38,376 bases of DNA from a virus. The notes under the pieces were generated by a model. The model did no database searches. It was given only the letters and a program-made list of their open reading frames with translations, and had not been told where the DNA came from. The stretch lies in IMG/VR virus record IMGVR_UViG_3300031722_000081, positions 1-38,376 of that record; one strand, 5' to 3'. The translations under genes were made by a program, and so were the position numbers. The stretch's first letter is position 1. Every line of letters begins with the position of its first letter. Shown in pieces: positions 1-38,376 of this stretch.

Positions 1-1065
1 TTTGTTTTCGGTAATGTTGACGAATACGGTAGAATTATTCTAAATATGTGGCGGCATCGTTTTCTTGCAAACATAGCCCAACTTGCTGCATATGGCGCGT
101 ATACCGAGGATGATACAGTTTTCGAGGAATTGCAGAAAATGTTTCGTACCATCGAAACCGATGCATCAAGCGTCTCTACTGTCCGTGATCACCGTTCGAT
201 TGTCGATGATTTCCTCTCCACCATGAATAATAAGGTCGTTGGTGATGGGGGACTTGGCATATCCTCGGGTTTCTCACGACTTGACGCGGTTATAGGCCGC
301 TTTCAACCAGGGACGCTCACCGTTGTTGCGGCGCGTACTGGTGGGGGGAAAACTGCTATTGGCCTCAACTTTATCGATGCCGCACTCAGGCAGCGTAAGA
401 AGGATGGGAGCGGTTTTAACGTGGCCTATCTCTCTCTTGAGATGAGTGATGAGTCTATCGCTAGTAGGTGGCTGTCACAAAATAGTGAGATCAATACAAA
501 CAAATTTCGTAACGGCCTGCTCGATGATACAGAGTGGGAGCGATTTGTAGACGCTGCAACAGAACTACAATCGGTGCCCGGTACGATGTTTACGCTACGC
601 CCACGCAATAACTTGCTCCCCCCGATGCGTGCGCAACTGCTACAGTTACGCCGTGATCATGGCATCGATATGATCGTCCTCGACTATCTCCAAAAGTGCA
701 AAATGGCAGAGGGCCGTGATCGTGATGAGAAACGTATCGAGATCGAGGAAGCTGTGATATGGTGTCGAACGATTGCGCAAGAGTTAGGTGTCCCGTTTAT
801 CTGCCTTGCACAGCTTAATCGTGAAAGCGAGAGTGCAACCCGTCCGACAATGGCGCACATCAAGGAGGCATCGGCAATCGAACAAGAAGCCGATATCGTT
901 TTGCTCATCCAGAAACATGTTGATCCAAATAATCCGAATCCCCCCAACTGGAATGCAACGCTCATTGTTGATAAGAATCGGGACGGCATGAAGACAGACA
1001 TCAAAATGAACTATGTAGGTGCCTGGACAAAGTTCCGTGAAGGGAGCATATCGGCAGATGAGTAG
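1..1065 (+). CDS. dnaB: Replicative DNA helicase, DnaB C-terminal (RecA-like) domain, 5' partial
   Basis: The reading frame is open from base 1, so the gene begins upstream and only its C-terminal 354 residues are seen. DnaB-family proteins unwind DNA at the replication fork as an ATP-driven hexameric ring. Visible motifs are a Walker A loop (ARTGGGKT, bases 331-354), the following YLSLEMS segment, a Walker B strand (MIVLDYLQ), the Q-loop-like region LAQLNRES, and the EQEADIVLLI strand near the end. An ATG at 46 exists but lies inside the domain and has no ribosome-binding site, so it is not the start. The stop overlaps the next start (ATGAGTAG). The family assignment is strong; a RecA/Sak4-type recombinase is less likely because the DnaB-specific C-terminal motifs are present. 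Confidence 0.92.
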   Translation, partial: FVFGNVDEYGRIILNMWRHRFLANIAQLAAYGAYTEDDTVFEELQKMFRTIETDASSVSTVRDHRSIVDDFLSTMNNKVVGDGGLGISSGFSRLDAVIGRFQPGTLTVVAARTGGGKTAIGLNFIDAALRQRKKDGSGFNVAYLSLEMSDESIASRWLSQNSEINTNKFRNGLLDDTEWERFVDAATELQSVPGTMFTLRPRNNLLPPMRAQLLQLRRDHGIDMIVLDYLQKCKMAEGRDRDEKRIEIEEAVIWCRTIAQELGVPFICLAQLNRESESATRPTMAHIKEASAIEQEADIVLLIQKHVDPNNPNPPNWNATLIVDKNRDGMKTDIKMNYVGAWTKFREGSISADE

Positions 1066-1525
1066 ATGCGACTACTGCCAACGTACTGCGCAAATAGGCA
1101 AAAATACATGCCTACGATGCGACAAGGCATTTGCCGATATGATAACCGTCAATGACGAGGCTATACAATCAATGACCTCTGACGGCTCTCGTGACACGAT
1201 TTTAATGGACGAGGCTATAGAGCTGTTTCAATCGAGAATAGCCCCCTTTCAAGATGCCCGGTATAATGATCGGGCTATCGTGCTAACCGCCTACATTGCC
1301 GATAATGACTTGCTTATGAATGTTGAGAGCATCTATCCGCACTTCTTCACCCAGTTAGATGCCCTCTTCTTCACGCGTAGCCTGGACACGCAAGATGCGC
1401 TTGCCTCTGCCTACCATTTTGCGCGTACCTACGTTGGTCCCGATGCCTATGATATCCGGTTCAAATCTGAGATCTATCGAAAAGAGGTGCAAAACTATAT
1501 TGACTTCCTCTCAGAATTAGTGTAA
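1058..1525 (+). CDS. Small zinc-ribbon protein, unknown function
   Basis: 155 residues. The N-terminus has two CxxC pairs (CDYC and CLRC) ten residues apart, which is a short zinc ribbon. The rest is helical with no family I recognise. I chose ATG 1058 because it overlaps the helicase stop and has AGGGAG about ten bases upstream; the longer frame from 1019 would run deep into the helicase gene. Lying between a replicative helicase and a helicase-methyltransferase, it may belong to the replication module, but this is inference from position only. Confidence 0.75.
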   Translation: MSRCDYCQRTAQIGKNTCLRCDKAFADMITVNDEAIQSMTSDGSRDTILMDEAIELFQSRIAPFQDARYNDRAIVLTAYIADNDLLMNVESIYPHFFTQLDALFFTRSLDTQDALASAYHFARTYVGPDAYDIRFKSEIYRKEVQNYIDFLSELV

Positions 1526-1559
1526 AATGACAAATATACTAGTGAAGAAAGGAACAGTA

Positions 1560-3758
1560 ATGATTGACTATGCAGATTTCTTAAAAGAGAAAAAGCGGGT
1601 AGCGTCAACCGTGGGGATTGACGTATCGCTAGATGACATCAACCCGATCCTCTTTGACTTCCAGAGGGTGCTTGTCCAGTGGGCACTGCGCAAAGGACGT
1701 GCTGCGCTCTTCGTCGATACTGGACTCGGCAAAACATTCTGTCAGGTGGAGTGGGCGCGTTTAGTTGGGGGTACATCACTAATCGTGGCCCCGCTCTCAG
1801 TGGCCCGGCAAACTGTCAATGAGGCGGCAAAGATCGGTGTTGATGTCCACTATACTCGTAGTGGCGACGACGTTATCAAAGATGGCATCAACATCACGAA
1901 CTACGAGATGTTAGATCATTTTGATCCTACTATGTTTCGATCAATCGTCCTCGATGAGAGTAGCATCCTCAAATCACTGGACGGCAAAACAAAGACAAAG
2001 CTCATAGATTTGTTTCGTGATGTCCCATATAAGCTCTGTTGCACTGCTACACCTGCACCAAACGACGTGACAGAGCTGACCAACCATGCCGAATTCTTGA
2101 ATGTCATGACGCGCACTGAGATGCTCTCCATGTTCTTTGTCCATGACAATAGCAACGGTTCAGGCAGTGGATGGCGGCTTAAGAGACACGCTGAAACCGC
2201 ATTCTATCGGTGGCTGGCATCATGGTCAATGAGCGTTAAAAAGCCGTCTGATATTGGTTTCTCTGATGAGGGGTATATTCTCCCTGCACTTCATGTGATC
2301 CCTGCATTTGTCGAAACCGATTATAGCCCCCCTGATCAGCTCTTCTTTACCGGGCTTCATGGTATCCAGGACCGGGCGAAAGCACGCAAAGGCACGATCA
2401 ATGAGCGCATCAATCATATCGTGTCAATGGTAAGCGAAAGCTCCCAACAATGGATACTCTGGTGTGGTATGAATGAGGAGAGTGCAACTCTCGCAAAGCT
2501 CATCCCAGATAGTGTTGAAGTGACGGGGAGTGACTCACCCGACAAAAAGATTGATGCCATTGAGCGGTTTCAGCGTGGGGATATCCGTGTCCTCATAACA
2601 AAACCCAAAATAGCTGGATTTGGCATCAACCTACAAAACTGTTTCAACATGGCATTCATCGGCCTCTCTGATAGCTTTGAAGCGTACTACCAGTGCGTTC
2701 GCAGGTGCTATCGATTCGGGCAAAAGATGCCCGTGTTTGCATACATTGTCCTCGCCGATATTGAGCGCGAGATTTACGCAAATGTTATGGAGAAAGAGCA
2801 AGAAGCAAAGGAAATGAGCGATAAGCTTATCGACTGTGTAAAGGAGTCAGAGATGGAAGAACTAGCGTTAGCAGAACGCAAGGAAGAATATAGGACGGAT
2901 ACGATCCGTGAGAACCAATACACAATCATGCTCGGTGACAGTTGTGAGCGGCTAGCAGAGGTGGCCGACAACTCTATCGATATGGCGCTTTTCTCTCCCC
3001 CCTTTGAGTCACTTTATACCTATTCCCCAACGGAGCGCGATCTGGGCAATAGCAAAACATCGGATGAATTTTACACTCATTTCAACTACATCATCGACCA
3101 TTTGTTACGGGCCATTAAACCAGGGCGTAACTGTTGCGTGCATGTGCAACAGTTAGCCGCCAGCCTTATCAATGATGGATACATCGGCCTGAAAGATTTT
3201 CGCGGGGATGTGATCCGGGCATTCATTGCCCGTGGTTTCATCTATCATGGTGAAATCTGCATTCAAAAAAATCCACAGTCTCAAGCCGTACGCACAAAGG
3301 CTAAAGGGCTTATGTTCGTGCAGCTCCATAAAGATAGTTCATGGCTCAGGCCCGGTCTCGCTGATTATATCGTGGTGTTTCGCAAGCCCGGTGAGAATGC
3401 GGTGCCCATCCATCCAAACATCTCTCATGACGACTGGATTAAGTGGGCGCATCCGGTCTGGTACGACATCAAGGAGAGCGATACGCTCAACGTTGCGGAA
3501 GGGCGCGATAAAGACGATGAGAAGCACGTTTGTCCCTTACAATTGCAAACCATTGAGCGATGCGTCAGGCTATGGAGTAACCCCGGTGAAACGATCCTCT
3601 CGCCATTTATGGGCATCGGCAGTGAAGGATATGAGTCGGTTCGGCATGATCGCAAGTTTGTTGGTATTGAGCTAAAACCGTCCTATTTTCAGGCGGCTCA
3701 GAAGAATTTAGCGCGTGCGGTTGCCACAAAGCAGCAAGCAACTCTCTTTGACCTGTGA
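1560..3758 (+). CDS. SNF2-type DNA helicase fused to a DNA methyltransferase
   Basis: 732 residues with two enzymes in one chain. Residues about 20-440 form a superfamily 2 (SNF2-like) ATPase: Walker A DTGLGKT near residue 52, DEAH-box equivalent LDES near 131, CCTATPAP (motif III), and a C-terminal lobe ending in RCYRFGQ (motif VI arginines). Residues about 450-732 form a beta-class amino-methyltransferase: target-amine motif SPPF at 479-482 and the SAM-binding motif SPFMGIG at 681-687 followed by FVGIEL. SPPF favours N4-cytosine, but N6-adenine is not excluded. Phages use such fusions to modify their own DNA, probably against host restriction. ATG 1560 is preferred over 1527 because AAAGGA lies upstream. 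No specificity partner is seen nearby. Confidence 0.9.
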   Translation: MIDYADFLKEKKRVASTVGIDVSLDDINPILFDFQRVLVQWALRKGRAALFVDTGLGKTFCQVEWARLVGGTSLIVAPLSVARQTVNEAAKIGVDVHYTRSGDDVIKDGINITNYEMLDHFDPTMFRSIVLDESSILKSLDGKTKTKLIDLFRDVPYKLCCTATPAPNDVTELTNHAEFLNVMTRTEMLSMFFVHDNSNGSGSGWRLKRHAETAFYRWLASWSMSVKKPSDIGFSDEGYILPALHVIPAFVETDYSPPDQLFFTGLHGIQDRAKARKGTINERINHIVSMVSESSQQWILWCGMNEESATLAKLIPDSVEVTGSDSPDKKIDAIERFQRGDIRVLITKPKIAGFGINLQNCFNMAFIGLSDSFEAYYQCVRRCYRFGQKMPVFAYIVLADIEREIYANVMEKEQEAKEMSDKLIDCVKESEMEELALAERKEEYRTDTIRENQYTIMLGDSCERLAEVADNSIDMALFSPPFESLYTYSPTERDLGNSKTSDEFYTHFNYIIDHLLRAIKPGRNCCVHVQQLAASLINDGYIGLKDFRGDVIRAFIARGFIYHGEICIQKNPQSQAVRTKAKGLMFVQLHKDSSWLRPGLADYIVVFRKPGENAVPIHPNISHDDWIKWAHPVWYDIKESDTLNVAEGRDKDDEKHVCPLQLQTIERCVRLWSNPGETILSPFMGIGSEGYESVRHDRKFVGIELKPSYFQAAQKNLARAVATKQQATLFDL

Positions 3759-3783
3759 TTTCTTATGAAGAAAGGGATAAGTA

Positions 3784-4110
3784 ATGACACAATTTCATCA
3801 AGAGGGGCAACGCGTGAGCGGTACACAGTATAACGTCGGTGGGGATATTGGCACGAAGGGGCATGACCGGTACTACCGGGTAGACTATACTCGCGCAGGG
3901 GAGGAAGTCACCTTTGGTGAGCGCACAAAATACGGATATCTGGAAGGAAAGATTCTCTTTCTTGCTGCTGATATCGTTCTCGACGTACCGCTACGAGCAT
4001 GGCCTATGCTGCTCCGCAACCGGTTTATCCTGAGTGGACACTCAGAAGAGACACGACTATCCGACATGGTGAAGAAACTGGAAGAACAAGGATTCAAGAG
4101 GGAAGAGTAA
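3784..4110 (+). CDS. Hypothetical protein with a YNVGGDI-type motif
   Basis: 108 residues, with GAAAGGGATAAGTA before the ATG. The N-terminal part carries VSGTQYNVGGDIG. Short strand-turn motifs of this kind (Q-Y-N-V-x-G-D-I) occur in linkers of multidomain signalling ATPases, but here the motif is in a small stand-alone protein. The C-terminal half looks helical, with a hydrophobic stretch around IVLDVPLRAWPMLL that is too polar for a clear membrane helix. Function unknown. Confidence 0.7.
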   Translation: MTQFHQEGQRVSGTQYNVGGDIGTKGHDRYYRVDYTRAGEEVTFGERTKYGYLEGKILFLAADIVLDVPLRAWPMLLRNRFILSGHSEETRLSDMVKKLEEQGFKREE

Positions 4111-4111
4111 C

Positions 4112-4219
4112 ATGCGTGATGTTATGGTTTTCCTTTACGGAATATCCGCCGCTCTTACGTTTCTTGTCGTGTGTTCGTGTATAAGTAGAATTGCAACATG
4201 GTTGAAAGAAAGGGAATAG
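4112..4219 (+). CDS. 35-residue single-span membrane peptide
   Basis: A short frame of 35 codons starts two bases after the previous stop. It begins MRDVMVFLYG, continues as an uninterrupted hydrophobic helix of about 20 residues, and ends with the positively charged tail ATWLKERE. GAGGGAAGAG lies just upstream of the ATG. The frame fills almost all of the space between its neighbours. The clean topology (one helix, charged end) and spacing argue for a real gene; the length is the main reason for doubt. It may be a small membrane effector, but nothing shows the target. Confidence 0.55.
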   Translation: MRDVMVFLYGISAALTFLVVCSCISRIATWLKERE

Positions 4220-4221
4220 TC

Positions 4222-4560
4222 ATGGGTAACAAAAAGTACTATCTCTGCAATATCAAAAACGAGCAGGTTCTAGCTGAGTTCTACGACAAAGACGATTGTG
4301 AAGGTTTCATGTTTGCTATGAATGATTGGCATGATCATCATGACATAGAAAACCAGGGGTCATACACAATCGTTGAAGCAACATCCACTATCCAGGCATC
4401 TGACATTCTAGAGGTTGCAGCACATGCAAAGAACTGCAAATATGCCGCAGTTCTGATTGAGGCAAAGCGTCTTGATGGAGATGAGCGGATACAATTTGCG
4501 GATAAATGGTTCGCACTCATGCGTTTTATGAATGCCTCGAAGTTCTGGCAAGCTGATTAA
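4222..4560 (+). CDS. Hypothetical protein
   Basis: 112 residues. ATG 4222 is chosen over 4198 because GAAAGGGAATAGTC precedes it and because 4198 lies inside the upstream membrane-peptide gene. No recognised domain. The sequence is mixed alpha/beta with a long probable helix (residues about 60-90). It ends just before the promoter and inverted repeat that precede the HNH gene. Confidence 0.7.
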   Translation: MGNKKYYLCNIKNEQVLAEFYDKDDCEGFMFAMNDWHDHHDIENQGSYTIVEATSTIQASDILEVAAHAKNCKYAAVLIEAKRLDGDERIQFADKWFALMRFMNASKFWQAD

Positions 4561-4563
4561 GGC

Positions 4564-4593
4564 TTGACCAATATATCGATCATGCGTTATGCT
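4564..4593 (+). promoter_or_regulatory. Putative promoter of the HNH gene
   Basis: TTGACC (4564-4569) and TATGCT (4588-4593) with an 18-base spacer. Predicted transcription start would be near 4600, inside the loop between the two arms of the inverted repeat at 4574-4623, so a transcript from this promoter lacks the left arm. Moderate match only. Confidence 0.45.
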
Positions 4594-4623
4594 CTTAAAA
4601 AAGGAGGAAACGCATGATCGATA
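4574..4623. repeat. Inverted repeat enclosing the ribosome-binding site and start codon of the HNH gene
   Basis: Perfect 15-base arms at 4574-4588 and 4609-4623 with a 20-base loop. The Shine-Dalgarno AAGGAGG (4601-4607) is in the loop and the start codon ATG (4614) is in the right arm. In RNA read through from upstream, the start codon would be paired. As DNA it could also serve as an operator over the promoter at 4564-4593. Confidence 0.85.
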
Positions 4624-5009
4624 CTATTTTTCATACCGAGCGAGAAGACGAACTTCATTATATGCCCTATTCTGTCTACCTCAAAACGCCGGAGTGGTTA
4701 GCAACGCGTGAGCGGATCTTGCTCCGTGACGGCTACCGGTGTCGTTTATGCGGGCGAGATAGGGCATGTAAAGACAGCCAGGGTCGGGCTATCGTGTTAG
4801 TCGTACATCACAACTCCTACGATCATCGAGGCTATGAATTAGATCATGAACTGATCACTCTCTGCAAACAAGAACACGATCTTTTTCATGCCATGAATCC
4901 AGATTTCCCCCGATCCTACGGTAGACCAAAGAAGCAACGAACGATAAAACGAGCAGAAAAGCGCAACACCGATCCCAAAACATTGCCGAAAATGCGTATG
5001 CTGTTTTGA
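4614..5009 (+). CDS. HNH endonuclease
   Basis: 131 residues with a full HNH zinc-stabilised nuclease layout: CRLC (Cys43, Cys46), a VVHH core (His65-His66), then LC-x3-H-x3-H (Cys84, His88, His92). HNH enzymes cut DNA with one metal ion. In phages such free-standing genes are either homing nucleases or, when next to the terminase, packaging partners; here the terminase is 20 kb away. SD AAGGAGG is the strongest in the region, yet the start codon lies in an inverted repeat arm, implying tight control. The next gene is a DUF262 protein, a family that in type IV restriction (GmrSD) works with an HNH-type domain. Confidence 0.85.
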   Translation: MIDTIFHTEREDELHYMPYSVYLKTPEWLATRERILLRDGYRCRLCGRDRACKDSQGRAIVLVVHHNSYDHRGYELDHELITLCKQEHDLFHAMNPDFPRSYGRPKKQRTIKRAEKRNTDPKTLPKMRMLF

Positions 5010-5018
5010 GGAAAGATT

Positions 5019-5047
5019 TTGACAAAATTATCACTTCATGCTATGAT
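5019..5047 (+). promoter_or_regulatory. Promoter of the DUF262 gene
   Basis: Perfect -35 TTGACA (5019-5024), 17-base spacer and -10 TATGAT (5042-5047). It starts just after the HNH stop and drives the DUF262 gene at 5090, giving a leader of about 35 bases that contains the palindrome at 5051-5068. Confidence 0.75.
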
Positions 5048-5050
5048 GGT

Positions 5051-5068
5051 TGGGTCAGTATTGACCCA
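5051..5068. promoter_or_regulatory. Palindromic operator or leader hairpin
   Basis: TGGGTCA-GTAT-TGACCCA, 7-base perfect arms, placed from about 4 bases downstream of the -10 box and covering the predicted transcription start. This is the usual position for a repressor operator; the 4-base loop also allows a small RNA hairpin. Confidence 0.6.
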
Positions 5069-5089
5069 ATGAAGAAAGGAAACAAACGT

Positions 5090-6223
5090 ATGCCTGATGA
5101 GAAGATCATCGAGAGTAACAGGGTGACGATCCGGTCACTGATTGCCAATTGGGAGTATTATTATAATATCCCCGATTGGCAACGCGGCCCCGTATGGGCT
5201 AAGCCAAAACAGCGCGGTTTCATCCGTACACTACTTGAGGGCAACTACGCAAATGCAATCGTGTTCTACCCGGAGAACGGGAAACGGTATGTCCTTGACG
5301 GCCAACAACGCCTGAACGCTATTCGTGCCTTCGTCGATGGTCGATTAGGTCTCTATAGCAATAACATGGGGCGTTATTACCGAGACCTCAAAGAAAACGA
5401 TCTAAACAAATTTCTCAATTATTCCATCACTTTTGACACGCTGCATGGATGGTCACTTGATGGTATCATTGAGAGCTACATTGCAATCCAGAATCTCCAG
5501 GCACAGAAGGCATCGGAGAAGCAATTTGCGTACTCCACCACGACAGAGATCGGAAAGTTTGCCCGCACACTGGCAACGGAGAACCCGTTCTTTTCTCAAG
5601 TTTACATTGCCAATGAATACAAAGGCGATTACAGCATGGCACTCTACCCTATTGCAATGGAGCGATTGGGGGGACTTGCAGGCATGGATACACCGTCCAT
5701 TAATGCGCTTGTGAAGGGTGTAAGCCACGGTGTCATCCTTACCGATGCCATGAAGTACCGCGTCGATGAGAACCTTACCTATGCCGCTTTGCTGTTTAGC
5801 GGTATCAAAACAAAAGCACGAACGGCTGTCATCCCGATCTACCAGTCAATCGCATTCTTACGCCTCTGTGGCTATGATCTGGACCATTCCGAAAGCGGCG
5901 CACTTGCCGCATGGTTTAGGGAAAGTGTTGACGATGATCACAAACAAGTTTCATTTGTTGATGGCGTGCTGCATCATATCTACCGACGTGGTGCCCAAGA
6001 AACATTCTGGTTGAATCAACTCAGAGCAATGGCCTCATCGCCCGGCCTTCTCCCCGGAGAGAACAGCACACGGCAAATTAATCGCCTCTATTCCTGGATG
6101 TACCGCAATGGGAAATGCATCCACTGTGGGGAGTCAGTTCGCCCTTCCCATTTTGATGAGCACGCCTTTAGTGCCGGTGACACCTGCAAAACACAACAAG
6201 CACAACCAGTCAACGCAGACTAA
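5090..6223 (+). CDS. DUF262 (GmrS/ParB-like) protein
   Basis: 377 residues. The N-terminal 120 residues match the DUF262 fold: IPDWQRGPVW near residue 26, a helix, then the signature LDGQQRLNA with Asp70-Gly-Gln-Gln-Arg74. In GmrSD type IV restriction enzymes this domain binds and hydrolyses NTPs to drive an attached HNH-like nuclease. The nuclease domain (DUF1524) is absent; the C-terminus instead has a possible metal site (CIHC, then H and C near residues 343-366). ATG 5090 has AAGAAAGGAAAC upstream and follows its own promoter; the in-frame ATG at 5006 would start before that promoter. Role unknown: DNA-damage, modification sensing or phage defence are all possible. Confidence 0.8.
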   Translation: MPDEKIIESNRVTIRSLIANWEYYYNIPDWQRGPVWAKPKQRGFIRTLLEGNYANAIVFYPENGKRYVLDGQQRLNAIRAFVDGRLGLYSNNMGRYYRDLKENDLNKFLNYSITFDTLHGWSLDGIIESYIAIQNLQAQKASEKQFAYSTTTEIGKFARTLATENPFFSQVYIANEYKGDYSMALYPIAMERLGGLAGMDTPSINALVKGVSHGVILTDAMKYRVDENLTYAALLFSGIKTKARTAVIPIYQSIAFLRLCGYDLDHSESGALAAWFRESVDDDHKQVSFVDGVLHHIYRRGAQETFWLNQLRAMASSPGLLPGENSTRQINRLYSWMYRNGKCIHCGESVRPSHFDEHAFSAGDTCKTQQAQPVNAD

Positions 6224-6227
6224 CGAT

Positions 6228-6265
6228 AAAAGAAAAGTGAGTGAAAACACACTCACTTTTCTTTT
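6228..6265. terminator. Strong hairpin terminator after the DUF262 gene
   Basis: Perfect 16-base stem (6228-6243 with 6250-6265) and 6-base loop. The A-rich left arm and T-rich right arm (ending TTTTCTTTT) make it a terminator candidate in both directions. A promoter follows directly at 6274. Confidence 0.75.
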
Positions 6266-6273
6266 CCTCCCTA

Positions 6274-6302
6274 TTGACAAATGTATTAGAGTATGATAAT
6301 AT
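6274..6302 (+). promoter_or_regulatory. Promoter of the 6.3-9.8 kb operon
   Basis: TTGACA (6274-6279), 17-base spacer, TAATAT (6297-6302). The 16 bases TTGACAAATGTATTAG are identical to those of the promoter at 10847, so the spacer is conserved as well as the boxes. Drives the run of overlapping genes from 6342 to 9803. Confidence 0.75.
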
Positions 6303-6341
6303 GAGAATACATTAAGAAACAAAATATGAAAGGAAAGCACA

Positions 6342-6641
6342 TTGCAGATTATCCATGTATTAGACGATGGTGGTGTTATAACGTACATCACAGAGGATAT
6401 GTATCAAGCTTTGAAGCATGCTGGTGGGGCGCCATTTGACGCGTTTCTGGAAGAGCCATACAATATGGCCTATCTTCGAGATGAGGTGAGGGTCCGAGAC
6501 TACATTCAGGCTCTTCAAACTCAGGCTAATATCATGCGGGCCGGGGCGGTGAGCCGATGGGTTCACCGTACACAATTAGAAGAGGCCCGGCAATTTATAT
6601 CCGACGCTATTGAGCCGTATCAAGAAGGAGATGATAGATAA
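6342..6641 (+). CDS. Hypothetical protein, TTG start
   Basis: 99 residues from a TTG codon with GAAAGGAAAGCACA just upstream; no in-frame ATG lies at the right place. First gene after the promoter at 6274. The N-terminus (QIIHVLDDGGVITYI) looks like a strand pair and the rest is helical. No family recognised. The stop TAA shares bases with the next ATG (TAATG). Confidence 0.7.
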   Translation: MQIIHVLDDGGVITYITEDMYQALKHAGGAPFDAFLEEPYNMAYLRDEVRVRDYIQALQTQANIMRAGAVSRWVHRTQLEEARQFISDAIEPYQEGDDR

Positions 6642-7021
6642 TGGGAAACAAAGTACGCGCCGGGCGCTACATGATGAATGTCGTTGACCGGAGCAACCCG
6701 GTCTATGTCGAATACTTTACCTATGACGAATGGCACAGAGATGCCAAATACTCGATACGGGCAAATGTCCACTTTGGAGAAGTGCGCCTCGTCGATGACT
6801 CTGCTGAGACCGCCGCCACGTATATCGTTGCATGGCAGTACATCCTGAACAATCAGAAGAAGTCGTTTGGCTTATCATGGGCCAATCCTATGACGCACTA
6901 CGATAACAAAGAGTACGATATTCAGCGCGATCTAAAAGCCTCGCTAGAGCTGCCAGACGACGTTGAATTAGATAACGATGACTATTATGATACGGATGAT
7001 ATCCAGTCTGGAAAGTGGTGA
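6641..7021 (+). CDS. Hypothetical acidic protein
   Basis: 126 residues. TAATG overlap with the previous gene and AAGGAGATGATAG upstream fix the start. Mostly beta in the first half, ending in an Asp/Tyr-rich tail (DNDDYYDTDD). No domain recognised. Translationally coupled to both neighbours. Confidence 0.75.
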   Translation: MGNKVRAGRYMMNVVDRSNPVYVEYFTYDEWHRDAKYSIRANVHFGEVRLVDDSAETAATYIVAWQYILNNQKKSFGLSWANPMTHYDNKEYDIQRDLKASLELPDDVELDNDDYYDTDDIQSGKW

Positions 7022-7026
7022 GAGAC

Positions 7027-7938
7027 ATGGATGATGAACTGGTACGCGTCTATATTCAGAGAGAGGAAGGGGGGGGATACCTCCCCTATGATGTCCCCAC
7101 ATTCGACATCACCAATGACGAAAACGGATCGTCTGTGTTGATCGACAAGTGGCGATACAGCTTGATATCGTCAATCAATAAAGAAGAGGAACCATTTGGG
7201 GCCGGGTACTTCTATCACTATGATGAGGCCGATGATAGGGTTGTTGTGCTCGTTCACCATCATAGTGATGATCTTTTCTTTGATGATCTCTATCTCTATG
7301 AGACGACTCTCACCTATGACCACTGTGTTATCACCTTTGACTACGTTGACCCCTACCTACGCAATCTCATTATGCGAGATTATGTAGCCGATCAGCTCTT
7401 ATCAATGAGCGAGGTAGAGCAAAACGGTGTCCTGGGTGTGTTTGTGGAGGCCGTAGAGGAAGAGGTGATTAATCCCCGCATTGCCCGCTACGGGGGGCGA
7501 CAGCGTACGTCTCTTGCCGATTGGAAGCTCTTTGAGCAGTTCTCCATTGACCATCCTGAGCTTTACGTGTTTTCTCATGTGCTTGCTGAGCACGCGATCC
7601 TTTATGGGCGTATGCGGTCTCAGCATGAGCAGAACTTGAGCGCGATGCAATCCTACTGGTTCTGTGGCATGGAGATGCAATTAGAAACCATTGCCGACCT
7701 CCCTCTACGCAAGTGGAATGGTGGATGTACGATTGTGGCAGACGTTGAGAGTCGCTATTATAGCCGTATCTTCATCGATATTGACTCTATATCGCACATG
7801 TGCGATATCCAGATCGTCTCTATGAATAATAACGAGAAAATAGAACTCACCAGAATTGACATTCTTGAGACACTCCGGTATCTCACACTGCTCAATTTTG
7901 ATCATGAGAATGAAAAAATAGGATGGTCATTGGAATGA
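7027..7938 (+). CDS. Hypothetical protein
   Basis: 303 residues, the largest gene of this operon. ATG 7027 is preferred over GTG 7015 or 7018 because GGTGAG lies correctly spaced before it. Acidic, alternating strands and helices, with an SDDLFFDDLYLYE patch and a helical centre around residues 120-200. I recognise no family. The stop overlaps the next start (ATGA at 7935). Confidence 0.75.
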   Translation: MDDELVRVYIQREEGGGYLPYDVPTFDITNDENGSSVLIDKWRYSLISSINKEEEPFGAGYFYHYDEADDRVVVLVHHHSDDLFFDDLYLYETTLTYDHCVITFDYVDPYLRNLIMRDYVADQLLSMSEVEQNGVLGVFVEAVEEEVINPRIARYGGRQRTSLADWKLFEQFSIDHPELYVFSHVLAEHAILYGRMRSQHEQNLSAMQSYWFCGMEMQLETIADLPLRKWNGGCTIVADVESRYYSRIFIDIDSISHMCDIQIVSMNNNEKIELTRIDILETLRYLTLLNFDHENEKIGWSLE

Positions 7939-8303
7939 GCGAGACAAAAACAAATTTTGTGGACGTTGATGGTAGACTCCTTGCAAAAGGAGATATGCTC
8001 TCACCTACTGTTGGGGATGCAATAGGTACAGGACTCTACAGAGTGGTTTTCTTTAACGGTGATCGAGCGGCATTAGAGACGTACGGCATCCCCGCCGCTC
8101 CTTTGATATCTGCAACGTCTCAGGATATCGCTACGGGCTTTGTAGTCATTACATGCAGCAGTTGCAAGGCGTCGTTGCAGATACGCTACCTAGAAGTCAA
8201 CAGCGTGCTTATCGAGGCACCTGAGCGGCACAGGTGTAACAGGTGTAAGTTCGGCCTTCTAGCGGAGTGGGAGGTTGAAGCGGGAGGCGGTGAACCGACG
8301 TGA
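7935..8303 (+). CDS. Zinc-ribbon hypothetical protein
   Basis: 122 residues. Two CxxC knuckles, CSSC and CNRC, about 25 residues apart form a zinc ribbon in the C-terminal half; the N-terminal half is a small beta domain. Start chosen at the ATGA overlap (7935) rather than 7923. Zinc ribbons of this size often bind nucleic acid or act as adaptors; no target is visible. Confidence 0.7.
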   Translation: MSETKTNFVDVDGRLLAKGDMLSPTVGDAIGTGLYRVVFFNGDRAALETYGIPAAPLISATSQDIATGFVVITCSSCKASLQIRYLEVNSVLIEAPERHRCNRCKFGLLAEWEVEAGGGEPT

Positions 8304-8590
8304 AAGGATTCCGTGTCTGCGTGGTCTGCGGATATAAAACGTTTTCGCAAACTGCCGATTTTTTCCATCTTCCTCGTTTTCACTGCGATCAGCTTATGGC
8401 GTATCATGTCATTCATGAAGAGATCGAAGCAATAGAGAACGCAACCGATGCGCTTACGATGTTAGAGACAATCGTTCTCTGTGCCGGGTTAGAGCCTGAT
8501 ATGCGTGCAGGTATGATTGCCGTTATCGAATGGATCAAGAAGATAGGAGAAACAGAGGATGCAAGTAAACGATCAGAAACCGACCTATAG
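8300..8590 (+). CDS. Small cysteine-containing protein, GTG start
   Basis: 96 residues starting at a GTG that overlaps the previous stop (GTGA). An N-terminal CVVC followed by H and C residues (LPRFHCDQL) suggests a short metal site; the remainder is helical. No family recognised. The next gene starts inside its last 11 codons. Confidence 0.65.
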   Translation: MKGFRVCVVCGYKTFSQTADFFHLPRFHCDQLMAYHVIHEEIEAIENATDALTMLETIVLCAGLEPDMRAGMIAVIEWIKKIGETEDASKRSETDL

Positions 8591-8888
8591 CGAACGGCAA
8601 ACCCTTTTTCAAGTGCTCTTGTCCGGGGCCGCACAGACAAGAGACGGCGAGGAAAGATCCTACAACCGTTTCACAACGTCTCTCTACGGATCGTACCGTT
8701 TGGACGCGGTGAGGTCTATCATGATCAATTTGAATCTATCATATATCGATCAGGTCTATATCACTGGTGGCCGTCAAGGTTTCTGGTTTACCGGCGTAAG
8801 TTTAGATTGGCATCGTAACTTGAATTATATCAAGTGTGTGGAAGGGGTATTAAGTGAACACAGGAGAAGTGAAAGAGCCAACACGTGA
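8559..8888 (+). CDS. Hypothetical protein
   Basis: 109 residues. Starts 32 bases before the previous stop with AGGAGAAACAGAGG upstream. Polar, with a conserved-looking core LFQVLLSGAAQTRDGEER and aromatic strands later (FWFTGVSLDWH). No family recognised. Confidence 0.6.
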   Translation: MQVNDQKPTYSERQTLFQVLLSGAAQTRDGEERSYNRFTTSLYGSYRLDAVRSIMINLNLSYIDQVYITGGRQGFWFTGVSLDWHRNLNYIKCVEGVLSEHRRSERANT

Positions 8889-9138
8889 ATACGTGGTGAT
8901 CCTCAAACAGTTTACCTTTATTGACTACGATATTGTAGTACGCCGGTTGCAGAGGTTTCTTGAGGGGCAATTCAAGATCCTCTCGTATTCAGGGAGAAAA
9001 GAGCCTTACTACGTTACCCTCACCACAACGGAAGGTGAATGGTTCAAGACACATCCTTTACCCGGTGTCGTGATTATTGAACAACAATGCTCACATTGCA
9101 TGGCAGAAAGAAAGGAACAAGCATCCCATGAAATTTGA
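8854..9138 (+). CDS. Hypothetical protein, GTG start
   Basis: 94 residues from GTG 8854, with GGAAGGGG about ten bases upstream. It overlaps the previous gene by 35 bases. Contains a strand-helix-strand pattern (YVVILKQFTFIDYDIVVRRL) and a C-terminal CSHC, perhaps half of a metal site. Function unknown. Confidence 0.6.
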   Translation: MNTGEVKEPTREYVVILKQFTFIDYDIVVRRLQRFLEGQFKILSYSGRKEPYYVTLTTTEGEWFKTHPLPGVVIIEQQCSHCMAERKEQASHEI

Positions 9139-9601
9139 TAGAGAACTCTACCTCAAGACACTTGCCGCCGATGAAGCGTGCAAAGAGGCCTGCGAGCGGT
9201 ACACCAGCGCGGCCATGCGCGCCAAAGACGTACCCACGATCCATGCGTTGTATGCCGTATATAAATCTGCACATGCCGCGTACATGGAGTGCCTCTATGC
9301 CTACGGTAAGAGACAGTATGTTCATAATGATACGATGCAAGAGGCCATTTACTATACCATTTCCCCAGACGGGCATATGAACGGCCCTTTCTCTAGCACT
9401 GTTTCTTCCGGTCTAGACGCGCAAGAGATTGCCCGTCATCTCCGCATCAGATATACCTCCCCTACATGTGATGGGATCTATCTGAGCGCGATAGACGATA
9501 TGGTAATAAACATTCTTGCGGTGACGCTTACGCCCCCTGAGAACAGGCCGCATGCCCTGTTAGAAGTTATACCCACGGAGGTGTATAGTGGGCACGATTG
9601 A
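9128..9601 (+). CDS. Hypothetical protein
   Basis: 157 residues. ATG 9128 with AGAAAGGAACAAGC upstream is preferred to the TTG at 9077. The first 75 residues are alanine-rich helices (possible coiled-coil hairpin), the rest is mixed and ends in a proline-containing strand region. No family recognised. Confidence 0.7.
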   Translation: MKFDRELYLKTLAADEACKEACERYTSAAMRAKDVPTIHALYAVYKSAHAAYMECLYAYGKRQYVHNDTMQEAIYYTISPDGHMNGPFSSTVSSGLDAQEIARHLRIRYTSPTCDGIYLSAIDDMVINILAVTLTPPENRPHALLEVIPTEVYSGHD

Positions 9602-9803
9602 AGATGCTGAAGCGTACAAGGCCGGGGGAGTGTTCGCTGAACAGGTAGACGGTGTTGTGTTTCCTGATGGGCACAAGATCCCCGCAAATGAAGCCGTCAA
9701 CTGTGCATCACAATCTGCTGATATCCTCTATAGTGACAAATACGATAAGGGGCGCTTCGTGGCAGGGGTACGCGGATATTATAAACGGCGGGCGCGGCGA
9801 TGA
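9588..9803 (+). CDS. Small basic-tailed hypothetical protein, GTG start
   Basis: 71 residues. GTG 9588 has CGGAGGTG just upstream and overlaps the previous gene by 14 bases. Ends in the basic tail GYYKRRARR, which could contact nucleic acid. Last gene of the operon before the hairpin at 9819. Confidence 0.65.
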   Translation: MGTIEDAEAYKAGGVFAEQVDGVVFPDGHKIPANEAVNCASQSADILYSDKYDKGRFVAGVRGYYKRRARR

Positions 9804-9818
9804 ATAACCCATATAGAC

Positions 9819-9855
9819 CGAGAGGCCGCTAGCGAAGATTGCTAGCGGCCTCTCG
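9819..9855. terminator. Hairpin between convergent genes
   Basis: Perfect 15-base GC-rich stem (9819-9833 with 9841-9855), 7-base loop. It separates the plus-strand operon from the minus-strand gene whose stop codon sits directly against it (9856-9858). There is no clean T-run on either side, so it may end transcription in both directions only with help. Confidence 0.65.
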
Positions 9856-10026
9856 TTACCATATTTCTTTCCGCTCAGGTTTATGCTTCGCATGGTGGAG
9901 GATGTGTGCATCTACGTCCTTCTCAAGTTTTGAGTGGAAATCGCAAAGTGGGCATCTATACTCATATTGTCGTGACAGTAGCCATACCAGAAACAAAATG
10001 ATGAAAGCCCATGTGTATACCGACAT
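9856..10026 (-). CDS. 56-residue membrane-anchored C2H2-like zinc-finger protein
   Basis: A short minus-strand frame. Residues 5-18 are a hydrophobic helix (TWAFIILFLVWLLS). It is followed by a zinc-finger-like block: CPLC at residues 25-28, then histidines at 41, 44, 45 and 48 and a basic tail. AGAGGATAAAG precedes the ATG. It lies downstream of the ribbon-helix-helix gene on the same strand, so the two probably form an operon. A finger domain on a membrane anchor is unusual for so short a protein. Function unknown; the motif layout is what persuades me it is real. Confidence 0.6.
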   Translation of the reverse strand: MSVYTWAFIILFLVWLLSRQYEYRCPLCDFHSKLEKDVDAHILHHAKHKPERKEIW

Positions 10027-10034
10027 CTTTATCC

Positions 10035-10077
10035 TCTTGTCCGTGTTTTTGCGAATATTTCTTGTCCGTGTTTTTGC
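10035..10077. repeat. Two 18-base direct repeats
   Basis: TCTTGTCCGTGTTTTTGC occurs at 10035-10052 and again at 10060-10077, a 25-base period. They lie between the two minus-strand genes, just upstream of the start of the 56-residue protein, so they could bind a regulator such as the neighbouring ribbon-helix-helix protein. Confidence 0.8.
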
Positions 10078-10102
10078 TTCTTTTTTGGAGGCAAATCTCC
10101 AA

Positions 10103-10498
10103 TTATTGGGAGATCCATTCCTCTCGTTCCTGACGTGCCCTATAGGGACTCCTCACACGCTTAAACCCTATGCCGTAAATTGTCTGTACCGGTTGCCCGA
10201 TTAGCTCAGGATTGCCGTTCCCCATATATGAGTGGAAAAGCTTGGGCGCGGCGGTGAGGCGTTGCGAAACAATCACACCATCATTGACGCACACAATTTG
10301 TCGCCCTTTACCGCTATCAATGGATCGTTGATAGACTACCCATCCGGCTACAGGTGCCCGGCGTGGTGGAAGTCCTAACTCACGCCTGAGCAGATCTTCC
10401 ATGTACATGCTCCGCAAGTTTTGTTGTGTCTTTTCCTGTAGCGCATTGATCACATCACCTGAGAGCATGAACATCGTTGGCACTTTCTTTTCTGACAT
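10103..10498 (-). CDS. Ribbon-helix-helix-like DNA-binding protein
   Basis: 131 residues. The N-terminus (PTMFMLSGDVINALQEKTQQ, then helix LRSMYMEDLLRRELG) reads as a strand followed by two helices, the CopG/Arc-type DNA-binding fold, which binds operators as dimers. The C-terminal 80 residues are a separate basic beta region with no family I recognise. ATG 10498 (minus strand) has AGAAGGGGATACAACG before it; the longer frame from 10552 would cross this site. It opposes the surrounding transcription, a usual place for a phage repressor or regulator. Confidence 0.65.
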   Translation of the reverse strand: MSEKKVPTMFMLSGDVINALQEKTQQNLRSMYMEDLLRRELGLPPRRAPVAGWVVYQRSIDSGKGRQIVCVNDGVIVSQRLTAAPKLFHSYMGNGNPELIGQPVQTIYGIGFKRVRSPYRARQEREEWISQ

Positions 10499-10542
10499 CG
10501 TTGTATCCCCTTCTTCTTGAAGACAATTCCTTTTCTTTGTGT

Positions 10543-10571
10543 AGAGTATCATGCATATGTATGTCCTGCAA
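10543..10571 (-). promoter_or_regulatory. Possible promoter of the minus-strand island
   Basis: Reading on the minus strand, TTGCAG (10571-10566), 17-base spacer, TACTCT (10548-10543). About 45 bases upstream of the ribbon-helix-helix gene start. Moderate match, no other candidate is better. Confidence 0.35.
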
Positions 10572-10846
10572 GCTTTTTCATTTTGTTGAAAAAGAGAAAG
10601 GTCCCGTCATGAGGCGTATGCATATTCGTATTACATGTAAGGCGTGCGCACACGCTAAGTAGACCCCCCCCCGGTCAAAGTAGACTCATCTATTCACTCC
10701 ACATCCAGGGGCTTAACCACATCCGTATGAGACATCAGGGTGCTGCATCTCTCATGTGCAATGTGTTCCTATAGAGAAGAGAAGAGAAGACAGAAAAGAT
10801 ATGATCTTGCAGATTGAAAACATCACAAAAATACTTTGAAAACCAC
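10572..10846. other. Gap between divergent transcription units
   Basis: I see no convincing gene here. It holds a small hairpin (CTTTTTCA / TGAAAAAG, about 10573-10594), a 17-codon plus-strand frame at 10609-10662 (MRRMHIRITCKACAHAK) with GAGAAAGG upstream that is too short to trust, a run of nine C at 10664-10672, and a purine-rich GAAGA repeat near 10776-10792. It is probably the control region between the minus-strand island and the DUF932 gene. Confidence 0.5.
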
Positions 10847-10875
10847 TTGACAAATGTATTAGATAAGAGCATAAT
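10847..10875 (+). promoter_or_regulatory. Promoter of the DUF932 gene
   Basis: TTGACA (10847-10852), 17-base spacer, CATAAT (10870-10875). Its first 16 bases are identical to the promoter at 6274. The start codon of the DUF932 gene is about 70 bases further on. Confidence 0.75.
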
Positions 10876-10946
10876 TGACAGTAGAAACCCCGATGTATGC
10901 GAAACAATAAAACAACAGTTTACTAGAAGAAAGAAGGGAACTATCA

Positions 10947-11846
10947 ATGTCTAAAGCTTATCCATTCGCTGTTGCCGACTCAAGAGGCTTAGATCTTGCC
11001 ACTATCCAGCATCATGTACCGTCAATTTTTGCTTCTGAGAAGCATGATAGCCGCTCACAGCGTTACACCTATATCCCAACATCCATTATCCTCGAACAGC
11101 TCTCTAAAGAGGGCTTTGTCGTCACTGCCGCTATGCAGTCACGGTCACGCATTGAGGGCAAGACTGAGTACACAAAGCACCTTGTGCGTTTGTGCCACCG
11201 TAACGAACTGGCAAAGCAGAACCGCATTGAGGCTGTACTTATCAATTCCCACGATGGCACTTCTGCTTACAAGCTTCTGCAAGGTATGTTCCGTATGGTC
11301 TGTTCTAACGGGCAGATATCCGGGGACTACCAGACACCTATCAGCATTCATCATAAAGGCGATATTGCTAGCAACGTCGTCGAGGGCACTTTGCGTATTA
11401 TTGAAGAGAGCGGCGAACTTGCCAACTCCATCGAAGAGATGAGCCACATCTCCCTCTCACGACCCGAACAAGCACTCTTGTCTGAACTTTCCATGCGTGC
11501 CCGCTACGGTCAAGTCGAAGAAGTCGATCCCGATACCGGCATTGTCGTTGTAGGGAATGCGCCCGTTGCGTTTCGCCCAGAACAATTCTTACGCGCCCGG
11601 CGCCGTGAGGACTCCACAGACAGCAACATGAATCGCTCACTTTGGGTTACAGAGAATGTCATTCAAGAGAACATGATGCGTGGCGGCATTGCTACCCGTG
11701 ACGAACGTGGCAAAAAGCACTCCACACGCGCCGTCAACAGCGTTGACACCAACGTCAAACTAAACCAGTTGCTATGGGGACTAGCCGAAGGGATGAAAAA
11801 GATCAAGCAAGGTGCTGACATTGAGAGCCTCTTGTCTACCATGTAG
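10947..11846 (+). CDS. DUF932 (phage/plasmid-like) protein
   Basis: 299 residues, normal for this family, which is common on phages, plasmids and genomic islands and often lies near replication or defence genes; its activity is not established. The signature is visible: a tyrosine-rich N-terminal region (QRYTYIPTSIILEQL), then VLINSHDGTSAYKLLQGMFR followed by MVCSNG. SD AGAAGGGAACTATCA precedes the ATG. It has its own promoter and a hairpin terminator directly after it, so it is a one-gene unit. Confidence 0.85.
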   Translation: MSKAYPFAVADSRGLDLATIQHHVPSIFASEKHDSRSQRYTYIPTSIILEQLSKEGFVVTAAMQSRSRIEGKTEYTKHLVRLCHRNELAKQNRIEAVLINSHDGTSAYKLLQGMFRMVCSNGQISGDYQTPISIHHKGDIASNVVEGTLRIIEESGELANSIEEMSHISLSRPEQALLSELSMRARYGQVEEVDPDTGIVVVGNAPVAFRPEQFLRARRREDSTDSNMNRSLWVTENVIQENMMRGGIATRDERGKKHSTRAVNSVDTNVKLNQLLWGLAEGMKKIKQGADIESLLSTM

Positions 11847-11854
11847 TGAAACCT

Positions 11855-11883
11855 GTAAGGAGTGGTACCTCATCACTCCTTAC
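11855..11883. terminator. Hairpin after the DUF932 gene
   Basis: GTAAGGAGTG (11855-11864) pairs with CACTCCTTAC (11874-11883) around a 9-base loop, followed by TCTCTTCTCTTATTC. Position nine bases after the stop supports termination. Confidence 0.65.
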
Positions 11884-11930
11884 TCTCTTCTCTTATTCGA
11901 CAAATATTCTATCTATAAGGAGAAACGACA

Positions 11931-12389
11931 ATGACGAATCATACACCTATTGGCTATGTTTGGAGTGACTCTACTGTCCTTTGTCATGATGCAGCAACTT
12001 CTCTCTATGACCCTGATAAAGACGAAGGAAACGAGATGGGTAGTGCTGGTGCAATCTTCGAGTGGGACGAAGATGCTACGACTCTCTACTGTGAAGAACA
12101 TAACCAGACGTTACTAGAATGCGCTGGTTATCAGCTTGACGACGACGACGAACCAGGAGAAGAAGAAGAAGACTCTGCCGACATATGCAATCTTTCGTAT
12201 AGCTATCTATCTTCCTTGCCTACACTCAGTGTAGGGCAATCTGATAATCTGAAGATAGAGACGGATAAAGCGCGTGTCTGGTTGGCGCGTACGTCCATTG
12301 GAGACGGTGAGAAGTTTAAGCACCGTGTTTCCATTGAGAATTACCGCAATGGAAAATGGGAAACTGTTTACGACTATGAAGCGCTCTAA
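11931..12389 (+). CDS. Acidic protein with Cys/His metal site, paralogue of the 13534 gene
   Basis: 152 residues. ATAAGGAGAAACGACA precedes the ATG. The N-terminal half has LCHDA and, about 35 residues on, LYCEEH, followed by the acidic run DDDDEPGEEEED. The gene at 13534 has the same layout with LCPSC, LYCDDC and an acidic tail, so the two are likely duplicates; here two cysteines are replaced by histidine and alanine. The C-terminal half (residues about 85-152) is a separate beta domain missing from the smaller paralogue. Function unknown. Confidence 0.7.
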   Translation: MTNHTPIGYVWSDSTVLCHDAATSLYDPDKDEGNEMGSAGAIFEWDEDATTLYCEEHNQTLLECAGYQLDDDDEPGEEEEDSADICNLSYSYLSSLPTLSVGQSDNLKIETDKARVWLARTSIGDGEKFKHRVSIENYRNGKWETVYDYEAL

Positions 12390-12417
12390 AGACTAGCAAG
12401 AAGAAGAGGATTCCATC

Positions 12418-12963
12418 ATGACAACGACAACGACAATGAGTGCAATGCAACAGCTAGAACACGCTGAACGCATCCGAAGAGGGTACCCTACGGCTATGTT
12501 ACGTGCATCCTCTGTCCCAGTTCTTCAAGGCATAGGACACGTACTAGAAATACCAGAGACCGACTCTTATATCTCACAGTACGGACTCTATCGTCTCATC
12601 AACACCTTCATTGATAGGCAAGTAGGACTTGCTCACTACCGTATCCAGCAAGAGAAGAAGTACGTCACACAACCTATTGCAACACCTCACGACATACCCG
12701 TTTTCTCTACACATTTGATGCCAGAGAGTGAACTTGACACGCTTTGTAAAAGGCTTCAGAGCGTCTCTGGCAAGCATGAGGATGCCTATAAACACATAGC
12801 CTCTCTTATTGAGCGTGAGACCAGGGTAGCGCGTGCTAGCATGCATAGCGGTGGTGTTGTGACACATGTTATTCTCTCACTACGGTTATATGCATGCGTG
12901 TGCCTCTCGCAACAGTTACGCTCCTGCATAGCCCGTGTGTGTGATCTACTAGAAGGGAAATAG
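12418..12963 (+). CDS. Hypothetical helical protein
   Basis: 181 residues. SD AAGAGGATTCCATC, the leader form shared with several genes here. The N-terminus has a threonine run (MTTTTTM), so a start at the internal ATG 12436 cannot be ruled out. Mostly alpha-helical with long amphipathic helices near residues 85-135. No family recognised. Confidence 0.65.
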   Translation: MTTTTTMSAMQQLEHAERIRRGYPTAMLRASSVPVLQGIGHVLEIPETDSYISQYGLYRLINTFIDRQVGLAHYRIQQEKKYVTQPIATPHDIPVFSTHLMPESELDTLCKRLQSVSGKHEDAYKHIASLIERETRVARASMHSGGVVTHVILSLRLYACVCLSQQLRSCIARVCDLLEGK

Positions 12964-12967
12964 ACAA

Positions 12968-13147
12968 ATGACAAAGAAAACTATACGCTGCAATAATTGC
13001 TATCGACTGCTCACAATAAAAGAGATGTCAGTCTATGACCTCATCTGGCAACGGAGCGGAGATATGTATTGTAAGCATTGCCGAGCCTGTGTAGATGATT
13101 GTAGACGTACGCCTTGCCTAGCAAAAAGGAATGCACATGTACAATAG
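12968..13147 (+). CDS. 59-residue cysteine-rich zinc-binding protein
   Basis: Four bases after the previous stop, with AAGGGAAATAGACAA before the ATG. Cysteines at 8 and 11 (CNNC), 35 and 38 (CKHC), 41, 45 and 50 form a compact treble-clef or double-knuckle zinc site. The next gene starts 11 bases before its stop. Function unknown, but the regular cysteine spacing supports a real protein. Confidence 0.65.
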   Translation: MTKKTIRCNNCYRLLTIKEMSVYDLIWQRSGDMYCKHCRACVDDCRRTPCLAKRNAHVQ

Positions 13148-13508
13148 TTTTGATTGGTATTGGAATGACACTACGGGCATGTATGCCCACTTACAGTCTC
13201 TACAATCGAATCCTAGTGCTTTCTTACTTGCTCTTCTCTCTATCGATAAGGAGCGGCACAAACACGACATAGCCGCTTTGCAGAAAGCTATGGCGGCTAT
13301 GGAGAAGAAGAAGCCCGCATACAATATCGATGAGGATCTCGCTACGATTGCTACACTCAAGAGTGAGATGTCCGACATTGATTCGTCTATTAAGGCGATA
13401 CAAAATGATCAGAAGAAGAGACCAGTGGCACGCGCACAAGTAGCACCAGCCCCAAAAAGGAAACGGCACACCAGACGCCTCTTTTTCTTTGGCGCAAAGC
13501 ATCTATAA
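13137..13508 (+). CDS. Coiled-coil protein with basic tail
   Basis: 123 residues. ATG 13137 is preferred to 13131 because the AAAAAGGA box is six bases from it. An aromatic N-terminus (FDWYWND) precedes a long heptad-like helix (about residues 38-95) and a basic tail with KRKRHTRR. This layout suits an oligomer that binds DNA or RNA, but no family is recognised. Confidence 0.65.
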   Translation: MYNSFDWYWNDTTGMYAHLQSLQSNPSAFLLALLSIDKERHKHDIAALQKAMAAMEKKKPAYNIDEDLATIATLKSEMSDIDSSIKAIQNDQKKRPVARAQVAPAPKRKRHTRRLFFFGAKHL

Positions 13509-13533
13509 AGGAACGGATAGAAAGGATACAACA

Positions 13534-13836
13534 ATGAATCTACAAGATATACGCCTTGACGATGGATCACTTCCTGCTTACGCGTGGCCGGGAGGATACA
13601 ACCTCTTTTACTTCGATGAAGAGAACCTTGTCTTATGCCCCTCATGTGCCAACAAAGAAGATATGTCAACAGAAGTCGTAGCCTATGATGTGAACTGGGA
13701 AGATGAATCCCTCTACTGTGACGATTGTTCAAAACAGATACACTCATCCTACGGTGATGACGAAGAAGAAGAAGAAGAAGAGAATACCATACTAGACAAT
13801 GATGCAATAAAGCGTGCTACCATAGCTGACAACTAA
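13534..13836 (+). CDS. Zinc-ribbon protein with poly-Glu tail
   Basis: 100 residues. ATG 13534 with AGAAAGGATACAACA upstream is chosen over 13489. Two pairs, CPSC and CDDC, about 37 residues apart make a zinc ribbon, followed by an acidic run (DDEEEEEEE). It is a shorter relative of the 11931 protein. Acidic tails recur in this window. A hairpin follows the stop. Confidence 0.7.
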   Translation: MNLQDIRLDDGSLPAYAWPGGYNLFYFDEENLVLCPSCANKEDMSTEVVAYDVNWEDESLYCDDCSKQIHSSYGDDEEEEEEENTILDNDAIKRATIADN

Positions 13837-13845
13837 CCAGATAAA

Positions 13846-13881
13846 CCAACGAATATTCTCATGTTCTAGAATATTCGTTGG
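13846..13881. terminator. Hairpin between the 13534 and 13957 genes
   Basis: Perfect 14-base AT-rich stem (13846-13859 with 13868-13881) and 8-base loop, ten bases after the stop. No T-run follows, so it may instead be a regulatory structure upstream of the promoter at 13888. Confidence 0.6.
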
Positions 13882-13887
13882 AAATGA

Positions 13888-13918
13888 TTGACAAATATAC
13901 CATGAAAAGGTGTATAAT
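13888..13918 (+). promoter_or_regulatory. Promoter of the 13957 gene
   Basis: TTGACA (13888-13893) and TATAAT (13913-13918) with a 19-base spacer; TGTATA at 13911 would give 17. Shares TTGACAAATATAC with the promoter at 18539. Confidence 0.65.
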
Positions 13919-13956
13919 AAAAATAAAACAACACACACAAGAAAGAGGTTTCCATC

Positions 13957-15078
13957 ATGAATGCACACACAAAAGGTATCGGTTACGCAACGTCACTGGT
14001 TACATATCGCGCTGACATCACACGTGAGGATTTTGATTCAACTGTTAAGGAATATTCCTTAACAGTTTACAAGCGTGCAAGCACACAAGCACAGTTTATC
14101 GAGGGTGCTAACTATCAGGTTGAGGGGCGTTTTTTCTGCAATGATGTGAAGATTGCACGTCACGTTAACCACCTTCTTAATGCTATCAATGCCCACAAAC
14201 GTGAGGATAACTTTGCTAAGGTCACAGGCCGTACACTTGAGTCACATCGTAACAATATCCTTTACGCACAATATGAAAAAGCCTACGATAGCTTACTGAC
14301 CTATAACTTTCCCTCTCACATCTTCCATAGTGACAAGGACGGCTATCTGATTCTCTCACCTGTTAACTTTGTTGAGGAAGAAAAGGAAGAAGACATCGTT
14401 GTCGAGACCCTTACAGAACTTGTGCTCACACATACTGAAGAGGTCGAGCAATATTATGTGCTCCTCCCACTAGAAGCACCTTACACCCCACAAAATTTTC
14501 CTTGTCTAGCGAACGGTTGCTACGATTATGAAAACTTCACTCTTGAGGATGAACTCAATATCCACCGTCTTGATAGTGGCGTTGTACGCGCTTCTAAAAC
14601 GCCTATGCGTGGCATCCGTTTCGATTATGTACATGGTCATGGTCGTTGTGTATGCGACGCGTACGTCAGCCTAAACCACGAATACAGCTATTGTAAATGT
14701 GGTCGTGAGTACCTACAAAGCGGCGTGCTCTTTAGCAATCGTAACGCGCCTGGACTCACCGATAAAGAGGCTGAGTCCATTGCAATGGCACAGTACGAAC
14801 GTGCAAGCGTCTACCTACAAGCGGCAGAAGCAGAAGTTGAGAAGGTCAAACAAGCCATTGAGGTATACTTTACTCTCTATCCTGAGGAGCGCGAATTGTT
14901 TTCAGGGCAGACACCACGCATTTTTGACAAGTACGAACGTATCGCCGCCTATGATCTACGCTGTGCGCAAGAATATTTAGAGTCTATTGTTGTTGATCTC
15001 CATGAGGATCGACAAGGTATCCAAGAAAGTGAGAAAGAAGCTATGCCAACAACCAAGCACCTCTTAATGAAGGTGTAG
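13957..15078 (+). CDS. Hypothetical protein with zinc knuckles
   Basis: 373 residues, SD AAGAAAGAGGTTTCCATC. Residues about 1-130 are mixed alpha/beta, followed by an acidic linker (VEEEKEED). Near residues 230-250 there is CVCDAYVSLNHEYSYCKC, a probable zinc-binding loop. A long helical region (about 275-370) ends the protein. The gene contains a perfect 28-base palindrome (14040-14067). Beyond the stop, another frame stays open for 45 codons. No family recognised. Confidence 0.75.
   Translation: MNAHTKGIGYATSLVTYRADITREDFDSTVKEYSLTVYKRASTQAQFIEGANYQVEGRFFCNDVKIARHVNHLLNAINAHKREDNFAKVTGRTLESHRNNILYAQYEKAYDSLLTYNFPSHIFHSDKDGYLILSPVNFVEEEKEEDIVVETLTELVLTHTEEVEQYYVLLPLEAPYTPQNFPCLANGCYDYENFTLEDELNIHRLDSGVVRASKTPMRGIRFDYVHGHGRCVCDAYVSLNHEYSYCKCGREYLQSGVLFSNRNAPGLTDKEAESIAMAQYERASVYLQAAEAEVEKVKQAIEVYFTLYPEERELFSGQTPRIFDKYERIAAYDLRCAQEYLESIVVDLHEDRQGIQESEKEAMPTTKHLLMKV
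14040..14067. repeat. 28-base perfect palindrome inside the 13957 gene
   Basis: Left half AACTGTTAAGGAAT (14040-14053) is followed without a loop by its reverse complement (14054-14067). It encodes STVKEYSLTV in the gene. No loop means it is more likely a protein-binding site on DNA than an RNA hairpin. Confidence 0.9.
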
Positions 15079-15170
15079 ATAATATCGGTGATATTGAATA
15101 TGGATATGTTGACCCGGATGGAAACGACTATGCTATTGGAGTGGCACAAGCACAAGAAGTCGAAGAATAG
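15033..15170 (+). other. Open frame continuing past the 13957 stop
   Basis: In the -1 frame relative to the 13957 gene, bases 15033-15167 are open and read as a protein-like acidic sequence (ending YAIGVAQAQEVEE) before TAG. There is no ATG and no ribosome-binding site. It may be a C-terminal extension reached by frameshift, or a tail lost by a one-base change. No convincing slippery heptamer is visible. Confidence 0.35.
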
Positions 15171-15175
15171 TTATC

Positions 15176-15215
15176 ATCCTTTAGTGATGAGGTGTAAGAC
15201 GCACCACTAAAGGAT
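15176..15215. terminator. Hairpin upstream of the 15236 gene
   Basis: ATCCTTTAGTG (15176-15186) pairs with CACTAAAGGAT (15205-15215); the 18-base loop can pair partly. It ends just before the Shine-Dalgarno AGAAGGGATACCATC. It could be a terminator or a leader structure. Confidence 0.5.
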
Positions 15216-15235
15216 ATGAAAGAAGGGATACCATC

Positions 15236-15457
15236 ATGAATCTTAAGAATGCGATCACACACTACCACCAACTACGTGCAACGGCACAAGAGGCGAATGC
15301 ACAATTCGCATATGGTAAGGTTCTCATCTGCATTGAGAACGCCCGTACGACTACAGAAGCTTTGTCATACTTGCATGACGAAGTATCTAATGCTACAAGC
15401 ACACAACGTCGTGAGATATACATTGATGCAATCTTTGCAATGCATAAGGAGAATTAG
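15236..15457 (+). CDS. Small helical hypothetical protein
   Basis: 73 residues, SD AGAAGGGATACCATC. Nearly all alpha-helical, with the pattern of a helical bundle (RATAQEANAQFAYGKVLICI). No family recognised. A 12-codon frame at 15462-15500 follows and is probably meaningless. Confidence 0.65.
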   Translation: MNLKNAITHYHQLRATAQEANAQFAYGKVLICIENARTTTEALSYLHDEVSNATSTQRREIYIDAIFAMHKEN

Positions 15458-15527
15458 ATAATGACAATTCGACTTACGCACGCTAGGGTACCCGTATAGC
15501 ACGAAAGAAGAAAGAAGAGATACCATC

Positions 15528-15785
15528 ATGATAGACCAGAAAGAAAATCTTGAGGCTATGATAAAAAACGTCCGTACACTCCTTACACTCTACAGCGTTG
15601 AGAACCTCATGAAACACTATACCCGTCAGGAGCTTTACACTAGATGTATGTATAAGGATATCCCGGTCACAACTCATATGCGCAAAGCTCTAATTGCCCA
15701 CATGTTCAATGCGTACTGGCAAAACAAACATGATGCTCTTGTCATAGAACACATGCAAAAGTACCCTCTCATAGAAGAAGATTGA
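15528..15785 (+). CDS. Small helical hypothetical protein
   Basis: 85 residues, SD AGAAGAGATACCATC. Helical; residues about 30-70 (TRQELYTRCMYKDIPVTTHMRKALIAHMF) read like a SAP- or LEM-like helix-turn-helix that could bind DNA, but this is only a pattern impression. Acidic C-terminus. Confidence 0.6.
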   Translation: MIDQKENLEAMIKNVRTLLTLYSVENLMKHYTRQELYTRCMYKDIPVTTHMRKALIAHMFNAYWQNKHDALVIEHMQKYPLIEED

Positions 15786-15840
15786 CGGATAGGCGTGCAT
15801 GCCGTATGATGTCGTATAGCATATTTGCTACTAGGACATT

Positions 15841-16140
15841 ATGGGCACACATTTACAAATTGCTCAACAACAATATAGAGTACTCTACTACACCCCGAGC
15901 GAGACAATGGACTTGCTCGGGGTATGTCGTCGTACGCTAGAACGCTACGTCCACAAGAAGAGGCTCACGCGCTACAAACAAGGAAGATATACCCTGTACA
16001 ACAAGATTGAAGTACAGGGTATATTTGCCGAGATGAAGATGATTAGAGAAGAGGGAAAAGAAGATGAGTTTGCCCAACAGCTCAAGGCACTATCGCTACG
16101 ACATACCAGAGAGAAGAAAAGCACTAGACCAACGCTATAG
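15841..16140 (+). CDS. MerR/excisionase-like helix-turn-helix protein
   Basis: 99 residues. Residues about 17-55 (YTPSETMDLLGVCRRTLERY, then basic KKRLTRYKQGRY) match the winged HTH of excisionase and MerR-like proteins: first helix, turn, recognition helix, wing. Such proteins bend DNA during excision or regulate promoters. No integrase is seen, so a regulatory role is as likely as excision. SD AGGACATT is moderate. Two inverted repeats lie inside the gene (15892-15923, 15987-16024). The next gene overlaps by 77 bases. Confidence 0.75.
   Translation: MGTHLQIAQQQYRVLYYTPSETMDLLGVCRRTLERYVHKKRLTRYKQGRYTLYNKIEVQGIFAEMKMIREEGKEDEFAQQLKALSLRHTREKKSTRPTL
15892..15923. repeat. Inverted repeat inside the HTH gene
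   Basis: ACCCCGAGC (15892-15900) pairs with GCTCGGGGT (15915-15923), loop 14 bases, of which three more pairs can form with a wobble. Confidence 0.7.
15987..16024. repeat. Inverted repeat inside the HTH gene
   Basis: 13-base perfect arms ATATACCCTGTAC (15987-15999) and its complement (16012-16024) with a 12-base loop, in the region coding the wing and following helix. Confidence 0.8.
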
Positions 16141-16735
16141 ATCCATCGTACCCGTTACGAAGAGACGGCATGCCGATGTCATAACCAACAATGATGAGAC
16201 CATGGTGAGAACAGCGCCCTCTCTTGCTACCGTTACCGCTCCATACAGGGCACATGCCTATCAGGAGAAGAAAAAGAGAAGTACCACACAAGAAGAGATC
16301 AGATGCCAAGGTGTACCCGAGAATCAAACACGCTTCGTTACCCTCTGTCTCTTTGGCGCTATCGCTATGTGTGCACTCCTGTATGCTGCACTTAGCATCT
16401 CAGTGAGCGTACAAAACACGTACGCTCACTACACGCTAGGACAGTACCCGACATCACAAGCAACAACACCAGATGGTGAGACACATGTGATCACAACCAT
16501 CATTGATAGCAGTAGGCTAACCGTGATTGCCATAGACGCCCACCAGCATACAGAGTCAACGACTATTGCACTCATTGATAAAAGTATCATTGTCTCTGGT
16601 CTCACTGTGAGGCTCGATGATCAGCACAATTGTATCGTAACGCTTACAACGGGCTTCAATGCGTGGCCCACACAACGGCAGATAGAGCATACATACACGC
16701 TCACATGGAAGAATGATCACTATACATTGCAGTAG
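16064..16735 (+). CDS. Single-span membrane protein
   Basis: 223 residues. GAGGGAAAAGAAG precedes the ATG, which lies inside the previous gene. Residues 1-90 are basic and polar, 91-113 are one hydrophobic helix (FVTLCLFGAIAMCALLYAAL), and 114-223 are a beta-rich, threonine-rich domain. By the positive-inside rule the basic N-terminus is in the cytoplasm and the C-terminal domain outside. No family recognised. It is followed closely by another membrane protein. Confidence 0.7.
   Translation: MSLPNSSRHYRYDIPERRKALDQRYRSIVPVTKRRHADVITNNDETMVRTAPSLATVTAPYRAHAYQEKKKRSTTQEEIRCQGVPENQTRFVTLCLFGAIAMCALLYAALSISVSVQNTYAHYTLGQYPTSQATTPDGETHVITTIIDSSRLTVIAIDAHQHTESTTIALIDKSIIVSGLTVRLDDQHNCIVTLTTGFNAWPTQRQIEHTYTLTWKNDHYTLQ
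16402..16430. repeat. Inverted repeat inside the membrane-protein gene
   Basis: AGTGAGCGTAC (16402-16412) pairs with GTACGCTCACT (16420-16430) around the loop AAAACAC. It codes for the end of the membrane helix and the first outside residues. Confidence 0.8.
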
Positions 16736-16770
16736 AGTGAAGAAGAAAAGAGAAGAAAGGGATTATCCTT

Positions 16771-17808
16771 ATGTACAATGCGCAACTCACAGCACTAAAG
16801 AATAGTAGCACAGTTACACAAGCTAGAAGAGTAGGACGGTGGATAACAAGCGGTACTTTTGCTGTAGATGCCAGTAACTACGTGCTGATACTGGCTGGTA
16901 CGATGAGTCACCCCGTGATGCTACTAGCTACATTATGGGTAACAGTGTGTGCTACTGCACCCGAATGGATTCTAGCGGCACAACCTGTAAGCGGGGTGCT
17001 TACGTCATTTGCATTCGTGAGCTTTGCACTACTACCGGAGGTCATAACGTACAAGGCAATCGTCAAATGCTTGAAGCTATGGCGTCTCACGTTTCGCAAA
17101 CATGACACCAGCTCACAAGGCGAAACGATCCCGGTCACACGGGGACAATGCGTTACACGCTGGACATGGGCTGTACTCTATAGCATACCGACTCTCGTAT
17201 TCCTCACTATGACGCTGTTGACACTGCTTCCCTTTACTATGAGTCACGGGCAAGTCTCGGCTATAGCGGGCAATACACTGGGCATACGCGCGGTAGCAGG
17301 ATGGTTCTATGTGCTGATAGGGCTGATAGAGAAGGAAATGGGCAAGAGTGAGGCAAACGATAGTGGAGAGATGTGGTATACTCGGGTTGTTCCGGTTACG
17401 AGACAACCCGAGTATACCACATCCCACCAAATAGATGCAACGTTGCCACATTTGCCGCTACCATCGGCACATGACCAGCCCGCTTCAGAAGAGACACCAG
17501 CCATAGTTACACCGTCTCAGTCAATCGAGACCCATAACGAGAGCATCATATCGACTCTTGAGACAGAGCATGATATGATAACAGATACATTCATTGCGGC
17601 GACTGTGATCGAAGAGACACATGGTACTGTGAAGACACGAGAGAAGCGTGAGAAGATTGACATCAAGAAAGCCTCTGTCAATAAGTCGGAGTGGATACGT
17701 CAAGCGTACTATAACCATCCCACTGCCAGCATCACTGACATACAAGCGTTAGCAGTGGCGGAGGGTTTCACCGTCTCGCGTGGCTTAGTGTCATCTGCCA
17801 GGGTATAG
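16771..17808 (+). CDS. Multi-span membrane protein with a C-terminal HTH-like domain
   Basis: 345 residues, SD AGAAAGGGATTATCCTT. About four membrane helices lie in residues 33-190 (for example YVLILAGTM..., VLTSFAFVSFALLPEVI, AVLYSIPTLVFLTMTLLTLL, IRAVAGWFYVLIGLI). A long polar linker follows, then a basic region (KTREKREKIDIKK) and a final 40 residues (SEWIRQAYYNHPTASITDIQ, then VSRGLVSSARV) that read as a helix-turn-helix. This suggests a DNA-binding head tethered to the membrane. The linker is encoded by a 21-base-arm inverted repeat (17370-17423). Function unknown. Confidence 0.7.
   Translation: MYNAQLTALKNSSTVTQARRVGRWITSGTFAVDASNYVLILAGTMSHPVMLLATLWVTVCATAPEWILAAQPVSGVLTSFAFVSFALLPEVITYKAIVKCLKLWRLTFRKHDTSSQGETIPVTRGQCVTRWTWAVLYSIPTLVFLTMTLLTLLPFTMSHGQVSAIAGNTLGIRAVAGWFYVLIGLIEKEMGKSEANDSGEMWYTRVVPVTRQPEYTTSHQIDATLPHLPLPSAHDQPASEETPAIVTPSQSIETHNESIISTLETEHDMITDTFIAATVIEETHGTVKTREKREKIDIKKASVNKSEWIRQAYYNHPTASITDIQALAVAEGFTVSRGLVSSARV
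17370..17423. repeat. Very strong inverted repeat inside the membrane-HTH gene
   Basis: Perfect 21-base arms (17370-17390 and 17403-17423) with a 12-base loop, coding the linker between the membrane part and the C-terminal domain. One of the most stable hairpins in the window, yet inside an open frame. Confidence 0.9.
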
Positions 17809-18305
17809 ATACTTGCCCGTATTTTTGTGGGTATGTACTTGCCCGTAGTTTGTCGGTGTATATGCCCACCGTGTTTTACCCCTCCTCTCTCATACTATGC
17901 CTCACATATCCTCACGCTGTCATGCTTCCAGGTACATCACCGTACAGTATACTAGCTGGTATATATTGTTAGTGCATATACACCAGCTTCATTTCCCGGT
18001 ATATATACTTCTGCAATCATAGCGGCATGCATGCATAAGCATGGTATAGTATACACACACTGCATGCGCTACACACGGTCAACATGTGGCTCGATGCTTG
18101 CCACGTCACTGCACGTCAATCGGTAACGGTACAGTATGCTATCGTCGTGTAGCATGCAGCATGAGGCACTATGGATGGTGGCGTGACACCCACAAACAGC
18201 GATGGGGGGCATACCCCTTAGAACATCGGTTCGTAATGCTTGTTCCATTTCCTGTCATAACCCATTTTTCGAGACACATGTATTTCGTGCATAAGGAGAC
18301 ATATC
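17809..18305. other. Repeat-bearing non-coding gap, possible control or origin region
   Basis: About 500 bases without a gene I believe. TACTTGCCCGTA occurs at 17810-17821 and 17836-17847 (26-base period) with a decayed third unit near 17860. Further on there is AT-rich sequence with TATAC/GTATA half sites (17948-18006) and many GCATGC palindromes (18026-18155). Such a mix resembles a replication origin or a multi-operator control region. A plus-strand frame at 18086-18376 lacks a ribosome-binding site and overlaps a better gene. Confidence 0.5.
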
Positions 18306-18515
18306 GTGCATCGTACCCCTATTCGCAATGCCTATGCAGTATTCTTTATTCTCTCGTTGTATTGCGCGCTTCTTGAGGCATTCTCAGCTCTTTTCTCAAG
18401 CTATCTTCCCATCTGGTTTCATTGGTGTCTTTGTGTCCTGCTCATTCTGCCCGCGCTTCTCATTGGCATCATCACATGGATCAATCGTATCCGATCCTAC
18501 AATGACGGCAACTAA
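18306..18515 (+). CDS. Small two-helix membrane protein, GTG start
   Basis: 69 residues. GTG 18306 with AAGGAGACATATC upstream. Two hydrophobic helices (AYAVFFILSLYCALLEAFSA and WCLCVLLILPALLIGIITWI) and a polar, charged C-terminus. Holins have this size and shape, but so do many other phage membrane proteins, and no endolysin is seen nearby. Confidence 0.65.
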   Translation: MHRTPIRNAYAVFFILSLYCALLEAFSALFSSYLPIWFHWCLCVLLILPALLIGIITWINRIRSYNDGN

Positions 18516-18538
18516 AAAATATTCATCACCCCTATAGG

Positions 18539-18567
18539 TTGACAAATATACTAGTATGGTGTATACT
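18539..18567 (+). promoter_or_regulatory. Promoter of the 18.6-20.5 kb operon
   Basis: TTGACA (18539-18544), 17-base spacer, TATACT (18562-18567). The spacer contains the palindrome ATACTAGTAT. Shares 16 bases (TGACAAATATACTAGT) with a site at 1528-1543 before the helicase-methyltransferase. Confidence 0.75.
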
Positions 18568-18612
18568 AAGAGAGTAAGGAATGTTGTTTTGCAAAGAAGA
18601 AAGGGATCTATC

Positions 18613-18810
18613 ATGAAACGTTTGTTGGTATGGCCCAAGCCGTACAAGTCCATTGCTATATGGTCCTGTGTTGCTGTTGTAGCATTGATTGCTGTATCTA
18701 CAACTCTACTGCCTGGACGAATAACAAATATAGCTATTGCCATCAATGTAGTCCTCATTGCCATAGAGACGCTCATTGTCGTGTTCGTGAAAGAAAGGGA
18801 GACAGAATAA
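18613..18810 (+). CDS. Small two-helix membrane protein
   Basis: 65 residues. ATG 18613 follows AGAAAGGGATCTATC; 18556 lies within the promoter. Helices at about 13-32 (IAIWSCVAVVALIAVSTTLL) and 38-60 (NIAIAINVVLIAIETLIVVF) with a short turn, and a charged C-terminus. First gene after the promoter. Function unknown. Confidence 0.7.
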   Translation: MKRLLVWPKPYKSIAIWSCVAVVALIAVSTTLLPGRITNIAIAINVVLIAIETLIVVFVKERETE

Positions 18811-19067
18811 TGACAGATCAAGATCGTATCAATTGGTCAGACGATCAGTGGCCCTCGTTTGAAAAGGGCCGCGCCGATGGGTACAAGGCATGGAACGGGA
18901 AAGGTGACCGTTTGCATGGGACAGAGCCGACACGCGCCGCATACGACATATTGGATCAGGCCGTAAATGAGGGCTTATGTGAGAAGGATGAGATCTCACA
19001 GCATGGGTACTACACCGGGTCGATCCGGGGGCTACGTGGTGATCCGATTGACGGCGTGAAATACTAG
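18810..19067 (+). CDS. Hypothetical protein
   Basis: 85 residues. TAATG overlap with the previous gene and GAAAGGGAG upstream. Polar, aromatic-containing helices; pattern GRADGYKAW and GYYTGSIRGLRG suggests a compact fold. No family recognised. Confidence 0.65.
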   Translation: MTDQDRINWSDDQWPSFEKGRADGYKAWNGKGDRLHGTEPTRAAYDILDQAVNEGLCEKDEISQHGYYTGSIRGLRGDPIDGVKY

Positions 19068-19086
19068 AAGAAGAAAGGGAAGATCC

Positions 19087-19458
19087 ATGAAACTATCAGA
19101 AGCAATCAGAAAAGGCGCAACGTTACACCCTCAAGTCTTTGGATGCTTTGTGGGATGGGCACAAGAGGAAGAGGATGGTACGCCCATTATGGGCACATGT
19201 GCGATCGGCGCGGCGTACGAGGCGATAACCGGGAATCTCCCTACAAACCCATTTGACGATACTACTATTGAGGCTCTGCTCCTCGATGAAATAGATGAGA
19301 TGAACGATGAGTTCGGCGATGAGAGGGTGATAGGATATCCGTCTCAGTTAGGACTCACACGCCATGAGGAAGTGACAAGCGTTATAGCGTGCCTCAATGA
19401 TTTCTATGCATGGAAGCGTGAAGATATTGCCGATTACCTGCAAGAAGAGGGGCTATAG
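19087..19458 (+). CDS. Conserved phage hypothetical protein
   Basis: 123 residues, SD AGAAAGGGAAGATCC. The layout KLSEAIRKGATLHPQ at the start, a central CAIGAAYEA and a C-terminal LNDFYAWKREDIADYL is one I know from small uncharacterised phage proteins, in which the central cysteine-glycine helix and the last helix recur. Function not established. Confidence 0.7.
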   Translation: MKLSEAIRKGATLHPQVFGCFVGWAQEEEDGTPIMGTCAIGAAYEAITGNLPTNPFDDTTIEALLLDEIDEMNDEFGDERVIGYPSQLGLTRHEEVTSVIACLNDFYAWKREDIADYLQEEGL

Positions 19459-19459
19459 C

Positions 19460-19780
19460 ATGACTCAAAAAGCTGAAGATATCATCAATACGTGGCTGAG
19501 GGGAACAGGCCATAATGGCATTGAATTAACGCTTTCCACCACGATGCCAAACGGCCATACCCTGCACCTGGATTTCTACCCACTCCTTTTGATGAAACAG
19601 TATCACATGTACCTCTGGTACGACGCAACAAAAGAGGATATCCGTACCGAGGGTGACATTCATCAGGCGTTCATGCGCGATCCTCAGAACGATTGGGGCG
19701 ATATGCGCGACAATATTCTTTTCGTCTTCGATGTTGATATTGAAGAGTCCGTCTGGGAGATCGTTGGGAGTAGGCCGTGA
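19460..19780 (+). CDS. Hypothetical protein
   Basis: 106 residues. ATG 19460 with AGAGGGGCTATAGC upstream; it starts right after the previous stop. An alpha/beta layout with a beta sheet core (GIELTLSTTMPNGHTLHLDF). No family recognised. Overlaps the next start (GTGA). Confidence 0.65.
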   Translation: MTQKAEDIINTWLRGTGHNGIELTLSTTMPNGHTLHLDFYPLLLMKQYHMYLWYDATKEDIRTEGDIHQAFMRDPQNDWGDMRDNILFVFDVDIEESVWEIVGSRP

Positions 19781-20121
19781 GTGCTCCTAAATATGATCCT
19801 CCCTTTGAAACTGAAAGCGCCAATGGTGACCATGAGGGAGAAGTACCTACATGGTCACACCACTGTATTGAAGATCCTCTTGTGATCGCTGCACTCATAA
19901 ATAGTGGCTACACGGTACGACATGATTTTGCAAAGTGGCACAACGTATCACCGGGTATTGTCTCAGATGATGTGCTCTGTGTTGGGGGCAAGCGTGTATA
20001 TGTCAGAGGTACACTCCTAACTTTCGAGGGCAGGGATGATTTCATAGCCCGGCTTAGTCGTATACACGGGCACCTCGATAGTATAGAGGAACGGATAAGC
20101 AGAAAGGAACGAGGGGGATAA
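19777..20121 (+). CDS. Hypothetical protein, GTG start
   Basis: 114 residues from GTG 19777, which overlaps the previous stop and has GGGAG upstream. The C-terminal 30 residues are a charged helix (HLDSIEERISRKE) that may be a coiled coil. No family recognised. Confidence 0.65.
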   Translation: MSAPKYDPPFETESANGDHEGEVPTWSHHCIEDPLVIAALINSGYTVRHDFAKWHNVSPGIVSDDVLCVGGKRVYVRGTLLTFEGRDDFIARLSRIHGHLDSIEERISRKERGG

Positions 20122-20124
20122 GAG

Positions 20125-20550
20125 ATGAGAGTTAATTTCTCGATTGACATGAATGATGTCGATACACTAAATGCAAGTATGCTAAAAGGGGTTTGGGAAG
20201 AGCCGTGGTCACTTTGGGAAGGGATGTACTACTACAGTTGTGAGGTCACAGACCAAACTTACACGTTGCTGTCTCATATGAATATCATTCATGATCTCGC
20301 CGTTGTCGATGAGGAAGCTGAACGGGCAAAGTTCAAACTGAACATGCCGACAAAAGATGTTCAGTGTTCAATCGGGGCTACCTGGAAAGTTGAGTGTTCA
20401 CTGAACAACTACATTGAACAGATCGTAACTGAACAGGTCATGAAAGTACTGAATAGCGTTGAATACCAATCGCGTGCATTGAACGCTCTCTATCCTGAGC
20501 TATTCAGTGAACACCAACAACCATTGAACACTGAACAGAAGAAAGACTGA
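20125..20550 (+). CDS. Hypothetical protein at the start of the TGAAYA motif zone
   Basis: 141 residues, SD GAGGGGGATAAGAG. The first 75 residues look like a normal beta-rich fold. From about residue 72 on, the DNA is full of TGAACA/TGAATA motifs, and the protein becomes rich in N, E, Q and S (LNTEQKKD at the end), as in the 21446 protein. So the C-terminal half appears shaped by the DNA motif. No family recognised. Confidence 0.65.
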   Translation: MRVNFSIDMNDVDTLNASMLKGVWEEPWSLWEGMYYYSCEVTDQTYTLLSHMNIIHDLAVVDEEAERAKFKLNMPTKDVQCSIGATWKVECSLNNYIEQIVTEQVMKVLNSVEYQSRALNALYPELFSEHQQPLNTEQKKD

Positions 20551-20769
20551 ACATGTCACACTTTGACTGAACAGGTGAACAGAAAGCTATTCAGTGAATA
20601 GTAAAAGGATCAGGTAAACACTCCGGCTGACTGAATAGCACTGAATAGCCCCTATTCACTGAACACTATACCACCAACAAAAGAAACTGAACAGTGAACT
20701 TAAAAGAAGCTCAAACAAAAGTTCACTGTTCACTGAATAGTCTACCATTTCAAGAAAGGAAAATGAACA
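20339..20769. repeat. Dense array of TGAAYA motifs, left block
   Basis: By eye, 26 copies of TGAACA or TGAATA (either strand) in about 430 bases; fewer than one is expected by chance. Most extend to CTGAACAG, CTGAATAG or GTGAACA. The block runs through the end of the 20125 gene and fills the 220-base gap before the XRE gene. Spacing is irregular and both strands are used, so it is not a tandem repeat or CRISPR. Confidence 0.85.
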
Positions 20770-20770
20770 C

Positions 20771-20980
20771 ATGAGTATCCACGTCCGAGGTGAATACCTC
20801 AAACAAATCCGACTATCCAATAACTTTAGTCGTACCACGGCGGCAAAGTATCTTGAGTTGTCCCCCAGAATAATCCGGCGTATTGAGGAAAGTAAACGCA
20901 AGTGTTCAGTGGGAGAGATAAACTTGTTGGCTACACTTTATCACATTGAGCCAACTAGTATTGTGCGAGATTATGAGTGA
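20771..20980 (+). CDS. XRE-family helix-turn-helix regulator
   Basis: 69 residues. A complete lambda-repressor-type HTH: LKQIRLSNNFSRTTAAKYLE, then LSPRIIRRIEESKRKCSVGE and INLLATLYHI. Such proteins bind short operators as dimers. AAGAAAGGAAAATGAACAC precedes the ATG. It lies between the two TGAAYA arrays, which makes it the first candidate for the protein that reads them, though this is only inference. Confidence 0.8.
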   Translation: MSIHVRGEYLKQIRLSNNFSRTTAAKYLELSPRIIRRIEESKRKCSVGEINLLATLYHIEPTSIVRDYE

Positions 20981-20997
20981 AAAAGAAAGGTAGAACA

Positions 20998-21456
20998 ATG
21001 GATATTGCAGAGGTAATGAAGAACGAGATTGATTGTGCTGTTCAGTGGTGGTCACAACAGTTACGTCAAAAAACACAGCATAAGACGGGGGATTTGTTTA
21101 ATGATGCATTCATGCATTTAGTACTAGACATGATAGCATCGAAGGCTATTCCAGATGAACAAGTCTCTCTTTTTGAGGAATCACTCCGGATAGGGATCAT
21201 CAAGCTCATAGAAGACGCTGGAATTGATGTCAACGATCCACCGGCAGGATCATACCACCGTGTCGTCAGCACTGACTACAGCCCCGATGAGGTGCTGTCT
21301 ACTGCCCTATCCACAGCAAATATTAACGATGGTGGTTATAGGTTGCCGATGAAGACAATCATGTGGATTAATCCAGGTGCCGTTTCCGTTGCGCAAGGCT
21401 ATGACGTACAATCAATAACGATCTATTCAGTTCAGGACGTAACGAATGAACACTGA
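20998..21456 (+). CDS. Conserved phage hypothetical protein
   Basis: 152 residues. ATG 20998 with AAAGAAAGGTAGAACA upstream is preferred to GTG 20977. Helical N-terminal half; the C-terminal half has TDYSPDEVLSTALSTANI, then PMKTIMWINPGAVSVAQGY. This last segment (K-T-x-M-W-I-N-P-G-x-V-S-V) is a recurrent signature of small proteins in phages of Gram-positive and related bacteria; no function is known to me. Few TGAAYA motifs occur here compared with both sides. Confidence 0.7.
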   Translation: MDIAEVMKNEIDCAVQWWSQQLRQKTQHKTGDLFNDAFMHLVLDMIASKAIPDEQVSLFEESLRIGIIKLIEDAGIDVNDPPAGSYHRVVSTDYSPDEVLSTALSTANINDGGYRLPMKTIMWINPGAVSVAQGYDVQSITIYSVQDVTNEH

Positions 21457-21781
21457 ACAGCCAACAAGCAGTACGACAGTGAACAATGATTGGTATTCAC
21501 TGAATAGCCGAGGCTATGTACTAAACAGTGAACAGGTGAACACTGAACAGCCAGAACCGGATCGGTGGCTACGATTGATTGAACAGCCGCAAGCACTGAA
21601 TAGCGAGGTGAATACTGAACAGGGGGCTATTCACTCTACTGTTCAGTGGTATCAATTGGCTGAACAGATTGCATCCGATATCGATGCTATTCATTCCCTC
21701 TGCTATTCAGCTATTCAGTCTGATGATTTACGACCTTACGTCAAGAAGATAATGAACATCCTCGAAGGAGTAAGAGAGTGA
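21446..21781 (+). CDS. Low-complexity N/E/Q/S-rich protein shaped by the motif array
   Basis: 111 residues. Starts 11 bases before the previous stop with GGACG as a weak ribosome-binding site. The first 65 residues repeat NTEQ, LNS and EQP because the DNA is built of TGAAYA motifs; the last 45 residues look like ordinary helices (QIASDIDAIHSLCYSAIQ). Probably expressed because it is coupled on both sides, but the N-terminal half is unlikely to fold. Confidence 0.55.
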   Translation: MNTEQPTSSTTVNNDWYSLNSRGYVLNSEQVNTEQPEPDRWLRLIEQPQALNSEVNTEQGAIHSTVQWYQLAEQIASDIDAIHSLCYSAIQSDDLRPYVKKIMNILEGVRE

Positions 21782-21966
21782 ACACCCTTTATAACATCTA
21801 TGTCGATTCCTACAATTTCTTCATTGGCATCTACAACCGATGTGTTGACTACTGGAATAAGTACGCACCGATAGAAGATGAGGGGGCCATCATTCCTACA
21901 GATCTGTATAATCAACAAATTGAAGAATTCAACGAGAGGGTTGAGGAGATAAATAATGAACAGTAA
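21778..21966 (+). CDS. Small aromatic-rich protein, GTG start
   Basis: 62 residues from GTG 21778 (GTGA overlap), with AAGGAGTAAGAGA upstream. Rich in Tyr, Asn and Phe at the N-terminus (YNIYVDSYNFFIGIYNR) and in acidic helix at the C-terminus (QQIEEFNERVEEINNEQ). No family recognised. Confidence 0.6.
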   Translation: MNTLYNIYVDSYNFFIGIYNRCVDYWNKYAPIEDEGAIIPTDLYNQQIEEFNERVEEINNEQ

Positions 21967-22189
21967 ACACAGCTATTCACTGAACACCCCCCTATTCACT
22001 GAACAGGACGAGACTGAACACCTGACCATCAACCATTATATTGAACAGTGGACGGAGCTGATCGATCCCTATTCACTGAACCATCTTAGTGCGATCATCG
22101 ATAAACAGAGAAATTGTAGGAGGCTTCGTAAAGCAACCGTACATCGAACTGCAAGAAAGCAAGGAAGGTATCAATCATGGAACCGGTAA
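21956..22189 (+). CDS. Hypothetical protein with basic C-terminus
   Basis: 77 residues, SD TTGAGGAGATAA. The N-terminal 40 residues again reflect TGAAYA motifs (SYSLNTPLFTEQ). The C-terminal 30 residues are strongly basic (RRLRKATVHRTARKQGRYQ), which would suit nucleic-acid binding. Overlaps both neighbours. Confidence 0.55.
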   Translation: MNSKHSYSLNTPLFTEQDETEHLTINHYIEQWTELIDPYSLNHLSAIIDKQRNCRRLRKATVHRTARKQGRYQSWNR

Positions 22190-22407
22190 AAATGTTGCCA
22201 GTGGAGATTTATGAGGCCATTAAAGTATCATGGGAGAGAATGGACAGGTACTTTACCTCTTGCCCCTTCTCAGTTGAAGACATGATGACTGAGAATGAAC
22301 GCATTGCATACCACAGATCCCATTGCCATTTTCAGGACATTGAGTATGATCCGACAGACTGGAATGATGAAGAGGACGATGATCCTGATGAGGATGAGGA
22401 TGAATGA
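22177..22407 (+). CDS. Small acidic-tailed protein
   Basis: 76 residues, SD AAGGAAGGTATCAATC. Helical N-terminal part, CPF and H/C residues in the middle (YHRSHCHF), and an almost purely acidic tail (DEEDDDPDEDEDE). Stop overlaps the next start (ATGA). Confidence 0.65.
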   Translation: MEPVKMLPVEIYEAIKVSWERMDRYFTSCPFSVEDMMTENERIAYHRSHCHFQDIEYDPTDWNDEEDDDPDEDEDE

Positions 22408-22742
22408 GTACAACGTCAAGCGCATGCCTTTTCTATGGATATGTTCGCCCTTATGATGAAGAACAGGGTGAGTATGAAGAGACTTCATGGGATAAGAACT
22501 TCTTGAACGAGTCCCACGGATGTACCATTCATGTATACGGGTTCGATGAAAGGCTCGGCAGTTTCCTCTCCGTCAACGATTCATATAAAGAGGCAAAATG
22601 GGATGATGCCGTTCTCCTTTTGCCTGACAGCCTCTTTGTCAAGGAAGGATGGGACGAACAACTTCAAAACGCCGCGCACTTTTTTGATCTTGACATAACC
22701 GGATTAAACGCGCAATGGCACCTTGTTTGCCTTTACTTCTAG
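22404..22742 (+). CDS. Hypothetical protein
   Basis: 112 residues. Coupled to the previous gene by ATGA. Alternating beta strands with aromatic residues (CLFYGYVRPYDEE, CTIHVYGFDERLG), then a helix. Last gene before the terminator at 22757. No family recognised. Confidence 0.65.
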   Translation: MSTTSSACLFYGYVRPYDEEQGEYEETSWDKNFLNESHGCTIHVYGFDERLGSFLSVNDSYKEAKWDDAVLLLPDSLFVKEGWDEQLQNAAHFFDLDITGLNAQWHLVCLYF

Positions 22743-22756
22743 TTTTTTCAATCTCA

Positions 22757-22797
22757 GCATGATACACTTGTTACAAGCACGTGTATCATGCTTTTTT
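22757..22797 (+). terminator. Rho-independent terminator
   Basis: GCATGATACAC (22757-22767) pairs with GTGTATCATGC (22781-22791), the loop can pair further, and TTTTTT (22792-22797) follows. It closes the left, early-type part of the window and separates it from the packaging genes. Confidence 0.85.
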
Positions 22798-22809
22798 ATG
22801 GGGAAAACG

Positions 22810-23004
22810 ATGAATAGTGACCGAGCGCAAGTTGAACGGATGGTTTCACACCTGCAAAAAAGCAAGTGGGAGCATTATAACGCCTGTTATCAATGCAAAT
22901 TTCACTCTTTATGCGGGGTATGGAGAACCTATAGCCGCCTGCATGATAAATGGTCAACGCTCCTCACTGGCATGAGCACGTTACAAGAGAGAGGGATGGA
23001 TTAA
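22810..23004 (+). CDS. Small cysteine-containing protein
   Basis: 64 residues. ATG 22810 with GGGGAAAACG upstream is preferred over 22798, which sits in the terminator tail. Contains CYQCKFHSLC, a short metal-site-like cluster, between helices. First gene after the terminator; no promoter is obvious. Function unknown. Confidence 0.6.
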   Translation: MNSDRAQVERMVSHLQKSKWEHYNACYQCKFHSLCGVWRTYSRLHDKWSTLLTGMSTLQERGMD

Positions 23005-23325
23005 ATGATTTTCCTGTTTTTGTGGCGCATTCTCTTCCAAAGACGGTGTACAATCGTGCACCCTAACGGTATTCACTGTCAAAACAGAGCAGAGCGCCGC
23101 TACACGACGCTGGTGTATGTACCGTCAATCTATCGGAGTGTTGCGCTCCCCATGTGCCTAGAGTGCTTCCTATGCGCTCAGGGTACGATTATCCAGAGGG
23201 CAAGCAAGTATGGCACCACCACGCACAAAAAGAAAACAGAAGATGCGCGACGAAGATGTAAACTACGCGCTTCGTGCTCATATGGCGCTCGAACTACGCA
23301 TAAAAGAGCGTCTCTCGTACGGTGA
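23005..23325 (+). CDS. Possible cysteine-rich protein overlapping the small-terminase gene
   Basis: 106 residues. ATG directly follows the previous stop, with GAGAGGGATGGATTAA upstream. Hydrophobic start (FLFLWRILF) and a Cys/His set (CTIVHPNGIHC, CLECFLC) that could bind zinc. Its last 39 codons overlap the next gene in another frame and read as a basic, low-quality tail, so the true protein may be shorter through a sequence change, or the frame may be partly fortuitous. Confidence 0.5.
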   Translation: MIFLFLWRILFQRRCTIVHPNGIHCQNRAERRYTTLVYVPSIYRSVALPMCLECFLCAQGTIIQRASKYGTTTHKKKTEDARRRCKLRASCSYGARTTHKRASLVR

Positions 23326-23710
23326 AATCGCACAGCGTTGCGGCTATGCACATGAGAACGTTGTCAAGCAAATAATCAAAAAAGAGATAGAGCGCACGAT
23401 TGTTCATGACGTTGAAGAGTTGCGGGCACAAGAGGGCTTGACGTACGATATCCTGCAAGCTGAGTGCATGAAAATGTTTTTTGACTCTTCAAACAAGGGG
23501 CAATTATGGGCACTTGATCGCATTCTGATCATCATGCAGCAACGTGCCAAGCTCTACGGCCTGGACGCGAAAGAAGATCAACAACAGATACAGACGGTCC
23601 TTGTTCGCCAGATACCAGCCGGGTACTTCGGGGCCATTGATTCCATGCCACAAGGACAATTAGCAGAGGCAAAGCAAATGCCCCCGATCATGGAGGAACG
23701 TGAAGATTGA
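23210..23710 (+). CDS. Small-terminase-like HTH protein
   Basis: 166 residues, GAGGGCAAGT before the ATG. Layout: basic N-terminus, HTH (LSYGEIAQRCGYAHENVVKQ), a helical hairpin and the helix LWALDRILIIMQQRAKLYGLDA. A helix of the form D-R-I-L-x-I-M-x-x-R-A-K-L-x-G-L-D is typical of small terminase-like proteins in many siphophages. The small terminase recognises the packaging site and hands DNA to the large subunit. It lies about 1 kb upstream of the large terminase, as expected. Confidence 0.8.
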   Translation: MAPPRTKRKQKMRDEDVNYALRAHMALELRIKERLSYGEIAQRCGYAHENVVKQIIKKEIERTIVHDVEELRAQEGLTYDILQAECMKMFFDSSNKGQLWALDRILIIMQQRAKLYGLDAKEDQQQIQTVLVRQIPAGYFGAIDSMPQGQLAEAKQMPPIMEERED

Positions 23711-23740
23711 CAGACGAGAAAGAAAGGAATAGGGAGGGAT

Positions 23741-24301
23741 ATGAGTACATTCTATGGCGACAACTGGAAGTTTAGTATCATCGGGGACATCTCACCATCA
23801 GGCAACATAATGCCTCGGCCATTTGATATGCAAGCATACATCAAGAGCATAGACGGGGTGAGTGAGTGGCTTGCCTCTCTGCCATTTGACGATGAGAATT
23901 ATGAGTTAAGCGTGGATGTACGGGCTTCAGCACACGATATCACACCAATTGGCAATCAATACAAGCTTAATTCACTGATTATGGCAATCTACAAGGTAAA
24001 GCTCAGACGAATAGTAGGGGGATTAGAAGAGGTATTTTTAGCAACGTTTCACAACGGTCAGAAGTGTGATGAGTCGTATACCGCAACGATTATCCCTAAA
24101 CCTCCCTATCTACCAGTCACTTTTAAAGGGGAGTATGCCGACTTTACCGATGCCTCAAAATGGTCTCTCTCTTTGCCAACTCCAAAGAACGAATTAGAGA
24201 AGTTTCATGAAGAGCTTATCGAGGCCATGCATGAACCGGTTATAGACACACCGGATGATGACGATGAGGAAGAAGACTACTATGATCAGGTATGGAGGTG
24301 A
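23741..24301 (+). CDS. Hypothetical protein sharing FTDASKW with the next gene
   Basis: 186 residues, SD AGGGAGGGAT. A beta-rich domain (residues about 1-130), then FTDASKWSLSL and a helix, and an acidic tail (DDDDEEEDYYD). The FTDASKW block and its bases (CCGATGCCTCAAA) recur in the following gene, so part of one gene was probably copied. Function unknown. Confidence 0.65.
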   Translation: MSTFYGDNWKFSIIGDISPSGNIMPRPFDMQAYIKSIDGVSEWLASLPFDDENYELSVDVRASAHDITPIGNQYKLNSLIMAIYKVKLRRIVGGLEEVFLATFHNGQKCDESYTATIIPKPPYLPVTFKGEYADFTDASKWSLSLPTPKNELEKFHEELIEAMHEPVIDTPDDDDEEEDYYDQVWR

Positions 24302-24306
24302 TAGAA

Positions 24307-24678
24307 ATGACTGGTGAAAAGTTTATTCATGCCGCCCGGCGCATCATGGATACAACCCTGATGGGGGACTATGATAGTTTCTCGAAAACGCTCTATGAGT
24401 TTGCAGAACACGTACTCAGCGAGGTGGGGTATGCTGATCGGATCGATGAAGTAAGGGACTACAAGCCAGAGACGCCGCCGCAACTCCCACCGTATAGCGG
24501 ATTCGCTATCGTGGGTGAAACAGGGCCGGAATCAGTACATATAGCAGGGAAAGGTGTGAAGGTCTATGTGAATGCATCAGAGTTATCTTCAGCATTCACC
24601 GATGCCTCAAAGTGGAAGCTTAGTATGGAGCATGTACGCAATTGGAGTGCTGTTATGCATGGAACATGGGTAAAGTAA
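24307..24678 (+). CDS. Hypothetical protein with tape-measure-like VGETGPE motif
   Basis: 123 residues. ATG 24307 has a near-perfect GGAGGTGATAG upstream, better than 24292. Helical N-terminus; then GFAIVGETGPESVHI and KVYVNASELSS, a pattern best known at the C-terminus of phage tail tape-measure proteins, then FTDASKWKLSM shared with the previous gene. It is far too short to be a tape measure. Either a reused module or a decayed tail-gene fragment fused to a new N-terminus. Confidence 0.6.
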   Translation: MTGEKFIHAARRIMDTTLMGDYDSFSKTLYEFAEHVLSEVGYADRIDEVRDYKPETPPQLPPYSGFAIVGETGPESVHIAGKGVKVYVNASELSSAFTDASKWKLSMEHVRNWSAVMHGTWVK

Positions 24679-24681
24679 TAC

Positions 24682-27036
24682 GTGATAGAAGAGGTGATCA
24701 CACCCCCTGAGCTACGCGGGGCGGCATTAGAACTAGGCAAGTGTACAGACCTAGAGGTCTGTATGGATGGCCCTGCGGGTTGTATAGCAGGTGAAACCAG
24801 AATATACAACCCGATCACCGGTACACATACGCCGATTAGGGATCTCTATAGAGATAGTATAGCACCAATAGTGCAAACGCTCAGAGGTGCTATACAAGCT
24901 GAGAAACCTTTTATAAAGGGAGTTGCAGATCTCTTTAGAGTGAGAACACGCTCAGGCCGGGAGTGTACTATTACTGGCAACCATCTATTTCTGACACCGG
25001 GCGGGTGGCGCTACGCCTCTTCGTTGCAGATCGGTTTACCCCTTCTTGTATCCGCTTCACCCCTTCATCAGACCATTGAGGCGTCTTACCCCTCAATGTC
25101 TCTGCAAGATGCATGGCATTTGAGCCAAAAAGCTCAAGGTTATCAACATGATTGTTTTGCCTGTCATTATCACGGTGATGCACAACTTCTTGCGGGTCAA
25201 GATATCGCCCTATCTTTGCCTCTACTACAAGGCGATGCTCACGCACATACCCGTGACGATCCTTATAGGGATGATCGGGGCTTTTTACGAGAATATACCC
25301 ATCCTCATCTACCATACGCCCCCCTTTCCATGCCGGATTATTTTGCATCTTCTGTTCAAAGGGAATATAATCAATGTCATGGTCAACGAGAAACTTCTTT
25401 ACTAACTGATGCTTTGTTCCAATACGACGGGCAATCTCAGATAGAGAAATGCCTTGTTGCGCCCATGCTATCACATTGTCCTGATGTTGATAGCATGCCC
25501 CTCCATGAGCCTTTGTCAGTTCAATACCCCTTCTCTTCAGTAAACCGGTTACGCGACGAGGGGGTAAGCCTAGCTCTTGAGCAGTCAAAACAGTGCTCTT
25601 CGTTCTCTGATACGACTCAAGAATACTCTGTATTTCCTGGTCAGATGCGTGATGATATCCTTTCATTTCATACCTCCAATAGTGATTATACAGCACAATG
25701 GGATACGGTATCAAGTATTGAGTACGTTCGTACTGATGAGTACTATGATCTCCATGTACCGCATGCACACCACTATTTAGCTGAAGGTATGTGGCATCAC
25801 AACACTGGAAAAACGTTCGCGTGCTTATATAAAGTGCATATGATGCTTACGTATTTCCCCGGTACGAAGGCGCTTGTTGCACGCAAAACAAGCGTAGCAC
25901 TTGCCTCGACTGCTATCGCAACGTATAAATCGATGATCGATCCCCGTGAGGGCATTACCTTCTTTTCTGGCAACCGCATACGCCCCGCCGCATTTGAATA
26001 CCCCAACGGTTCACAGATGATCCTCACTGGTCTCGATAAGCCTGAGAAGGTGAAGTCACTTGAGATCGACCTTGCCTACATCAATGAAGCAACTGAATGC
26101 GACTTGCAAGATCTAGAGTTTGTTCGTTCCCGTCTTAGACATGGGAAACTTCCCTATTATCAAGTCATCATGGACGTAAACCCGGAGGGGCCGTCACACT
26201 GGCTTAACTTGCGCATGAATAGCGGAGTGACAAAGCGGCTTGTCTCACGCTTTGAGGATAACCCCCGTTTCTATGACGCTGATGGGCGGCTCACCCCCGA
26301 TGGTGATATGTACATCAATAAGATCCTGGCAGGTTTAACAGGCGTACGCCTCATGCGTCTCTTCTATGGCAAGTGGGTAGGAGCAGAGGGTTCTATTTAT
26401 GCCGATACGTGGGATAGACGCCGCAACGTTATCAAGCCATTCCGTATCCCCGCAGATTGGCCCCGCTATCTGGCGGTTGACTTTGGATTTAAACACCCCT
26501 TTGTCTGTCTCTGGATTGCCGTTGATCCTGATGGGCGGCTCATCTTGTACAGAGAGTGGTATAAAACAAACATGATCGTAGAAGATCATGCAAAAGTCAT
26601 CAAGCGGCTATCGAGATGGGGACAACCGGGGGGAGAACCACCACCACGGCAGATTATTTGTGACCATGACGCTGAAGATAGAGCCACGCTAGAGCGGCAT
26701 CTCGGCATGATGACCACCAAAGCCTATAAGGAAGTGCGCTCAGGTATCCAGGCTGTTCAAGCGCGTTTTCGTGATGCAGGAGACGGACGCGCACGCTTTG
26801 AAGTCTTTGAGAATGCACTGGTTGAACGTGACGCTATTCTCGATGCTGAAAAGAAACCTATCGGCTTCATAGAAGAGGTCGACTCATATGTATGGGCGAT
26901 GAATCACGATGGGAGTTATAGAAATGATGAACCCGTAAAAGAGTATGATCATAGCTGTGATCCGGTTCGCTATATTTGCGCACGTTTTGACCGTACGCCC
27001 GGTAAACCGACATATAAGAAGACGATATGGAAATAG
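24682..27036 (+). CDS. terL: Terminase large subunit, interrupted by an intein
   Basis: 784 codons; 443 residues remain after intein removal. The large terminase pumps DNA into the prohead by ATP hydrolysis and cuts the concatemer. The Walker A loop is split: GPAG at 30-33 and TGKT at 375-378. Walker B is LAYINEATE with Glu469. The RNase H-like nuclease has LAVDFGF (Asp600) and ICDHDAED (Asp661, Asp663). Start is GTG 24682 four bases after the previous stop, with only a weak ribosome-binding site. Packaging depends on splicing because the ATP site is not formed until the intein leaves. Confidence 0.93.
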   Translation: MIEEVITPPELRGAALELGKCTDLEVCMDGPAGCIAGETRIYNPITGTHTPIRDLYRDSIAPIVQTLRGAIQAEKPFIKGVADLFRVRTRSGRECTITGNHLFLTPGGWRYASSLQIGLPLLVSASPLHQTIEASYPSMSLQDAWHLSQKAQGYQHDCFACHYHGDAQLLAGQDIALSLPLLQGDAHAHTRDDPYRDDRGFLREYTHPHLPYAPLSMPDYFASSVQREYNQCHGQRETSLLTDALFQYDGQSQIEKCLVAPMLSHCPDVDSMPLHEPLSVQYPFSSVNRLRDEGVSLALEQSKQCSSFSDTTQEYSVFPGQMRDDILSFHTSNSDYTAQWDTVSSIEYVRTDEYYDLHVPHAHHYLAEGMWHHNTGKTFACLYKVHMMLTYFPGTKALVARKTSVALASTAIATYKSMIDPREGITFFSGNRIRPAAFEYPNGSQMILTGLDKPEKVKSLEIDLAYINEATECDLQDLEFVRSRLRHGKLPYYQVIMDVNPEGPSHWLNLRMNSGVTKRLVSRFEDNPRFYDADGRLTPDGDMYINKILAGLTGVRLMRLFYGKWVGAEGSIYADTWDRRRNVIKPFRIPADWPRYLAVDFGFKHPFVCLWIAVDPDGRLILYREWYKTNMIVEDHAKVIKRLSRWGQPGGEPPPRQIICDHDAEDRATLERHLGMMTTKAYKEVRSGIQAVQARFRDAGDGRARFEVFENALVERDAILDAEKKPIGFIEEVDSYVWAMNHDGSYRNDEPVKEYDHSCDPVRYICARFDRTPGKPTYKKTIWK
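24971..25666 (-). CDS. HNH homing-type endonuclease, antisense within the intein
   Basis: 231 residues on the strand opposite terL. ATG 25666 has GGAGGT five bases upstream. Two HTH segments come first (about residues 21-45 and 62-95, ISLSEIARRIGTKHQLVKKF). Then an HNH_3-type domain at 134-186: GYVREHRLVVEAKIGRYL, VVHHRDNDRQNN (His163, His164, Asn171) and VDNLELF with His186. The order HTH-HNH is seen in free-standing homing nucleases. The gene lies entirely within intein codons 97-329, reaching block B but not F, and its stop is in the block B coding sequence. It would be expected to cut intein-free terminase genes, but that is inference. Confidence 0.9.
   Translation of the reverse strand: MKGYHHASDQEIQSILESYQRTKSTVLTAQELGLPPRRVTGLLKRRGIELTKAHGGACYQHQDNVIAWAQQGISLSEIARRIGTKHQLVKKFLVDHDIDYIPFEQKMQNNPAWKGGRMVDEDGYILVKSPDHPYKDRHGYVREHRLVVEAKIGRYLDPQEVVHHRDNDRQNNHVDNLELFGSNAMHLAETLRGKTPQWSDEGVKRIQEGVNRSATKRRSATRPVSEIDGCQ
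25685..25714 (-). promoter_or_regulatory. Promoter of the antisense endonuclease
   Basis: On the minus strand, TTGATA (25714-25709), 18-base spacer and a perfect TATAAT (25690-25685), about 20 bases before the ATG. It gives the endonuclease its own transcript, antisense to terL. Confidence 0.7.
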
Positions 27037-27107
27037 AAGAGAAGTCACAACCGTTTAAGTGGCAACCGGTTATCCCTGTTGTCAATGGAGAGGATGAAGA
27101 TGAATGA
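27027..27107 (+). CDS. 26-residue acidic-tailed peptide
   Basis: Short frame overlapping the end of terL by 10 bases and joined to the next gene by ATGA. MEIEEKSQPF start, ending NGEDEDE. GAAGACGAT is a poor ribosome-binding site. It fills the gap exactly, which favours a real peptide, but it may only be a translational link. Confidence 0.4.
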   Translation: MEIEEKSQPFKWQPVIPVVNGEDEDE

Positions 27108-27358
27108 TAAAAGAACGTAATATCATTGTTAAGAAGAAGTTCTATGCGTGCGATACGTGTACAAAAGAAAGCTCTATATTAGATGACTTAGAACCTTCTT
27201 TCTATATCCCGCCTGGATGGGTATTTTTTCATCTTGGATCTACTGTATGGTCGCCCACACGTCATTATTGTAGTCGTGTCTGCTTCAATGAGTATGAGCA
27301 AAAGTACGGAGTAGACTATCACGGATGGTCAAGATATGGGAGGCCAATAGAAGAATGA
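27104..27358 (+). CDS. Zinc-binding protein, paralogue of the 27658 gene
   Basis: 84 residues, AGAGGATGAAG upstream. CDTC near the start, then IPPGWVFFHLGS and HYCSRVC near the end: a CxxC and a C-x3-C pair about 45 residues apart with a central P-x-G-W-x-x-x-H. The 27658 protein has the same order, so the two are duplicates with one gene between them. Function unknown. Confidence 0.7.
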   Translation: MIKERNIIVKKKFYACDTCTKESSILDDLEPSFYIPPGWVFFHLGSTVWSPTRHYCSRVCFNEYEQKYGVDYHGWSRYGRPIEE

Positions 27359-27645
27359 ATAAGGCTCAAAGGCGCATTGCCAAACTACGCTACAAGATCA
27401 TGCATAGTCAAGGATCACGCCGCAAAGGGGCTTTTATCACGCTTATGCTTATAAGTGATATAGAGGATGCCTATAACACGCTACTTGCGGCTCATGTGCC
27501 TCCACAAGAGATGCGCGATATAGAACAAACGTTTCTCATCGGAGCACTCCATCAAGAGATCTTTGCTGCTTTGCGTATGGAGAGGAATAGACGTATTTGG
27601 GCACAATTTGATTTTCAAGGAGTGGCCCAAGTCGTTCCCCTATGA
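27355..27645 (+). CDS. Basic helical hypothetical protein
   Basis: 96 residues. ATG 27355 overlaps the previous stop (ATGA), with GGGAGGCC further upstream. Basic N-terminus (KAQRRIAKLRYKIMHSQGSRRK) followed by helices. No family recognised; nucleic-acid binding is possible. Confidence 0.65.
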   Translation: MNKAQRRIAKLRYKIMHSQGSRRKGAFITLMLISDIEDAYNTLLAAHVPPQEMRDIEQTFLIGALHQEIFAALRMERNRRIWAQFDFQGVAQVVPL

Positions 27646-27657
27646 GGCAAATATGGT

Positions 27658-27894
27658 ATGCTTATAGTTCAATCCTACACCCCAAAGTCATACAGAGAAA
27701 GGGATATCGTGTACAAAGCTCATATAGCGTGTGAAGTATGTACGGCTACAGCACCGATCAAGCAGTACGATTCTGAGTTACCTGCCGGTTGGCTCTGGGT
27801 ACATCGGAGCAGTGAAGATCACTGCGATGATCTCCATTTTTGTAGTTGGGAATGTGTAAAACAGTACATCTTAAATCAGGAGCAATTCCATTGA
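27658..27894 (+). CDS. Zinc-binding protein, paralogue of the 27104 gene
   Basis: 78 residues. CEVC, then LPAGWLWVHRSS, then HFCSWEC: same order and spacing as the 27104 protein. Ribosome-binding site is a weak GAGG. The stop overlaps the TTG start of the next gene. Confidence 0.65.
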   Translation: MLIVQSYTPKSYRERDIVYKAHIACEVCTATAPIKQYDSELPAGWLWVHRSSEDHCDDLHFCSWECVKQYILNQEQFH

Positions 27895-28376
27895 GTGAGA
27901 GTGATTTACAGCTAGTGGTAGAAGAAACCATTGATACTACCGATCCCAACTTTGTCAAACAGTTTGCCGGGTTTGTGGGGCCGGGCGTGCCAACGCATAC
28001 GCTAGAGGTGAGCAATGATCTACTAGGGGATCGGCTCTTTGCCAGAATCATCGTTAACGGTGTCCACTATGAATGCACGCGTGTACCCGCTCCTCCAAAG
28101 ATCGTACAATACAGCGCCTTTACTATCCAGGGTTTTGCAGGGGATGGCATTGAATCTACCCGCTATGATAATCAGGAACGCATCGAAGCTCTCAAGATGC
28201 TCTTTGTGAGTAGCTTTCCATATGCCGATGACTTAAAAGAAGAGGCCATTACGAATATTGAAGGTATACAGTTTGATTATACCGTTCCCTACGATGAGGC
28301 GTATGATGATTGGGGGCTAGCGGCGGTGAAATGCCGCATAATTGACGATTATCATATCTTTGGGCGTGAGGAGTAA
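27891..28376 (+). CDS. Hypothetical protein, TTG start
   Basis: 161 residues from TTG 27891, which has CAGGAG seven bases upstream and overlaps the previous stop (TTGA); the longer frame from 27846 has no ribosome-binding site. Beta-rich first half (HTLEVSNDLLGDRLFARIIV), helical and acidic second half. No family recognised. Confidence 0.65.
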   Translation: MSESDLQLVVEETIDTTDPNFVKQFAGFVGPGVPTHTLEVSNDLLGDRLFARIIVNGVHYECTRVPAPPKIVQYSAFTIQGFAGDGIESTRYDNQERIEALKMLFVSSFPYADDLKEEAITNIEGIQFDYTVPYDEAYDDWGLAAVKCRIIDDYHIFGREE

Positions 28377-28379
28377 ACA

Positions 28380-28652
28380 ATGGAAATGGTTCCGGCTGAT
28401 TTTGTCAGCGATGAGGACAGAGAAATACAAAGAATCCTCGATGAGCATCCTTTGCTTAGATCACAGTTTACGCGATTAATAAACGGGTATCGTGAAATCA
28501 TCACAATGCTTCTTGAAGATGAAGACAACCATGCAGATAAAGCAGATATCTCAAAATCATGTATGAAAAAAGAAAACGCGATGCGCCGGATGGGTATTCC
28601 AATTCTTGATACGCCTGAAGATTATCATCAGTTCTTTTTAAAGAGAGCGTAA
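28380..28652 (+). CDS. Small helical acidic protein
   Basis: 90 residues, GAGGAGTAAACA upstream. Almost all helix (REIQRILDEHPLLRSQFTRL), acidic. No family recognised. Lies between terminase and portal. Confidence 0.65.
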   Translation: MEMVPADFVSDEDREIQRILDEHPLLRSQFTRLINGYREIITMLLEDEDNHADKADISKSCMKKENAMRRMGIPILDTPEDYHQFFLKRA

Positions 28653-28693
28653 TTCTGAGCTTCCCACAGAAACATCTACAAAACGCGGCTCGT

Positions 28694-28876
28694 ATGGTGT
28701 ATACTTTTGATGAGTTAGCTACACGTCTAGGCTTACCTGATGGGTATACACTCGAAAGTGTGTTTGTGAAAGCAAACACGATTATAGTCATAGTAGCAGG
28801 TGGCAAGCTACCGGGCGTAGAAGTCCATATGCATGAAGTTATGGATCTCCCTCTTATTGAAAGGGGGGATCTATGA
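28694..28876 (+). CDS. Small hypothetical protein
   Basis: 60 residues from ATG 28694. The frame is open upstream to about 28650 and the ribosome-binding site at the ATG is poor, so a non-ATG start nearer 28653 is possible. Compact strand-helix pattern (YTFDELATRLGLPDGYTLES, then IIVIVAGGKLPGVEV). No family recognised. Confidence 0.55.
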   Translation: MVYTFDELATRLGLPDGYTLESVFVKANTIIVIVAGGKLPGVEVHMHEVMDLPLIERGDL

Positions 28877-28888
28877 GGAACATGATAC

Positions 28889-30430
28889 ATGGTTTCGTAT
28901 ATGCCCACGGCATACAGCCCGTCAGTCGATCAAAACGGGATACAAACACTCTCGAATATGAACATTCCTTACGCCGACAAGGAGCGCAAACGCGCACTTC
29001 TTGACGCCTGGAAGTCATATCGGGGTGAGTTTCCACCGCCACTCAAAATACAGCCTGACCAGCCAAACGACAACATTATCAGCAACAGATGTGCACCGAT
29101 TGTTGATAAAGGGGTGTCGTTTTTGTTTGGGAAAACCCTCAACATTGAGGCCGCAAAAGAGACGACAGAGCCAACAAACACCGTAAAAGATGCCATACGC
29201 GCCGTATGGGGAGATGACGATGATCGAATGACACTGCTCTCACAGATCGGCATCAATGGCGGCATCACTGGCATGAGCTTTGTCAAGATTATGCCGCCTG
29301 ACATGCACCATCCACATACGCGTATCCTTCCCCTCGATAGTTGTATCGTGCGTGTTGTCACCGATAATGACGACGTTTCGTGCATCCTTGCCTACGTTAT
29401 CGAGTATGCGATGGCAAACGAGTGGAATAGACGACAGATTATTTCTCGTATTGATCCAAATGCACCACTTGGCCTTGACTATGATCAAGAAATGTTTGTA
29501 GACCACTGGATTATCACCAACTATATGCGAAAGGGTCAAATCGGTTCCTGGCAACAAACAGGGGAACCGGACACGTGGCCCTATCCCTTTGCACCCATCG
29601 ATTTCTGCCAGAATCTTCCTAATCCGAACGAAACATGGGGTATACCAGATCTGACCCCCGACCTCATTGGTTTGAACCATTCTCTCAACTTTATCCAAAG
29701 CAATACGTCACGTATTATCAAATATCATGGTCATCCTAAAACATGGATCATCGGTATGGATGCAGACGCCGTAAATACAGCCGTTGATGATCTCATCTGC
29801 TTACCATCCTCTGATAGCAAAATCGGCAACCTGGAAATGGTGCAAACGCTGACCGATCAACGCAATTTTGCAATGGATCTACGCGGCCACATGGATGAAC
29901 AATCCAGAGTACCGGCTATCGCGCTTGGCCGTGAAACAAGTCTCCCACGTGGCGATATCTCAGGGGTTGCGCTCAAGCTCTTGCTACAGCCAATTATGGA
30001 AAAGACAACACTCAAACAACGACTCTACGGCTCTCTTATCCGGCGTGTTACCAGGGCCGCGCTTGTCATCGAGGGTGTGCTTAGTCTAGACGAATATCAG
30101 AATTATGAAATACAGCTTCATTTTCAGAACATTATGCCTGAAGATGACTTGCAGGCGGCACAGACGGCGCTCCTACTTAGACAGATCGGAGTATCACTGC
30201 AAAGCGCCCTTAACCAGTTAGGCTTTGATCCTGAGCAGGAAATAGAACGGCTCAAACATGAGCAAGCCACTATCGGGGATCTCTTACCCCAACTTTCAGC
30301 GACACAAAAGACACAGCTTGCGGCGTCTTCTCCGTCAGGCAAGGGGGCTATTAATGCCGGGGCCGATATAGGGGCAAAGCCGCACAAAGCGCCGGTACCA
30401 TCTGCAAAAGATCCAGGGGGGGCAAAATAG
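28889..30430 (+). CDS. Portal protein (SPP1 gp6-like)
   Basis: 513 residues, the usual size. The portal is the dodecameric ring at one head vertex through which DNA enters. Supporting segments: SNRCAPIVDKGVSFLFGKTL near residue 65, the long core with WGIPDLTPDLIGLNHSLNFI, and a late helical domain (LKLLLQPIMEKTTLKQRLYG) ending in an Ala/Lys-rich tail. Start 28889 has AGGAAC upstream; ATG 28901 is an alternative. The place after terL is standard. Confidence 0.85.
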   Translation: MVSYMPTAYSPSVDQNGIQTLSNMNIPYADKERKRALLDAWKSYRGEFPPPLKIQPDQPNDNIISNRCAPIVDKGVSFLFGKTLNIEAAKETTEPTNTVKDAIRAVWGDDDDRMTLLSQIGINGGITGMSFVKIMPPDMHHPHTRILPLDSCIVRVVTDNDDVSCILAYVIEYAMANEWNRRQIISRIDPNAPLGLDYDQEMFVDHWIITNYMRKGQIGSWQQTGEPDTWPYPFAPIDFCQNLPNPNETWGIPDLTPDLIGLNHSLNFIQSNTSRIIKYHGHPKTWIIGMDADAVNTAVDDLICLPSSDSKIGNLEMVQTLTDQRNFAMDLRGHMDEQSRVPAIALGRETSLPRGDISGVALKLLLQPIMEKTTLKQRLYGSLIRRVTRAALVIEGVLSLDEYQNYEIQLHFQNIMPEDDLQAAQTALLLRQIGVSLQSALNQLGFDPEQEIERLKHEQATIGDLLPQLSATQKTQLAASSPSGKGAINAGADIGAKPHKAPVPSAKDPGGAK

Positions 30431-33400
30431 ATGAGTTACGGTAGCAACCCAACAACCACAACGCAGACCGCGCTTGGCACCAATCAGTTGCCAGTCTCGA
30501 CGGTCTACACACCAAACACGGCGGCGGGCAACTTGACGCCCCTTGAAGGCGGGCCTGTTACAACTGATAGCAACAGCAATAAATCAGCCCCGATTTCAAC
30601 CTATACCAAAGATGGCTCAAATGTCACCATTGGTACAACCACCGACACGGCATATAGCGGGTCAGGGGCCGGGACAGAAATAGCCATACTCAAAAAGATC
30701 GTTGCCCAACTAGCGGCATCGCTTGCAGTCTCGGGTACCGTTACCGCAAACGCGGGTACCAATCTCAATACGTCAGCTTTAGCACTTGAAACAGGGGGCA
30801 ACTTAGCAAGCATTAAAGCCGACGCTGATAGTATTTTATCAGGGATCGGGGCAATAAGCGATGCGGCCTATAGCGGTTCTGGGAGCGGGTCTGAGATTGC
30901 TATTCTTAAAAAGATTGTTGCCCAATTAGCGGCAACAATCAGCACGTCTATTGCGTCTGCCTTACCGGCTGGTACCAACGTTATAGGCCACGTGATAGCC
31001 GACTCAGGGAGCACTACCGCCGTCACCTCACTACCCGCGCTCCCATCAGGCTCAAACCTTATCGGTAACGTTGAACTAGTGGACGGGGCGGGTACCAATA
31101 AAGCAACTATTTCAGCAGGTGGGGCACTCAAGGTTGATGGATCATCCGTAACACAACCGGTATCTGCTAGTTCTTTACCACTGCCCACCGGGGCCGCAAC
31201 CGCCGCAAAGCAACCTGCACTCGGAACGGCGGGCACACCCTCTAGTGATGTGCTTTCAGTACAAGGTATTGCTAGCATGACCGCTTTGAAGGTTGATGGA
31301 TCAGCAGTCACTCAGCCGGTAAGCGGCACTGTTATCGTTCAGCAGTCTACGGCTAGTAACCTCAAGGTAGACTTATCGGGCACGTCTGCGAACGCAACGG
31401 CACTTAAAGTTGATGGGAGCGCGGTGACACAACCGGTAAGCGGCACTGTCTCTGATCAGCATAGCAATGTGCTTATCGACTATGATAGTGGGGCTGGTAC
31501 GCAAAACATGACGGTGTTTGGTATCGCTTTACCGGCCTCGGGTGGATCGGTTGCAGGCGGCACTACATCAAATCCGCTCAAAGTAGATCCCACGGGCACG
31601 ACAACGCAACCGGTCAGTGCTACTAGTCTTCCCTTGCCTACCGGCGCTTCCACCTCTGCCAAACAACCGGCGCTCGGCACAGCCGGATCAGCAAGCTCAG
31701 ATGTCATCACTGTGCAAGGCATCGCGTCCATGACTGCTCTAAAGGTTGATGGTAGTGCGGTCACTCAGCCGGTAAGCGGTACTGTCACGGTCACACAAGC
31801 AACGGCGGCGAATCTCAAGGTTGACCTCTCAGGCACAAGCGCGAACGCTACGGCCTTGAAGGTGGATGGATCGGCAGTCACACAACCCGTATCGGGGACG
31901 GTAACAGCGAACGCGGGCACAGGGACGTTTACCGTCTCAGATCAACATTCAAATAACACTACTGACTATGATACCGGGGCCGGTACACAGACCATGACGA
32001 TGTATGGCCTTGCTCTCCCGGCTTCAGGCGGTTCAGTACCGGGCGGCACTGCTACCAACCCGGTACGCGTTGACACAACTGGTACGACAACACAGCCTGT
32101 AAGCGCGGCTAGTTTACCCCTTCCTACCGGCGCTTCTACAAGTGCAAAGCAACCGGCGTTAGGAACGGCTGGTAGCGCGTCTAGCGATGTGTTAACGGTG
32201 CAAGGCATTGCTAGTATGACCGCCTTGAAAGTAGACGGTTCTGCCGTCACACAGCCAGTTTCAGGTACTATCACAGTCACACAAAGCACCGCTAGTAACC
32301 TCAAGGTTGATCTCTCAGGCACATCCGCAAACGCTACCGCGCTCAATGTAGCTGATCAGCACACAAACATCACGACAGACTACGATAGCGGGGCGGGCAC
32401 GCAAACAATGACCATGTACGGCCTCGCTCTCCCGGCCAGTGGTGGAAGTGTTGCGGGCGGTACATCTGCCAATCCGATTAAAACAGATCCGACTGGTACC
32501 ACGACTCAGCCCGTAAGTGCTACGTCCTTACCTCTCCCAACGGGGGCGGCTACATCTGCCAAGCAACCTGCACTCGGAACGGCGGGTAGCTCAAGCACAG
32601 ATGTGCTCTCAATACAAGGGATAGCAAGTGGTACACCAATACCGATCACCGGATCAATCACGGCAACAAACCCATCTGTAAGTACCGATGGATCTGCAAT
32701 CCCTACATCAAGCACACTCATCGGAGCATCAGACGGCACAAACCTACAACAGCTCTTAGTAGAGTCTGCAAGCAATAGAAACTTGCGCGTAGGGATCTAC
32801 GGCGGTGCAACAGAGGCAAGCGTAACCGGTTCTAATGCCCTCAAGGTAGACGGGTCTGCGGTCACTCAACCCGTAAGTGCTGCTAGTCTGCCACTGCCTA
32901 CGGGAGCTTCCACATCTGCCAAGCAACCAGCTCTAGGTACTGCGGGCACTGCAAGTACCGATGTGCTCTCAGTACAGGGCATTGCTTCCATGACGGCGCT
33001 CAAAGTGGATGGGAGTGCAGTGACACAGCCCGTCTCAGGGACAGTCACGGTCACACAAAGTACAGCCGCAAACTTAAAAGTAGACCTCTCAGGAACGGCG
33101 GCTAATGCCACGGCTCTAAAGGTAGACGGATCAGCCGTAACACAACCGGTATCAGGCACTATTACGGCTAACGCAGGGTCAGGAACGTTCACGGTTTCAG
33201 ACCAGCATAGCAATAACACCACTGACTACGATACAGGCGCGGGCACGCAAACAATGACCATGTACGGCATCGCGTTACCTGCAACGGGCGGCTCAGTTGC
33301 AGGGGGTACTGCTACCAACCCGGTACGCACTGATCCCACGGGCACAACCGCACAGCCCGTCTCAGGGACGGTAGCCGCTACGCAATCGGGCACATGGACA

Positions 33401-35341
33401 GTACAGCCCGGTAACACGGCCAATACAACTGCATGGAAAGTGGATGGTTCTGCGGTGACGCAACCCGTCTCAGGGACAGTCACATCCAATATAGGCACAA
33501 CAAACGGCCTTGCACTTGATACGTCGATTAACGGCGTCATCGTCTCACAAGCAAGCACCACAAGTGGAGAGAAGGGGCCACTCATTCAGGGGGCCGTGAC
33601 AACGGCATCACCGACATACACAACCGCGCAAACAAATCCGCTCTCTCTGACAACGGCGGGGGCGCTACGGGTAGACGCTAGCGCGACCACGCAACCAGTC
33701 TCAGGAACGGTAACAGCCAACGCCGGAACAAATATGTCAACCGCCGCGCTTGCTCTTGAGACTGGTGGGAATCTTGCCACGCTAGCCGGGGCGGTCACAT
33801 CGGCAAAGGTGCAATCAAACGTCGCTCAGATCAACGGCGTGGCCCCTCTCATGGGCAACGGTGTATCAGGTACAGGTGCGCAACGTGTGACGATTGCAAG
33901 CGACTCTACGGGACAAATAGCACTAGCGGCGGGCAGTGCAGTGATCGGCCACGTGATAGCCGACTCAGGATCGACAACCGCCGTCACTCAAGCAACCGCT
34001 AGCTCACTCAATGCGCAAGTTGTTGGGGCCGTGGCATCTGCCGGAAGCAATGCGGGCAATCCGCTCAAAGTAGGCGGTGCATTCAATAGCACACAGCCAA
34101 CGGTGACAAATGCTCAGATTGTTGACGCTCAGATGACCGCTAGAGGTGCACAGATTGTCGCTACCGGAGTCGATACCTTTAGCGCAACGGTTTCAGGGAC
34201 CGTCACAGCGAACGCTGGTACTAACCTTAACACATCGGCCCTTGCCCTTGAGACGGGCGGCAACCTCGCTACGCTTGCGGGCGCAATATCTTCCACAAAG
34301 ATGCAAAGCAACCTTGCACAAGTGAACGGCTCAACAACCGTCACCGCCGCAACTGGTGTGCAAAAGGTAGGCATTGTAGGCAACACGGGGGCAACGGTAG
34401 ATAGTGGAGTAGGAGCGGGGACAGCCCCTACCAATGCAGTTGTTGGGGGTCTCGTTTACAATAGCGCATCGCCCGCCCCAACGTCCGGGCAATCAATGGC
34501 AATGCAAGCCGATCAAGCAGGAAATATCCGCGTCTTTCAGGGTGTCTCGTTCGCTACCCTTGCTGCATGGAACAGTAGCACAACGATTAACACCGTCCAG
34601 AACATATTTACCAATAGCGGGGCTGAGAGCGTTATCGTCCAATTGACACAGACAACGACTATAACGGTGGGTGCTATCACATTTGAAGTAACCTACGACA
34701 ATACTTCAAACTGGCAGACGATACCAGCGAACGCCGTCTTTGATCCTACGTCAACAACCTTTGCGGCAATCAGCTTACCCTACACACTGCAAGCAAGCAC
34801 CAATAAGATTATCGGCCTCAATATGAACGGGGCCACGGGCCTACGTATCAAGCTTTCAACGGCTATCACCGGGTCAGGTAGTGTGACACCGTTCTATGCG
34901 CTACAACCTTATAGCCCCGCCGATACGATAATTGCGCTTTCGCCCACCGCCGCAAACTTTCTTACATCAACCAATATCAACCAGATAAGCGGTACGAGCG
35001 CCGGAGTAGCCAATCCGCTCTACGTCTCTCAATCTGCTAATACTGGCTATGTGAGTGCGTTTGGCAGTAACGCGTCGGCGCTGACCGCAAACACTGATGC
35101 AGCATTTAAGTGGGGGGCCGGTGGTACCACGGTGGTCAACCATATCATGCTGCAAAACAATACCGCGCTCAATGTATTGTTTGATCTTGATGTAGCAACA
35201 AACGCAGGTAGTCCAATATGCTCACCGGGTCAAACATTGTTCTTTGATGTGCAAACAACGGCGCTACACCTTCAGGCCAACGGCACACCGAACCTCAACG
35301 GATCGGGTGCGGCGAACATTGTAATCAGGGCATGGTTGTAG
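30431..35341 (+). CDS. Very large repeat protein, probable fibre or adhesin
   Basis: 1636 residues of low-charge, Thr/Ser/Ala/Gly/Val-rich sequence. ALKVDGSAVTQPVSG and close forms recur about ten times, within larger units of 120-250 residues holding LPLPTGASTSAKQPALGTAG, SDQHSNNTTDYDTGAGTQTM and TVTANAGTN. Such beta-strand repeat modules are known in phage structural proteins of unassigned role, most likely trimeric fibres. The last 300 residues are non-repetitive and beta-rich (possible tip). The start follows the portal stop directly. No catalytic or lectin motif is visible in the repeats. Confidence 0.75.
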   Translation: MSYGSNPTTTTQTALGTNQLPVSTVYTPNTAAGNLTPLEGGPVTTDSNSNKSAPISTYTKDGSNVTIGTTTDTAYSGSGAGTEIAILKKIVAQLAASLAVSGTVTANAGTNLNTSALALETGGNLASIKADADSILSGIGAISDAAYSGSGSGSEIAILKKIVAQLAATISTSIASALPAGTNVIGHVIADSGSTTAVTSLPALPSGSNLIGNVELVDGAGTNKATISAGGALKVDGSSVTQPVSASSLPLPTGAATAAKQPALGTAGTPSSDVLSVQGIASMTALKVDGSAVTQPVSGTVIVQQSTASNLKVDLSGTSANATALKVDGSAVTQPVSGTVSDQHSNVLIDYDSGAGTQNMTVFGIALPASGGSVAGGTTSNPLKVDPTGTTTQPVSATSLPLPTGASTSAKQPALGTAGSASSDVITVQGIASMTALKVDGSAVTQPVSGTVTVTQATAANLKVDLSGTSANATALKVDGSAVTQPVSGTVTANAGTGTFTVSDQHSNNTTDYDTGAGTQTMTMYGLALPASGGSVPGGTATNPVRVDTTGTTTQPVSAASLPLPTGASTSAKQPALGTAGSASSDVLTVQGIASMTALKVDGSAVTQPVSGTITVTQSTASNLKVDLSGTSANATALNVADQHTNITTDYDSGAGTQTMTMYGLALPASGGSVAGGTSANPIKTDPTGTTTQPVSATSLPLPTGAATSAKQPALGTAGSSSTDVLSIQGIASGTPIPITGSITATNPSVSTDGSAIPTSSTLIGASDGTNLQQLLVESASNRNLRVGIYGGATEASVTGSNALKVDGSAVTQPVSAASLPLPTGASTSAKQPALGTAGTASTDVLSVQGIASMTALKVDGSAVTQPVSGTVTVTQSTAANLKVDLSGTAANATALKVDGSAVTQPVSGTITANAGSGTFTVSDQHSNNTTDYDTGAGTQTMTMYGIALPATGGSVAGGTATNPVRTDPTGTTAQPVSGTVAATQSGTWTVQPGNTANTTAWKVDGSAVTQPVSGTVTSNIGTTNGLALDTSINGVIVSQASTTSGEKGPLIQGAVTTASPTYTTAQTNPLSLTTAGALRVDASATTQPVSGTVTANAGTNMSTAALALETGGNLATLAGAVTSAKVQSNVAQINGVAPLMGNGVSGTGAQRVTIASDSTGQIALAAGSAVIGHVIADSGSTTAVTQATASSLNAQVVGAVASAGSNAGNPLKVGGAFNSTQPTVTNAQIVDAQMTARGAQIVATGVDTFSATVSGTVTANAGTNLNTSALALETGGNLATLAGAISSTKMQSNLAQVNGSTTVTAATGVQKVGIVGNTGATVDSGVGAGTAPTNAVVGGLVYNSASPAPTSGQSMAMQADQAGNIRVFQGVSFATLAAWNSSTTINTVQNIFTNSGAESVIVQLTQTTTITVGAITFEVTYDNTSNWQTIPANAVFDPTSTTFAAISLPYTLQASTNKIIGLNMNGATGLRIKLSTAITGSGSVTPFYALQPYSPADTIIALSPTAANFLTSTNINQISGTSAGVANPLYVSQSANTGYVSAFGSNASALTANTDAAFKWGAGGTTVVNHIMLQNNTALNVLFDLDVATNAGSPICSPGQTLFFDVQTTALHLQANGTPNLNGSGAANIVIRAWL

Positions 35342-36049
35342 ATGTCTAGTTACTCTACCATTATGCGCAATGCGCCGACCATTTACTATCGGTTAGGGGA
35401 GTCTTCAGGTCTCACCGCAACTGATAGTAGTGGAAATGGAAATAATGGTACCTATGCGGCAAGTGGAGTAACCTACGGGGTTGCTAGCTCTCTACGTGAT
35501 GGCAGTACAAATACAGCCGTGACGTTTAGCGGGGTTGGGCAAGTTAATGCGCCTGTTGGGATTGTTGTCTCAGGGAATGTGACGATTATGGTGTGGTTTA
35601 AGACGGCTGGTATTAGTGGCAATACCTCGCTTTTTGCAAATTATACGGCAACGGGGCCGTCTGTATTTGGGCTAGGTATAGCGGGGTCAGCAACAAACCT
35701 TGTTGCCTTTATCGTCGCAAACATGAGCGCAACAACAACGGCTACGCCCACTTTTACGGTAACGTCGAATGTGTGGTGTCATCTAGCGGCAACATTTGAT
35801 ACAACGTCACATGTCCTTGCGCTTTATGCAAATGGCGCACTTGTAGGGACAAATACAGAATCAGCTTATAGCCCGGCGGCGGCTGGTTTCTTTATCGGTG
35901 ATTCTGTATTTGGTGACAATCAGGCCGGATCTTATGATGAGGCAGTTGTTTACAGCAAAGTGTTAACAGCCAATCAGATTAATGCTTATTATCAATCGAC
36001 AAATGTAGAATATCGATCAATCAAACAACACAAGAGAGGGACAGTATGA
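35342..36049 (+). CDS. LamG/concanavalin-like (jelly-roll) protein
   Basis: 235 residues. A complete LamG-type fold: YYRLGESSG, DSSGNGNNGTY, VTIMVWFKT, WCHLAATFD, LALYANGALVG and YDEAVVYSKVLTANQINAYYQ. Such domains bind sugars or proteins. The bases are richer in T than in the neighbouring repeat gene, so it may have come from elsewhere. It starts at the previous stop and overlaps the next gene by ATGA. A role in host attachment next to a fibre is likely. Confidence 0.85.
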   Translation: MSSYSTIMRNAPTIYYRLGESSGLTATDSSGNGNNGTYAASGVTYGVASSLRDGSTNTAVTFSGVGQVNAPVGIVVSGNVTIMVWFKTAGISGNTSLFANYTATGPSVFGLGIAGSATNLVAFIVANMSATTTATPTFTVTSNVWCHLAATFDTTSHVLALYANGALVGTNTESAYSPAAAGFFIGDSVFGDNQAGSYDEAVVYSKVLTANQINAYYQSTNVEYRSIKQHKRGTV

Positions 36050-36330
36050 CACTCATCCCAATGGATTTAGCACACTTCACCGTAGCACTTCAAAATGACA
36101 CGAATCAGATGTATGAGAATATCAAATGGGCAAAAGAGCGCTATAGCATGTACAACCAGAATTGTACTACGCAAAACATGACAAGTGCTGGGATATCGGC
36201 GGGGGATCAATCGGCTATCCTGGCATTCATTGTCGATCTCTCACGGTTGGTAACGCTCTACTCTGGTAGCGTGCCTAGCAATAGCGCCGATTATATCTTT
36301 GATATCAATGCCATTCGAGGTATTTCATAA
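36046..36330 (+). CDS. Small hypothetical protein of the fibre cluster
   Basis: 94 residues, ATGA-coupled to the LamG gene. Mostly helical, asparagine- and methionine-rich (YNQNCTTQNMTSAG). No family recognised. Possibly a chaperone or an assembly partner of the fibre proteins, from context only. Confidence 0.65.
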   Translation: MTLIPMDLAHFTVALQNDTNQMYENIKWAKERYSMYNQNCTTQNMTSAGISAGDQSAILAFIVDLSRLVTLYSGSVPSNSADYIFDINAIRGIS

Positions 36331-36972
36331 GTGGTAACATCTTTGACGCTTTACGGCTCAACAAGTCTAGCATCAACGGTAGCAACGGCAAGCAAACTTG
36401 TCAACGCTACCGGTGGTACGTCAACGTCAAAGACAACAACCGCCCCTAATGACAGCTCACAAAACTTCATGGAATGGCTTTCACAAGGAGGAACGGGGAC
36501 TGATAGCGCGTCTATTGGTTCCCCTAGCGGAAAGGGGTACCTCTACGATGTAACGACGCTAGAGGGAAACACGATAGCTCTGGGGAACTGGTCAGGCGTG
36601 TGGCGCATGAATGACACAGCCGGTTTTACTGCCGTCACCATGATTATGCGTGCTTACGTTTACAATAGCGGCCTCTATACCGCCATTGGCACTATGACAC
36701 TTGCAAGCCAGTCCATGAGCAGTACAACAACAAACTACACATTTAGCAATACGTCATTCCCGGCTGTCACGTTCTACCTCAACGATAAGCTCTATATTGA
36801 CGGATGGATGCACCCGATCACCGGGCACTGGACGGGTGATCCCATCGTCTCGTTTATGTCATCTAGCGCAAGCGCCGGTATAGCCAATCAGATGCAGGTA
36901 AATACACCCGGCTTTAGCCTGACACCACGCCTTATCACGCGACAACATCGGATCTTTGGGAGGGTTGCATAA
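36331..36972 (+). CDS. Beta-rich structural protein, GTG start
   Basis: 213 residues from GTG 36331, directly after a stop. Ser/Thr-rich strands throughout (WSGVWRMNDTAGFTAVTMIM, FYLNDKLYIDGWMH) suggest a jelly-roll like appendage protein. No domain family recognised. Shares its stop with the next start (TAATG). Confidence 0.65.
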   Translation: MVTSLTLYGSTSLASTVATASKLVNATGGTSTSKTTTAPNDSSQNFMEWLSQGGTGTDSASIGSPSGKGYLYDVTTLEGNTIALGNWSGVWRMNDTAGFTAVTMIMRAYVYNSGLYTAIGTMTLASQSMSSTTTNYTFSNTSFPAVTFYLNDKLYIDGWMHPITGHWTGDPIVSFMSSSASAGIANQMQVNTPGFSLTPRLITRQHRIFGRVA

Positions 36973-37154
36973 TGCCAGTGATTTACGTCCTACGTGCCCC
37001 TGCGGGCGTTCTCATCCTCGGATCATCGACGCCTACGATCTCATCAAATGCAACCTTTACCGTACGCAAGGGTAACGCAATGCTAGAGGCGCGTGGGGGT
37101 GAGGCGTCAGTGCAGATACGTAAGGGTGACGCGACATTTACGGAGGGTAAATAA
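36972..37154 (+). CDS. Small beta protein of the fibre cluster
   Basis: 60 residues, TAATG overlap. Two internal near-repeats, TVRKGNAMLEA and QIRKGDATFTE, read as paired beta hairpins. No family recognised. Confidence 0.6.
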   Translation: MPVIYVLRAPAGVLILGSSTPTISSNATFTVRKGNAMLEARGGEASVQIRKGDATFTEGK

Positions 37155-37487
37155 ATGAGCTGTGATACCGATGATTATTCTCCTATCTACGTGGGGGATG
37201 TTGGGGCACCCTTTAATCCGGTGTTTGAATATGCCGATGGCACTCTCGTTGACTTGACCGGGGCAACCATCACCATGAAATTTCTCAATGAGAATACCGC
37301 CGCTATCATCACCACGACGGGTACATGGACGATTGACACCGATCCTACCACTGGCAAGGCGTCATATGCCTACGCAAGCAATGACGTGTCTGTAGCCGGG
37401 TTGTACACCATCTACATCACCATCACAAAAAGTGGAAAGCCGTTCCATGCTGATACCAAACAACTAGAGATAAAGGCGGCAATATGA
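37155..37487 (+). CDS. BppU-like N-terminal Ig-fold protein
   Basis: 110 residues. Strand order and phrases such as VDLTGATITMKFLNE, WTIDTDPTTGKASYAYASND and AGLYTIYITITKSGK match the small Ig-like domain found at the start of baseplate upper (BppU) proteins and in stand-alone phage versions. In baseplates the domain anchors receptor-binding proteins. Here it sits with fibre genes but upstream of the head genes. Confidence 0.75.
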   Translation: MSCDTDDYSPIYVGDVGAPFNPVFEYADGTLVDLTGATITMKFLNENTAAIITTTGTWTIDTDPTTGKASYAYASNDVSVAGLYTIYITITKSGKPFHADTKQLEIKAAI

Positions 37488-37636
37488 GTAGGGTGTGGTT
37501 TCACATATGCCTTGTCTATCACATGCTTTGCATTAAACTATTTGATCGTAGTGCAACAATCATATGCATCAGAATGGGCAACCGTACAAAAATAAGGAGG
37601 ATACATTATCATGGCAATGAAGCACCCAGGGTTTAA
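37484..37636 (+). pseudogene. Uncertain small gene, two frames in conflict
   Basis: An ATGA-coupled frame from 37484 runs 50 codons to 37636 and overlaps the next gene, with little protein-like character. In another frame, bases 37488-37595 are open and read as a hydrophobic helix (YALSITCFALNYLIVVQQSY) ending WATVQK before TAA, but that frame lacks a start. One base inserted or lost near 37490 would join the ATG to the hydrophobic frame, giving a small membrane peptide. I treat it as broken or a sequencing error. Confidence 0.35.
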
Positions 37637-37763
37637 AGCCGTACAAGGCAAGATAGCCGCAAAATATGGTATGAAAGCGGCGGGGGCAATCCTAGCCGCA
37701 TCAACCAGGAAAGCTAGTGCGAAAGCAAAACGGAAAAACCCCCACTTAAAGCGTGTAAAATAG
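37611..37763 (+). CDS. Small basic conserved phage protein
   Basis: 50 residues: KHPGFKAVQGKIAAKYGM, then AAGAILAASTRKAS and KRKNPHLKRVK. This very basic, compact pattern is found in small proteins located within structural clusters of many phages; its job is not established, but DNA binding in the head is plausible. AAGGAGG ends ten bases upstream of the ATG. It lies just before the scaffold gene. Confidence 0.75.
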   Translation: MAMKHPGFKAVQGKIAAKYGMKAAGAILAASTRKASAKAKRKNPHLKRVK

Positions 37764-37812
37764 CGACAATATAGCAGAGGTATTGTTTTTCTACAAAGGA
37801 TAACTTATACTA

Positions 37813-38376
37813 ATGGATGAAACCACAACTGTTCCTTCATCTCTGGCAGATGAAACGAGCAATGCACCCACGCCCCAGGCGGGCAACACAACCACAAGCG
37901 GATCTCAGGAAGATCAGCAACAAAAGTCATCATCGATCAGTCTTTCAGATTATGAGAAGATTGTCAAAGAACTTCGTGCCGAGAATGCAAAGCACCGGAC
38001 ATCACTAAAACGCTTTGAAGAAGAGCAGCAGAAACAAGATGAAGCACGCCTCTCCAAAGAACAGCTTTTAGAGAAACAGCTAGCAGATCTTCAAACACAG
38101 CACCAACAGATCACGGAAGCGCAATTTGAGCGCAACGTGAACCATATGGTAGCCGTTGAAGCAGCAAAGGCCGGAGTTGATCCTAACGTCATTGATCGGG
38201 TGTCTCGCATGCTGGCATGGGAAGATATAGAGGTAAGTGATGAGGGGGAACCGTCTCAGCAGTCAGTACGATCACTCATTGACCAACTTCTCAAAGATAT
38301 TCCAGGCTTAAAACAACGTGGGGCCGCGTCGTCAGTCTCAAGCGGGGGCGCAACCAATCCATCACGCGCACAAACA
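37813..38376 (+). CDS. Phage scaffolding protein (DUF4355-like), 3' partial
   Basis: 188 residues are seen before the window ends; no stop is reached. Pattern: disordered Ser/Thr/Gln-rich N-terminus, a long charged coiled coil (residues about 45-105, DYEKIVKELRAENAKHR and LLEKQLADLQTQHQ), then a helical domain with AAKAGVDPNVIDRVSRML and an Ala/Ser/Gly tail. This is the layout of DUF4355-type scaffold proteins, which guide capsid assembly. The capsid gene is expected next, outside the window. AAAGGATAA lies before the ATG. Confidence 0.8.
   Translation, partial: MDETTTVPSSLADETSNAPTPQAGNTTTSGSQEDQQQKSSSISLSDYEKIVKELRAENAKHRTSLKRFEEEQQKQDEARLSKEQLLEKQLADLQTQHQQITEAQFERNVNHMVAVEAAKAGVDPNVIDRVSRMLAWEDIEVSDEGEPSQQSVRSLIDQLLKDIPGLKQRGAASSVSSGGATNPSRAQT

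Follow-up and report, generated by a model that had tools for sequence, protein, structure and literature searches.

The locus described here raises the question whether an intein residing in a phage terminase gene may harbor a complete homing endonuclease gene on its opposite strand and, if so, which of the two overlapping proteins is maintained by selection. Homing inteins canonically carry the endonuclease fused in frame, and no such fusion was found in the intein studied. The locus is part of a complete IMG/VR virus record of 38,376 bases, referred to below as the window.

The terminase intein and the gene opposite to it

The terL gene is located on the plus strand at positions 24682-27036 and encodes 784 amino acids, with matches to Terminase_3/Terminase_6N and to PHROG 2 (terminase large subunit). 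It constitutes a single frame with no stop codon anywhere, and so the sense strand is open across all 696 bases of the opposite gene, as had been claimed from the sequence. The N-extein (24682-24780) ends with GPAG and the C-extein (25804-27036, identified by sequence and Pfam) begins with TGKT, the Walker A motif of TerL being split into these two halves. The insert of 341 residues between them (24781-25803), running from C1 to HHN, matched Pfam Intein_splicing with E 3.9e-11, contains block B in the form TITGNH and ends with HHN/T, and was matched by Foldseek to the NpuDnaB (E 7.9e-7) and MtuRecA inteins. None of the Pfam nuclease families matched the sense insert. In the AlphaFold model pLDDT stays above 90 to residue 90 and drops at residues 91-95. 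The N-terminal part of the predicted Hint fold comprises residues 1-95 (24781-25065) and the C-terminal part residues 302-341 (25684-25803, pLDDT mostly above 85); the linker between them, residues 96-301 (25066-25683), is an open mirror image of the HNH gene, faces the HNH core and is predicted to be disordered (pLDDT below 50). When 16 relatives were aligned, the splicing blocks A, B (TxxH), F and G proved conserved, with C1, H and N invariant, and the centre could not be aligned. The insert is an intein with a modeled Hint fold and conserved splicing residues, for which splicing is predicted. The original prediction of in-frame splicing blocks and of a sense frame devoid of endonuclease agrees with these results.

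The minus strand carries, at 25666-24971, a predicted HTH-HTH-HNH homing endonuclease gene of 231 codons, in accordance with the full frame proposed before. Its product matched HNH_3 (E 1.3e-9) and HTH families of Pfam as well as the HNH family 10730 of PHROG (E 8.6e-32), and residues H164, N172, N176, N183 and H186 are invariant in the HNH alignment. The AlphaFold model (mean pLDDT 88.8) shows two units of three helices each and then an HNH fold. A Foldseek search with this model returned no significant match, the best named homing endonuclease being I-HmuI (1u3e; probability 0.94, E 0.25), to which profile comparison gave E 0.024.

Both expression signals ascribed to this gene were located on the minus strand. 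The Shine-Dalgarno sequence GGAGGT (25672-25677) lies 5 nt 5' of the ATG, and a candidate sigma-70 promoter, TTGATA-18-TATAAT (11/12), is situated just upstream at 25714-25685, with the -35 element at 25709-25714 and the -10 element at 25685-25690. With the GTG at 25768 as start, the minus frame would be longer (265 amino acids), but the ATG preceded by the Shine-Dalgarno sequence is the better start. In the two nearest relatives, L023 and L024, which have about 50% HNH identity, the promoter is kept at the same position as TTGACA-18-TATAAT and TTGATA-18-TATAAT, respectively. Over 109 relatives the best promoter score averaged 8.2 compared to 6.8 in shuffled sequences, a modest family-wide excess which may be partly due to conserved sense codons. 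Shine-Dalgarno-like boxes are commoner at the best start than at control codons across the relatives, in most of which the HNH gene starts about 128 bp from the C-terminal end of the intein.

The third position of the sense codons lies opposite the second position of the antisense codons, exactly as predicted, and first positions face each other. The HNH stop codon falls inside the N-terminal splicing segment (at intein residue 64 in the window), so there is true double coding in block B and in the tail of HNH. To estimate how easily such an overlap arises, synonymous codons of the window HNH gene were swapped, keeping the protein and its codon usage; the 1000 shuffled genes had a mean of 6.5 sense stops, and not one was stop-free. 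An overlap by chance was rejected on this basis, and also by the controls and the substitution pattern given below.

Three other reading frames of the window were noted. A protein with a GmrSD_N (type IV restriction) domain is encoded at 5006-6223 and an SNF2-type helicase fused to an N6/N4 DNA methylase at 1527-3758; a frame of 1636 residues following the portal gene (30431-35341) has no Pfam match at E 0.001.

Distribution among phages, prophages and host genes

The same layout was found in Pseudoalteromonas phage PHS3, where the annotation lists the HNH gene separately from a terL that is short at its N-terminus, in Pectobacterium phage Amona, inside a "hypothetical protein" that is TerL, and in two divergent IMG/VR contigs, one of which has it in an SNF2-type helicase and not in TerL. 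Together with the window, these first five loci share one phase. The HNH protein of Amona matches six further Pectobacterium phages and one Dickeya phage, and among the matches inspected in the phage collection the antisense-intein form occurred only in PHS3 and in this Pectobacterium/Dickeya group. Besides the antisense TerL intein, Amona has a second intein-splicing-domain match at 31048-31248 of PQ008971.1, annotated as hypothetical protein / homing endonuclease.

Further relatives came from three IMG/VR scans with HNH alignments and from one scan of bacterial and archaeal genomes, which with the first five gave 246 loci. As relatives were recruited with antisense HNH seeds and the best 80 of each list were taken, the census describes this HNH clade and not all inteins. 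A profile search of viral contigs with the sense alignment (A4) failed, there being no stretch conserved enough. In 241 of the 246 fetched loci the opposite strand was stop-free over the HNH match in the same phase. For 216 of these the frame also continued open beyond the match in both directions and an intein C-terminal motif was recognized; the rest were mostly truncated by the end of the contig or not caught by the motif rule. A second phase was open as well in only one locus. The 241 loci represent 177 distinct genes, forming 130 clusters at 90% and 65 clusters at 60% amino-acid identity. The claim of a separate antisense nuclease in a splicing-competent-looking intein thus gained support from the same layout in many phages. 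The halves of the intein share a single frame in the window and 0 stops were found in the 241 relatives; a split-intein layout, with the halves in separate frames, was not encountered there.

The C-exteins are mostly terminases, with some SNF2, DEAD or ResIII helicases and one AAA protein. In nearly all relatives the insertion falls within Walker A, ahead of [S/T/C]GK[S/T] or of the corresponding helicase sequence, and the +1 Cys/Ser/Thr is conserved. Prophages with the element were found in Enterobacter cloacae, Acinetobacter and E. coli MEI003, and it was also present in three metagenome-assembled genomes. In E. coli and PHS3 the HNH gene is located between terS and terL. RefSeq describes the MEI003 terL (L356) as incomplete, with a missing N-terminus, beside an HNH gene on the opposite strand; the frame is actually open through the intein. 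The element is thus widespread in phages and prophages, mostly going unnoticed or leaving a gene that is annotated as broken. The C-extein of this terL has a short tandem duplication, VVVNSSNPPVKDRVNSMNAMFCNANGERR occurring twice.

Two loci departed from the common layout. In L057 (IMGVR_UViG_3300012894_000085, 1-500) the antisense HNH is intact and the sense frame stops after block B, near the contig end; this may reflect a split intein, a dead allele or faulty assembly, and with regard to fractured genes the locus might be an intermediate. In L032 (IMGVR_UViG_3300017747_003784) the HNH lies outside any intein, has a short stop-free opposite frame and groups with antisense HNHs of helicase inteins, possibly being an escaped nuclease.

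Selection on the two strands and inheritance of the element

Substitutions were counted by codon position in 51 independent pairs of distinct genes. Differences at HNH positions 1, 2 and 3 amounted to 939, 857 and 2230, with position 3 exceeding position 2 in 50 pairs, and the identity of the sense linker was lower than that of HNH in 48. Since the third HNH position is the second sense position, it is the nuclease that is the constrained protein. Purifying selection acts on it, and the sense linker arises as a by-product that has only to remain stop-free. The different constraints expected for the two proteins were therefore confirmed by the concentration of substitutions at HNH position 3. 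Among the HNH-carrying homologues no case of a broken minus frame with a conserved sense linker was found; the reverse was seen, HNH being conserved across the relatives and the linker drifting.

The requirement for an open sense frame is visible in the nuclease itself. Over the 130 clusters 0 sense stops were observed against 778 expected from synonymous shuffling. This constraint reaches the HNH protein, so that Phe never stands before Ile, Met, Thr, Asn or Lys (0 of 416 Phe residues, 89 expected). In contrast, ten free-standing HNH relatives used as controls contained 71 stops in this phase, and Phe preceded one of these residues 11 times, compared to 9.4 expected.

All loci are in phase 1, for which 778 stops were expected, compared to 954 for phase 0 and 1181 for phase 2. 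That phase 1 is merely the easiest one was judged insufficient as an explanation, given that phase 0 need only avoid the codons TTA, CTA and TCA; common descent with frame locking is likelier. Once established, the phase would be locked, as the segments flanking the linker have to remain in frame.

The mobility of the element was followed in one TerL lineage (at least 86% identical), in a set of 80 loci (L264-L343) comprising 50 empty sites, 19 antisense-HNH inteins, 6 mini-inteins and 5 unclassifiable loci. The mini-inteins, 136 residues long and devoid of HNH, occupy the same TerL site (L276, L292-L294, L320, L321). The intein label is patchy on the C-extein tree, with at least 14 changes, and identical C-exteins were found with the intein (L311, L312) and without it (L318). 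Comparison of bearing and empty alleles showed the insertion to be exact. The +1 Ser codon is TCG or TCA in 18 of 18 bearing alleles and AGC in 41 of 50 empty ones, which mostly read CGC/AGC at the insertion site; this codon difference suggests co-conversion or, being synonymous, target-site resistance. In E. coli the TerLs of MEI003, intein-bearing, and ET729, with an empty site, are 82% identical. The empty site was read directly in ET729, the other E. coli matches listed covering the flanks alone.

In 58 divergent members HNH distances correlated with those of the two splicing segments (r 0.50 and 0.54; p 0.002), and extein distances correlated neither with HNH (r 0.07) nor with the C-terminal splicing segment (r 0.05). 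The nuclease and the splicing domain are inherited as a unit, independently of the extein. The constant phase and position together with this co-variation indicate that the element is probably of single origin; the deep HNH tree is poorly resolved.

A probable composite homing element and its alternatives

We consider the locus, with a probability of about 0.85, to be a composite homing element, in which a cis-splicing intein interrupts Walker A of TerL and has a homing endonuclease gene on the opposite strand. According to this model the sense strand would be translated as one precursor, from which the Hint domain (residues 1-95 and 302-341) would excise itself to give active TerL. The minus strand would have a promoter of its own, within the C-terminal splicing segment, and its transcription would yield a separate HTH-HTH-HNH nuclease able to cut Walker A sites lacking the intein in co-infecting or superinfecting genomes, and repair from the intein-bearing copy would insert intein and nuclease together. 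Production of the nuclease before or without late terL transcription is a plausible benefit, and convergent transcription could later silence it. Splicing, cutting, homing and the separate timing of expression, including expression when terL is silent, are what we infer.

HNH proteins encoded beside terminase genes have a packaging role in some phages. Such a role, which is also mentioned in PMC11855218, would make the HNH protein a packaging or host-takeover nuclease that works with the terminase and merely overlaps terL, without homing. The position between terS and terL in E. coli and PHS3 fits this proposal, but the same HNH family resides in SNF2 and DEAD helicase genes, the closely related TerL genes of the lineage above occur with or without it, and HNH distances do not track those of the terminase, all of which makes it quite improbable. 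Composition can produce long antisense frames, and the minus frame could be taken for a mirror-image or decaying frame held open by the sense protein alone; this is hardly credible in view of the HNH family profile matches, the excess of third-position substitutions, the higher identity of HNH than of the linker in nearly all pairs, and the models, in which the HNH fold is predicted with high confidence and the linker is disordered.

Inteins often go through phases with a dead nuclease. The composite element might thus be real and its nuclease mostly inactive or unexpressed in this phage, the more so as window-like contigs are identical at the protein level and selection within this lineage is not measurable. 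The intact frame, conserved HNH residues, Shine-Dalgarno sequence and promoter of the window, along with family-wide purifying selection, make this unlikely, if less so than the other alternatives. The sense frame could also go unspliced, HNH being either a plain insertion that breaks terL, which is what automatic annotation takes it for, or part of an insert tolerated as proposed for ShiLan; RefSeq marks the MEI003 terL as devoid of its N-terminus, and a splicing domain is missing from the HNH insertions of ShiLan type in methylases (PMC11855218). We regard this as very improbable, because blocks A, B, F and G and the +1 residue are conserved, a Hint fold is predicted, a split Walker A is hardly tolerable for an ATPase, and no sense stops occur over the 130 clusters.

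The composite element shares features with several known systems. Homing endonuclease genes are present on the antisense strand of group I introns, e.g. I-DirII in Didymium rDNA, where the nuclease gene likewise lies within a splicing element and is oriented against the host gene; there, however, splicing takes place at the RNA level and an open sense frame is unnecessary, whereas the present element codes on both strands. Fractured genes, reportedly described by Dassa et al. in 2009, have an intein divided into two halves, which flank a free-standing endonuclease gene. They likewise combine an intein with a separately translated nuclease, but their intein is split, and here one cis-splicing frame runs through the nuclease gene. 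With HNH homing endonucleases of the I-HmuI type (1u3e) the HNH core and helical DNA-binding units are common; only the core is alike, and I-HmuI is encoded in a sense-strand group I intron.

Homing inteins with an in-frame endonuclease, such as the sense HNH intein in the dCTP deaminase of cyanophage CL131 (PMC6293099), have in common with the present element the Hint domain, a nuclease between blocks B and F, a conserved insertion site and a patchy presence with mini-intein and empty alleles. Here, by contrast, the nuclease is on the opposite strand with its own start, Shine-Dalgarno sequence and promoter, and the sense linker contains no domain. The nearest described case is the ShiLan domain, together with the Pacc40 insertion (PMC11855218), also a phage HNH of a related family, concealed in a different frame of a host gene that stays open and about 45% identical to the present HNH over 80 amino acids. 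The ShiLan HNH lies on the same strand, out of frame, and has neither a splicing domain nor a Shine-Dalgarno sequence; in our element a splicing domain is present and HNH is antisense. PMC11855218 refers to a preprint dealing with inteins of non-canonical architecture in actinobacteriophages (10.1101/2025.01.02.630785). No account of an intein with a nuclease gene on its antisense strand turned up in our full-text literature search, which covered sources other than this preprint.

It seems reasonably probable that the relatives form a large intein class, probably of single origin, with the homing nuclease permanently antisense in one locked phase under its own promoter, its expression uncoupled from, and possibly opposed by, transcription of the host gene, and with HNH relatives that diversified to invade Walker A codons of unrelated P-loop ATPases in many phages. 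A selfish splicing element that makes its nuclease independently of the host protein would be a solution undescribed in the literature searched. The antisense-nuclease intein accounts for terminase genes that appear in annotations as broken next to an HNH gene, and the E. coli prophages, with intein-bearing and empty alleles of the same terL, offer a ready test system. With hundreds of examples, the family ranks among the clearest natural instances of antisense double coding over full length, in which one strand is under protein selection and the other is merely kept open, and the overlap leaves a sharp amino-acid signature, the absence of Phe before Ile, Met, Thr, Asn or Lys.
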